Source: Candidatus Saccharimonadota bacterium
GTDB taxonomy: Bacteria; Patescibacteriota; Saccharimonadia; Saccharimonadales; Saccharimonadaceae
DNA length: 43,690 nt
NCBI GenBank assembly: GCA_017433245.1
Contig: JAFRHO010000011.1
Location: 1-43,690, forward strand
Direction of reading: 5' to 3'
Shown in pieces: positions 1 through 43,690 of the stretch. The translations under genes were made by a program, and so were the position numbers. The notes under the pieces are model-generated. The model ran no database searches, was not told the DNA's origin, and saw only the letters and a program-made list of their open reading frames with translations. Position 1 is the first letter of the stretch, and each line of letters begins with the position of its first letter.

Positions 1-31
1 ACCCGTTGCCTTACCACTTGGCGACAGCCTA
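1..31 (-). tRNA. partial tRNA (5' half), probably tRNA-Gln
   Basis: The reverse strand reads as the 5' end of a tRNA: a seven-base acceptor strand TAGGCTG, then a D-arm GCCAAGTGGTAAGGC, then the start of an anticodon stem (ACGGGT) cut by the window edge. A U at position 1 together with this D-arm is typical of bacterial tRNA-Gln, but the anticodon lies outside, so identity is an inference. A TGGTACAAT promoter sits 10 nt upstream. Confidence 0.7.
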
Positions 32-41
32 AACTAGATTA

Positions 42-50
42 ATTGTACCA
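42..50 (-). promoter_or_regulatory. extended -10 promoter of the partial tRNA
   Basis: The reverse complement reads TGGTACAAT, with the hexamer at 42-47, ten bases before the tRNA 5' end at 31. This is an extended -10 element of the type seen throughout the window. Confidence 0.6.
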
Positions 51-73
51 TATTAAGTGATAAATGGGAACAC

Positions 74-589
74 TTATTCGAACATGCTTTCGTCTTCGCA
101 CTCATACGATTCAGTGTCGTTCTCGATACTGAACCCATCGTAGAAATACTTTGTTTCTTCATCGGTGGAACTTTTGAGGTCCACGACGACATTTTCGGAG
201 ATTGAGTATGTGCCTGTGGTAAGTAACTCTGCGCCATTGTATTTTTGATATTGGTTATCACTTTGGAATAAGTACTTGGTGCCCTCTTCGGAAGTGCAGG
301 TGAGGACGAAGGCTATAAGGTAACCTTCCTTATCATAATAAAAGACTCCTTCTTCAGTGTTTTTGTCGCCACGCACGAGGTCGGTTGGGTAATCTTCCTC
401 TTCGTTGAAATAGTTAACTAATAAAAAGGATAGTGCTATCGATTCGACTACAACGATTAAAGCGAGAATGGCCGTGATGATCCATGGTAATTTGGTTGAA
501 TGGCTTGTTTTTGGAACACTAGTTTTATTTGCATGGGTGGTGTTTTTAATATTTTGCATAAACTCTTGTTCGTAATTATCTTTATCCAT
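74..589 (-). CDS. hypothetical single-pass membrane protein, 171 aa
   Basis: Function is not recognised. The start at 589 is chosen because a TGCTATAAT element (hexamer 596-601) lies exactly 6 nt before this ATG; the longer frame up to 625 would run through that promoter. The polar, Lys/Asn-rich N-terminus (about 32 residues) is followed by one strongly hydrophobic segment (about residues 33-58) and then an acidic extracytoplasmic domain of about 110 residues rich in Asp, Glu, Tyr and Ser. Topology suggests a membrane-anchored exported domain with a cytoplasmic N-terminus. It lies just downstream of tsaD on the same strand but has its own promoter. The frame and promoter are clear; no role can be assigned. 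Confidence 0.75.
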   Translation of the reverse strand: MDKDNYEQEFMQNIKNTTHANKTSVPKTSHSTKLPWIITAILALIVVVESIALSFLLVNYFNEEEDYPTDLVRGDKNTEEGVFYYDKEGYLIAFVLTCTSEEGTKYLFQSDNQYQKYNGAELLTTGTYSISENVVVDLKSSTDEETKYFYDGFSIENDTESYECEDESMFE

Positions 590-595
590 AACTAT

Positions 596-604
596 ATTAT
601 AGCA
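596..604 (-). promoter_or_regulatory. extended -10, leaderless start of gene at 589
   Basis: The reverse strand TGCTATAAT has its hexamer at 596-601. Six bases separate it from the ATG, so transcription should begin at or within a base or two of the start codon. Confidence 0.65.
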
Positions 605-632
605 CATCGTAAAACTGTGTGGCATCTGCAGG

Positions 633-1670
633 TTAAGCAGTTTCGATGGAGGTCCTTGGATAGATATTGACAGAATATGGGTCTACCGGTTGGACGCCAG
701 ACTCAATTTCATAGAAGCAGGCGCCGGCAACCATAGCGCCATTGTCCCCAGAAAGGGTAGGTTCTGGAAAAACTGCCGATAGAGAGCTGGCTCTTCTCCT
801 TAGGAATTGATTAGCACTGACACCGCCCGCAAAGACGATAGACCTGGTTTCGGGGCGCTCGGCTAGAGCTATTTGGAGTTTCTCAAGAAGAATGTCTACT
901 GCTGTTTTTTGAAAAGAAGCGGCAAAATCGTTGATTTGTTGCTCAGATAACAATTCTTTCAACTGGTGTGATGGATAAGAGATTGGCACATCTACTTCCT
1001 TTTGCACTGCTCTTAAGACTGCAGTTTTGAGTCCTGAGAAAGAAAAATCTAAGTCTGTCACCTTCGGGTGAGGTAGACGATATTTAGTTGCGTCACCAGA
1101 GAGAGCAGCCTTACTTATACTTGGTCCACCTGGGTAAGGGAGACCGAGAATTTTGGCAACTTTGTCGAAACATTCTCCGACGGCGTCATCTCTAGTGGTG
1201 CCAATGATTTCGAATTGATTATGTCCTGGCATGTAAAGAACTTGGGTGTGACCACCAGATATGACGAGAGCGAGTAGAGGGAATTCTGGAGGATTCATCT
1301 TGGGATTTAGCCAGTTGGCATAAACATGTGATTTGAGGTGGTGAACCGTATATAGGGGTTTGTCGTGCAAGATAGCTAAAGTTCGCGCCGTTAGAGTACC
1401 GATTAGAAGAGAGCCTAAAAGGCCAGGAGCATGCGTCACCGCAATCGCATCAATATCGCCCCAGTTACAGTTTGCATCAGAGAGGGCTTTATCGATTACG
1501 GGAAGAATGACTTCAAGATGAGACCTAGCTGCAACCTCTGGGATGACTCCACCATATTCGGCAAAAATATCGATTTGCGATACCACCACATTGGAGAGAA
1601 TTTTGGTTCCGTCTTCTACGACTGCGGCGGCAGTTTCATCACAACTAGTTTCTATACCGAGAATTTTCAT
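633..1670 (-). CDS. tsaD: tRNA N6-adenosine threonylcarbamoyltransferase TsaD
   Basis: TsaD transfers the threonylcarbamoyl group from TC-AMP to A37 of ANN-decoding tRNAs, working with TsaB and TsaE in the cytoplasm. The 345-aa protein has the usual length and family landmarks: N-terminal GIETSCDETAAAVVE, EVAARSH, the metal-binding histidines in VHHLKSHVYANW, the ISGGHT loop, DDAVGECFDKVA, FSGLKT and the late FAGGVSANQFLR block. It starts at 1670, 6 nt after a TGGTATAAT promoter, with no room for a ribosome-binding site. TsaB and TsaE are not seen in this window. A divergent methyltransferase-like gene lies on the other side of a shared promoter region. Identification is secure. Confidence 0.97.
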   Translation of the reverse strand: MKILGIETSCDETAAAVVEDGTKILSNVVVSQIDIFAEYGGVIPEVAARSHLEVILPVIDKALSDANCNWGDIDAIAVTHAPGLLGSLLIGTLTARTLAILHDKPLYTVHHLKSHVYANWLNPKMNPPEFPLLALVISGGHTQVLYMPGHNQFEIIGTTRDDAVGECFDKVAKILGLPYPGGPSISKAALSGDATKYRLPHPKVTDLDFSFSGLKTAVLRAVQKEVDVPISYPSHQLKELLSEQQINDFAASFQKTAVDILLEKLQIALAERPETRSIVFAGGVSANQFLRRRASSLSAVFPEPTLSGDNGAMVAGACFYEIESGVQPVDPYSVNIYPRTSIETA

Positions 1671-1676
1671 CTTTTT

Positions 1677-1685
1677 ATTATACCA
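1677..1685 (-). promoter_or_regulatory. extended -10, leaderless tsaD promoter
   Basis: The reverse strand TGGTATAAT has its hexamer at 1677-1682, six bases before the tsaD ATG at 1670. No Shine-Dalgarno sequence fits between them. Confidence 0.7.
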
Positions 1686-1737
1686 CAGAGGGACAAGGAT
1701 GATTGATTATCCAGGGGTGGACAAGGGTAATGAAAAA

Positions 1738-1746
1738 TGATATAAT
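1738..1746 (+). promoter_or_regulatory. promoter of the methyltransferase-like gene
   Basis: TGATATAAT with hexamer 1741-1746 gives a predicted transcript start near 1753 and a leader of roughly 34 nt containing AAAGGAGG at 1771-1778. This is the Shine-Dalgarno class of promoter, in contrast with divergent tsaD. Confidence 0.6.
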
Positions 1747-1786
1747 TGATATAAGAGGGGGCGTAATTTAAAAGGAGGTGTTTAAG

Positions 1787-2830
1787 ATGACGAAGAATAA
1801 AAAACAATTTGTTAGCACTGGGATGCCTGATGATTTGTTTGCAAAATATATCGCAATCCGTGATAAACAGTATAAGATGATGTCGACGATGCCGGAGTTG
1901 ACTTCTGAGGTAAAACGCGTGTTTTACGGGTCACATAAGAACGTCGCAAAAACCAACTTGGACAAGATCTGGGCTTTTATTTACCCGATGCTGTCGCGCA
2001 ATGAAGCGTTGACGCAGTTTATTTTGGACTATGGAGGAGCGGAGTCAGATTTCTTCTTCCCTTGGGTGATGTCGGTAGCAACTTCGCCGTCAGAGGCATT
2101 GGAGCTGTCATATAATGCAGGCAGAAACCTGAACGGTGAATGGGTGACTGATATTCCGGAAACGGATAAGATCAACTATTTTGTACTGAATCTGCCGACT
2201 TTGGCTTTCAACCGTGAAAGACAGATGAGGGTGGCAGATTTGGTGCGTGCCAATCAGGATGAATTCCGCATTGACGGATCCAAAGTGGTAGATTTGGGCG
2301 CCGGAAGGATGGCTTGGGCAAGGCATTCGGAGTATACTGGGTTTACTTTTAGACCCAGAGTACAGAAAATTATCGCTTGCGATAGAGATCCGAACATCCA
2401 GCCAGAAGATCTGTTTGCGCCAAAGTCCCTCGAACAGGTGGGGGTGACTTACAAGCACAGCGACATCATGATGGAGCTCCAGGATGCTGATTGCGCCGAA
2501 GCAAGCCTGATGGTCTTGCAGGGTGTAGCCTCATATTACCCGATTGGTGTATTCCGGGAGGCTATCGTAAAGCCGGTATATCATAATCTGAGAAAGGGCG
2601 GAAGCTTTTTCTTCGATTTGCAGCTGAATCATATCTCCTATGAATGGAGTGTGAAGGTGTTCGGTTGGCCGGAGATGGAGTTGCCGGAAAAAGCGTCTGA
2701 TGTGATTGATGTAATCCAGATAATGCGAACTGCGTTGTGGAACGAAGGAATGAAGTTCGAAGCGACTTACATGCTCGATAACTACAATGCGTCACCACTT
2801 TCGGTAATGGTGTTGTTCAAAAAAATCTAA
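1787..2830 (+). CDS. SAM-dependent methyltransferase-like protein, 347 aa
   Basis: The C-terminal half resembles a Rossmann-fold class I methyltransferase: VVDLGAGRMAWARHSEY has the shape of SAM-binding motif I, IIACDRDP that of the acidic motif II, and a later hydrophobic strand (GGSFFFDLQLN) could be the motif IV-V region. The N-terminal ~160 residues are not recognised. The ATG at 1787 is preferred over a GTG at 1778 because AAAGGAGG (1771-1778) lies 8 nt upstream of it. The gene is monocistronic, with its own promoter and a strong terminator. Substrate is unknown; the glycine motif is not the canonical GxGxG, so loss of catalysis cannot be excluded. Confidence 0.75.
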   Translation: MTKNKKQFVSTGMPDDLFAKYIAIRDKQYKMMSTMPELTSEVKRVFYGSHKNVAKTNLDKIWAFIYPMLSRNEALTQFILDYGGAESDFFFPWVMSVATSPSEALELSYNAGRNLNGEWVTDIPETDKINYFVLNLPTLAFNRERQMRVADLVRANQDEFRIDGSKVVDLGAGRMAWARHSEYTGFTFRPRVQKIIACDRDPNIQPEDLFAPKSLEQVGVTYKHSDIMMELQDADCAEASLMVLQGVASYYPIGVFREAIVKPVYHNLRKGGSFFFDLQLNHISYEWSVKVFGWPEMELPEKASDVIDVIQIMRTALWNEGMKFEATYMLDNYNASPLSVMVLFKKI

Positions 2831-2844
2831 ATACCCCTCTTAAA

Positions 2845-2869
2845 GGCTCGTGAATCGCGAGCCTTTTTT
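2845..2869 (+). terminator. intrinsic terminator
   Basis: GGCTCG and CGAGCC form a stem (extendable by a T-G and a G-C pair) with a short loop, followed by TTTTTT. It closes the methyltransferase-like transcript. Confidence 0.85.
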
Positions 2870-2890
2870 GCGTGTTTTTATGAATGCTTG

Positions 2891-2899
2891 TGGTATAAT
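2891..2899 (+). promoter_or_regulatory. promoter of the 7TM-GAF / CAP operon
   Basis: TGGTATAAT has its hexamer at 2894-2899. AGGAGG at 2911-2916 then lies 9 nt before the GTG start at 2926. Confidence 0.6.
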
Positions 2900-2925
2900 G
2901 TTCTTATAAAAGGAGGTGATTTTAA

Positions 2926-4266
2926 GTGCATTTGTTGTATATTTTGGTAATAATTGTCGCAGTTTTGACAATTATGGCGGCTCTTGCCTTGGTGCTAGGT
3001 AGTCCTAAGGGCGAGAAGACGCGAAGTTTGTGGTTCTTAGCGGCGGCGACTGGTGCGGCTATTTGGGGAATGTCGATCTCGGTGTTCTTGTCGCTCAAAA
3101 ATGGCGAGGTACAGCAAATGAATGCACCTTATCTGATTGCCGGGATTTATGGTGGTGCGATTTTGATGGATGTGGCACTACTCGGATACATATCTTGGAA
3201 GTATAAACTCGGAAAAGTTGTGACTTCTTTGTTTGCAATTGCTGGAATTGTGCTTTTTACCCTGTTTATGTATGACCCTTCGATGCTTCATTCGTCAATT
3301 AACCTGTTGAGCGCGGGAAATTCGATTACGATTGATTTTAGTAGAGGCTTCTATGTAGCCTATGCGCTGTTTTTCTGTACAATTACACCGGCGTTTTGTG
3401 GATTCTTAATTTATCAGATTAGGCACGAGAAGAGTAAACAGGCTCGCAAGGGGTTGTGGTTCTTCTTGATTGGGCTCTCGGTAGCTGGGTTTCTATCATT
3501 GATATTTGATATTATTCTACCACCATCGCGATATGATTTGATATGGGTCGGGCCATTGACAATCGGGCTTGTGATTATTGGGTTTTATTATGCGATTTTG
3601 AGGTTCAAGATGATTACTTTGAACGCAAACTGGCTCAGAGTGATGTCCTACATTGTCGTAATGGGAAGTGCGATGATTGTGTACCTTCTGATATTCCATT
3701 TGGTTTTCTCGGCGTTATTTAGGATTTCTAATCCTTCGTTCCAAGTAATTCTACTGAATTTCATCATGATTGCGATTGTCTTGCTTCTTACGCCGGCGAT
3801 TTCAGAGATTTTCGCGTTGGCTAAATCGTGGATTATGACAAAACAGATTAATATCGCTTATATTGTGAAAAAGATTACAGCGTTGAATCGCAAACAGATT
3901 GATCTTAAGGAAATGGCTGGATTCTTGGCGGAGCATATGCATTTTAATGATGTGGGATTCTTAGTGAATGGACGCTTCTATGGTTCTGATGATTTCCGGA
4001 TGACAGCTGCTTCACTTGAAGAGATTGAGAAATTGAAGAAGCCAGAGCATGGTATTTGGCAAGATGTGCCTAGCACACAGGACGTACGCGAAGCGGAAAT
4101 CTCGCGAATTGGGGTGCTGACCAATGCTAAGGGTGACGTAATTGGGCAAATGATTATTGGTAAGCCGGTGTCGAGGACGACTTTGAGTCGAGAGGATTTG
4201 ACCGAGATTGAGATGATTACAAATTTAATGGCGGTAGTGATTGAGAATGGTAGCCGCAGGTCTTAG
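2926..4266 (+). CDS. 7TM sensor-like membrane protein with C-terminal GAF-like domain, 446 aa
   Basis: The first ~300 residues hold about eight hydrophobic segments, laid out like the N-terminal 7TM region of some histidine kinases. The last ~130 residues (from the AYIVKKITALNRKQ area) resemble a GAF domain, ending with a helix (EDLTEIEMITNLMAVVIEN) at the place where a kinase would normally continue. No H-box or ATP-binding domain follows, so this is a sensor module without an output kinase. Start is GTG with AGGAGG 9 nt upstream. The end overlaps the CAP-domain gene by 20 nt, so the two are probably translationally coupled. The GAF assignment is by pattern only and the signal sensed is unknown. 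Confidence 0.75.
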   Translation: MHLLYILVIIVAVLTIMAALALVLGSPKGEKTRSLWFLAAATGAAIWGMSISVFLSLKNGEVQQMNAPYLIAGIYGGAILMDVALLGYISWKYKLGKVVTSLFAIAGIVLFTLFMYDPSMLHSSINLLSAGNSITIDFSRGFYVAYALFFCTITPAFCGFLIYQIRHEKSKQARKGLWFFLIGLSVAGFLSLIFDIILPPSRYDLIWVGPLTIGLVIIGFYYAILRFKMITLNANWLRVMSYIVVMGSAMIVYLLIFHLVFSALFRISNPSFQVILLNFIMIAIVLLLTPAISEIFALAKSWIMTKQINIAYIVKKITALNRKQIDLKEMAGFLAEHMHFNDVGFLVNGRFYGSDDFRMTAASLEEIEKLKKPEHGIWQDVPSTQDVREAEISRIGVLTNAKGDVIGQMIIGKPVSRTTLSREDLTEIEMITNLMAVVIENGSRRS

Positions 4267-5206
4267 ACAAACTAAACTGACAATCCTGCTCTCACTAAAT
4301 GCGGCTGCTATTTTGATTGCCGGAGTGCTAATTGCGGGTGCAATTCTGCTGAACGGCGGGATGGATTTCAAGGTGGTGGGTGAACGGAGCGATGACGTAT
4401 CAGAAACAATTGAAACGCCTGAGCTGATTGATGCCGAAAGTAATTCGGCAGCCTCTTTGACGGATGCACAAAAAGCATATGTAACATCGGTACATACTGT
4501 AAATGGGGTGGATTCAACACCAGTGCCAGAGGGTGAACTCTGGGGTGAGGAAGGAATCACAATGTATGAGACAGCAGATTTTGATATTTGCGTAGGAGGA
4601 GATTTGTCAGATTTAGGTGAAATGTATTGGCAGACTAGTAATCCAGATGTGATTTCTGGGTTCTATACTGGGGCGCGGACTTGGCTAGGATACTCGTCAG
4701 ACACATGTCGATTCCCTCTCGTGACCGGAATCGGCACGACTACAATTACGGCTGGTACCTATGATGGTACACGGCGTGACTCAATTGTGGTAACAGTGGT
4801 AGAATCACCAAAGCTAAGGTGGGAATATGAGGTACTGTCTTTGGTCAATCAAGAGAGGGTGCGAAATGGACTAGAGAAATTGACCTGGGGTGACACTTGC
4901 GCGGATGCTGCAGAATTAAGGGCTCGTGAACTGGTGGCAAATTATTCCCATACTAGGCCAGATGGATCGTCGTGGGATACGGCTTGTGATGCACCGGATA
5001 AGAATGCCAAGTACGTGGAAGGCGAGAATTTGGTAGTAGGGTCTTCGGCAGTATCGCCAGAAACCACTGTGGCGGCATGGATGAATTCGGAAGCACACCG
5101 CGCGAATATTTTGAATCCCAATTTCACAAAACTGTCGGTGGGGTATTATTTCGATGCGAATACACATTATAAGACACATTGGTCACAGTATTTTGCGAAT
5201 TTTTAG
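4247..5206 (+). CDS. secreted or anchored CAP (SCP/PR1)-domain protein with Ig-like middle domain
   Basis: An N-terminal hydrophobic segment (LLSLNAAAILIAGVLIAGAILL) acts as signal anchor. A roughly 80-residue beta-rich block starting ITMYETADF and ending DSIVVTVV resembles a BIG2-type Ig domain. The C-terminal ~130 residues are a CAP domain of the bacterial YkwD kind: VLSLVNQERVRNGL, YSHTRPDGSSW, GENLVVG and SEAHRANILNPNF, with the usual His-Glu-His cavity residues visible. Cysteines in the Ig-like part may form a disulfide. It overlaps the 7TM-GAF gene by 20 nt; a TTG at 4241 is an alternative start. Bacterial CAP proteins are surface or secreted and mostly of unknown activity. Confidence 0.88.
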   Translation: MVAAGLRQTKLTILLSLNAAAILIAGVLIAGAILLNGGMDFKVVGERSDDVSETIETPELIDAESNSAASLTDAQKAYVTSVHTVNGVDSTPVPEGELWGEEGITMYETADFDICVGGDLSDLGEMYWQTSNPDVISGFYTGARTWLGYSSDTCRFPLVTGIGTTTITAGTYDGTRRDSIVVTVVESPKLRWEYEVLSLVNQERVRNGLEKLTWGDTCADAAELRARELVANYSHTRPDGSSWDTACDAPDKNAKYVEGENLVVGSSAVSPETTVAAWMNSEAHRANILNPNFTKLSVGYYFDANTHYKTHWSQYFANF

Positions 5207-5210
5207 GTGT

Positions 5211-5216
5211 TATAAT
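5211..5216 (+). promoter_or_regulatory. leaderless rlmH promoter
   Basis: TGTTATAAT with hexamer 5211-5216 sits immediately after the CAP-gene stop codon and six bases before the rlmH ATG at 5223. Confidence 0.7.
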
Positions 5217-5222
5217 TAAAGT

Positions 5223-5657
5223 ATGATTAGGATTGTGTGTGGGGGGAAGAAAAATGCAGGGTGGGCAATAGAAGCGTGTGCTGAGTATGAAAAAAGGCTT
5301 CGGAAGCCGTACGATACACATTGGGAGTTTTATGATGAGGATAAACTAATTGCTCGACTTGAGAAGTGGCCATTTGATAAGGCTTCTTGTTATGTGATAT
5401 GTTGCGATGAACGTGGTAAAAATATATCATCGGGTGAATATTCTAAGATATTAGAGCGGGCGTTTGTAGGAGGACGTGAGGTGGTTATATTGATCGGCGG
5501 TGCTTATGGTTTCCCTGAATTTGTACGAGAGAAGGCAGATTTCGTGTGGAGTTTTTCTAGACTGGTGTTTCCTCATATCATGGCGCGAATAATTACGCTG
5601 GAGCAAACTTACCGCGCTTCGCAGATTGCGATGGGTGGGAAGTATCATCACGAGTGA
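5223..5657 (+). CDS. rlmH: 23S rRNA (pseudouridine1915-N3)-methyltransferase RlmH
   Basis: RlmH is a SPOUT-class methyltransferase that modifies pseudouridine 1915 in helix 69 of 23S rRNA on assembled ribosomes. The 144-aa protein is close to the usual 155-160 aa and has the knot signature VILIGGAYGF, the DERGKNISSGEYSKIL block, and the C-terminal SRLVFPHIMARIITLEQTYRASQI. The C-terminus ends KYHHE, matching the family's Tyr-His-rich tail. The start is set by the leaderless promoter 6 nt upstream; no Shine-Dalgarno site is present. It converges on the ATPase gene, with only about 48 nt between. Confidence 0.96.
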   Translation: MIRIVCGGKKNAGWAIEACAEYEKRLRKPYDTHWEFYDEDKLIARLEKWPFDKASCYVICCDERGKNISSGEYSKILERAFVGGREVVILIGGAYGFPEFVREKADFVWSFSRLVFPHIMARIITLEQTYRASQIAMGGKYHHE

Positions 5658-5705
5658 AAAAGGGGCTGATCTAGGATCTTTGGAATTAACATAAATATAG
5701 TTTTA

Positions 5706-7988
5706 TTAATACATGGGACGTTGGTTAAAGATGTAGTCGGAGAGGCGATGCATGAGACGGCGCATAACATCGAAAATAAGGAGGCCGACGGCGAGAACAA
5801 TGCCGAGGACAATAAGTCCGTTCTGCGTAAGGAAGACAAATTCGAAGAAGTCACGAATAAGCGGGATGGCGAAGGCGGCGGCCATGATACCAATAACGAT
5901 AAGGAGGAGACCAGCACGGAGTTTATTGAGGGGACGAGAAATCCAATAGATAAGAATGAGATCAATGGTGAAAGTAATAAGCACTGAAATGGTGGTGAGT
6001 TCGGGGTGAGAAAAACCTTGAAGATGAGAAATGACAGAGAGGGCAGCCATACAAATAGATACAGTGAGACCGATTGGGAAGGAGTAAGTGAGGATGTTTC
6101 TAGTGAAGCGATTTTTGATACGGTCGGTGTTGTGCTCAAGTGATAAGACGAGGCCTGGAAAACCGATACAAGTAAAGTTTAGAAGGCTCATTTCGATAGG
6201 AGTGAAGGGGTAGTTGAAAGGGAGGAAGACAAAGACCACAGCGAGGATGCTGGCGTAGACGGTCTTGGCTAGAAAAAGGGCGGTGGAACGTTCAAGGTTG
6301 TTAATAGATTGGCGACCTTCATCAATGATAGCTGGAACGGATTCGAATTCGGAGTTCAAGAGAACTAATTTGGCGGAGCGACGAGCGGCATCAGAACCTT
6401 CGCCTATTGCGATAGAACAATCGGCTTCTTTCATGGCGAGTATATCGTTGACGCCATCACCGGTCATGGCAACAGTATTTCCCTGTTTCTTGAGAGCTTG
6501 AATGAGGTGTTTTTTCTCGGTGGGGGTAACGCGAGTGAAGATGGCGTAGTCACGAACGAGTTGGTCATAGTCGTGGGTTTTCTCAGAAGAGAGTTCGAAA
6601 CCGCGAAGGTCTTTTACTCCGACTTTTTTTGCGATAGCGGTAACAGCATTAAGATCGTCGCCAGAAATAATCCTCGGAGTGATATCATTGTCATAGAAAT
6701 ACTGGATGATTTTTTTCGCAGTGGGACGGATTTCGTCTTCAAGGAGCACATAGCCTAAGAGTTTCTTGTCTTTGGTTACAGCAATTATGCGGTAGGAACC
6801 GTCGAAATCGGGTTTTTTGTCGGTGAGGATTTCGGTAGCACCCATGAGGTAGGTGGCCTTATTAGTGACAACACCAGAGTATTTGCGGTCGCTGGAGAAT
6901 GGGATAATTTCCTTGATTTGCTCTGTGGGCTCAAATTTGGCCGTTTTTAACAGTTTTTGGCGTAGGGCGGTACTAGTCGCGGTATCGGTGTCTTGGGCGT
7001 CTAGAATAAGCATTAGTGCGTTCTCAAGGGCATTTTCTGTATGAGGTTTTACTGGTGCGAGCTGATGAACTTTCATTTTGCCGGTAGTAAGGGTGCCGGT
7101 CTTGTCGAGGGCGATAGTGTCGACACGAGCAAGAGTCTCGATGGAATAAAGGTCTTGGACGAGGACTTTCTTTCTACTCAAGCGGATAGTAGCGAGAGCT
7201 AGAATTGAGCTAGTAAGAAGGACGAGACCTTCGGGGATCATATTAATAAGGGCGGCGACAGTGCTAGTAACCGCAATTTCGGTGGTAGTGTTTGGGACGC
7301 GAAAACGGGCCCAGAGGACGAGCGCGCCGATGGGAATGAGGGCAAAACTGATGTATTTAACAATGTTGTTCATAATGGTAAAAAGTTTGGATTTGGCTGT
7401 TTTGATGGAATGGGCGTCTTGTTCGAGTTTATTGATGAAATTCTTTTTACCAACGGCGGTAGCGGTGGCTTTGCAGGTGCCCGAGACGATGAAACTACCA
7501 GAGGTGAGTTTGTCACCTTTTCGCTTGGTGATGTTTTCTTGTTCACCGGTAATGAAGGCTTCATTGACTTCGATACTTCCCTCTTCTATCTGGGCATCGA
7601 CGATGACTTGGTCGCCAAGACTAAGAACAAGGAGATCACCATCAACTATCTGGTCGGCGGAAATTTGGCGAGGTTTGCCATTGCGAATAACGGTGGGTTG
7701 CTGCTCGGAAAGAATTCTAAGTTTGTCGATAGTCTGCTTAGCGCGGACTTCGTTGATGATGCTAATAAGGGTGTTGGCAATGGCAATTAGGACAAAAAGG
7801 AGGTTCTTGTAAGCACCAACAGAAATAATCATGAGAGCAAGAATGAGATTGACGAGGTTAAAGATAGTAAGGGTGTTTCGAAGGACAATCTTAGGGAGGG
7901 TGTTTTTGGTTTTATCTGGGGTACGGTTAACTTTGCCTTCGGAGATTCTCTGATTAACCTGCTTTGTAGTGAGACCTTGTAGATTCAT
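5706..7988 (-). CDS. P-type cation ATPase, CtpE-like
   Basis: This 760-aa integral membrane protein is an ATP-driven cation pump. It carries the phosphorylation motif DKTGTLTTGKM, the actuator loop with TGEQE, the hinge TGDGVNDILAMKEAD, and the M4 sequence MIPEGLVLLTSS. The short N-terminus (GLTTKQVNQRISEGKVN) and PEGL in M4 resemble the CtpE group of actinobacteria and Firmicutes, which in mycobacteria has been linked to calcium uptake; the ion here is an inference. No CPx metal motif and no N-terminal metal-binding domain are present. About ten membrane segments can be seen. The start at 7988 is 6 nt after a TGTTACAAT element. The gene is monocistronic. Confidence 0.93.
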   Translation of the reverse strand: MNLQGLTTKQVNQRISEGKVNRTPDKTKNTLPKIVLRNTLTIFNLVNLILALMIISVGAYKNLLFVLIAIANTLISIINEVRAKQTIDKLRILSEQQPTVIRNGKPRQISADQIVDGDLLVLSLGDQVIVDAQIEEGSIEVNEAFITGEQENITKRKGDKLTSGSFIVSGTCKATATAVGKKNFINKLEQDAHSIKTAKSKLFTIMNNIVKYISFALIPIGALVLWARFRVPNTTTEIAVTSTVAALINMIPEGLVLLTSSILALATIRLSRKKVLVQDLYSIETLARVDTIALDKTGTLTTGKMKVHQLAPVKPHTENALENALMLILDAQDTDTATSTALRQKLLKTAKFEPTEQIKEIIPFSSDRKYSGVVTNKATYLMGATEILTDKKPDFDGSYRIIAVTKDKKLLGYVLLEDEIRPTAKKIIQYFYDNDITPRIISGDDLNAVTAIAKKVGVKDLRGFELSSEKTHDYDQLVRDYAIFTRVTPTEKKHLIQALKKQGNTVAMTGDGVNDILAMKEADCSIAIGEGSDAARRSAKLVLLNSEFESVPAIIDEGRQSINNLERSTALFLAKTVYASILAVVFVFLPFNYPFTPIEMSLLNFTCIGFPGLVLSLEHNTDRIKNRFTRNILTYSFPIGLTVSICMAALSVISHLQGFSHPELTTISVLITFTIDLILIYWISRPLNKLRAGLLLIVIGIMAAAFAIPLIRDFFEFVFLTQNGLIVLGIVLAVGLLIFDVMRRLMHRLSDYIFNQRPMY

Positions 7989-7994
7989 AAGGAT

Positions 7995-8003
7995 ATTGTA
8001 ACA
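7995..8003 (-). promoter_or_regulatory. leaderless promoter of the P-type ATPase
   Basis: The reverse strand TGTTACAAT has its hexamer at 7995-8000, six bases from the ATG at 7988. Confidence 0.6.
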
Positions 8004-8017
8004 TGGTTTGAGTAGGT

Positions 8018-9073
8018 TTAGGAGTGTTTGAGTTTGGCGAGGAGTTGGTGGGACTTATAGAACGGCTGGTTGATGCCAAGTTCGTAAGAACCGATGAGTT
8101 CGACAACGTGGCCGTATTTGGTGTCGAAGCCTTTTTTAAATTCGTAAATGCCGTCTAGTTCGCCGTTTTTGGGAAGGCCGTGGATGCCATAAAAGTTGTA
8201 ACGTTTAAATCTGTGTTCAGCAGCATATTTGATAATATACCATTGAATGGCATATTGGGCGTTGTATTCTTTCATGTACTGTTCGTCACTGCCGGAAAAG
8301 AGGTAAATAGCCTCGTCGCCATAAAGCATAAACATGGCGGCTGACAATGGGATGTCGTTGGTTTCTGCAAGGAGGAATTTGATTTCGCCTTTATCGTGGA
8401 AGAGGTCGTACATCTGTTCGTAGTAGCTCAGAGGGCGATCGGTAAAATTGCGGCGCTTAGAGGTGGATTCAGTAATTTGCTTCAAGATAGGAAGTTCTTC
8501 CCTATTCAGTTCGCGAACGGTGACGCCGGCTTTTTCGGCTTTCCTGATATGGTTCCGAGTGTTGCGCTTAAGATCGGCAAGAAGTTGTTCTTCGGTGCGA
8601 TTCTTTAGGTCCATGACGAAGAGGTACTTAGGCTGAGTGGATTTGGTTGGCTTGAAGCCGTTCCTAGCAAGATTATTAATGGCGTCCTGATGGTTAAAAC
8701 CTTTTGTGACCTTGTTGCCGTCACGATCGCGCTCAACTAATTCGTAATAAGGGTCGATATGCAAGATGTAGCCGTTATGAGATTTGATGTACTTGGTGAG
8801 ATTTTTGAAAAAGAAATTAGTGAGTTTACTATCTTCCAGGTCTAACAGGGGTCCGCCAGGGGTGAGAAAGGTGGATTTTCCTAGAAAGGTGGGTTTAGCG
8901 ACCAGCATGGTGGCAGCTTTTAATTCGCCGTCTACTTCTACACCTAAATAATAGGGTGTCCAGCCGTTTTGTTCTCTTAATTTGGCAATTTCGGGTGTTT
9001 GCATGAAAGATTTGTATGGTGAATCAGCGGCGAATTTGGCAAATTCGGTGGGTTCTAGTGTGATAAAATTCAT
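8018..9073 (-). CDS. FemAB/FemX-family peptidoglycan bridge aminoacyltransferase
   Basis: FemAB enzymes add amino acids from aminoacyl-tRNA to the peptidoglycan stem peptide to build the interpeptide bridge. This 351-aa protein has the family's paired GNAT-like folds: an N-terminal half with PYKSFMQTPEIAKLREQNGW, a central KRNTRNHIRKAEKAGVTVREL segment, and a C-terminal half with YNFYGIHGLPKNGELDGIYEFKKGF. It is 351 aa, shorter than staphylococcal FemA. The ATG overlaps the stop of the upstream DUF3137 gene (ATGA), with AAGGAG just before it, so the two are coupled. A second FemAB gene follows upstream at 10047-10979. The amino acid added is unknown. Confidence 0.92.
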   Translation of the reverse strand: MNFITLEPTEFAKFAADSPYKSFMQTPEIAKLREQNGWTPYYLGVEVDGELKAATMLVAKPTFLGKSTFLTPGGPLLDLEDSKLTNFFFKNLTKYIKSHNGYILHIDPYYELVERDRDGNKVTKGFNHQDAINNLARNGFKPTKSTQPKYLFVMDLKNRTEEQLLADLKRNTRNHIRKAEKAGVTVRELNREELPILKQITESTSKRRNFTDRPLSYYEQMYDLFHDKGEIKFLLAETNDIPLSAAMFMLYGDEAIYLFSGSDEQYMKEYNAQYAIQWYIIKYAAEHRFKRYNFYGIHGLPKNGELDGIYEFKKGFDTKYGHVVELIGSYELGINQPFYKSHQLLAKLKHS

Positions 9074-10023
9074 TTGGCTCCTTGCTTAGTTTTGAATAGT
9101 TTATGGTCCAGTTTGAGGAAGTCCACAAAATCGGTGACAGATTTGATATCTTGGCTTACTTTGCTGATTTCTTTGGCTTCATCAATTCGTCTTAATGGGT
9201 TAGGTGGCTCGAAGGCATCGCTGCGATCATCAATTCCTACCGATAATTTGTTGTCTATAAAGCAGAGAAGGAGTTTGCCCTTGTGGCTATTGCTGAGTTT
9301 TTCTATATTATCGATAAAGGCGGGGTCGAGGATGTAGAATGCCTCAAAGCCATCTTCGGCGTAGACTTTAAATTTACGATTAAACGTTGGGGATTCAGTT
9401 GAGATTTGTTCGATCGTACGTTTGGTTGTCGGGCTGATAGATGGTTTTTTCCTGGCTGTAAAGTGTTTATCGACTACTTGGAGACGAAATGAAAATGGTT
9501 TGGGGAATTCAAATATCATCCAGCGACCTTTGAAGATTGTAGTGTAAGTGTCTCCGTCGGAGTCAGAGCGGCGAACCTGAATATGCACATCAGCCTGCGA
9601 TAAGGCAACATCGTGATATTTTCCTGAGAAATAATCGTTTGAACTGTAGACATTACCGGTATTAACCATGCCAGTATACTTAAGTGCTTCGATAGGCATC
9701 CCGGCGTTATGGTCGTAATAGATATCAGTGAATATTTGTTTTAAACTGCGTTCAACAAAATATGCCTTGTATAGTTTTTTATATACTTTGCCATCTTTAT
9801 GCATATAAATCGCAAACACAATTAATATGGTAGACACAATGAACATTCCAACACCAAACAACATCGTGAGGCCCATAAAGACCGACGTTCGGTTAACAAA
9901 AGATTGATTACCTAAAAATAATAGCACAAAGGTGCCCGCAAGAATTGCGAGTGTTATTACTATTGCGATTATGATTTTCTTAGCGCACCTTTGTCTCGCA
10001 CTCTCCAATTGCTCTAAATCCAT
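9070..10023 (-). CDS. DUF3137-like membrane protein
   Basis: The 317-aa protein starts with a basic cytoplasmic stretch, then two hydrophobic segments close together (about residues 17-36 and 48-72), then a ~240-residue soluble domain. That domain has landmarks resembling DUF3137: NDYFSGKYHDVALSQADVHIQ, a tyrosine/phenylalanine-rich strand GRWMIFEFPKPFSFRLQVV, and FIDNIEKLSNSHKGKLLLCFIDNKL. DUF3137 function is unknown. Start at 10023 is set by a leaderless promoter 6 nt away. It is sandwiched between two FemAB genes and overlaps one by 4 nt, which suggests a link with the cell envelope (inference). Confidence 0.8.
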   Translation of the reverse strand: MDLEQLESARQRCAKKIIIAIVITLAILAGTFVLLFLGNQSFVNRTSVFMGLTMLFGVGMFIVSTILIVFAIYMHKDGKVYKKLYKAYFVERSLKQIFTDIYYDHNAGMPIEALKYTGMVNTGNVYSSNDYFSGKYHDVALSQADVHIQVRRSDSDGDTYTTIFKGRWMIFEFPKPFSFRLQVVDKHFTARKKPSISPTTKRTIEQISTESPTFNRKFKVYAEDGFEAFYILDPAFIDNIEKLSNSHKGKLLLCFIDNKLSVGIDDRSDAFEPPNPLRRIDEAKEISKVSQDIKSVTDFVDFLKLDHKLFKTKQGAK

Positions 10024-10029
10024 AATTTG

Positions 10030-10038
10030 ATTATAGCA
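10030..10038 (-). promoter_or_regulatory. leaderless promoter of DUF3137-femAB operon
   Basis: The reverse strand TGCTATAAT has its hexamer at 10030-10035, six bases before the ATG at 10023. Confidence 0.65.
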
Positions 10039-10046
10039 TATTTAGT

Positions 10047-10979
10047 TTAAGCGTGACGGCGAATACGGTTGGCGGAGCGAGCGAGTTGATAAAGTTTATA
10101 TTTGGTCGGCTTTAAGACGATATCGTAGGTGCCGGCGTAATCTTGCTCGTATCCGGCGAAAGTTTTCTTGAAGTTGGTGAAGCCTTTCCAGGGGTGGTCG
10201 TCGGGAGCGCCTTCGGGAGCAATACCCCAGAAATCAAATGTTTTTAAAGCCTTGGCTTTGGCGTCTAAGATTAGCTGAATCGTGAGGATTCCGGTAGCGT
10301 GTAATTTCCTGCCCTGGTCGTTCTGGGCGCCTTGGAGATTGTATCTAGTAGTTTCGTCATCGAAAACGAGACCTGCGGCGATGATTTCTTCTTGGTTAGT
10401 CTCGGCGTCTAGGTATTTTACGAGATAAAGTGTGGCAAAGGGCTGTTTTAGTTCGGTTTTGAGATAACCCTCTGAGAATGTACTAATTCCCTTTTCGTTA
10501 GCAAGTGCTTTTTGAAGAGAGAGAAGATGCTTGATATCGTCTGGATTATGGCTCTTAGTAATAGTGATCCCCTTTTTATCGGCCGATTTATAATAACGAA
10601 GAAGTCGGGATGGCAATTTCTGCTTCAATTCTTCATCAGTACACGAGAGGTCAAGCAGCCAGGTTTCTTTGGGGTTAAGATCGTGAGATTTCTTGGTGTT
10701 TCTTGGTGCATATGATTTAAAACTGGCGTCACTTGGTTCAATTCGGATAAATATGGCGTTATGCTCATTTGCAAGGTTTTTAAGTGATTCTAGGGCAGCA
10801 GTGAATCCTGTTATGTTTTCAAAACAGGGGCCATATGGACAATATAGGTAATTCCCTGTTGGTGTATGCTTCAGGATGGCCAAATAATGATAGTTTGATG
10901 CTGTTTTAAAATAGCTTTGCTCTCCTAAATCATCTTGAAGAGTTCGCCAAGATTCTGATTGTGTAATTGGAATATTCAT
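10047..10979 (-). CDS. second FemAB/FemX-family aminoacyltransferase
   Basis: This 310-aa relative of the FemAB gene at 8018-9073 has NIPITQSESWRTLQDDLGEQ at the N-terminus, SRLLRYYKSADKKGITITKSH in the middle (equivalent to the KRNTRNHIRKAEKAG segment of its neighbour), and FDFWGIAPEGAPDDHPWKGFTNFKKTFAG near the end. The last motif is the family's conserved W-G-x-F-K-x-F region. It should act in peptidoglycan bridge or stem modification. It has its own promoter (TGTTATAAT, 8 nt before the start) and so may be expressed apart from the downstream pair. Two diverged copies suggest two successive residues or two substrates (inference). Confidence 0.9.
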   Translation of the reverse strand: MNIPITQSESWRTLQDDLGEQSYFKTASNYHYLAILKHTPTGNYLYCPYGPCFENITGFTAALESLKNLANEHNAIFIRIEPSDASFKSYAPRNTKKSHDLNPKETWLLDLSCTDEELKQKLPSRLLRYYKSADKKGITITKSHNPDDIKHLLSLQKALANEKGISTFSEGYLKTELKQPFATLYLVKYLDAETNQEEIIAAGLVFDDETTRYNLQGAQNDQGRKLHATGILTIQLILDAKAKALKTFDFWGIAPEGAPDDHPWKGFTNFKKTFAGYEQDYAGTYDIVLKPTKYKLYQLARSANRIRRHA

Positions 10980-10987
10980 TTGCTATT

Positions 10988-10996
10988 ATTATAACA
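10988..10996 (-). promoter_or_regulatory. promoter of the second femAB gene
   Basis: The reverse strand TGTTATAAT has its hexamer at 10988-10993, eight bases before the ATG at 10979. It is near-leaderless and has no ribosome-binding site. Confidence 0.55.
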
Positions 10997-11480
10997 TTTT
11001 TTGGCCATAAAATGCTTAAGAATTTGTAATTTTACCATTTTACTTCAAATCTGTTATGCTTTCCGATTACCCTGTTAGTTTCAGCACGTGGATATATTTG
11101 ACGGCTTATGCTTAAATATTTTCTGCTTATGACAAACAAACCGTCATATTTCAAAGCGGTCTCTATAATCGAGATTAGCTGTTATTCCCTTTTTGCTGGG
11201 AAAACCGGAGGATTTTGCATTCGTACTTTTGCCTAATTCCTACCTTACGTCCAATTCTCGGTTGCTAAATCTCCCAACTGTCGGTTGACCTTCAGTTGTT
11301 GATTTGATTTTAGCGCGAGCAGAATTGGTTGTCAAGTCCGGTTGCTAAGTTATGCGGTTGCTAGACATAAGGGAATTAGCTCTATTGTCGTTACGCTTAG
11401 TGTGGATAAAGTCTGCGAATAAAGTGTACTGCTTGTGTATAACTTAGGGAGCTACTAGGGAATTGTGGTACAATTATTTC
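10994..11480. other. 487-nt gap without a recognised gene
   Basis: No reading frame of interest and no known RNA family pattern (tmRNA, RNase P RNA, SRP RNA) could be recognised. What can be seen: three copies of CGGTTGCTA on the plus strand at 11259, 11339 and 11355, and an inverted pair TGACGG/CCGTCA (about 11100-11145) with a ~40-nt loop. The stretch ends in the promoter of the transposase fragment. It may be the decayed flank of a mobile element or hold an unrecognised RNA. Confidence 0.5.
11466..11474 (+). promoter_or_regulatory. leaderless promoter of the transposase-like fragment
   Basis: TGGTACAAT with hexamer 11469-11474 lies six bases before the ATG at 11481. Confidence 0.55.
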
Positions 11481-11687
11481 ATGGCTTATATCAGAAAATT
11501 TAAGACAACTTCTGGAGCGACTGGCGTGCAGGTGTGTTACAAAGAAGGGGACCAAGTAGTGCGTACTATCCATGTGGGATCCGCTTCTTCAGAGGCGGGT
11601 TTGGCTAAGTTGATACGAAAAGCACGAAGAATTATCGATGCTGAAAAGGGAAAACCGATGTTTAATCTCGATAGGTTTAATAAATAA
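11481..11687 (+). CDS. 68-aa protein matching the N-terminal domain of IS1634-type transposases
   Basis: The peptide begins MAYIRKFKTTSGATGVQV and continues with a VRTIHVGSASSEAGLAKLI block. This layout (AY-V/I-RK, TxSGAxxVQV, HVGSAxSxxxLxxLL) resembles the N-terminus of IS1634-group transposases, known especially from actinobacteria; this is from memory of the family, not a search. The catalytic DDE domain is absent: the frame closes at 11687 and a new promoter follows at once. It is therefore a truncated remnant or a small domesticated protein. It has an intact leaderless promoter and no internal stops, so it may be expressed. Origin from an actinobacterial host is speculation. Confidence 0.6.
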   Translation: MAYIRKFKTTSGATGVQVCYKEGDQVVRTIHVGSASSEAGLAKLIRKARRIIDAEKGKPMFNLDRFNK

Positions 11688-11695
11688 TCTATAGG

Positions 11696-11724
11696 TTGAC
11701 TTTATCTATTTTGTGTGTTATAAT
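11696..11724 (+). promoter_or_regulatory. canonical -35/-10 promoter of the archaemetzincin-like gene
   Basis: TTGACT (11696-11701), a 17-nt spacer and TATAAT (11719-11724) form a near-consensus sigma70-type promoter. It is followed by a leader with AAGGAGG at 11751-11757. Confidence 0.8.
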
Positions 11725-11764
11725 ATTGGTCATTGTTGTTGCACTTTAAGAAGGAGGTGTTGTC

Positions 11765-12412
11765 TTGTTGGAAATCATTGTAAACCATGATACGAATTGT
11801 CAACCCGTGGAGGTTCAAGCCATAATAGAAGGCCTGAGAGATTTTTTGAGAGTTTTTCCCAGAAGAAAAATCAGGTACCTTGGTTCGGCTGCTGTGAAAG
11901 ATGAAGTTTATCTTTCGGCTGATAGTTTCTTGAGATCTCCCCAGCGTTTCCCAAGACCGAGCCATGGCAGAAAGCAATATGATGGCAACAGCATCATAGC
12001 AGCCATGGAAAGGGAAGCGTCACTTTCCCGGGAGCAGCCTCTTCAGATTTTCGTTACATCTGAAGATTTACTCCCTTCGTCACACCGAGTAAACGGTCAC
12101 AGATATTCTATGCGGGTTTCTTCCGGTCGGAATGCCGTAATTAGTGTTGCTAGGCTACGTCGTTTGTCCGACGAAGAACAGATTGCAGCAATTAAAACAC
12201 TACTTTGGCAAGAGTTGGGGCGGATGTTGGGGGCTGCCCAATATCTCCGGATGTGCACAGAGCAGGGGCATGAAGCTTGCTGCCTGAATCAGTGTGCAAT
12301 GATGCGTGCTACAGATGTAAGTAGTTACCTGGAAATCGCAAAGAGTATCAGAGAAAGAGGAAGAATATATTGTGTTTATTGTGAACATGATATAAATTTT
12401 TCTTCAATCTAA
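11765..12412 (+). CDS. archaemetzincin-family (M54) protein lacking the zinc histidines
   Basis: Archaemetzincins are zinc proteases with HExxHxxGxxH followed by Cx4CxM and a later CxxC. This 215-aa protein keeps the frame of the family: QYDGNSII (as QYDANKLL), VISVARLRRL (as VVSTYRL), then QELGRMLGAAQ at 149-159, C172-x4-C177-A-M179, and C203-x2-C206. All three catalytic histidines are replaced (Q149, R153, Q159) while E150 and the four structural-zinc cysteines remain. It should be unable to bind a catalytic zinc in the normal way. Start is TTG at 11765, with AAGGAGG 7 nt upstream (TTG at 11768 is possible). It has a strong promoter and terminator, so it looks like a maintained single gene. 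Fold assignment is by motif. Confidence 0.75.
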   Translation: MLEIIVNHDTNCQPVEVQAIIEGLRDFLRVFPRRKIRYLGSAAVKDEVYLSADSFLRSPQRFPRPSHGRKQYDGNSIIAAMEREASLSREQPLQIFVTSEDLLPSSHRVNGHRYSMRVSSGRNAVISVARLRRLSDEEQIAAIKTLLWQELGRMLGAAQYLRMCTEQGHEACCLNQCAMMRATDVSSYLEIAKSIRERGRIYCVYCEHDINFSSI

Positions 12413-12420
12413 ACATAAGA

Positions 12421-12446
12421 AGCGCTGCATTTGGCAGCGCTTTTTT
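12421..12446 (+). terminator. intrinsic terminator between the archaemetzincin-like gene and valS
   Basis: AGCGCTGC and GCAGCGCT form an eight-base-pair stem with loop ATTTG, followed by a run of T. The convergent valS gene ends within the T-tract (12445), so the same hairpin may also help end its transcript. Confidence 0.9.
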
Positions 12447-15075
12447 AAATATACTCAATTTGCTGTTTGAGATGAGCAATGAGTTTTTCTTTCTCTTTGA
12501 TTTGATTTTGGGTCTCCTTAACAAGGTGAGCCGGAGCCTTTTCGACATAATTCGGGTTCCTAAGACGAAGGTTGAGGGCGTCCAACTCGCGGCCGACTGA
12601 TAGGACGCGGTCGGTGAGGGTTTCTTTATACTCTTTGATGACTTTCTCAGGAGCGTCAAGATAGAGTTCGTGGTTGGCAAGAGCCAACCTGAGGCCTCTA
12701 GGAGTGCCATTAAGGGAATTAATAGTCGGTACCTTGCTGAGAACTTTAATAAGCATCTGGTTGTCCTGCACAAGGCTGTCATTGTCGTATAGTAGGCCGT
12801 ATTTTTTGCCGTTATTGGTGCCTCCTAGGGCTTGTAAGGTGCCTCTAGTCTCAGACACGATAATTCTTATGTTTTCAAAGCCCTCGGCGCTGATGGGGTC
12901 ATATTTGAGCCTGGCGGGCCACTTGGCCGTGGCAATGAAGCCGTCGGTCCAAGATAGATTCTGCCAAATCGCTTCAGTAACAAAAGGGGCAAAGGGGTGG
13001 AGGGCGATAAGGAGAGTCTCAAGTGTTTTCTTTAACAGGGGTACGTTCTTGTAAATTTTCTGAGATTCGAGAAACCAATCGGCATATTTGTCCCAGATGG
13101 TTTGATATAACGCGTCGACTGCTTCGGCGAAACGATAATTCTTCATATCTTTCTCAATTTGCTCTAAACAGTCGTTAATTTCGCGACAAATCCAGTCTTC
13201 GCCCATGTTCTCAGTGGTGTAGTCCGGTTTCGGAATGCTAACTTCTGATTCTTCTCCCCTATCCTCATCGACGAGGGATTGGATGAAGCGGGAGATGTTC
13301 CAGAGTTTGTTACAGAGATTGCGACCGCTAATAACAGAGTTCTCACTGAAAGCTTGGTTCATACCTGCGGAGCGACCACGGAGAATGCCGAGGCGGAAAG
13401 CGTCAGAGCCATACTTAGTGACGAGGTCCATTGGGTTAATGACGTTGCCCTTGGATTTGCTCATCTTCTGACCATGTGCATCGAGGACAAGACCGTGGAG
13501 GTAGACATCTTTGAATGGGACTTCTCCAGTGACATAGAGGCCCATCATAATCATTCTAGCAACCCAGGCAAAGAGGATGTCGGCACCAGTTTCCATGACA
13601 TTTAGAGGGTAATATGGGTTGAAGTTTTCTTCGGTCCAATCTGTGCAGACGATGGGCCAGTGAGAACTCGAGAACCAAGTATCGAATGTGTCTTCGTCGC
13701 GGACGTAGCGTACGCCGGCTTTTTCGATTTCCTTAAGATTGGTGCGGCGATCGAAAACCCAATCTGGTTCATCACTGGATTCGTAGTCTACTTGATGGAA
13801 CATCGGAATAGCAATACCCCAAGGGATTTGGCGAGATATATTCCAATCTTTTAGGTTTCCTAGGTAATTGATAAGAACTTTCTTCTTACTTTCAGGATGG
13901 AATTTGATTTCATCGTTCTCGAGGTGTTCGATGGCGACTTTGGCCAACTTCTCAACGTCGACAAACCACTGCTCTTTCAGAGTAGGTTCGAGGACGGTGC
14001 CACATTTGTAGCAGTGGGCTACAGAGTGGACGATTTTCTTCTCGCCCCTTAATAGCCCTTGCTCTTCGAGGTCTTTCAATACTTGCTTGCGACACTCAGC
14101 GGTGGTGAGGCCATAATACTTCTCGGGGACGTTAATCATCTTACCAGATTCAGAAATGACCTGAATACGTTCTAGGTTGTGGCGTTCGCCAACTTCGAAG
14201 TCATCGAAGTCATGAGCGGGCGTGATTTTTACGGCACCAGTACCATACTCGGGGTCAGCGTGCTCATCGGCGATGATGGGAATCTCGCGGTCTGTCAGAG
14301 GTAAGTGGACGGTTTTACCGATACGATCTTTGTAGCGTTTGTCCTCAGGGTTCACGGCTACAGCGACGTCGCCAAAAAGAGTCTCTGGCCTCGTGGTAGA
14401 GACAATAATGTCGTCGTAAGCGATGTCCCAGAGAGTGCCTTTTTCATCTTTATGTTCGACTTCGATATCAGCGAAAGCAGTCTGGTGCTTGGGGCAGAAG
14501 TTGACGAGTTTTTCACCGCGGTAAATCATACCGTCGTTCCACATTTTCTCGAATGTGGTGTAGACACGGTCGATGACGTTTTCGTCTAGAGTAAAGGTGA
14601 GGTCATCCCAAGAACAGGAGGCGCCGAGAGCACGGAGCTGAAGCTCCATATTGCCGCGTTGCTCAGCGACAAAATCCCAAACGCGAGCATAGAGTTCATT
14701 TCTGTCGAATTCGAAGCGGGTGTGGCCTTGAGCTTCGAGGTTACGTTCATAGACGACCCACGTTTCGAAGCCGGCGTGATCGGCGCCTGGAATATACCAG
14801 GTAGAAGCACCGCGTAGGCGGTAGTAGCGAACAAGAGAATCTTCGAGGGCAATAGTGAGGCCATGACCGATATGAAGGTTGCCGTTGGCGTTTGGTGGTG
14901 GCATAACGATTGAGTAAGTATCGGGATGGTTTTCTTCTAGCCTATCGTCCACGCCGTTACCGTCGTCGTCGACAGGGACAGTGGAGACAGTGGGCGCGAA
15001 AATGCCGCTAGCTTCCCATGCGGCGTAAATATCTGATTCGTATTCCCCCGGTTCGTAACTCGATGCAAATTTCAT
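12445..15075 (-). CDS. valS: valine-tRNA ligase
   Basis: ValRS charges tRNA-Val in the cytoplasm. The 876-aa class Ia synthetase has the HIGH motif in NANGNLHIGHGLTIALED, the CP1 editing domain (DDIIVSTTRPETLFGDVAVAVNP), FADIEVEHKDEKG, DTWFSSSHWP, KMSKS in DAHGQKMSKSKGNVINP, and the anticodon-binding domain. It closes with the ValRS-specific C-terminal coiled coil (from about residue 810). A short insertion near residue 35 (DDDGNGVDDRLEENHP) is Asp-rich, like a calcium-binding loop, and is unusual. The start at 15075 is preceded by AGAGGA about 10 nt upstream and a TATAAT at 15110-15115. Monocistronic. Confidence 0.97.
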   Translation of the reverse strand: MKFASSYEPGEYESDIYAAWEASGIFAPTVSTVPVDDDGNGVDDRLEENHPDTYSIVMPPPNANGNLHIGHGLTIALEDSLVRYYRLRGASTWYIPGADHAGFETWVVYERNLEAQGHTRFEFDRNELYARVWDFVAEQRGNMELQLRALGASCSWDDLTFTLDENVIDRVYTTFEKMWNDGMIYRGEKLVNFCPKHQTAFADIEVEHKDEKGTLWDIAYDDIIVSTTRPETLFGDVAVAVNPEDKRYKDRIGKTVHLPLTDREIPIIADEHADPEYGTGAVKITPAHDFDDFEVGERHNLERIQVISESGKMINVPEKYYGLTTAECRKQVLKDLEEQGLLRGEKKIVHSVAHCYKCGTVLEPTLKEQWFVDVEKLAKVAIEHLENDEIKFHPESKKKVLINYLGNLKDWNISRQIPWGIAIPMFHQVDYESSDEPDWVFDRRTNLKEIEKAGVRYVRDEDTFDTWFSSSHWPIVCTDWTEENFNPYYPLNVMETGADILFAWVARMIMMGLYVTGEVPFKDVYLHGLVLDAHGQKMSKSKGNVINPMDLVTKYGSDAFRLGILRGRSAGMNQAFSENSVISGRNLCNKLWNISRFIQSLVDEDRGEESEVSIPKPDYTTENMGEDWICREINDCLEQIEKDMKNYRFAEAVDALYQTIWDKYADWFLESQKIYKNVPLLKKTLETLLIALHPFAPFVTEAIWQNLSWTDGFIATAKWPARLKYDPISAEGFENIRIIVSETRGTLQALGGTNNGKKYGLLYDNDSLVQDNQMLIKVLSKVPTINSLNGTPRGLRLALANHELYLDAPEKVIKEYKETLTDRVLSVGRELDALNLRLRNPNYVEKAPAHLVKETQNQIKEKEKLIAHLKQQIEYI

Positions 15076-15109
15076 TTTATCAAAAATCCTCTTTACTCTT
15101 ATTAGAATA

Positions 15110-15118
15110 ATTATACCA
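15110..15118 (-). promoter_or_regulatory. valS promoter
   Basis: The reverse strand TGGTATAAT has its hexamer at 15110-15115. The implied ~28-nt leader contains the AGAGGA ribosome-binding site. Confidence 0.6.
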
Positions 15119-15134
15119 CATGAGGGGGTTGAGA

Positions 15135-15257
15135 CTAAGAATTGCTATGAAATAGAGTGCCGCCCCATTCTACTGCAGTAAAACCGGAGCGAGTTGGAGC
15201 TTCGGGGAGAATTTGTTCTTTGACAGGAATAGGAGCGTTGAGAGGGGTCGCAACCAT
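15135..15257 (-). CDS. possible 40-aa peptide or gene remnant
   Basis: The frame runs from an ATG at 15257 to a TAG, in the 246-nt space between valS and the HIT gene. The peptide (starting MVATPLNAPIPVKEQ, with RSGFTAVEWGG near the end) has a protein-like composition, and the frame stays open five codons upstream of the ATG. It looks like the C-terminal end of a longer protein whose front is lost, or a small gene. No clear ribosome-binding site or promoter is visible; a weak TATATA lies about 40 nt upstream. The family is not recognised. Confidence 0.3.
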   Translation of the reverse strand: MVATPLNAPIPVKEQILPEAPTRSGFTAVEWGGTLFHSNS

Positions 15258-15321
15258 GTAGACACGGAGGTAGCGTTAGGGGTTGGGGTAATTTGTAGTG
15301 GTATATAATCCTCAATTTATG

Positions 15322-15702
15322 TTAATTGTGGTATTCGAGCTGGCTACGGATTTGTTCGAATTCGTCTTCAGTGAGGTCGAGGGTAGTGCCATATTTCCAA
15401 TTGGGGTCGATAGGCATGAGATGAACGTGAGCATGGGGGACGTCAGTACCAACAACTTTCCAGATGACGCGGGCGCCAAGTTGTTTTTCCATGTGCTGAC
15501 TAAGCTTCTTGACAGTCTCCATGAGTGCATGGAAGTCTTCTTCGGAGAGGTCATAGATTTTGTCGACCTCAACCTTTGGCACGACTAGAGTGTGGCCCTT
15601 GGTTTCCGGATGGATATCGAGGAAAGCAAAGGTTTTGTCGTCTTCGTAGATTTTATAACAGGGGATATCTCCAGCAATGATTTGGGCGAAAATACTACTC
15701 AT
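15322..15702 (-). CDS. HIT-family nucleotide hydrolase/transferase
   Basis: HIT proteins hydrolyse nucleoside phosphoramidates or dinucleoside polyphosphates. This 126-aa protein has the histidine triad HAHVHLMP near residue 100, the N-terminal SSIFAQIIAGDIPCYKIYEDD and FLDIHPETKGHTLVVPK, all typical of the Hint/HinT branch. The start overlaps the end of the PAP2 gene by 8 nt, with AAAGGAG 7 nt upstream, so it is the second gene of that operon. The exact substrate is unknown. Confidence 0.95.
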   Translation of the reverse strand: MSSIFAQIIAGDIPCYKIYEDDKTFAFLDIHPETKGHTLVVPKVEVDKIYDLSEEDFHALMETVKKLSQHMEKQLGARVIWKVVGTDVPHAHVHLMPIDPNWKYGTTLDLTEDEFEQIRSQLEYHN

Positions 15703-16210
15703 GATGCGGCTCCTTTTTTACTTTATGCTTTTTGATACACTGATGATAGATTTCGGTAAAGATAAAAGCAAAAATGACAGCGCCGATGACGTCTATTAAA
15801 GTATGCTTGTTGGCCATAATACGGCCGGTGGCAGTCAGAGAGGCCAGGATTAGAAAGAAAATTTCGATGACAACACGGAAAGATTTGGATTTGATGTATT
15901 TGGGAAGTGCAGTGATGACTACAAAAAAGATAGTGGCGACCACCATGACATGAGTGGAGGGGAAGGAAGGTTCACCGGAGCTATCTGGGCGAGTAGGCAT
16001 CAGACCTGGGGAAAGGTTTGGCAAGAGCTTGTCGCAGACGAGGTAAACAATAAGCATCAAAACAAGCGGAATTGGCATATATAGGAGCTGTTTGTCTACT
16101 TTCTTCAGGGAACCGCGTGAGATCCACTGAATTATTCCGAGCACCACAAAAACAGCGAGTACTGCGAAAGATGATATTAAAATGACGTTTGTAATTTTTT
16201 CCCATTCCAT
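15695..16210 (-). CDS. PAP2-family membrane phosphatase
   Basis: The 171-aa protein has about five membrane segments and degenerate PAP2 motifs: RPDSSGEPSFPSTH (motifs 1-2, with PSTH in place of PSGH) and GRIMANKHTLIDVIGA (motif 3, with Gly where SRxxxxxHxxxD has Ser, but with Arg, His and Asp kept). Such enzymes dephosphorylate undecaprenyl pyrophosphate or phosphatidic acid at the membrane; the former would recycle the lipid carrier for cell-wall synthesis (inference). The start is placed at 16210 because a TGCTATAAT promoter ends 6 nt before that ATG; a longer frame to 16243 would run through the promoter. It is the first gene of a two-gene operon with HIT. Confidence 0.88.
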   Translation of the reverse strand: MEWEKITNVILISSFAVLAVFVVLGIIQWISRGSLKKVDKQLLYMPIPLVLMLIVYLVCDKLLPNLSPGLMPTRPDSSGEPSFPSTHVMVVATIFFVVITALPKYIKSKSFRVVIEIFFLILASLTATGRIMANKHTLIDVIGAVIFAFIFTEIYHQCIKKHKVKKEPHHE

Positions 16211-16216
16211 AGTTTG

Positions 16217-16225
16217 ATTATAGCA
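16217..16225 (-). promoter_or_regulatory. leaderless promoter of the PAP2-HIT operon
   Basis: The reverse strand TGCTATAAT has its hexamer at 16217-16222, six bases before the ATG at 16210. Confidence 0.65.
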
Positions 16226-16293
16226 TATGTTTGATGTTGTCAATAGTTTTACAATAAGCGGTTTGATGGAGTGGTTGGCTGAATAAAGAAATA

Positions 16294-16302
16294 TGATAAA
16301 AT
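16294..16302 (+). promoter_or_regulatory. leaderless promoter of the histidine phosphatase gene
   Basis: TGATAAAAT with hexamer 16297-16302 lies six bases before the ATG at 16309. Confidence 0.5.
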
Positions 16303-16308
16303 GAATGC

Positions 16309-16860
16309 ATGAAGGTTTTTACGATAAGACATGGGCAGACGGATTGGAATCTGGCATGCCGAATTCAGGGAAGGACAGATGTGCCACTAAATGCGACCGG
16401 TAGAGAACAGGCAGAAGAAGTACGCAAGAAGATAGCAGATTTAGAGTTTGATATCTGTTATGCATCACCCCTTGCACGGGCGGCGGAGACGGCCAGGATT
16501 GTGGTGGACGAAAAATGCGAGATTGTTTATGATGAGCGCTTAGTGGAGCGATATTTTGGGGATTTTGAAGGGAAAGTGGCAAAAGATTATAAGTGGACTG
16601 GGTTGCTAAAAGGTGATTTGTATGACCGAAGAATGAATATATCGGAGGGAGGAATGGAGTCGATTAAAGAACTTTTGGCACGTTCGCGAGAATTCTTGGA
16701 CTGGCTACTAACCACACACGATGCTGATGCGAGAATCTTAGTAGTGGCACATGGAGCATTCTTGAAGACTTTGCATTACAACATCATTGGGTATGATGAT
16801 GATACGGACTTTTACGATTTCTATTTGAAGAATGGGGAAGTAGTAGAATACAACATATAA
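16309..16860 (+). CDS. histidine phosphatase family protein (phosphoglycerate mutase-like)
   Basis: The 183-aa protein begins with the catalytic motif IRHGQTDWN and continues with the branch-1 landmarks [45 protein letters not shown], and a late [11 protein letters not shown] that supplies the second histidine. These mark a cofactor-independent-of-metal phosphatase of the CobC/GpmB type. Substrates range from sugar phosphates to cobalamin or nucleotide intermediates and cannot be set here. The start is 6 nt after a TGATAAAAT element. A terminator follows immediately. Confidence 0.93.
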
Positions 16861-16865
16861 AAATA

Positions 16866-16887
16866 AAGACCTCACGGTCTTATTTTT
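16866..16887 (+). terminator. intrinsic terminator
   Basis: AAGACC and GGTCTT pair around a TCAC loop and are followed by ATTTTT, just after the phosphatase stop codon. Confidence 0.75.
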
Positions 16888-16890
16888 GTA

Positions 16891-16967
16891 TGGTATGCCC
16901 GACAGGATTCGAACCTACGACCTTTTGCTCCGCAAGCAAACGCTCTATCCAGCTGAGCTACGGGCAC
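16891..16967 (-). tRNA. tRNA-Arg(GCG), CCA encoded
   Basis: A full cloverleaf can be read on the reverse strand: acceptor GTGCCCG/CGGGCAT, D-arm GCTCAGCTGGATAGAGC, anticodon stem TTTGC/GCAAA with loop TTGCGGA, and T-arm with GGTTCGAATCC. The anticodon is GCG, decoding CGC and CGU. Most bacteria use ACG here, edited to ICG, so this is unusual. The first pair is G-U. CCA is encoded. The leader carries a hairpin and a TGGTATAAT at 17044-17052. Confidence 0.95.
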
Positions 16968-16971
16968 ATAT

Positions 16972-17003
16972 GTGGATGTTGTGATTTTATTCGCGACATC
17001 CAC
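16972..17003 (-). other. hairpin in the tRNA-Arg leader
   Basis: GTGGATGT (16972-16979) and ACATCCAC (16996-17003) form an eight-pair stem with a 16-nt loop, starting five bases from the tRNA 5' end. It lies inside the predicted ~70-nt leader and may guide 5' processing or attenuate transcription (inference). Confidence 0.55.
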
Positions 17004-17043
17004 CTAGAAATTAAATGAGCATCACCGTGAAGGTGACGATACT

Positions 17044-17052
17044 ATTATACCA
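17044..17052 (-). promoter_or_regulatory. tRNA-Arg promoter
   Basis: The reverse strand TGGTATAAT has its hexamer at 17044-17049, upstream of the tRNA-Arg leader. Confidence 0.6.
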
Positions 17053-17168
17053 CATTTTGGCGGATTGTTGTGAAAAATACTTTTTCTTATGAGCGAGTTT
17101 GCGCCTGAGATTCTTTAGATTCACGTGGGCGCGATTATAACACCTATGGTTTGGTTTTGGTGAAAATA

Positions 17169-17177
17169 TGGTATAAT
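17169..17177 (+). promoter_or_regulatory. tRNA-Ser(CGA) promoter
   Basis: TGGTATAAT has its hexamer at 17172-17177, seven bases before the tRNA at 17185. The primary transcript would therefore start at or next to the mature 5' end. Confidence 0.7.
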
Positions 17178-17184
17178 TACAGGT

Positions 17185-17275
17185 GGAAGCGTGGCCGAGT
17201 GGTTGAAGGCGCACGACTCGAAATCGTGTGGGCGCTTTAGGCGTCTCGAAGGTTCGAATCCTTTCGCTTCCGCCA
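17185..17275 (+). tRNA. tRNA-Ser(CGA), CCA encoded
   Basis: Acceptor GGAAGCG/CGCTTCC, D-arm TGGCCGAGTGGTTGAAGGC, anticodon stem CACGA/TCGTG with loop CTCGAAA (anticodon CGA), a long class II variable arm, T-arm with GGTTCGAATCC, discriminator G and CCA. Decodes UCG. Confidence 0.97.
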
Positions 17276-17292
17276 ATAGAATTGATTTCGTT

Positions 17293-17318
17293 AAAAAAGC
17301 CCCGGAAGGGGCTTTTTT
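17293..17318. terminator. bidirectional intrinsic terminator
   Basis: AAAAAAGCCCC and GGGGCTTTTTT pair around GGAA, giving a stem with T-runs on both strands. It ends the tRNA-Ser(CGA) transcript on the plus strand and the VanY-like gene on the minus strand. Confidence 0.92.
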
Positions 17319-17324
17319 GGTTGT

Positions 17325-17990
17325 TTAATGTTCGCTGAGGTATTCCTCGAGGGTGAGGTTTTCCTCTGTAATTTTTGTCGCAAGTTCGGAATTGTTGATA
17401 TAGCGGAGATGCCATGGTTCATAGGCATAGCCGGTGATGTCTTCTTTACCTTCGAGATAGCGAAGAATGAAGCCGTATTTTGGTAATAATTCATGGATTT
17501 TGGCAAAATCCTCAACATCAGCAATCATGTCGTCGTTTTCACGGATTTCTTTGCCATCTTTGATAAGAAAGATGTCTACAGCAAGTCCGGTATGGTGTTC
17601 GGAATAGCCAGGGACAGCGAGATATAATTTACAGTATTCTTCACCGAGTTCGGGGTCGGCCGACCAAGCATCCCAGATTTCTTGCTGTTCCTCGACTGAG
17701 CGGTAGACGCTATCGAGTTCGATTTGGATGCCCTCGTCTAAGAGTTCGTCTCTTAGCTTTACAAACTGTTCATAAGCTTTATTCTCGATGGTATTTTCTT
17801 CACCGAGGCTGTTTTCGACAGTTTCAAGATGAACGACGTTCTCCCAGCCATCTGGTAACGCGTGAGTCTTGTTGACCAGAACTAGATAAGGGTCGTAGTC
17901 CTGTTCGCTTTCGAACTCGGTCTCGTCGGCGTTGGTCATAAGGCCCAAAAACAGTACTATGACAATGACACTCAAAACAACTTTTTTCAT
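17325..17990 (-). CDS. VanY-type D,D-carboxypeptidase (M15B), secreted
   Basis: The 221-aa protein has an N-terminal signal or anchor (MKKVVLSVIVIVLFLGLM), then a D-Ala-D-Ala carboxypeptidase domain with DSVYRSVEEQQEIW, the zinc-binding GYSEHHTGLAVDI and the final YEPWHLRY. His and Asp of the first motif and His of the last are the zinc ligands; the Glu before WHLRY is the catalytic base. All are present. It trims the terminal D-alanine of peptidoglycan stem peptides, outside the membrane. AAAGGAG lies about 9 nt before the ATG, with a TATAAT near 18037-18042. Confidence 0.94.
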   Translation of the reverse strand: MKKVVLSVIVIVLFLGLMTNADETEFESEQDYDPYLVLVNKTHALPDGWENVVHLETVENSLGEENTIENKAYEQFVKLRDELLDEGIQIELDSVYRSVEEQQEIWDAWSADPELGEEYCKLYLAVPGYSEHHTGLAVDIFLIKDGKEIRENDDMIADVEDFAKIHELLPKYGFILRYLEGKEDITGYAYEPWHLRYINNSELATKITEENLTLEEYLSEH

Positions 17991-18036
17991 AAGGTGCGCT
18001 CCTTTCTCTTAAAACATAGATAGGGTAATGTTGCTA

Positions 18037-18045
18037 TTATAACAT
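18037..18045 (-). promoter_or_regulatory. promoter of the VanY-like gene
   Basis: The reverse strand TGTTATAAT lies ~47 nt upstream of the ATG, giving a leader of about 40 nt with an AAAGGAG site. Confidence 0.5.
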
Positions 18046-18107
18046 TTTTGAACTTTTTTGTCTAGTTTTGCTTATGGTTAGGCGTTTTTAAGATGAGGTG
18101 AATTCTA

Positions 18108-18116
18108 TGGTATAAT
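18108..18116 (+). promoter_or_regulatory. promoter of the RhuM-Fic gene
   Basis: TGGTATAAT has its hexamer at 18111-18116, followed by GGAGG at 18131-18135. Confidence 0.6.
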
Positions 18117-18143
18117 AGAGGTAATAAAGAGGAGGTGACTGAG

Positions 18144-19223
18144 GTGACGGAGAATAGTACAGACACTAGAATTGAGATTTATCAGGGGGAAAATGGCGAA
18201 GTGGTTTTTGATGTTGATGTGGAAGCGGAGACGATTTGGGCGACACAGGCTCAAATTGCTCAACTTTTTGATGTAGCGCCACAAAATATTACGTACCACA
18301 TAAAGAATGTCTACAGAGATGGTGAGTTGGATAATAGCGTAGCAGATGGCAAATTGCATCAAGGTGATACATCTAGTGCAAAAAATGTACAGGTCGAAAA
18401 TCGAACTTGTAAAGAAATTTTACAAGTTCAAAATGAGGGTGGGAGAGTCACTAGGCGGCGTGTTAAAGTTTATAACTTAGACATGATTATTTCGGTAGGA
18501 TATAGAGTAAACTCGAAGAAGGCAACAAAGTTTCGGATATGGGCTACCTCTGTACTGCGACGGTATTTAACCAATGGCGTGGTGGTGAATCAGCGTAAAC
18601 TTCTCGTAATGCGGGAGAAAGAAGAGTTGAAGAAATTGCACGACGTTGAGGAAATGATGGCACTAGTGAGGAGGCTCACAACCCGGAACGAATTGGATGC
18701 TGGAGAGGCAAACGGAGTACTGGAAGTGATTTCAAAGTATGCAGGGAGCTTTAAAACCCTAGAAGAGTATGATGACGGGCATATCGATCTGTCGTTTATG
18801 GGGTCAAAGCGAAAGAAGGGGAGGGAATTAACCGTAGAAATGTGTACTAGGGCCGTAGAACAGCTGCGAGAGAGTGTAGGGGGTTCGGATTTGTTTGGGA
18901 AACAGCGAAGTGGAAGTTTCGAAGGGAGCCTGGTAGCGATTTTTCAGAGTTATGACGGGAAGGAACTGTACCCAAGCGTGCAGGAGAAGGCGGCAAATCT
19001 GTTATATTTCGTGATTAAAGATCACCCGTTTTATGATGGAAATAAACGGATTGGAGCGCTGCTATTTGTGTTGTTTTTAACGATTAATGACTGTCATTTG
19101 ACGGAGAGCGGGGAAACAAAGATATCAGATCAGGCGCTGACGGCGATAGCGCTACTGATTGCAGAGAGCGAGCCGAAAGAGAAAAACTTGATTACAAGTC
19201 TGGTGTGTAAATTATTACAGTGA
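18144..19223 (+). CDS. RhuM-family protein with C-terminal Fic domain
   Basis: The N-terminal ~140 residues carry RhuM landmarks: EIYQGENGEVVFDVDVEAETIWATQ, then AQIAQLFDV with a helix-turn-helix look, YNLDMIISVGYRVNSK, and FRIWATSVLRRYL. The C-terminal part holds the Fic active-site motif HPFYDGNKRIG with intact catalytic His and Arg. Fic enzymes usually transfer AMP or other groups to proteins; RhuM is a poorly understood family first described as virulence-associated. No separate antitoxin gene is adjacent. The GTG at 18144 is preferred because GGAGG lies 8 nt upstream; a GTG at 18135 overlaps that site. Target unknown. Confidence 0.9.
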   Translation: MTENSTDTRIEIYQGENGEVVFDVDVEAETIWATQAQIAQLFDVAPQNITYHIKNVYRDGELDNSVADGKLHQGDTSSAKNVQVENRTCKEILQVQNEGGRVTRRRVKVYNLDMIISVGYRVNSKKATKFRIWATSVLRRYLTNGVVVNQRKLLVMREKEELKKLHDVEEMMALVRRLTTRNELDAGEANGVLEVISKYAGSFKTLEEYDDGHIDLSFMGSKRKKGRELTVEMCTRAVEQLRESVGGSDLFGKQRSGSFEGSLVAIFQSYDGKELYPSVQEKAANLLYFVIKDHPFYDGNKRIGALLFVLFLTINDCHLTESGETKISDQALTAIALLIAESEPKEKNLITSLVCKLLQ

Positions 19224-19233
19224 TAAAATATGA

Positions 19234-19239
19234 TATAAT
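19234..19239 (+). promoter_or_regulatory. promoter of the truncated Mur ligase gene
   Basis: TGATATAAT sits 9 nt before the ATG at 19249; GGAGG (19240-19244) falls between them, so the transcript would begin in or near the ribosome-binding site. Confidence 0.5.
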
Positions 19240-19248
19240 GGAGGTATT

Positions 19249-19989
19249 ATGGTAGAACAGGGAAAGAACAAGCCAAACAAAAACGGTGGACTAAAACAGA
19301 AGCGTCAGAAATTGAAGGCAAAACTCCTGAAGTCGTATTATGGTAATCCGACGAAAGATATGAAGTTGATTGCGATCACCGGCACAACAGGGAAGACTAT
19401 TGTAGCGCATTATGTACATGAAATCCTCAAAGCCGTAGGGGAACAGGTGGCAGTACTAGCGTCAGAGCAGCCGTTTAAGATGGGGATGTTGCATAAATTC
19501 TTGTCTGATGCATGGAAAGCAGGGGCGAATTACGTAGTGGTTACAGTGCCAGCTGAAGGGCTCCGAGATAACATTTTCTATGGCCTACCAGTGGAAGTAG
19601 CGGTGATGACAAATTTCGTTACAGCAGGACTGCACGATATGGAACCCGGTGAGTATATCGATTGTGAAAAAACCCTGTTTGATATGAAGCCGGAAATCGT
19701 AGTACTAAATAGTGATGATTTGAATTATAGTACTTTTGCGGAGTTTAAGGGCAAGGCTAAGACAGTGACTTTTGGTCAGAGTAGTTCAGATGTAAAGATA
19801 TTGAATTCGAAATTATACCCGAAGGGAACAGAGGCGACTTTGTCGATTGCTTCAGACATTACTTCTGTGGCGACTTTCGTAGTGGGGGAGCCAGCGGTTT
19901 CTTATATGGCTTGTGCGGCAGCAATTGCTTATGGATTAGGGATTGAAGAAAAGTTTACGGTGGATGGTATAGCTAATTACGAGATTTAA
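19249..19989 (+). CDS. truncated Mur ligase-like protein, 246 aa
   Basis: The protein has a basic N-terminus, then a Mur ligase P-loop AITGTTGKTIVAHYV (TTGKT where MurE has TNGKT), VAVMTNFVTAGLHDMEP and VVLNSDDLNY, matching the central ATPase domain. It stops after that domain: the C-terminal amino-acid-binding domain and the usual lysine/histidine region are missing, so ligase activity is doubtful. A GGAGG lies 5 nt before the ATG, after a TATAAT at 19234-19239. The 3' end overlaps the convergent murE-like gene by 17 nt. It may be a regulator, a partner subunit, or a decaying paralogue. Confidence 0.8.
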   Translation: MVEQGKNKPNKNGGLKQKRQKLKAKLLKSYYGNPTKDMKLIAITGTTGKTIVAHYVHEILKAVGEQVAVLASEQPFKMGMLHKFLSDAWKAGANYVVVTVPAEGLRDNIFYGLPVEVAVMTNFVTAGLHDMEPGEYIDCEKTLFDMKPEIVVLNSDDLNYSTFAEFKGKAKTVTFGQSSSDVKILNSKLYPKGTEATLSIASDITSVATFVVGEPAVSYMACAAAIAYGLGIEEKFTVDGIANYEI

Positions 19990-21217
19990 GGAGTTTTTCT
20001 GCTACTTCTATATCGTTGAAATCATGGGGGCCGTCGGCACGGAGGATGGTTTTTTCGTGGCCTTTTCCGAGGATGAGGACGAGGTCACCTTTCCCAGCCT
20101 TATCGAGGGCGAGTTTAATGGCTTTCTCGCGGTCTAATTCCTTATAGAGGTCCTTACCTAGGACTTTACCGTGTTTTTCGGCGCCTTTGATGAAGGCGGC
20201 GGCAATCTTCTCGGGGTCTTCGTCCCTGGAATCATCTTCGGTGATGATGACGATATCAGAGTATTTGGCGAGGATGGCGCCTCTGATAGGGCGAGTGGAA
20301 GGGTCGCGTTGACCTGCGCCACCGTGAACGGAAATGATTTTGCCTTTGTGTTCACGGACGGATTCGAAGACTTTTTCGAGGGCATCAGGGGCATGGGCGT
20401 AGTCGACGATAACCGTGAATGGTTGGCCTTTATCGATGATATTCATGCGACCCTCGACATTATCCAGTGCTTTGATACCAGATTCGATTTGTTCATTGGT
20501 GAGTCCAAGTTTCTTGCCGACGAGGACGGCGGCGAGGGAATTATAGACGTTAAATTTGCCAGGGATGTTGGTCTCAATATTTATATCATCATATGAATAA
20601 TTTACGCCAGAAACAGTAAGTTTTACGTTTTTTGCGCGATTTTTGCCGTTATTTATACCATATGTGATATAATTTCTGGCTAGACCAGCGTAATACTTAG
20701 TGGCGGGGTCGTCGGCATTTAAGATACTGAATTTGGCTTTCTTGAAGAGTTTGCCTTTGGCCTTGCGATAATTGTTGATGGTCTTGTGATAGTCGAGATG
20801 ATCATGGGTGAGATTGGTGAAAACGGCAATTTCGAAGGGGATACCAAGGGTACGAAATTCAGCTAGGGCATGAGAAGTGACTTCGAGCACGAGAAATTCG
20901 GCTTTCTGGTTGACTATCTCGCGGATACGGTTGTTTAGGGTGATGGCGTCGACAGTAGTCATGTGATTTAGTTCGGGTTTGAGTTTATCTACACCGTAGG
21001 CTACTGTAGTCATGAGACCGGTTTTGTGGCCAGCGCGGTTAAGCATCTTCCAAATCATAAAGCATGTCGTGGTCTTACCATTGGTCCCCGTAACACCGAT
21101 AACACGGAGTTTGTGAGCAGGGAAGCCGGTTTTGACGTTGGCAGCAATAGACTGGGTGTAATGGTAGGGAAGAACGGCTTTGTTGTAGAGAGGGAATTTA
21201 CGAAGAAGTGCTTTCAT
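19973..21217 (-). CDS. murE: MurE-like UDP-MurNAc-peptide ligase without N-terminal domain
   Basis: The 414-aa protein has the MurE central domain (GVTGTNGKTTTCFMIWKML, TTVDAITLNN, FTNLTHDHLDYH, LNADDPATKYY) and C-terminal domain (VIVDYAHAPDALEKV, HGGAGQRDPSTRPIRG, DDSRDEDPEKI, ILGKGHEKTI). MurE adds the third amino acid of the peptidoglycan stem peptide. About 80-100 N-terminal residues found in standard MurE, the UDP-binding domain, are absent; the protein begins shortly before the P-loop. The residue-selecting loop reads DDSR, neither the DNPR of diaminopimelate enzymes nor the usual lysine form, so the added amino acid is uncertain. It follows the ABC permease by 3 nt, hence one operon. 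Confidence 0.88.
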   Translation of the reverse strand: MKALLRKFPLYNKAVLPYHYTQSIAANVKTGFPAHKLRVIGVTGTNGKTTTCFMIWKMLNRAGHKTGLMTTVAYGVDKLKPELNHMTTVDAITLNNRIREIVNQKAEFLVLEVTSHALAEFRTLGIPFEIAVFTNLTHDHLDYHKTINNYRKAKGKLFKKAKFSILNADDPATKYYAGLARNYITYGINNGKNRAKNVKLTVSGVNYSYDDINIETNIPGKFNVYNSLAAVLVGKKLGLTNEQIESGIKALDNVEGRMNIIDKGQPFTVIVDYAHAPDALEKVFESVREHKGKIISVHGGAGQRDPSTRPIRGAILAKYSDIVIITEDDSRDEDPEKIAAAFIKGAEKHGKVLGKDLYKELDREKAIKLALDKAGKGDLVLILGKGHEKTILRADGPHDFNDIEVAEKLLKSRN

Positions 21218-21220
21218 AGT

Positions 21221-22453
21221 CTACCGATAGTGTTTAAGTGATTCGATTGGGTTGCGCGAGGCGGCTTTGATGGCAGGGTAAATACCAAAGAGAATTCCAA
21301 CAACAATAGTGGTGAGGAAGGTGATGGCGATGATTTCCCAACTGATATAGGGAGCAAATGGAGTGATGGTGGAAAGAAGGAAGGCAAGGGTGTAACCAAG
21401 GAGAAGGCCCATAACACTACCGGAGAAGGAGAGGATGAGGGATTCAAAGAGGAATTGCATAAGAATGTTGCGGCTGGAGGCACCAACAGCTTTTCTGATA
21501 CCGATTTCACGATTGCGCTCGGCGACAGAAACAAGCATGATATTCATAACACCGATACCGCCGACCACTAGAGAAATAGCAGCGACAGTAGTTAGCATAC
21601 CAGAAATAATATTGAAGAGGGAACTGGCAGGATGAGTGATTTCATCACCATAGATAATTTTGAAATTACTGTCACCGTGTTTTTGTTCGACGAGGGCCTT
21701 GGTGAGTTTATCTGCAAGTTCAGCCATACCATCGGTGTTAGCGGCCTTGATATTGATTTGCTGAATCTGCGTGGAACCGGTGATTTGACCCAGGCTTTCG
21801 ACATCCATAATAAGAGTATTATCGAAATCAATATTGTCGAAACTGATGGATTTATTGATTTCGTCGAGAACCCCGACAACCATGAACTTTTCGCCCATAA
21901 TAGTGACGGTCTTGCCGACGGTGCTGTTAATCGTGTTAAAGAGAGCAAGAGAGAGGGTGTGGCCGAGAACGACGGATTTCTCTTCGTTCTTTTCGTTTAA
22001 GAAGGCACCGAAGCGAAGAGGCAACTGCTCAATCTTGATAAAGTCTAGGTTGGTACCGAGGACTGGGGTGGAAGAGAGGGTGTTCTTCTCAGAACCTACA
22101 GTATTGACGGAGACAGCAATAGGAGCGACAGCGGCAACACCTTCGGTCTTGGCAATAGTAGAGACGTCTGAGACAGAAAGGGTAGATTTTTGAAAGGAGT
22201 TGGATGTGGTGAGCTCATCAATGATGTCCGTAACAGTATCCTTGGTAGAGTTTGGACGAACAACCATGAGATCATTGCCAAGGTCGCTGATTTCGCTTTT
22301 GACGAGGTTTGAAATACTTCCCATAAGCGAAAGAATCAGAATAATACTAGCAACACCAATAGCAATCCCGAGGCAGGTGAGAAACGAACGAGTACGATGC
22401 TCCTTGATGGCTGTACGGGCAAGTTTGTAATGAGTACGAAGCAATAATGGCAT
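21221..22453 (-). CDS. MacB/FtsX-type ABC transporter permease
   Basis: The 410-aa protein has an N-terminal transmembrane segment (FLTCLGIAIGVASIILILSL), a ~230-residue extracytoplasmic MacB-PCD domain, then three transmembrane segments with the FtsX-family signature IGVMNIMLVSVAERNREIGIRKAVGAS. This is the MacB type of mechanotransmission exporter, used for lipoproteins, peptides or antimicrobials. The start codon overlaps the ATPase stop (TAATG). The substrate cannot be read from the sequence. Confidence 0.94.
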   Translation of the reverse strand: MPLLLRTHYKLARTAIKEHRTRSFLTCLGIAIGVASIILILSLMGSISNLVKSEISDLGNDLMVVRPNSTKDTVTDIIDELTTSNSFQKSTLSVSDVSTIAKTEGVAAVAPIAVSVNTVGSEKNTLSSTPVLGTNLDFIKIEQLPLRFGAFLNEKNEEKSVVLGHTLSLALFNTINSTVGKTVTIMGEKFMVVGVLDEINKSISFDNIDFDNTLIMDVESLGQITGSTQIQQINIKAANTDGMAELADKLTKALVEQKHGDSNFKIIYGDEITHPASSLFNIISGMLTTVAAISLVVGGIGVMNIMLVSVAERNREIGIRKAVGASSRNILMQFLFESLILSFSGSVMGLLLGYTLAFLLSTITPFAPYISWEIIAITFLTTIVVGILFGIYPAIKAASRNPIESLKHYR

Positions 22454-23268
22454 TAGTGTTTCCTCCGAGATTTTTTACGTTTTTTGGATTTGTGCTTACC
22501 GTCATCTGATGGTAGATTAATTTCGGGCTTGTGTTTCTTAATCTTGACAGAGACGGGTTGAGGAAGATTCGCATCAGCGACGGTCTTAACATCAGTATCA
22601 ATTTGACCATCTAACATATGAATAACACGGGTGGCATAAACTGTTAGAGCGGGATTATGGGTAACCATAATAATAGTATTGCCTTCTTTGTGAATGTTCT
22701 TTAGCTCCTCCATGACTGCAAAAGAAGCCCTTGAGTCAAGGTTGCCAGTGGGCTCATCGGCGAGGATAATCTCTGGGCTACCAACAATAGCACGGGCGAT
22801 AGAGACGCGTTGCTGTTGGCCGCCTGATAATTGATAGGGGAGATAGTATTCTTTCTCCTCTAGATTGAAGCGCTTGAGCACGGATGAAGCGTGTTTCAAG
22901 CGAGAAGTCTTAGTATAGCCGGTGTAAACTAGGGGGAGAGCAACATTTTCGATAATCGGTAAATCTTCAATCAGGTTGAAATTCTGGAAGACAAAGCCAA
23001 TTTTCTTGGCGCGGAGCCTGGCCTGACGACGGGCTGGGATAGCAGCGACGTTTTCACCATTTAGGTAATAGTCACCATGGGTGGCACGATCTAGTAGCCC
23101 AATAATATCTAGTAAAGTAGTCTTGCCACAACCGCTGGGACCCATAATCATGATGAATTCGCCACGTTTAATTGTTAAATCAAAATCTTTGAGAGCGAAG
23201 GACTCGGTATCGCCATAGCCATAGCGTTTGGTTAGTCCTTTCAGCTCTATGATAATGTTTTCACTCAC
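22453..23268 (-). CDS. ABC transporter ATP-binding protein, MacB/LolD type
   Basis: The 271-aa ATPase has Walker A (GPSGCGKTT), Q-loop, signature LSGGQQQR, Walker B ILADEPTG and the switch histidine in MVTHNP. It ends with a Lys-rich tail of about 35 residues beyond the usual domain end. The frame is open to 23451, but that would read through a tRNA gene, so the GTG at 23268 is chosen; GGAG lies 8 nt upstream of it. It pairs with the downstream permease. No terminator separates it from the tRNA-Ser(GGA) 28 nt upstream on the same strand. Confidence 0.94.
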
Positions 23269-23296
23269 ACCTTTTGCTCCGTTTGTTTTCTTGTCG

Positions 23297-23386
23297 TGGC
23301 GGAAAGGACAGGATTTGAACCTGCGAAAGAGTTGCCCCTTTACACGCTTTCCAAGCGTGCGCCTTAAACCGCTCGGCCACCTTTCC
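23297..23386 (-). tRNA. tRNA-Ser(GGA), CCA encoded
   Basis: Acceptor GGAAAGG/CCTTTCC, D-arm TGGCCGAGCGGTTTAAGGC, anticodon stem CACGC/GCGTG with loop TTGGAAA (anticodon GGA), long variable arm, T-arm GGTTCAAATCC, discriminator G and CCA. Decodes UCC and UCU. A TACACT lies 12 nt upstream as a likely -10. Confidence 0.97.
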
Positions 23387-23464
23387 GTCTTATTAAATAG
23401 TGTAGCATGGATGGGGGGTAAAGTGAAGAGGGAAAATCGTGTTATTGGCAACTAAATATTTTAT

Positions 23465-23561
23465 TTGAACAGCTCTAGACTGCTTTCTTCGCGGGACTTG
23501 TTTTGTTTGTAATTCTTACAAAACGAATCTGTCAAAAACAAAGAAACCTAGAGTTGTTCAA
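23465..23561. ncRNA. 97-nt long imperfect hairpin, candidate RNA or MITE
   Basis: TTGAACAGCTCTAG (23465-23478) and CTAGAGTTGTTCAA (23548-23561) are inverted copies with one mismatch that would be a G-U pair in RNA of the plus sense. Inside lie further complementary pairs: TTTCTT with AAGAAA, and GTTTTGT (23500-23506) with ACAAAAC (23518-23524). AT-rich flanks extend the symmetry. No protein fits. It may be a structured RNA, a miniature inverted-repeat element, or a terminator for the upstream methyltransferase gene. Strand is undecided. Confidence 0.5.
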
Positions 23562-23641
23562 TATATAATATGTAGTACCAAAGCTATGTTATGGTTTGTT
23601 GTGTTTTTTTATAATAACATGAGTTTAATAGTTTGAGGAGA

Positions 23642-24796
23642 TTATTTACAAGAAAGTATGACGAGGTTTTCGATGTGAGGAGTGTGAGGGAAGAAATTGA
23701 AGGTTTTGACGTCGCCGATTTGGTAGTGGTCCAGGAGAATTTTGACATCGCGGGCCTGAGTGGCGGGATTACAGGAGAGATAGATGATTTTTGTAGGTTT
23801 GACCTCTAAGAGTTTTTCGATTAGTTTTTTGTCGCAACCGGAGCGAGGAGGATCCAAGATAACCGTTTGGTGGCTCTTAATATAACTAGTAACATTCTCT
23901 GATTTATCTAGTATGGTTGTAACATTATTCATATTATTGGTATTATTTAATAATTCACGGTATGCAGATTTATCACACTCTACTAAGGTGAGATGGTGGT
24001 CGGGGGCGACGGAGAGGCCGATGGTGCCGACGCCGGCGTAGAGATCTAAGACATCGTTGGTGGTGATGTGTTTCTTGATTTCGGTTAAGGCCATTTCGTA
24101 GACAGGGAGGTTGATTTGGAAGAAGCCGTTAGGTGAGTAAGAATAGGTATGGCCAAGTATAGTATCGGTGAGATTCTTAAAGGTTGGGTGGGGATGATGA
24201 TTCTCGTAGAGGCCACCAGAGACTTCACCTTGTTGGTTGCACCTTAAAAGTAGGGATTGGTATTTGCGGGCTTCTTCGCCGCGGCGATTAAGGTCATCAA
24301 TAATCTCTCGGGCACGCGCGAAGATTTCAGGGCGTTCGATGCTAGATTTTGTGATAGGTATTTTGCGGTGGGAACCACGCTCATGGAAGGCGAGATGGAT
24401 TTTGTTGGTGTCGTGATCCCAATAGAGGGCGTATTCCATTTTGTTGCGGTAGTGGTAGTCTTGGTTGTCAGTGAAAATTTCAGGGAGGGGGAGAGTAATG
24501 TGTTGTTCGCGGAAGAGTTCTTGAACTAGTTCTCGTTTGAGTTGTAATTCATAATTATAATCAACAATTTGCCAGGGAGAGGTAGAGAGATAACAGTCAT
24601 CCTCGGGTTCTACACGGTGTGGTGATGGGTGGTTGATTGTTGTGGCGATAGCTTCAGTGTAGTGGAATTTATTCTTGGTGACAGTATAATCTGCGACTTC
24701 TTCACCCGGAAGAGCGTTCCAGAAAAAAACTTTCTTGCCTTCCTGATTGGTGCCGAGGGCTTGGCCACCAGGGATAATCTTCTCAACTCTAATCAT
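23642..24796 (-). CDS. TrmA/RlmD-family RNA (uracil-C5)-methyltransferase
   Basis: These SAM-dependent enzymes make 5-methyluridine in tRNA or 23S rRNA. The 384-aa protein has motif I VLDLYAGVGTIGLSVAP, VILDPPRSGCDKKLIEKL, and the catalytic-cysteine motif YLSCNPATQARD. The N-terminal region lacks the four-cysteine iron-sulfur cluster of RlmD (only DDCYLSTSPWQ is seen), so it could be TrmA-like or a CPR-specific rRNA enzyme; the target base is undecided. The start at 24796 is 6 nt after TGATATAAT with no ribosome-binding site. It is convergent with nothing and is followed by the 97-nt hairpin. Confidence 0.92.
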   Translation of the reverse strand: MIRVEKIIPGGQALGTNQEGKKVFFWNALPGEEVADYTVTKNKFHYTEAIATTINHPSPHRVEPEDDCYLSTSPWQIVDYNYELQLKRELVQELFREQHITLPLPEIFTDNQDYHYRNKMEYALYWDHDTNKIHLAFHERGSHRKIPITKSSIERPEIFARAREIIDDLNRRGEEARKYQSLLLRCNQQGEVSGGLYENHHPHPTFKNLTDTILGHTYSYSPNGFFQINLPVYEMALTEIKKHITTNDVLDLYAGVGTIGLSVAPDHHLTLVECDKSAYRELLNNTNNMNNVTTILDKSENVTSYIKSHQTVILDPPRSGCDKKLIEKLLEVKPTKIIYLSCNPATQARDVKILLDHYQIGDVKTFNFFPHTPHIENLVILSCK

Positions 24797-24802
24797 GTCA
24801 GT

Positions 24803-24811
24803 ATTATATCA
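24803..24811 (-). promoter_or_regulatory. leaderless promoter of the RNA methyltransferase gene
   Basis: The reverse strand TGATATAAT has its hexamer at 24803-24808, six bases before the ATG at 24796. It lies at the recF stop codon. Confidence 0.65.
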
Positions 24812-25804
24812 TATAGATTCTACACTGGTGATGATGACCTGATTATCTTTGAAATTCTCAACGAGGCAACGACGGCGGGTTTCGTCCAATTCTGAGAAGA
24901 CATCATCTAGAAGAATAATAGGTTTCTGGCCAAGGTTTTCTTCGATGAGGTTGGCTTCGATAAATTTAAGGGCAAGGATAATAGAGCGATTCTCACCACG
25001 CGAGGCGGTGGCGTCGGCGGATTGATGATTGAAACTAATTAGATAATCGTCGCGGTGGATACCAAAAGTAGTGTGGCCGAGGTAAATATCACGTTCGGTG
25101 TTTTGTTCGAGGGTTTTAAGGTAGGCAGACTCGGTGGGGGTTTTAACTTCGGTGGAATAATTGAGTTCAACCTCATCTTCGTTCTTAGCAATAGAGCGAT
25201 AGGTGGGGGTGAGCCTGGAATTTATTTCTGTAGTATACTCTTGTCGTTTTTGACAGAGAAGAGAGCCGTATTTAGCGAGAAGGAGATTCCAGGAAAAAAG
25301 GGAATCTTTGGTGACCTGTTCAGATTTAAGAAGTTCGTTGCGCTGTTTGATGGCTTTATTGTATTTAGAGAGGCTGGAGTTATATTGCTCATCTAATTGA
25401 CTATAAATATGATCAAAATAATCGCGGCGGCGGCCAGGGGAGTGACTGATAAGATTTAGATCTGATGGGGTAAAAAGGATTAGAGGGTATTTATGTTTAA
25501 TAGGGAGGCGTTTGGATTTCTGGTCGGTGATAGTGAAGGTTTTTGATTTACCATCGTAGGTGGCGGCAGTAGTGGTGCCATTGGTATAGGTAAGTTCAAT
25601 ACGATAAAATTCAGTGCCGCGTTTAATAATATCTCGGTCGGTGGCGCGGAAACTTTTGCCTCTGGTTAAAATATAGATAGCTTCGAGGATAGAAGTCTTA
25701 CCCCAACCATTGGGGCCAAGAATAAGAGACACTTCATCTTTACACTCCATCTGATAATGAGAGTGATTACGAAAATTGATAAGTGTGATGGATTTAATAA
25801 TCAT
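24809..25804 (-). CDS. recF: DNA replication and repair protein RecF
   Basis: RecF is an SMC-like ATPase that helps load RecA at gaps. The 331-aa protein (slightly short; 350-370 is usual) has Walker A GPNGWGKTSILEAIYILTRGKSFR near residue 30, with Trp at a position normally Ala or Ser, GRRRDYFDHIYSQLD, and the C-terminal signature/Walker B ILLDDVFSELDETRR. The ATG overlaps the dnaN stop (ATGA), so it is translationally coupled in the dnaN-recF operon. Confidence 0.96.
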   Translation of the reverse strand: MIIKSITLINFRNHSHYQMECKDEVSLILGPNGWGKTSILEAIYILTRGKSFRATDRDIIKRGTEFYRIELTYTNGTTTAATYDGKSKTFTITDQKSKRLPIKHKYPLILFTPSDLNLISHSPGRRRDYFDHIYSQLDEQYNSSLSKYNKAIKQRNELLKSEQVTKDSLFSWNLLLAKYGSLLCQKRQEYTTEINSRLTPTYRSIAKNEDEVELNYSTEVKTPTESAYLKTLEQNTERDIYLGHTTFGIHRDDYLISFNHQSADATASRGENRSIILALKFIEANLIEENLGQKPIILLDDVFSELDETRRRCLVENFKDNQVIITSVESI

Positions 25805-26901
25805 TTACTAAGTGGCATTATAATATGAATATATTTATCGTCTTTCTTACCATGGAGAACAATTGGTTTAACCCCGGAAGAAAATTCCATAGTGATGTTT
25901 GGAGTATCAAAAGCACTGAGGGCAGCAATAAAGAAGCGGGAATTGAGACGGGTGACACAATCTTTATCTACTTTGGTTTTGATTTCGGAATCGTTTTCAC
26001 CAAACTCATTGGCAATAGAGCGAATAGAAAGGGTGTCTGGAGTTTTGGTTTCACAAATAATTGAACCATCTACAGAGCGGGCGAAAAGGGCAGCGAGTTT
26101 AGTGGTACGGATAGCTTCCTCTTGATTTAAATCAATACTAACATCATTATCTTTAGGAATAAGAGCTTGATAGTTAGGATAACTCGCATCGATAAGTTTA
26201 GAGATGATTTCTACTTCACCGAGACGGAAGCGAACTAGGTCGTCATTAAAGGAGATTTCTACTTCCTCCATATCATCACTAATGGAGCGGAGAACCTCAT
26301 GAAGGGAACTGGCTGGAACAATAGCTTTGACCTCACTTTCAACTTTATTAATCAATTCTTTTTTGGCGAGGCGATAACCATCAGTACTAACAGCAAAGAG
26401 GGAACTATTGTTGGTATCAAAGTAAACTCCAGTGAGGGCAGGACGAGTGAGATCGTTTGATGCTGCAACGATTACTTGGCTAATACTGTTTTTGAATTCA
26501 TCGATGCCGATTTTATAAGTAACAGCCTTTTTATTGTCGATTTCGGGGAGATCTGGAAAATCATCAGCTAGGGTACCGTTAATAATTGATGAATATTTGC
26601 CTGCTTTGATGGTGACTTTGGTATCTTTGGAAGAGATTTCAATTACTTCGCCTTTGGGTAGATTAGAAATAAACTCGGTGAGAAGTTTGGCTGGTACAGT
26701 AATAACACCATTTTCTGAACTAGAGACTGGGAGAAAATCAATGATAGCCATGTCTAGATTAGTGGTGACGAGAGAAACTTTCTTATTGTCTACTCGGATA
26801 AGGATGTTATTTAAGATGGGTAGAGTGACTTTGCCTATTGCGATACGACTAACATTAGCGAGGGCTTTACTGAGTTTATCTTGTGTAACTTTAATCTTCA
26901 T
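25801..26901 (-). CDS. dnaN: DNA polymerase III sliding clamp (beta)
   Basis: The clamp encircles DNA and tethers the polymerase. The 366-aa protein begins MKIKVTQDKLSKALANVSRI and has LPILNNILIRVDNKKVSLVTTNLDMAI, RPALTGVYFDTNNSSLFAVSTDGYRLA and the C-terminal KPIVLHGKKDDKYIHIIMPL, a close match to the family including the three-domain length. AAAGGA lies about 9 nt before the ATG. It lies 240 nt downstream of dnaA. Confidence 0.98.
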   Translation of the reverse strand: MKIKVTQDKLSKALANVSRIAIGKVTLPILNNILIRVDNKKVSLVTTNLDMAIIDFLPVSSSENGVITVPAKLLTEFISNLPKGEVIEISSKDTKVTIKAGKYSSIINGTLADDFPDLPEIDNKKAVTYKIGIDEFKNSISQVIVAASNDLTRPALTGVYFDTNNSSLFAVSTDGYRLAKKELINKVESEVKAIVPASSLHEVLRSISDDMEEVEISFNDDLVRFRLGEVEIISKLIDASYPNYQALIPKDNDVSIDLNQEEAIRTTKLAALFARSVDGSIICETKTPDTLSIRSIANEFGENDSEIKTKVDKDCVTRLNSRFFIAALSAFDTPNITMEFSSGVKPIVLHGKKDDKYIHIIMPLSK

Positions 26902-27141
26902 TTTTAAATCCTTTCTATTAAATTATTAGTAGTTATAGTAGTAGGCCTAGTGGAAAAGTGGAAAAGATAGTTAAAAACAGAGGAGATTTGTTGTGTAAAA
27001 GTGTGTGGATGGGCGGTGAGTAAAAAGTGGGAATATGGTGGATTTACACACCAAGTGGACGTGAGTAAAAAATTTACACAAAGTTTTACGTATGAATTAC
27101 ACCGGGTTTTCCAAGAGTTTTTACACGGGATTTCCACACAA
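26902..27141. other. dnaA-dnaN intergenic region with repeated ACAC and TGGAAAAG motifs
   Basis: This 240-nt spacer holds repeated short motifs: tandem TGGAAAAG near 26951-26966, two TTTACACA (about 27053 and 27073), and two related blocks, TTACACCGGGTTTTCCA and TTACACGGGATTTCCACA, just before the dnaA stop. The last contains a weak DnaA-box-like TTTCCACAC. The region could contribute to origin function or regulate dnaN. Confidence 0.4.
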
Positions 27142-28509
27142 TTAGCCATAAATACGCTCCTTAATCTCAGCGATTTGGTCACGGAGGATGAAATTAAGAT
27201 GGAGATCTTGGTCTATTTTCTTAATACCATGCATAACGGTAGTGTGATCTTTAACACCAACTTCTGTAGCAATTTTGGTAGTGCTGAGTTTGAGTTCTCT
27301 AGATAATAAATACATAGCAATTTGACGGGCGGTCTTAATATTTGAGACACGAGATTTACTACACATTTCTTTAGGGGTGAGGTCGAAATATTTAGCTACC
27401 TTATCAACAATTTGCTTAGAGGTAACAGAGTGGGGCCTAGTGGCTTTATTAACTGAAATAGAGCCGTTTTTGATAAGTTCTAAGGGGGTGAGACCACGAA
27501 CTTCTGACATTAAGAGAATGGCAGAAAACTCACCTTCAAGATCGCGGATATTAGTATTAACGTTTTCGGCAATATATTCGATGGCCTCTGGTTCGATTTC
27601 GGCGCCTTGTAATTCGGCTTTAGCTTTCAGAATGGCGCATTTATCCTCAAATTTGGGAAGTTGAAGATCGAAGGCGCCGGCCCAGGTGAGACGAGAGGCG
27701 AGGCGTTCATCGACGGATTTGATTTGGGAGGGAAGACGGTCGGAAGTAACGATGATTTGTTTATTAAGTTGATAGAGGTCATTGAAGATATTAAAGAATT
27801 CTTCCTGGGATTTCTCTTTGCCGACGATAAGCTGAAAATCATCAATAATTAAACAGTCTAATTTACGGAATTTGAGATTAAATTCGTTACCTTTGCCAGC
27901 GCGGACAGAATCGATAAAATCGGAATAGAAATGAGCGATGGGGGTGTAGAGAACCTTAAGTTTGGGATTCTTGCGGAGAAGTTCATTACCAATAGCTTGA
28001 ACAAGGTGGGTCTTACCGAGGCCAGGACCACCATAAAGGAAGAAAGGGTTATAGCGATCGCCGGGGGAGTCGATAATGCTACGGGCGGCGGAGACGGCAA
28101 GATCGTTATTAGAACCAATAACGAAGTTATCAAGAGTATATTTATTATTTAGGCCTGTTTCTAGATTGTTGGTTTGTTTGGTGATAGATTGTTTCTTGAG
28201 ATTTTTGAGTTGTTTTTTTAATGCAATAGTATCCGTGGTGATTTCGCGAGGGCGAATTTTGGATTTTATTTTAGTTTGAACTTCGAAATCAATTTCTTTA
28301 ACAATGAGGTTGTTATTCTCAAGGGCAGTGGTGATGATGTTGAGGTAACGGTTGCGAAGCTGTTTGACGAAGAAAGAGTTTTTGACACCTATGACAATAT
28401 GGCCGTCTTCATTAGAGATGATAGAGGTGCCCTGAAACCAGGTCGAAAAATTAGCGGGCGAGATTTGTTGCTCGATTTCAGCAAGTGCGTTCTTCCAAAC
28501 GTCGTACAT
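27142..28509 (-). CDS. dnaA: chromosomal replication initiator DnaA
   Basis: DnaA binds oriC boxes and opens the duplex. The 455-aa protein has domain I (VWKNALAEIEQQISPANFSTWF), a Lys-rich linker, the AAA+ domain with Walker A YGGPGLGKTHL (about 159-169) and Walker B LIIDDFQ, the Sensor 2 region, and domain IV ending DHTTVMHGIKKI, the DNA-binding signature. AAGGAGGT (28520-28527) lies 10 nt before the ATG, with a TGCTATAAT at 28538-28546. Identification is secure. Confidence 0.98.
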   Translation of the reverse strand: MYDVWKNALAEIEQQISPANFSTWFQGTSIISNEDGHIVIGVKNSFFVKQLRNRYLNIITTALENNNLIVKEIDFEVQTKIKSKIRPREITTDTIALKKQLKNLKKQSITKQTNNLETGLNNKYTLDNFVIGSNNDLAVSAARSIIDSPGDRYNPFFLYGGPGLGKTHLVQAIGNELLRKNPKLKVLYTPIAHFYSDFIDSVRAGKGNEFNLKFRKLDCLIIDDFQLIVGKEKSQEEFFNIFNDLYQLNKQIIVTSDRLPSQIKSVDERLASRLTWAGAFDLQLPKFEDKCAILKAKAELQGAEIEPEAIEYIAENVNTNIRDLEGEFSAILLMSEVRGLTPLELIKNGSISVNKATRPHSVTSKQIVDKVAKYFDLTPKEMCSKSRVSNIKTARQIAMYLLSRELKLSTTKIATEVGVKDHTTVMHGIKKIDQDLHLNFILRDQIAEIKERIYG

Positions 28510-28537
28510 TTTGTGGGTAACCTCCTTCGTTTAATTG

Positions 28538-28546
28538 ATTATAGCA
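28538..28546 (-). promoter_or_regulatory. dnaA promoter
   Basis: The reverse strand TGCTATAAT has its hexamer at 28538-28543. A DnaA-box-like site at 28560 lies just upstream, which suggests autoregulation. Confidence 0.6.
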
Positions 28547-28700
28547 TGAATAGTTGAAGTTTTCCACAGGAAAATGGATAAAAATAAAATGTGTTGTAAT
28601 ATGGGGATTTTGTACAGAGGAGGTGTTATCCACATTTTAACTTTGTTCTCTAAAAACAATGTGGAAAACTCCTTGAAAAATGTGGAAAAATGCGGTATAC

Positions 28701-28706
28701 TATAAT
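28701..28706 (+). promoter_or_regulatory. rpmH promoter
   Basis: TATACTATAAT spans two possible hexamers, the better being 28701-28706. A leader of about 32 nt follows with AAGGA before the rpmH ATG. A DnaA-box-like site ends at 28689, inside the promoter. Confidence 0.55.
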
Positions 28707-28744
28707 AAGATTTTGAAATAATTTAAAGTTTAAGGAATAATATT

Positions 28745-28882
28745 ATGCCAAAGAGAACATATCAGCCACATAAGAGGCAGCGCAAGGTTGAGCACGGATT
28801 CATGAAGCGTAATGCGACAAAGAATGGACGAAAGGTGTTAGCGCGCCGACGATTGAAAGGTCGTGCTAGGTTAACTGCTTAA
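28745..28882 (+). CDS. rpmH: 50S ribosomal protein bL34
   Basis: A 45-aa, highly basic protein starting [19 protein letters not shown] and ending GRARLTA, with the invariant [18 protein letters not shown] block. It matches bL34 along its full length (KRTYQPS is the usual start; His replaces Ser). AAGGA lies 8 nt before the ATG. It diverges from dnaA and is followed by rnpA after a terminator. Confidence 0.98.
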
Positions 28883-28887
28883 TAATG

Positions 28888-28908
28888 AGCCCCGCATGGG
28901 GCTTATTT
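28888..28908 (+). terminator. terminator between rpmH and rnpA
   Basis: AGCCCC and GGGGCT pair around GCAT and are followed by TATTT. rnpA has its own promoter directly after, so the two genes are transcribed separately. Confidence 0.75.
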
Positions 28909-28912
28909 AGTA

Positions 28913-28918
28913 TATAAT
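28913..28918 (+). promoter_or_regulatory. leaderless rnpA promoter
   Basis: TATAAT at 28913-28918 lies seven bases before the rnpA ATG; no Shine-Dalgarno site is present. Confidence 0.6.
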
Positions 28919-28925
28919 ATATAGT

Positions 28926-29267
28926 ATGTTAAGTAAGAAGTATCGATTTCATTCGAGAGGTGGGGTGAAATGGGTGTATCAGCATGGGAAGACAGTGAGA
29001 ACGGCGAAGATGTCGCTAGTTTTTGCGGAGAATACGAGGGGGTTTACGAGAGTGGCGGTAGTGGTGTCGAAAAAGGTAGAAAAGACGGCGGTGGGGAGGA
29101 ACCGGATTAGACGGCGGGTATACGAGGCGCTGAGACGAAATTTTGAGCTGGTGCCAAAAAGGAGGGACTATGTGTTTGTGGTGTATTCGAAAGAAGTGAT
29201 GAAGATGCCTTTTAGTGAGCTTGAGGGGATGTTGGGGAAGTTGGTGGAAGAGAGTAAGGTGGAGTAG
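28926..29267 (+). CDS. rnpA: ribonuclease P protein component
   Basis: RnpA is the basic protein cofactor of RNase P, which trims tRNA 5' leaders. The 113-aa protein has the family's RFHSRGGVKWVYQHGKT start, VVVSKKVEKTAVGRNRIRRRVYEALR (the RNR signature with AVxRNRxRR), and DYVFVVYSKE near the end. The RNA-binding motif is complete. It lacks the yidD and yidC genes that usually follow; a FISUMP gene sits there instead. Confidence 0.97.
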   Translation: MLSKKYRFHSRGGVKWVYQHGKTVRTAKMSLVFAENTRGFTRVAVVVSKKVEKTAVGRNRIRRRVYEALRRNFELVPKRRDYVFVVYSKEVMKMPFSELEGMLGKLVEESKVE

Positions 29268-29339
29268 AACTTGGTTATAAATAAGAGTGGTGCTTTAATA
29301 TCACTTATGCTATTATGATAGTATAAGAGAGGTTCATAC

Positions 29340-29411
29340 ATGATTCTAAACGCAACACTCACTAATAAAGCACAGCTACCTATTGTTATGTTATTAATGC
29401 TTGTGTTATAA
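29340..29411 (+). CDS. possible 23-aa hydrophobic micro-ORF
   Basis: An ATG at 29340 with AGAGAGG about 8 nt upstream opens a 23-codon frame with a hydrophobic second half (PIVMLLMLVL). Its stop lies inside the -10 box of the FISUMP gene. It could be a leader peptide or tiny membrane peptide, but a frame this short can arise by chance. Confidence 0.2.
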   Translation: MILNATLTNKAQLPIVMLLMLVL

Positions 29412-29412
29412 T
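29404..29412 (+). promoter_or_regulatory. leaderless promoter of FISUMP gene 1
   Basis: TGTTATAAT with hexamer 29407-29412 lies six bases before the ATG at 29419. Confidence 0.65.
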
Positions 29413-29418
29413 GAACTT

Positions 29419-31158
29419 ATGAACAAGGCCATACGATTATTATTTCTTATCACTATATTTAGTGGTATAGCATTATCTTCTTCTATTGTCTCTGCTAATG
29501 ACAATACTAGTGTAGTAGACGAAATAAACATAACAGTCCCAGTATCATGTACTATTTCTGGTACAGGAATGAATACACATAATGCTAATATCAATAATGG
29601 ACTATATGAAGATGATATAGGTACAACTACTCTACATGCATTCTGTAATGATAATGAAGGATTCGCTATATATGCAGCAGGATATACAGGAAATGAAGTA
29701 GGAGGAGAGAATAGTAATAAACTAGTAGGAACAAATGCTAGTAATAATGCAACTATAGAGTCTGGCACTGCTACAACTGCTGGTAATCCTGATATATCTA
29801 ACTGGGCGATGAAACTACAAATAACACAAGATTCTGGTGATACAACTGGCACTAATGCTTTTACGATTGACTCTGCTCCTAATGTATCACTTCCTAGTCA
29901 AGCAGAACAATCTGCTACTAGTACACCATTCTCGCAATACCATGTAGTACCAAATGAATATACTAAAGTTGCTCATAAGAACTCAAATACTGATATGACA
30001 GAATCTACTGGTGGAGTCAAACTTACTACTACCTATGCTGCTTACATTTCTAAGACTCAGGCTGCTGATACATACAGTGGGCAAGTTATCTATACATTAG
30101 TCCATCCAGCATCTGCTTCGGCTCCAGCAGCTCCAGTCAGTTGCAATCCAACAGGCACTACAATAGGTACTAATTCCGGTACTGATATCAAATGTATGCA
30201 AGATATTACATCTACTAACAAATCTACTGTATTAGCATCTATGACTGAAGGGACTCAGTATACACTCAAAGATAAACGTGATGGTAAAGAATACAAGATT
30301 GCTAAACTAGCTGATGGTAAAGTATGGATGACTCAAAACTTAGACTTAGATATAGACTCTTCTAAAACCTATACCAACGAAGATACAGACCTTGGCTGGA
30401 ACACATCTACTAACCAATATGATACTGCTAGCTGGAGCCCAACCCGCTCTACTTACACCACTGTTACTAATAACATTCACGAGTGGTGTCAAGGTGGAAC
30501 TTGGAACTCTGAGTATGGCTACTGTGAACAAAACCATACTCCGGAATCCTATGACCCGGGAGACCTTTACTGGAACACTGAAATTAGTGACGGGTCAGAC
30601 TGGTACGCATATTTGAATTCCTGCAACGATTCCACCACTACTCCATCTTGTAATGAATCACTTAATCCACTTTCAACCTACACATCCAGTACTGGCGCAG
30701 CACAATATTATCTAGGTAACTACTACAACTGGGCTGCCGCCATTGCCTCAAACAATGCAAGTATCTACGGCGTATATAATGAGAATACCGGTGAATACGA
30801 GAGCCTAGAAACCCATCAATCCATCTGTCCGGCTGGCTGGACTCTGCCATATGCAACTTACAACAACAATACATACCAAAGCGAAGGTGATTTTGCCGAC
30901 CTATGGACTGAATATGGCTGGACAGATAATGATAGTTTTAACGATATATCTACTGTCTGGTCAGCTCCGCTCTACTTCACCCCCGCCGGCTCCTTCGGCG
31001 GTATCCTCGGGGATGTTGGGCGCAACGGCTACTTCTGGTCCTCCGTTGCGGTCAATGGCCTCGATGCCTACAGCGCGTACTTCGATGTGGATAACAACGC
31101 CTACCCAAGCTACAACAATCGCAGTAGTGGCACGTCGGTCCGATGCCTGCTCCGCTAG
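29419..31158 (+). CDS. secreted surface protein with FISUMP domain, copy 1
   Basis: The 579-aa protein has a signal peptide (about 1-26), a beta-rich N-terminal domain (about 30-230, ending ADTYSGQVIYTLVHP) shared with copy 2, a Ser/Ala/Pro linker, and a C-terminal Fibrobacter succinogenes major paralogous (FISUMP) domain. The FISUMP landmarks are YTLKDKRDGKEYKIAKLADGKVWMTQNLDL (about 281-310), SICPAGWTLP (about 468-477), GYFWSS (about 537) and GTSVRCLLR at the end. Adhesion or host contact is likely but unproven. The start is set by the promoter 6 nt upstream. The coding strand is poor in G, unlike its neighbours, and the last ~200 nt switch to GC-rich, NNY-codon sequence. Confidence 0.88.
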   Translation: MNKAIRLLFLITIFSGIALSSSIVSANDNTSVVDEINITVPVSCTISGTGMNTHNANINNGLYEDDIGTTTLHAFCNDNEGFAIYAAGYTGNEVGGENSNKLVGTNASNNATIESGTATTAGNPDISNWAMKLQITQDSGDTTGTNAFTIDSAPNVSLPSQAEQSATSTPFSQYHVVPNEYTKVAHKNSNTDMTESTGGVKLTTTYAAYISKTQAADTYSGQVIYTLVHPASASAPAAPVSCNPTGTTIGTNSGTDIKCMQDITSTNKSTVLASMTEGTQYTLKDKRDGKEYKIAKLADGKVWMTQNLDLDIDSSKTYTNEDTDLGWNTSTNQYDTASWSPTRSTYTTVTNNIHEWCQGGTWNSEYGYCEQNHTPESYDPGDLYWNTEISDGSDWYAYLNSCNDSTTTPSCNESLNPLSTYTSSTGAAQYYLGNYYNWAAAIASNNASIYGVYNENTGEYESLETHQSICPAGWTLPYATYNNNTYQSEGDFADLWTEYGWTDNDSFNDISTVWSAPLYFTPAGSFGGILGDVGRNGYFWSSVAVNGLDAYSAYFDVDNNAYPSYNNRSSGTSVRCLLR

Positions 31159-31297
31159 TTCCAGGTTTAGCCCCTTCTAGCCTTTCTTAACCTAAAGAAT
31201 ATTGCTAGTAGGATTATGGTACTAAGTGATAAAAGATTGTAGTTTATAGATTTGTTAAGGGGTTGTAGTTTTGGAGGTGGTGTGATAGGGTGTAGGG

Positions 31298-32752
31298 ATG
31301 TGGAAGTGGCTAGGGAAACAAGTGCATCAGTCATGGGTGGTGGTGTGGCTATGCGTGGGAATTGTAGTGGGAGTGATAGTCGGGATGGTGTTGAGGGTGA
31401 ATTATTATGCGTCGCCGGTGTGGATTGCGGTGGTGATAGTGATGCTAGTGGTGGCATATTTGAAGCCGCGGTGCGTGGTGGTGGTGTTAGCGGTGATTGC
31501 AGGAATGGTGCTGGCGTTTGTGAGAATTACGAATGGACTTGTAGGGGAGGATTATGTACGGAAACTATATAACTGTGAAGTGGTGGTGAGCGGAGTGATA
31601 GAGGGAGAGCCGGAGACGGATGAGGATGTGACGAAGTTTAAGTTGAGCGATTTGAAATTTGGTGAGGAAGAGGTGGCGAGTGCGGGGAACATATACGTGA
31701 TGATGGGAAAGAATGAGGAATTGGCAAGAGAGGATAAGGTAGTGCTGAGCGGAAAGATGTTGGACGGATTCGGAACGTATGCAGGATATATGTATCGGCC
31801 GAAACTGGTGAAATGGGAACGACCAGAGCCGGGGTCATGGGTGCTAAACGTGCGGAATTGGTTCGCGGAGCGGATAAGGGGGTTGGTGCCTGAACCGGAG
31901 GTGCAGTTGGGATTATCGTATTTGCTGGGGTTGAAGACGGGACTACCGGATGAGTTGGATGAAAATTTACGAGTGGTGGGACTCACGCATATCGTGGTGG
32001 CGTCGGGGACACATTTGTCGATATTGGTGGAGGTGGCGAGGAAGATATTTGGGAGGTTGTCGCGATTTGCGGGGGTGCTGTTTGCTGGATTATTTGTGGT
32101 GTTTTTCATGGCGATGGTGGGGTGGACTCCGTCGATAATGCGAGCGGGACTGATGACTTTGCTAACACTAGTGGCGTGGTATTCGGGAAGGGTGGTGGCG
32201 CCGTGGCGCTTGATACTAATGGTGGCGGCGGCGACGATGATGATGCAGCCGAGTTTCGTGATAAACATGGGATGGCAGTTGTCGTTTGCATCGTATGGTG
32301 GGATTATGCTACTGGGGCCGAAGTTGGTGAAGTATTTTTATGGTGCGAGGAAGCCGGAAATGATTGGGTCTCTGATATTGACGACTGTGGCGGCGACGAT
32401 GATGACGCTGCCGATTATCTTGTATCATTATGGAATGATGTCGCTAGTGTCGGTGGTGGCGAATTTGTTGATACTACCGACGTTGCCGTGGGTGATGGGG
32501 CTTACGTTTATGACTGGTGTGGTGGCTGGGGTGCCGTGGATTGAGGTAGTGGTGGCTTGGTGTGCTACGAAAATGTTGGATTATCATATGGCGGTGGTGG
32601 GGTGGTTTGCAAGGATGCGGGAGTTTGTGGTGGAGATGCCGCGGTACCAGTGGTGGGTGTTTTTGACATATATGATAATTGTTGGCGTGATGACTGGAGG
32701 ATTGATTTGGAAAAAACGCCGAAAAGTGGTAGAATTAAGAGAAGTTGAATAA
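31298..32752 (+). CDS. comEC: ComEC/Rec2-family DNA uptake channel
   Basis: ComEC carries single-stranded DNA across the cytoplasmic membrane during transformation. The 484-aa protein has two N-terminal membrane helices, an OB-like extracytoplasmic region (CEVVVSGVIEGEPETDEDVTKFKL), and the competence-domain signature GLTHIVVASGTHLSIL followed by about eight membrane helices. The C-terminal metallo-beta-lactamase domain of long ComEC proteins is absent. The plus strand is extremely G-rich. No strong ribosome-binding site is visible before the ATG at 31298. The PilB-like ATPase further right could belong to the same uptake machinery. Confidence 0.93.
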   Translation: MWKWLGKQVHQSWVVVWLCVGIVVGVIVGMVLRVNYYASPVWIAVVIVMLVVAYLKPRCVVVVLAVIAGMVLAFVRITNGLVGEDYVRKLYNCEVVVSGVIEGEPETDEDVTKFKLSDLKFGEEEVASAGNIYVMMGKNEELAREDKVVLSGKMLDGFGTYAGYMYRPKLVKWERPEPGSWVLNVRNWFAERIRGLVPEPEVQLGLSYLLGLKTGLPDELDENLRVVGLTHIVVASGTHLSILVEVARKIFGRLSRFAGVLFAGLFVVFFMAMVGWTPSIMRAGLMTLLTLVAWYSGRVVAPWRLILMVAAATMMMQPSFVINMGWQLSFASYGGIMLLGPKLVKYFYGARKPEMIGSLILTTVAATMMTLPIILYHYGMMSLVSVVANLLILPTLPWVMGLTFMTGVVAGVPWIEVVVAWCATKMLDYHMAVVGWFARMREFVVEMPRYQWWVFLTYMIIVGVMTGGLIWKKRRKVVELREVE

Positions 32753-32773
32753 CAATTTTGATGGGAGAATAAT

Positions 32774-33475
32774 ATGTCAGGACATAGTAAATGGGCTACG
32801 ACCAAACGACAGAAAGCAGTAGTGGATGCGAAGCGAGGCGCATTGTTTACAAAGATTGGGAACCAGATTGCGATTGCGGCGAGGGCTGGAACGGATCCGG
32901 CGATGAATCCGTCGCTTGCTATGGTGCTTGAAAAGGCTCGACTTGCGAACATGCCAAAGGCGAATATTGAGCGGGCGATTGCGCGTGTGGCAGACAAATC
33001 AGCGGCGGCTTTGATTGAGGAGGTGTATGAAGCGTATGGTCCTGGTGGAGTAGGGATTGTGATAGAAGTGGCGACGGATAACAAGAATCGTACCCTGCCG
33101 GAAGTACGACATACTTTGGACAAGAATGGTGGGCGAATGGCAGAATCTGGTTCGGTGATGTTCCAGTTTAAGAGGAAGGGCGTGATTGAGGTATCGGAAA
33201 AAGGCGATGAAGCGATGATGGCGGCGCTTGATGCGGGCGCGGAAGATGTATCGGATGAGGATGATGGTACAGCTATCTATACCGATGCATCGGATTTGAT
33301 GAAAGTGCGGGGAGCCCTCGTGGACGGTGGACTCACGGTGACTTCAGCAGAACTACAGTATGTGCCGTCGAGTTATGTGCCGGTAGAAGGTGAGAATGCG
33401 GAAAAATTGGAGAAATTACTATCGGCTGTGGATGATTTGGACGACGTGACGAACGTGTATACTAATGCGGAATAA
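32774..33475 (+). CDS. yebC: YebC/TACO1-family protein
   Basis: The 233-aa protein begins SGHSKWATTKRQKAVVDAKRGALFTKI and has the family's ARLANMPKANIERAIARV, EVYEAYGPGGVGIVIEVATDNKNRT and LPEVRHTLDKNGGRMAESGSV. YebC-type proteins are described as transcription regulators (PmpR) and, more recently, as translation factors that help ribosomes on proline-rich stretches. It follows comEC by 21 nt, with GGGAG before the ATG, so co-transcription is likely. Confidence 0.96.
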   Translation: MSGHSKWATTKRQKAVVDAKRGALFTKIGNQIAIAARAGTDPAMNPSLAMVLEKARLANMPKANIERAIARVADKSAAALIEEVYEAYGPGGVGIVIEVATDNKNRTLPEVRHTLDKNGGRMAESGSVMFQFKRKGVIEVSEKGDEAMMAALDAGAEDVSDEDDGTAIYTDASDLMKVRGALVDGGLTVTSAELQYVPSSYVPVEGENAEKLEKLLSAVDDLDDVTNVYTNAE

Positions 33476-33513
33476 ACAATTTGTTTGATTTTTATTATGA
33501 GGGGATGGTTTTG

Positions 33514-33522
33514 TGATACAAT
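33514..33522 (+). promoter_or_regulatory. pyrG promoter
   Basis: TGATACAAT near 33514-33522 is a plausible extended -10, followed by a ~35-nt leader with AAGGAGG. Confidence 0.45.
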
Positions 33523-33559
33523 GATAAAATAATTGTTTAGGCGTCAGAAGGAGGTTTTA

Positions 33560-35218
33560 ATGCAAAATAAAAAGTGTAAGTATATATTTGTAACTGGTGG
33601 GGTGCTATCGGGGGTCGGTAAAGGAATTACGGCGGCCTCAATCGGAGCGATACTGAAAGCGAAAGGTTATAAAGTAACGATGCAAAAATGTGACCCGTAT
33701 CTCAATGTAGATGCGGGTCTTTTGAATCCGGTGGAACATGGGGAATGTTTCGTGACGCATGATGGAGTGGAGACGGACTTGGACCTCGGGCACTATGAGA
33801 GGTTTTTGGATTTTGAGACATCGAAATACTCGATTACTCTGAGTGGTTCGATATATAAAGAATTGATTGAGCGTGAACGAGCGGGAGGGTTCCATGGGAA
33901 GACGGTGCAGCTGGTGCCGCATTTTACGGGACTGGTGTGTGAAAAGATTGAAAAGGCCTCGGCGGAGTCAGATATCCATATTGTGGAGATAGGTGGAACG
34001 GTGGGAGATTACGAGGGATTGCCGTTTGTGGAGGCGATTCGATTGTTTGCCAATAAAGTGGGACGACGGAATTGTCTTTATGTGTCGGTGGTATATGTGC
34101 CATTTATTCATACATCGAACGAATTAAAAACCAAGCCAGCACAGAATGCTTTGAAGGATCTTCGTGGGTTTGGGATAATTCCGGATGTGGTGTGCGTGAG
34201 GACGGAGGAGCCGTGCCCGAGGGAGATTTGTGAGAAGATTGCGGCGTTTTCGGGAATTTCGTCTGACGCAGTGGTGAATTTGCCAGATATTAATTCGGTT
34301 TATGATGTACCGTTTAACGTGTTGAAGTCGGGAGTGCTTGCGATTTTGAATGATTTTGTGGGGGATGTGTCCGAGCCGGATATGAATCGATGGTTGGAGT
34401 TTTCGCGGAGACGAGCAAAGGAATATGCGAAGACGGTGCGGATAGGGCTAGTGGCGAAATACGTGGGGAATGATGATACATATATGTGTGTGACAGAGGC
34501 ACTCAAAGCGGCTGCTGCTTGGGATAAAGTAAATCTAGAGCTTAAGTGGGTAAATGCGGAAGAAGTTGAGAAAAACGTAGGATTACTAAAGGGATTAGAC
34601 GGAATTGTGGTGCCGGGAGGGTTTGGTGCGAGAGGAGTAGAGGGGAAGATTCGGGCGGCGAAGTATGCGCTGGAACATGATGTGCCGTATTTGGGACTAT
34701 GTTTAGGATTACAGGTGGCTTGCATTGCGGCGGCGCGTCGGGGTGGCGTGAAGGATGCAAATTCGGAAGAGTTTGGGGCGAACGAGAAGGATGCGAACAA
34801 TGTGATATATATAATGGAAGGGCAAAAAGGGAAGGAGTCGACAGGTGGGACGATGCGGCTAGGAGATTATAAGGCGGTGCTGAAGTCTAAGACAAAGGTT
34901 GCGAAGCTTTATCGTAAGGCGGCGGAAAATGGTGAGTATAAATACGGGACGGAGACACTGGAGGATGGTGAAGTAGAGGTGATTGAGCGACACCGGCATC
35001 GTTATGAAGTGAATCAGAGATTTTTGGACGAGATTAGGGCTGGTGGAGTGGAAGTGTCGGGATTATCACCGGACGGAAAGTTGGTAGAATATGTGGAGGC
35101 ACCTTTGTGTCGGTTTTTTGTGGCTACGCAAGCGCATCCAGAGTTCAAATCTAGGCCGCTACATCCGCATCCTTTGTTCAGAGGGTTTGTAAAAGCAGCA
35201 GGAAGCGTAAAAAAATAA
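33560..35218 (+). CDS. pyrG: CTP synthase
   Basis: PyrG aminates UTP to CTP with glutamine and ATP. The 552-aa protein has the synthetase domain (KYIFVTGGVLSGVGKGITAASIG, then DPYLNVDAGLLNPVEHGECFV and DLDLGHYERF) and the class I glutaminase domain with the nucleophile in YLGLCLGLQVA and HPEF near the end. The ATG at 33560 is chosen over upstream in-frame codons because AAGGAGG lies 6 nt before it. Full-length and apparently functional; glutaminase Cys, His and Glu are present. Confidence 0.98.
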   Translation: MQNKKCKYIFVTGGVLSGVGKGITAASIGAILKAKGYKVTMQKCDPYLNVDAGLLNPVEHGECFVTHDGVETDLDLGHYERFLDFETSKYSITLSGSIYKELIERERAGGFHGKTVQLVPHFTGLVCEKIEKASAESDIHIVEIGGTVGDYEGLPFVEAIRLFANKVGRRNCLYVSVVYVPFIHTSNELKTKPAQNALKDLRGFGIIPDVVCVRTEEPCPREICEKIAAFSGISSDAVVNLPDINSVYDVPFNVLKSGVLAILNDFVGDVSEPDMNRWLEFSRRRAKEYAKTVRIGLVAKYVGNDDTYMCVTEALKAAAAWDKVNLELKWVNAEEVEKNVGLLKGLDGIVVPGGFGARGVEGKIRAAKYALEHDVPYLGLCLGLQVACIAAARRGGVKDANSEEFGANEKDANNVIYIMEGQKGKESTGGTMRLGDYKAVLKSKTKVAKLYRKAAENGEYKYGTETLEDGEVEVIERHRHRYEVNQRFLDEIRAGGVEVSGLSPDGKLVEYVEAPLCRFFVATQAHPEFKSRPLHPHPLFRGFVKAAGSVKK

Positions 35219-35234
35219 GCCCTTGTGGGCTTAT
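35215..35234. terminator. terminator shared by pyrG and the basic peptide gene
   Basis: ATAAGCCC and GGGCTTAT pair around TTGT. On the minus strand the stem is followed by a run of seven T, an ideal terminator for the 34-aa gene. On the plus strand the tail is not T-rich, and the stem includes the pyrG stop codon. Confidence 0.85.
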
Positions 35235-35235
35235 G

Positions 35236-35340
35236 CTAGCGGCCGTTTTTCAAACGAGGATGTTTGCGTTTGTCGCTGTGCTTGTGATTGTTGTTGCGGT
35301 TCTGTTTCGCAACGATTTTCATTTTGAATTTTCTTGCCAT
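35236..35340 (-). CDS. 34-aa highly basic peptide
   Basis: A complete small gene lies between pyrG and tRNA-Ser(TGA). The reverse strand has TGGTATAAT, six bases, then ATG at 35340, 34 codons and TAG, followed immediately by a T-tailed hairpin. The peptide starts MARKFKMKIVAKQNRNNN and is rich in Lys, Arg, His and Asn, with no acidic residue except one Asp. The composition suggests an RNA-binding or ribosome-associated protein, but it does not match bL34, bL36, bTHX or the Cox24-like family as I know them. Promoter, start, stop and terminator together are strong evidence that it is real. Function unknown. Confidence 0.75.
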   Translation of the reverse strand: MARKFKMKIVAKQNRNNNHKHSDKRKHPRLKNGR

Positions 35341-35346
35341 GGGGTT

Positions 35347-35355
35347 ATTATACCA
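35347..35355 (-). promoter_or_regulatory. leaderless promoter of the basic peptide gene
   Basis: The reverse strand TGGTATAAT has its hexamer at 35347-35352, six bases before the ATG at 35340. Confidence 0.7.
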
Positions 35356-35370
35356 TATTTTGCTAAGTTA

Positions 35371-35379
35371 TGGTATAAT
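35371..35379 (+). promoter_or_regulatory. tRNA-Ser(TGA) promoter
   Basis: TGGTATAAT has its hexamer at 35374-35379, seven bases before the tRNA. It is back to back with the basic-peptide promoter, 20 nt away on the other strand. Confidence 0.7.
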
Positions 35380-35386
35380 TGGAGAT

Positions 35387-35472
35387 GGAAGGGTGGCCGA
35401 GTGGTTGATGGCACTGGTCTTGAAAACCAGCAGATTAACGTCTCGCAGGTTCGAATCCTGTCCCTTCCGCCA
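35387..35472 (+). tRNA. tRNA-Ser(TGA), CCA encoded
   Basis: Acceptor GGAAGGG/CCCTTCC, D-arm TGGCCGAGTGGTTGATGGC, anticodon stem CTGGT/ACCAG with loop CTTGAAA (anticodon TGA), variable arm, T-arm GGTTCGAATCC, discriminator G and CCA. Decodes UCA. Confidence 0.97.
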
Positions 35473-35503
35473 TAGGAGCGCCAAGAATGGCGTTTTTTTG
35501 TTG

Positions 35504-36964
35504 TTAGTCGATGTCGAGGTCGGGGGTGTAGGTGGCGTTGATACCGAGATTAGTGAGAGTAATCATTTCGTTGTCAGAAAGCATGTGGGTGGAGTGGAGT
35601 TCGGTGTTGGCGAGTTTGGGGAGGGTCTCGAGGGCTTTCTTGGCGACTGGATTAGTAGTGGAGCAAATGGAGAGGGCGATTAAAACTTCGCTAAGATCGA
35701 GGTAGTTGGCTTTGAAATTGGAAATTCGGTTTTTGATGTCGAGGATGGGGGTGAGGACGGTAGGAGCAATGAGATCGACGGAGTCCGGGATGCGGGTGAT
35801 AGTTTTGAGGGCATTAAGAATAGTGCTGGAGACAGGGGAAAGATAATCAGTACGGCGACCAGTAACGTAGCGTTTGCCGACTTTAATACAGGCACTAGGA
35901 TGGCCGGAGGATTTGAGTTTGTCGAAGGCGTGGGAGACGACGGTGCGTTCGCTTTCGTCGATGCCGAGTTTATTCATGAGGAGTTTGATGCGTTCAGGAA
36001 CTTCGGGGCCGACGAGACCTTTCTTTAAATCGGCGAGGGCACGGTAATAGCGGCGAATGATTTCGTCTTTGGCGGCGCGCTGGATGGCCTTGTCGTCGGT
36101 GATACATTCGCCGATGACGTTGACGCCCATGTCGGTGGGTGAGTAATAAATGTCGCGACCGGTGATGCGGTGAAGGATTTCCTTAAGGACTGGGAAGATG
36201 TCGAGATCACGATTATAATTGACGACTTGTTCGCCGTAGTGGTCGAGGTGGAAGTGGTCTATCATGTTAATGTCGCCAAGGTCGGCGGTGGCGGCTTCGT
36301 AGGCAACATTAACTGGGTGGTTAAGTGGTAGTGACCAAACAGGGAAGGTTTCGAACTTGGCGTAGCCGGCATTGACGCCTTTTTTGTATTCATGGTAGAG
36401 CTGAGAGAGGCTGGTGGCGAGTTTGCCGGAGCAGGGGCCGGGGGCGGAAACGACGACGAGGGGTCTGGTTGTCTCGATATAAGGATTGGCGCCGTAGCCT
36501 TCGTCGGAAACGATGGTAGCGACATCGGTGGGGTAGCCTTTGGTGAAGGTGTGGAAGTAGGTTTTGATTTTGTAATCTTTGAGTTTGCGGGCGAAATCTT
36601 CGGCTTTTTTCTGGCCTTTGAACATGGTGATAACGACGGAGCTGACGTAGAGGTCGCGGGCGCGGAGGAATTCGATGAGGCGGAGGATTTCGGTTTCGTA
36701 GGAAATCATGTGGTCGGCGCGAATTTTGGCGTGTTCGATGGCGTCGGCGTTGATGCAAAGGATGATTTCGGCGTCGTCTTTGAATTCTTGGAGTAGTTTG
36801 ATTTTGAGGTCGGGTAGGAAGCCGGGGAGAGTACGGGCGGCGTGTTGGTCGTCGATGAGTTTGCCGCCGAATTCGAGGTAGAGTTTGTCGAACATTTTGA
36901 TGCGTTTTTCGATTTTTTTCTTCTGGACTTTTAAATACTTTGATGCATCAAAACATTTTTTCAT
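35504..36964 (-). CDS. DUF1846 family protein, 486 aa
   Basis: The protein matches the DUF1846 family along its length: KCFDASKYLKVQKKKIEKRI at the N-terminus, FGGKLIDDQHAARTLPGF, FTKGYPTDVATIVSDEGYGANPYIETTRPLVVVSAPGPCSGKLATSLSQLYHE, and HFHLDHYGEQVVNYNRDLDIFPVL. The APGPCSGK segment looks like a nucleotide-binding loop. Crystal structures exist for the family, but its biochemical role is not established as far as I know. AAGGAGG lies 7 nt before the ATG, after a TATAAT at 36989-36994. Monocistronic. Confidence 0.93.
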   Translation of the reverse strand: MKKCFDASKYLKVQKKKIEKRIKMFDKLYLEFGGKLIDDQHAARTLPGFLPDLKIKLLQEFKDDAEIILCINADAIEHAKIRADHMISYETEILRLIEFLRARDLYVSSVVITMFKGQKKAEDFARKLKDYKIKTYFHTFTKGYPTDVATIVSDEGYGANPYIETTRPLVVVSAPGPCSGKLATSLSQLYHEYKKGVNAGYAKFETFPVWSLPLNHPVNVAYEAATADLGDINMIDHFHLDHYGEQVVNYNRDLDIFPVLKEILHRITGRDIYYSPTDMGVNVIGECITDDKAIQRAAKDEIIRRYYRALADLKKGLVGPEVPERIKLLMNKLGIDESERTVVSHAFDKLKSSGHPSACIKVGKRYVTGRRTDYLSPVSSTILNALKTITRIPDSVDLIAPTVLTPILDIKNRISNFKANYLDLSEVLIALSICSTTNPVAKKALETLPKLANTELHSTHMLSDNEMITLTNLGINATYTPDLDID

Positions 36965-36988
36965 TTAGAACCTCCTTGTTATTTTATT

Positions 36989-36997
36989 ATTATAGCA
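36989..36997 (-). promoter_or_regulatory. promoter of the DUF1846 gene
   Basis: The reverse strand TGCTATAAT with hexamer 36989-36994 gives a short leader with AAGGAGG. Confidence 0.6.
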
Positions 36998-37050
36998 TGG
37001 GTTGGATGTTGGTGCGTGGGAGTATGTATAATATTCACGCATACATTTTC

Positions 37051-37078
37051 TTGACATGAGCAAAACCATCTATATAAT
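37051..37078 (+). promoter_or_regulatory. -35/-10 promoter of FISUMP gene 2
   Basis: TTGACA (37051-37056), a 16-nt spacer and TATAAT (37073-37078) form a near-perfect promoter. The ATG at 37086 is only seven bases further on, so the message should be leaderless. Confidence 0.8.
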
Positions 37079-37085
37079 TGTAAAC

Positions 37086-38618
37086 ATGAGTATTATGCAT
37101 AAAACTAAACTAATTATGCTATTATTAACTATAACTCTGCTTAGCGGTATAACTCTTGCTTCTACTAAAGCCTCTGCCGATACCGATTCCACTGATACGA
37201 TTAGCCTCACTGTCCCCATCGCTTGTACCATGACTGGTGAGAATACTTCTCATACTGCTACATTGGATCCTGGTACTTATTCTGGAGCAACTGGCAGTGA
37301 ATATGAAAACGGTATTGGCAAAACTACTCTCACTGCCATATGTAATGACGATAATGGCTTTTCCATTTATGCTATAGGATATACTAGTAATCAATATGAA
37401 GGAGAAAACCATACCAAGCTCATAGGGCAATCCACTAATAGCGCCATAGCTACTAAAGCCTATGCCTCAGGAGACACTACTTCCAACTGGTCCATGAAAC
37501 TAATCAAGATTACAGACGCTACTGTATCCTATAATCCACAAAACCTTACTATTCAAAGTGACACAGAAGGCACCTTTAGCAATTGGCACAGTGTACCAGA
37601 CACTTATACTAAAGTAGCAGAATATCACGCCAACACTGGTTCCTCTACCACAGACACCACTCTCGGTGTTAAACTAGAGACTACCTATGCCGCCTACATC
37701 TCATCTTCTCAACCAGCAGATACTTATGTAGGGCAAGTTAAATATACTATGGTACATCCATATGATGCTGCTGCGCCAGAAGGGCCTATGGGGCTATGTC
37801 AAGACAGCGATACTTGCATGCAACAACAAACCACTGCTTCGCTAGTGCTGAAACTTCCAAATGTGGGCGATACTACTACACTCTATGATGCCCGTGACAA
37901 CCAAGCCTACACCGTAGCTAAACTTGCCGATGGTAAATATTGGATGACTGAGAATCTCAATATAGCTGGTGGTACTGCACTTTCTAGTGAAGACACTGAC
38001 TTTGAATCAACTTATACTCTACCTACTACCAATGGCTGGACAGCGACGGATGGTAAGTTAGTCCTCCCAGCCTCAAGTATTTCAGGCTTCTCTAATAACA
38101 ATTATGCTTATGTTTATAATTCCGGTAATAAGACTAGTAATTGTTCTTCTTCTTCTGATTGTTATTCCTACTACTCCTGGGATGCAGCTACACTAGGCTC
38201 AGGTAGAGCTATAGCCGCAGAAAACACTGATGCGCCATATAGTATTTGCCCGAAGAACTGGAGATTGCCGACATCTGGTGCAACATCTAGCGAAGGTTGG
38301 AAACGTGGCGACTTTCACACACTAGCTACTAACTATGGTGCTAATCTAGAAAGCGATTACAAAGATTCGTCATCGGCTACTGGTGCAAATTTCTATAACA
38401 ACGCAGGTTCTGGCACTACGCCAAACTTTCTGCTCGCTGGCTACTACTACAGTCGGGTGTTCACCAATGGTGGTAGCAACGGCTACTACTGGTCGTCTAC
38501 TTCCACCTCTAATTCGTCGAACGCTCGCTACTTGTTCTTCAGTTCGAGTTACGTCAATTCAGCCAATGGCGACGGTCGCAAGGGCGGCTACTCGGTCCGA
38601 TGCTTGTTCGGCTCCTAG
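37086..38618 (+). CDS. secreted surface protein with FISUMP domain, copy 2
   Basis: The 510-aa paralogue of the protein at 29419-31158 has a signal peptide (to about residue 31), the shared beta-rich domain (TISLTVPIACTMT to ADTYVGQVKYTMVHP, about 38-225), then FISUMP landmarks: TLYDARDNQAYTVAKLADGKYWMTENLNI (about 265-293), YSICPKNWRLPTSG (about 385-398), GYYWSS (about 466) and GYSVRCLFGS at the end. A frame open to 37056 is rejected because it crosses the TTGACA/TATAAT promoter. As in copy 1, codons near the 3' end (from about 38400) become GC-rich and mostly NNY. The coding strand is also low in G. Probably an exposed adhesin-like protein. Confidence 0.88.
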   Translation: MSIMHKTKLIMLLLTITLLSGITLASTKASADTDSTDTISLTVPIACTMTGENTSHTATLDPGTYSGATGSEYENGIGKTTLTAICNDDNGFSIYAIGYTSNQYEGENHTKLIGQSTNSAIATKAYASGDTTSNWSMKLIKITDATVSYNPQNLTIQSDTEGTFSNWHSVPDTYTKVAEYHANTGSSTTDTTLGVKLETTYAAYISSSQPADTYVGQVKYTMVHPYDAAAPEGPMGLCQDSDTCMQQQTTASLVLKLPNVGDTTTLYDARDNQAYTVAKLADGKYWMTENLNIAGGTALSSEDTDFESTYTLPTTNGWTATDGKLVLPASSISGFSNNNYAYVYNSGNKTSNCSSSSDCYSYYSWDAATLGSGRAIAAENTDAPYSICPKNWRLPTSGATSSEGWKRGDFHTLATNYGANLESDYKDSSSATGANFYNNAGSGTTPNFLLAGYYYSRVFTNGGSNGYYWSSTSTSNSSNARYLFFSSSYVNSANGDGRKGGYSVRCLFGS

Positions 38619-38709
38619 CGTTAGCGTAGGTCTTTTGGCCTCCGTTCCCCAACTCTCTTAGGATAGTTTGGCATGTGGCTTTGATGGAGCAAGTGTGATG
38701 AAGTATTTG

Positions 38710-40332
38710 CTAGATAACGCGGGAGACTTCTTCGAGAGTGGTGTCACCGCGGAGAGCGGCGAGGATGCCTTTTTGCTCGAGGGTAAGCATGTCATGGGAG
38801 ATGGCGGTACGTTCGATTTCTTTGGTGTTGATGTCGGCAACATCGCCGCGAATGAAGGCTTGAATGTCTTCGGAAACGACGAGCTGTTCCATGATGACGA
38901 TGCGACCATCGTAACCGAAGGGGTAGTCTTCGGTGATGACTGGGTCGTAGAGAGTGATGTGGTCGAGATTTAGTCCTGATAAGATGTTTTGTGGGGCTTT
39001 TTCTAGAACTTCACGGATATAGGTAGTCTCGGCTTCAGTGGCCGGGCGAGGCTGTTTGGAAGCAGCGAGTTTGCGTACTAGGCGCTGGGCAATGATGAGA
39101 CGAATGGAACTTGCAAAGATGGGGTTGACGCCGATGAGGTCAATCATGCGGGCAAAGGCGGCGGAGGTGGAATTGGCATGGAAAGAGCTTAGCACTAAGT
39201 GACCAGTAATGGAAGCCTGAATGGCGGTCTTAGCAGTGTCGGCATCGCGAATCTCGCCAACCATGACAACATCAGGGTCGAGACGAAGAACTGAGCGGAG
39301 ACCTTCGGCGAAAGAGCCACCGTCGTTGGTGTGGATAGGGATTTGAGAAATGCCGCGGATGCCGTATTCAATCGGATCCTCAAGGGTGATGATTTTACGT
39401 TCGGTGGTATTCAAGGCGTTTAACATAGAGTAGAGGGTGGTCGATTTACCGGAACCGGTAGGACCAACCATAAGGACGAGACCACGGGGGTGGGAAATGA
39501 CTTCGTTGATTTCGCTTTTTTCTTCATCGGAGAGACCAAGGAGGTCAAGATTCAAGAGGGATTCGTCGAAATTGAAGAGACGAAGAACGGCGTCTTGACC
39601 ATACATGGTAGGGATGGTCTCAACACGAATGTTGAGAAGGTGCGTGGCGCCATCGCGATGGATTTCGCGTTGCATGTGACCGGATTGGGGGGCGTTTGAT
39701 GCAGTGGAAACGTTGGCGCGGGAGGAGAGCTCACCCATGAAAATGCGGTAGCGGTCACGATCGATGTTGGCGACTGGATGAAGTAGCCCGTCGACACGCA
39801 TACGGATGCGGATTTCGTCGCGAAGATTTTCGATGTGAATGTCGGAGGCACCAAGCTTGTCGGCTTGGTCGATGAGGAAATCGAAGACTTTTTCGGTAGA
39901 GACGCGAGCTAAGGTTTGGGATACTTCAGCGATAGTGGTGGAGTCGCCTTCACCGGCGATTTTGATATCATCATAATGAACAACCTGTGGTGGGTCATAG
40001 CGGAGCATGAAAACTTTGTAAGCAGAGTTAGAGATGAGAAAGAAATCAGCCTTTTCGCCCTCGTCAGTGTATTCTTGGCGAATACGTTCGATGACACTAC
40101 GTGGGGTCTGACTAGTAACCATGAATTGGAAATGCTCTTCGCCGCCGCCAGCTTGGAGAGGAATAATGTAATCGTGATGCATTTGCTCGATAGTAAGAAG
40201 GTCTTTGGTAAGAGGAATATCGTTTTCAAAGCCACGAGTGTCAAGGTAGGGGATACCGAGGATGCGGCCGCGGTTTTCGGTGGCTTGTTCTTCGTTATCA
40301 CGACGTTTTGTTTGGATGTTGTTTTCGTCCAT
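38710..40332 (-). CDS. PilB/GspE-family type IV pilus or type II secretion ATPase
   Basis: The 540-aa protein powers pilus or pseudopilus assembly from the cytoplasmic face. It has the N2 domain, Walker A MVGPTGSGKSTTLYSMLNAL, Asp box ITLEDPIEYGIRGISQI, Walker B RLDPDVVMVGEIRD, and the His box GHLVLSSFHANST. The tetracysteine zinc motif of GspE/PilB between the His box and C-terminus is absent (the region reads KLAASKQPRPATEAE). The start is 6 nt after TGTTATAAT. No other pilus genes are adjacent, but ComEC in the window suggests a DNA-uptake pilus. Confidence 0.94.
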   Translation of the reverse strand: MDENNIQTKRRDNEEQATENRGRILGIPYLDTRGFENDIPLTKDLLTIEQMHHDYIIPLQAGGGEEHFQFMVTSQTPRSVIERIRQEYTDEGEKADFFLISNSAYKVFMLRYDPPQVVHYDDIKIAGEGDSTTIAEVSQTLARVSTEKVFDFLIDQADKLGASDIHIENLRDEIRIRMRVDGLLHPVANIDRDRYRIFMGELSSRANVSTASNAPQSGHMQREIHRDGATHLLNIRVETIPTMYGQDAVLRLFNFDESLLNLDLLGLSDEEKSEINEVISHPRGLVLMVGPTGSGKSTTLYSMLNALNTTERKIITLEDPIEYGIRGISQIPIHTNDGGSFAEGLRSVLRLDPDVVMVGEIRDADTAKTAIQASITGHLVLSSFHANSTSAAFARMIDLIGVNPIFASSIRLIIAQRLVRKLAASKQPRPATEAETTYIREVLEKAPQNILSGLNLDHITLYDPVITEDYPFGYDGRIVIMEQLVVSEDIQAFIRGDVADINTKEIERTAISHDMLTLEQKGILAALRGDTTLEEVSRVI

Positions 40333-40338
40333 GCCTAT

Positions 40339-40347
40339 ATTATAACA
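40339..40347 (-). promoter_or_regulatory. leaderless promoter of the PilB-like gene
   Basis: The reverse strand TGTTATAAT has its hexamer at 40339-40344, six bases before the ATG at 40332. Confidence 0.65.
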
Positions 40348-40361
40348 TAAAAACTATGATA

Positions 40362-40370
40362 TGGTATAAT
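40362..40370 (+). promoter_or_regulatory. leaderless promoter of the tri-domain hydrolase
   Basis: TGGTATAAT with hexamer 40365-40370 lies six bases before the ATG at 40377. It is divergent to the pilB promoter, with only 44 nt between the two start codons. Confidence 0.7.
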
Positions 40371-40376
40371 TGAACT

Positions 40377-42365
40377 ATGTTTAAAAAACTAATGTACAAC
40401 AGCTTATTGTTGTCTGTGATTGGTGTTTTTTTGCTGTCAGGGGCTGTGATGGCACTGGATGCGTCGACCTTATATGAATATGCGTTGAATCAGATTTTTT
40501 TCTTTAATCCTGAGGGAGCAAATAATTATTGTACATCAGGAGGGGATTGTTATATTTCAGGTGATACGTGGGATGAAAGGATGTGGTCGGCACTTCGGCA
40601 TGTGGGATTTACGCCGGAACAGACGGCAGGATTAATAGGGAACATTGTTCATGAAGGTGGGACGCCAACAACGCAAGAATATGTATATAATAACGCACGC
40701 AATAGTGGATGTACGACGGCAGAAGGTAAGCCATATGATATTCATACGGATTTTGCATCAGATAGAGTGCATCATGGTTCTTGCATTGGTGGGTCATATT
40801 CGGCGGGAAGTGAAGTGGTAGGGATTGGTCTTGGTCCGGTGCAATGGTCATCACATGGAAGACGTGAGGGCTATCTTGCAAAGATGGCGGAATTAGGGCT
40901 TTCGAAATACTTTGAAGGGGATGCATATAAGAAGTATGGTAGTTTATCGGATGAACAGCTACGCGAAAAGATTAAATCAGAGACTGGGTCTGAGAATGAC
41001 TATTGGGCTTTGTGGTGCGCAGCGATTAAGTTTATTTGGACGGAAATGCAAGGGGATTATAAAGGATTCTTTAATAATTCAACGGCAGCGGAGTATGGGG
41101 CGTGGGCATCGGCATCGTATGAAATATGTGGTCAGTGTATGGCCGGGGGATCGCAATATAATGCGAGGGTGAAATCAGCAGAAGAATATTGGCAGAAGTA
41201 TAAATCGGGACAATTTGCGGCGGTAGAAAATGGTTCGGCACCAGTGGCAAATGGAGGCTCTTCTGGTAATGTGAGTGCGTCAAGTAATGGTTCGAATGTG
41301 ACGATAATCGGTGATTCGATTACAAATGGAGCAAGAGCGGCTTTGCTGTCGGTGATGCCGAAGGCGGAGATTGTGGCGCAGGATTCAAAGCAATTCTCTA
41401 GCGGTGGTTCGGCAGATAATCCTTCGGGGCTTCAAATAGTCGAACAATTGAAGGCAGAAGGGAAATTGAGACAGATTGTGGTGTTTGCACTTGGTACAAA
41501 TAGTGCCGTAACGAAGAGTGATGTGGACGCGGTGTTAAAGGCAGTAGGGCCGGATAGGCAAGTATTTTTCGTAACGAATTATGATACTGTAAAGACAAAT
41601 AAATATGATGATAACAATAAAGCATTTGCAGCAGCAGTAGCTGGGAATAATAATGTGGGGGTAGTTGATTGGAAAAATGCAATCCTAACAGCTTCGGGAA
41701 GCCCAAGTGATTATGTAAAAGATGAAAGTGTATATGCGGTGCATCCAACATCGGAGGGACAGAAATTGTTTGCGGAAACAATTAAAAATGCAATAAATGG
41801 AGTGAAAGCGTCGGATACTTGTTCGCCCAATGGGACTAATGGAGAATTGGTGATTTATTATCAGGGCGATGAGCCATGGGGGTCGTTACCGTATGGCAAT
41901 TGTGGTGGGACAACGATTGCTGAAGCGGGGTGCGGTCCGAGTTCGCTTGCGATGATAATTACGGCTTTAAGTGGTAAAAAGGTGACGCCGGATGAGATAG
42001 CCAAGAAAGCGGCTGATCGAGGCTATCGAGTATGTGGTAGTGGCTCAGCTCATGCAATGACTGATATCGCAAAGGATTATGGACTGACAGTAAAGAATTA
42101 TGGTAGACCGTCAATTGCAGACATTAATAAAGCGTTGAAAAACGGAGTGATGTTCCAAGTGGCTGGGACTGGTCCGGTACCTCTATCTGGCATTGGGCAT
42201 GTGATTGGAATTCGTGGAATCACAGATGATGGTAAGTGGTTGATTTTCGATAGTGCGCATAAGGGCCAGGGTACAAACGAACGAGAATGGGATCCGATGG
42301 AAATTTACCCATATATCGGCAGTGAATGGCGGGGCGTGAGCAAGAAGGTGGGTGTAGATGTGTAA
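40377..42365 (+). CDS. secreted three-enzyme cell-wall hydrolase: lysozyme, SGNH esterase, C39-like peptidase
   Basis: The 662-aa protein has a signal peptide (about 1-26). Residues ~60-275 resemble a phage-tail lysozyme domain (AGLIGNIVHEGG with candidate catalytic E93; GLGPVQWSSHGRR). A Ser/Gly/Asn linker (~283-306) leads to an SGNH-hydrolase domain (~307-475) with GDS at 312-314 and VHPTSEGQ with H456; the Asp usually three residues before that His is Tyr453. Residues ~490-655 form a papain-like C39-type domain with C519 in AGCGPSSLAMI, H608 in GHVIGI and D625 in IFDSA. Together these could cut glycan, remove acetyl groups and cut peptides of peptidoglycan. The start follows a promoter by 6 nt. 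Domain calls are by motif. Confidence 0.85.
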   Translation: MFKKLMYNSLLLSVIGVFLLSGAVMALDASTLYEYALNQIFFFNPEGANNYCTSGGDCYISGDTWDERMWSALRHVGFTPEQTAGLIGNIVHEGGTPTTQEYVYNNARNSGCTTAEGKPYDIHTDFASDRVHHGSCIGGSYSAGSEVVGIGLGPVQWSSHGRREGYLAKMAELGLSKYFEGDAYKKYGSLSDEQLREKIKSETGSENDYWALWCAAIKFIWTEMQGDYKGFFNNSTAAEYGAWASASYEICGQCMAGGSQYNARVKSAEEYWQKYKSGQFAAVENGSAPVANGGSSGNVSASSNGSNVTIIGDSITNGARAALLSVMPKAEIVAQDSKQFSSGGSADNPSGLQIVEQLKAEGKLRQIVVFALGTNSAVTKSDVDAVLKAVGPDRQVFFVTNYDTVKTNKYDDNNKAFAAAVAGNNNVGVVDWKNAILTASGSPSDYVKDESVYAVHPTSEGQKLFAETIKNAINGVKASDTCSPNGTNGELVIYYQGDEPWGSLPYGNCGGTTIAEAGCGPSSLAMIITALSGKKVTPDEIAKKAADRGYRVCGSGSAHAMTDIAKDYGLTVKNYGRPSIADINKALKNGVMFQVAGTGPVPLSGIGHVIGIRGITDDGKWLIFDSAHKGQGTNEREWDPMEIYPYIGSEWRGVSKKVGVDV

Positions 42366-42376
42366 AAAGGAGGTGA

Positions 42377-43135
42377 ATGACTAGAAAAAATGTTGATACA
42401 AGAAATACATTTAGTTCGCCGGGAGTGAAATTAGTATTGGCTTTGGCGATACCAGTGATTGTAATCTTGATTATTATAATGGTTTATATGTTGCTAAAGC
42501 CGGAGGAAATAATAGAGCCGCGGCTAACGATTGACAATTTTGCGGAAGTATTGCCGGAAGTGCCAGAGGATACGGAGAAACAAATCGAGGAGAAACTGTA
42601 TGTTCAGGTGGCGGAGTCTGGTGCTTCTGAAGTGCCGGAAAGTGGAGCGATGATTCGAGATGGAAGCGTAGATGGGTTTACGATTCAGAATGAGTTTCAT
42701 GTGGGAGATTTTATTGTGGATATTGCCAGTGTGCAGCAATCATATATCGTGAAGTATTATTATGGTGAACTGGAGGGGCAATATGAGATGGAAGCTTCGG
42801 CTTCGGTGATGCTATATTGCATTGAGGATCCTGATGAAGTGATTTATAAAGACTTTGTGTGTCGAGCCGGGCGAGACTTTGTAAAGCCTGATCCGATTCA
42901 GTATATTTTGCCGCGAGATTTTTCAGATTATAGTTTGTCATATACGTATTCGTTGACTTCGGAAAGTGGGTATGCGGTGGTGGTGGTATATGACCCACCA
43001 GAGTCAGTGTATCTTAGTGGAAAGCTGGAAGAGTTCGAGAATGAGAAGATGGATGAGATTCGAGAGTATTTAATGGGGATGGGTGTGAATCCGGATGATT
43101 ATGAGTTTGTTGTGAAGTATAAGATTGTGGAATAA
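42377..43135 (+). CDS. single-pass membrane protein of unknown function, 252 aa
   Basis: A short basic N-terminus and one hydrophobic helix (about residues 19-40, LVLALAIPVIVILIIIMVYML) anchor an acidic extracytoplasmic domain of about 210 residues, rich in Glu, Asp, Val and Tyr, with two cysteines. No family is recognised. AAAGGAGG ends only 3 nt before the ATG at 42377, an unusually tight spacing, and starts one base after the hydrolase stop codon, so the two genes form one operon. It may localise or restrain the secreted hydrolase (inference from context only). Confidence 0.75.
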   Translation: MTRKNVDTRNTFSSPGVKLVLALAIPVIVILIIIMVYMLLKPEEIIEPRLTIDNFAEVLPEVPEDTEKQIEEKLYVQVAESGASEVPESGAMIRDGSVDGFTIQNEFHVGDFIVDIASVQQSYIVKYYYGELEGQYEMEASASVMLYCIEDPDEVIYKDFVCRAGRDFVKPDPIQYILPRDFSDYSLSYTYSLTSESGYAVVVVYDPPESVYLSGKLEEFENEKMDEIREYLMGMGVNPDDYEFVVKYKIVE

Positions 43136-43176
43136 AGGTTAACCTCCCAAACAAGTTGTACAACTTTTAATTGTTC

Positions 43177-43205
43177 TTGCATTATTAGCTTAAGCGTTAT
43201 ATAAT
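43177..43205 (+). promoter_or_regulatory. -35/-10 promoter of the 3'-end secreted gene
   Basis: TTGCAT (43177-43182), 17 nt, TATAAT (43200-43205) make a good promoter. A palindrome AAGTTGTACAACTT at 43153-43166 lies just upstream and could be an operator or end the previous transcript. Confidence 0.7.
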
Positions 43206-43252
43206 GGTCTCATTAAAGGTCTACATTTTTAATAAAAAGGTGTTTTAACAAA

Positions 43253-43690
43253 GTGAAAAGAAAAACAAATACACTTCTCGCAGGATTAGGCCTTATGCTG
43301 GCTAGTATTTTAGTCTTTGGTAATATTTCTACAGAATCAGTTTCTGCTTATTCTGCCGCTATCACAACTAGTAACTCTATAGAACTAGATATTACTCCTA
43401 GCGGCGATGGTACTTCCATCCATAGTGAATCCATTAACGTAACTTCAGACTGTAGAGCAGGATATAATCTCACTATAGCCACTCCAGAAGGTAGCAGTCT
43501 ATATAAGTATAGTAACAATACTCAAGCCGATACCGCTTCCTTTACAGCAGTAGATGGTACTTCTGCTTTAAGTAGTAGCAACAATACTAATAAATGGGGC
43601 TACACTCTAACTTCCAACCCCACTAGTAGTACTGTCTTCTCTCCACTCTCATCTACTGCTGCAGTCTTAAAAACCCCATCACAAACTGCC
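43253..43690 (+). CDS. secreted protein, N-terminal 146 codons, cut by window end
   Basis: A GTG at 43253, with AAAGGTG about 9 nt upstream, opens a frame that runs to the window end without a stop. The N-terminus is a signal peptide (KRKTNTLLAGLGLMLASILVFG followed by VSAYSA). The mature part is rich in Ser, Thr and Asn, with a strand TSNSIELDITPSGDG and NVTSDCRAGYNLTIATPEG, resembling the beta-rich N-terminal domains of the two FISUMP proteins in style, though the sequence is not obviously the same. Codon use (ACT, AGT, AGC, CTA) and low G match those genes too. It may be a third surface protein. The C-terminus is unseen. Confidence 0.75.
   Translation, partial: MKRKTNTLLAGLGLMLASILVFGNISTESVSAYSAAITTSNSIELDITPSGDGTSIHSESINVTSDCRAGYNLTIATPEGSSLYKYSNNTQADTASFTAVDGTSALSSSNNTNKWGYTLTSNPTSSTVFSPLSSTAAVLKTPSQTA

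Follow-up and report, generated by a model that had tools for sequence, protein, structure and literature searches.

Ribosomes of the CPR bacteria have been described mainly through their losses. The described systems closest to the locus analyzed here are three very short, basic ribosomal proteins and the tail of a fourth one. bL37, a 24-aa protein found only in actinobacteria, had been overlooked by annotation and was discovered only as an unassigned density, occupying a pocket of the rRNA, in cryo-EM data (PMC5876184, PDB 5o60). It occurs in mycobacteria, a group in which leaderless mRNAs are frequent, too. bTHX is known as the 26-aa Thx protein of Thermus and as organellar bTHX, and bS22 is a mycobacterial protein of 33 aa (mS38/AURKAIP1 domain). 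In bL32, the loss of which has been reported in some CPR lineages (PMC9698310), it is the basic N-terminal tail that penetrates the rRNA of known ribosomes.

The window (the whole stretch of 43,690 nucleotides of contig JAFRHO010000011.1, from a Candidatus Saccharimonadota bacterium) contains a micro-gene for a protein that resembles all of these in some respects. Like bL37 it is short, basic and restricted to one lineage; with bTHX it shares the size class, the charge and the lack of a hydrophobic core, with bS22 the length and the basic character, and with the bL32 tail the basic character. Direct comparison with bL37, bTHX, bS22 and bL32 was, however, negative. There is no profile similarity to bL37 (hhalign probability 0.3%), and the ribosomal location of the micro-protein is presumptive. 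No sequence similarity to bTHX is seen, the micro-protein being devoid of the Gly/Arg/Tyr pattern and having an Asn/His-rich core; there is no match to the bS22/DUF1713 profile, and bS22 is Arg/Lys-rich, without an Asn run; and there is no significant similarity to bL32 and no PF01783 match, the zinc ribbon being absent. On our best reading the micro-protein would be comparable in kind to bL37 and bTHX, while unrelated to them by sequence. The locus comprises the following features:

35347..35355, minus strand: extended -10 promoter element TGGTATAAT, with the predicted transcription start at or adjoining the ATG
35236..35340, minus strand: micro-gene, encoding the 34-aa basic protein MARKFKMKIVAKQNRNNNHKHSDKRKHPRLKNGR, with its stop codon
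35254..35298, minus strand: nearly invariant core codons, residues 15-29, R-N-N-N-H-K-H-S-x-K-R-[KQ]-H and the next residues
35209..35232, minus strand: intrinsic terminator, an AAGCCC-ACAA-GGGCTT stem-loop followed by A and T7
35387..35472, plus strand: tRNA-Ser(UGA), divergent from the micro-gene

The first-pass annotation had described a complete micro-gene of 34 codons on the minus strand, and all its parts were found, in the order TGGTATAAT, AACCCC, ATG (35340), 34 codons, TAG (35238-35236), stem and T7 from 35355 to 35209. Its extent of 35215-35355 was right except at one end, as the T7 occupies 35215-35209 and thus reaches just beyond it. Folding of the hairpin is better than that of dinucleotide shuffles (z -2.8), and since the convergent pyrG frame runs to 35218, its last nucleotides form part of the terminator. 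The peptide is basic, as had been noted, and contains five Asn residues, with a Lys/Arg/His share (16 of the 34 residues, 47%) slightly higher than the roughly 40% initially given. The supposed promoter rule of the window is also real: exact TATAAT 6-7 nt 5' of the ATG accompanies 12 of the 248 ATGs heading frames of 100 codons or more, compared with one of the 397 heading frames of 20-59 codons, which is the micro-gene itself. One basic micro-ORF (defined as 20-60 aa with at least 35% Lys/Arg/His) with a TATAAT promoter is present in the window, versus none in 60 first-order Markov simulations.

A first pass with tblastn revealed homologs in 30 of 60 relatives, nearly all from the genus of the window. 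A subsequent scan of GTDB contigs, which demanded RNNNHKHS, identified 169 places encoding a relative of the micro-protein, of which 80 loci were kept for locus analyses. These are records of Saccharibacteria, with one whose title reads only 'uncultured bacterium'; many come from ruminant gut, and Candidatus Nanosyncoccus alces (record NZ_PRLM01000003) is included. Orthologs range in length from 26 aa (MAKKVRIAKLNRNNNHKHSEKRKHLD), with the C-terminal tail missing, to 38 aa (genus g42); the N-terminus is free, and the columns R15-S22, K24 and R25 are invariant in the alignment, which corresponds to the run RNNNHKHS-x-KR. Over the 80 loci pN/pS is 0.11, far below 1, so that the conserved frame and the codon-level constraint on which the initial proposal had been made to depend were both found. 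Because the scan had demanded RNNNHKHS, we recomputed pN/pS without these eight codons and obtained 0.16, with 0.07 for codons 23-34 and 0.43 for the loosely conserved N-terminus. The third position is variable in 32 of the 34 codons and the second position in 11. The micro-gene is real, conserved, protein-coding and under strong purifying selection.

Neither Pfam, NCBIfam, PHROGs nor the sequences in PDB contain a match to the micro-protein, and the latter include no detectably similar ribosomal protein of known structure, in agreement with the initial statement that no known small ribosomal protein was recognized in it. The best Pfam score (E 0.007) was obtained by a single member only, against an unrelated DUF. 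When 245 genomes of the family were searched with a profile, the micro-gene turned up in about 84 of the 104 near-complete genomes that belong to the window's genus, in all 21 genomes of genus g32 and in both genomes of genus g42, while the other 39 genera gave chance-level scores only. Nothing significant was added by 247 genomes of the order or 380 of the phylum, with no confident match elsewhere, and phages and viral contigs yielded no match either. The family is new and its range is very narrow. One genome (G203) contains two copies (L150, L216), and the same is seen in G752.

In genomes of the window's genus that gave no match, we found no convincing divergent copy of the micro-gene near pilB. 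Such genomes cluster on the PilB tree (7 label changes, versus 17.7 in shuffles), which argues for several real losses rather than for assembly gaps alone, though two isolated cases may be gaps. As several clades appear to have lost the gene, the micro-protein is dispensable. Universal presence in the lineage, as for a ribosomal protein, was not found, given that about 20 of the 104 near-complete genomes of the genus and the 39 other genera are without the gene; with such a gap within the genus, it is not a core ribosomal protein.

In 58 of the 80 relatives an exact TATAAT with zero mismatch lies precisely 6 nt 5' of the ATG, and in 74 such a box with up to one mismatch lies within 11 nt, while a Shine-Dalgarno-like site is present in none of the 80 relatives of the window's genus. 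The sequence thus displays both marks of a leaderless gene, a -10 box about 6 nt 5' of the ATG and no Shine-Dalgarno site, and the mRNA is probably leaderless. A T-run follows the stop within 80 nt in 78 of the 80. The micro-gene of this genus is a single-gene unit; in a few loci it sits behind a tRNA gene instead. Conservation of its position beside pyrG, which had been suggested initially as a check, did not hold up, as just 3 of the 80 relatives have the pyrG cluster for an immediate neighbor. In 54 of the 80 loci tRNA-Ser(UGA) is no farther than 1.5 kb away (divergent, upstream or downstream), other tRNA genes are often among the neighbors, and so are a pilB-like ATPase gene (divergent or facing) and a yebC-like gene, both names having been assigned by reading the sequences. 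Separately, codons 2-3 of the micro-gene, GCA AGA (35332-35337 in the window), are nearly fixed at the nucleotide level (79/81 and 81/81), unlike elsewhere in the micro-gene, where Arg is mostly CGC; they perhaps serve as a start signal on a leaderless mRNA.

A different arrangement was found in g32. In 12 of its 21 genomes the ATG follows the stop codon of bL31 (rpmE, encoding MKKSIQPKDYxFVVFADEQA...) by 2-24 nt, so that the micro-gene is the second and last gene, and a Shine-Dalgarno-like site is always present at these 12; in three further genomes bL31 lies 67-873 nt upstream. Location in a ribosomal protein operon, directly 3' of bL31, is therefore seen in g32 and not in the window's genus, and in other genera nothing similar follows bL31 at any of the 29 loci, out of 30 fetched, that could be read. 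That one and the same protein core is retained although translation starts in two different ways argues strongly for the protein as the product. The operon probably goes back to one relocation event, for which reason we rate its support for a ribosomal role, taken by itself, as moderate. It backs the initial suggestion of a new ribosome- or RNA-associated protein as to the link with the ribosome, the binding itself being presumptive.

Taken together, the charge, the invariant core, the absence of a fold, the operon with bL31 and bL37 as a precedent make the micro-protein a candidate for a ribosomal or rRNA-binding role, which the tRNA genes often found as its other neighbors also favor, and we consider, with moderate confidence, that this lineage-restricted protein is most likely a small accessory ribosomal (rRNA-binding) protein. 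AlphaFold2 predicted no fold (pLDDT 64, pTM 0.14), as expected of a chain that would need rRNA to fold. We envisage that the unstructured chain, rich in Lys, Arg, His and Asn, would fold only on threading into an rRNA pocket, in the manner of bTHX and bL37, and could thereby stabilize the simplified ribosome of Saccharibacteria. The codon usage of the micro-gene is unlike that of the ribosomal protein operon and gives no sign of ribosomal protein-like expression. The more specific proposal, namely a new ribosomal protein of 26-38 aa that is confined to three genera of this Saccharimonadales family and fills an rRNA pocket in a ribosome lacking bL32 and other components, appears to us about evenly balanced. 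If it is true, the 26-aa forms would be among the smallest bacterial ribosomal proteins and the micro-protein would represent a lineage-specific gain in the CPR ribosome. Genes of this size escape gene finders whose lower length limit is set close to 30 codons; the micro-gene can serve as a marker for micro-genes of the leaderless type in these genomes, and its product is a ready candidate for unassigned density in maps of Saccharibacterial ribosomes.

A different function for such a chain, for example that of a chaperone binding tRNA or mRNA or of a protamine-like peptide compacting DNA, would place it among non-ribosomal RNA-binding or nucleoid peptides, which we consider rather unlikely. 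The abundance of Lys, Arg and His without a fold of its own would suit such a peptide, and so would tRNA-Ser(UGA) as a frequent neighbor in the genus of the window, though this neighborhood may be mere history. Protamine-like peptides, however, keep their charge and not an exact run, while here 10-11 residues are invariant with synonymous sites nearly saturated, and the bL31 operon of g32 suits the ribosome better.

Quite improbable, in our view, is that the micro-protein is a relict of bL32, i.e. the rRNA-penetrating N-terminal tail left after loss of the zinc ribbon. None of the 20 family (f1) genomes examined, carriers and non-carriers alike, gave a PF01783 match, while control genomes do match, in agreement with the loss reported for some CPR lineages; every genome tested has bL31, bL33, bL34 and bL36, and bS21 was found in 24 of 26, often with weak scores (it was not found in G000 and G172). 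A replacement of missing bL31, bL33, bL34 or bL36 by the micro-protein was rejected, all four being present. An overlay of the core V-[SA]-K-[QL]-N-R-N-N-N-H-K-H on the bL32 tail T-S-K-T-R-K-N-K-R-R-T-H is possible, but profile comparison finds nothing, and the ungapped score of 19.9 against bL32 is no better than those against bL37, bS22 and other ribosomal proteins among the ten proteins compared. Besides, genera without the micro-protein also lack bL32, so that there is no co-occurrence and the two are not coupled.

Saccharibacteria live on other bacteria, and a cationic peptide of such an epibiont might be secreted or directed at the host. We hold this to be very improbable for the micro-protein, as no signal peptide is visible in its sequence, no transporter or processing gene is its steady neighbor, the operon in g32 is linked to translation, and the invariance of the core is unlike the fast change of secreted peptides. 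Still less credence can be given to a leader peptide or regulatory attenuator based on Asn, His and Lys codons, without a working protein: the frame is indeed very short and followed directly by a terminator, but the downstream gene varies among the relatives and is often on the opposite strand (80 loci), which speaks against a leader peptide, the micro-gene is last after bL31 in g32, and conservation concerns the amino acids and not the codons. A structured RNA or a chance open frame, to which the low variability of some third positions (AGC of Ser22, AGA of Arg3) might point, is refuted by the codon-level evidence, with pN/pS far below 1 and the protein core constant under both start modes, and by the coding part having no conserved RNA structure (3 pairs, no compensatory change) and no Rfam match.

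Elsewhere in the window, TATAAT 6-7 nt 5' of the ATG is seen at about a dozen long genes on both strands, which suggests that leaderless mRNAs are common in this genome. A second 34-aa frame (36965-37069, minus strand), less basic than the micro-protein, has TACAAT 7 nt 5' of its ATG. Several large secreted-looking proteins are encoded at 37056-38618 and 29419-31158 on the plus strand of the window and at 12487-14391 on the minus strand of locus L264; they share an N-terminal pattern, a signal-like start followed by ITVPVSCT or LTVPIACT, and form a repeated family of surface proteins.
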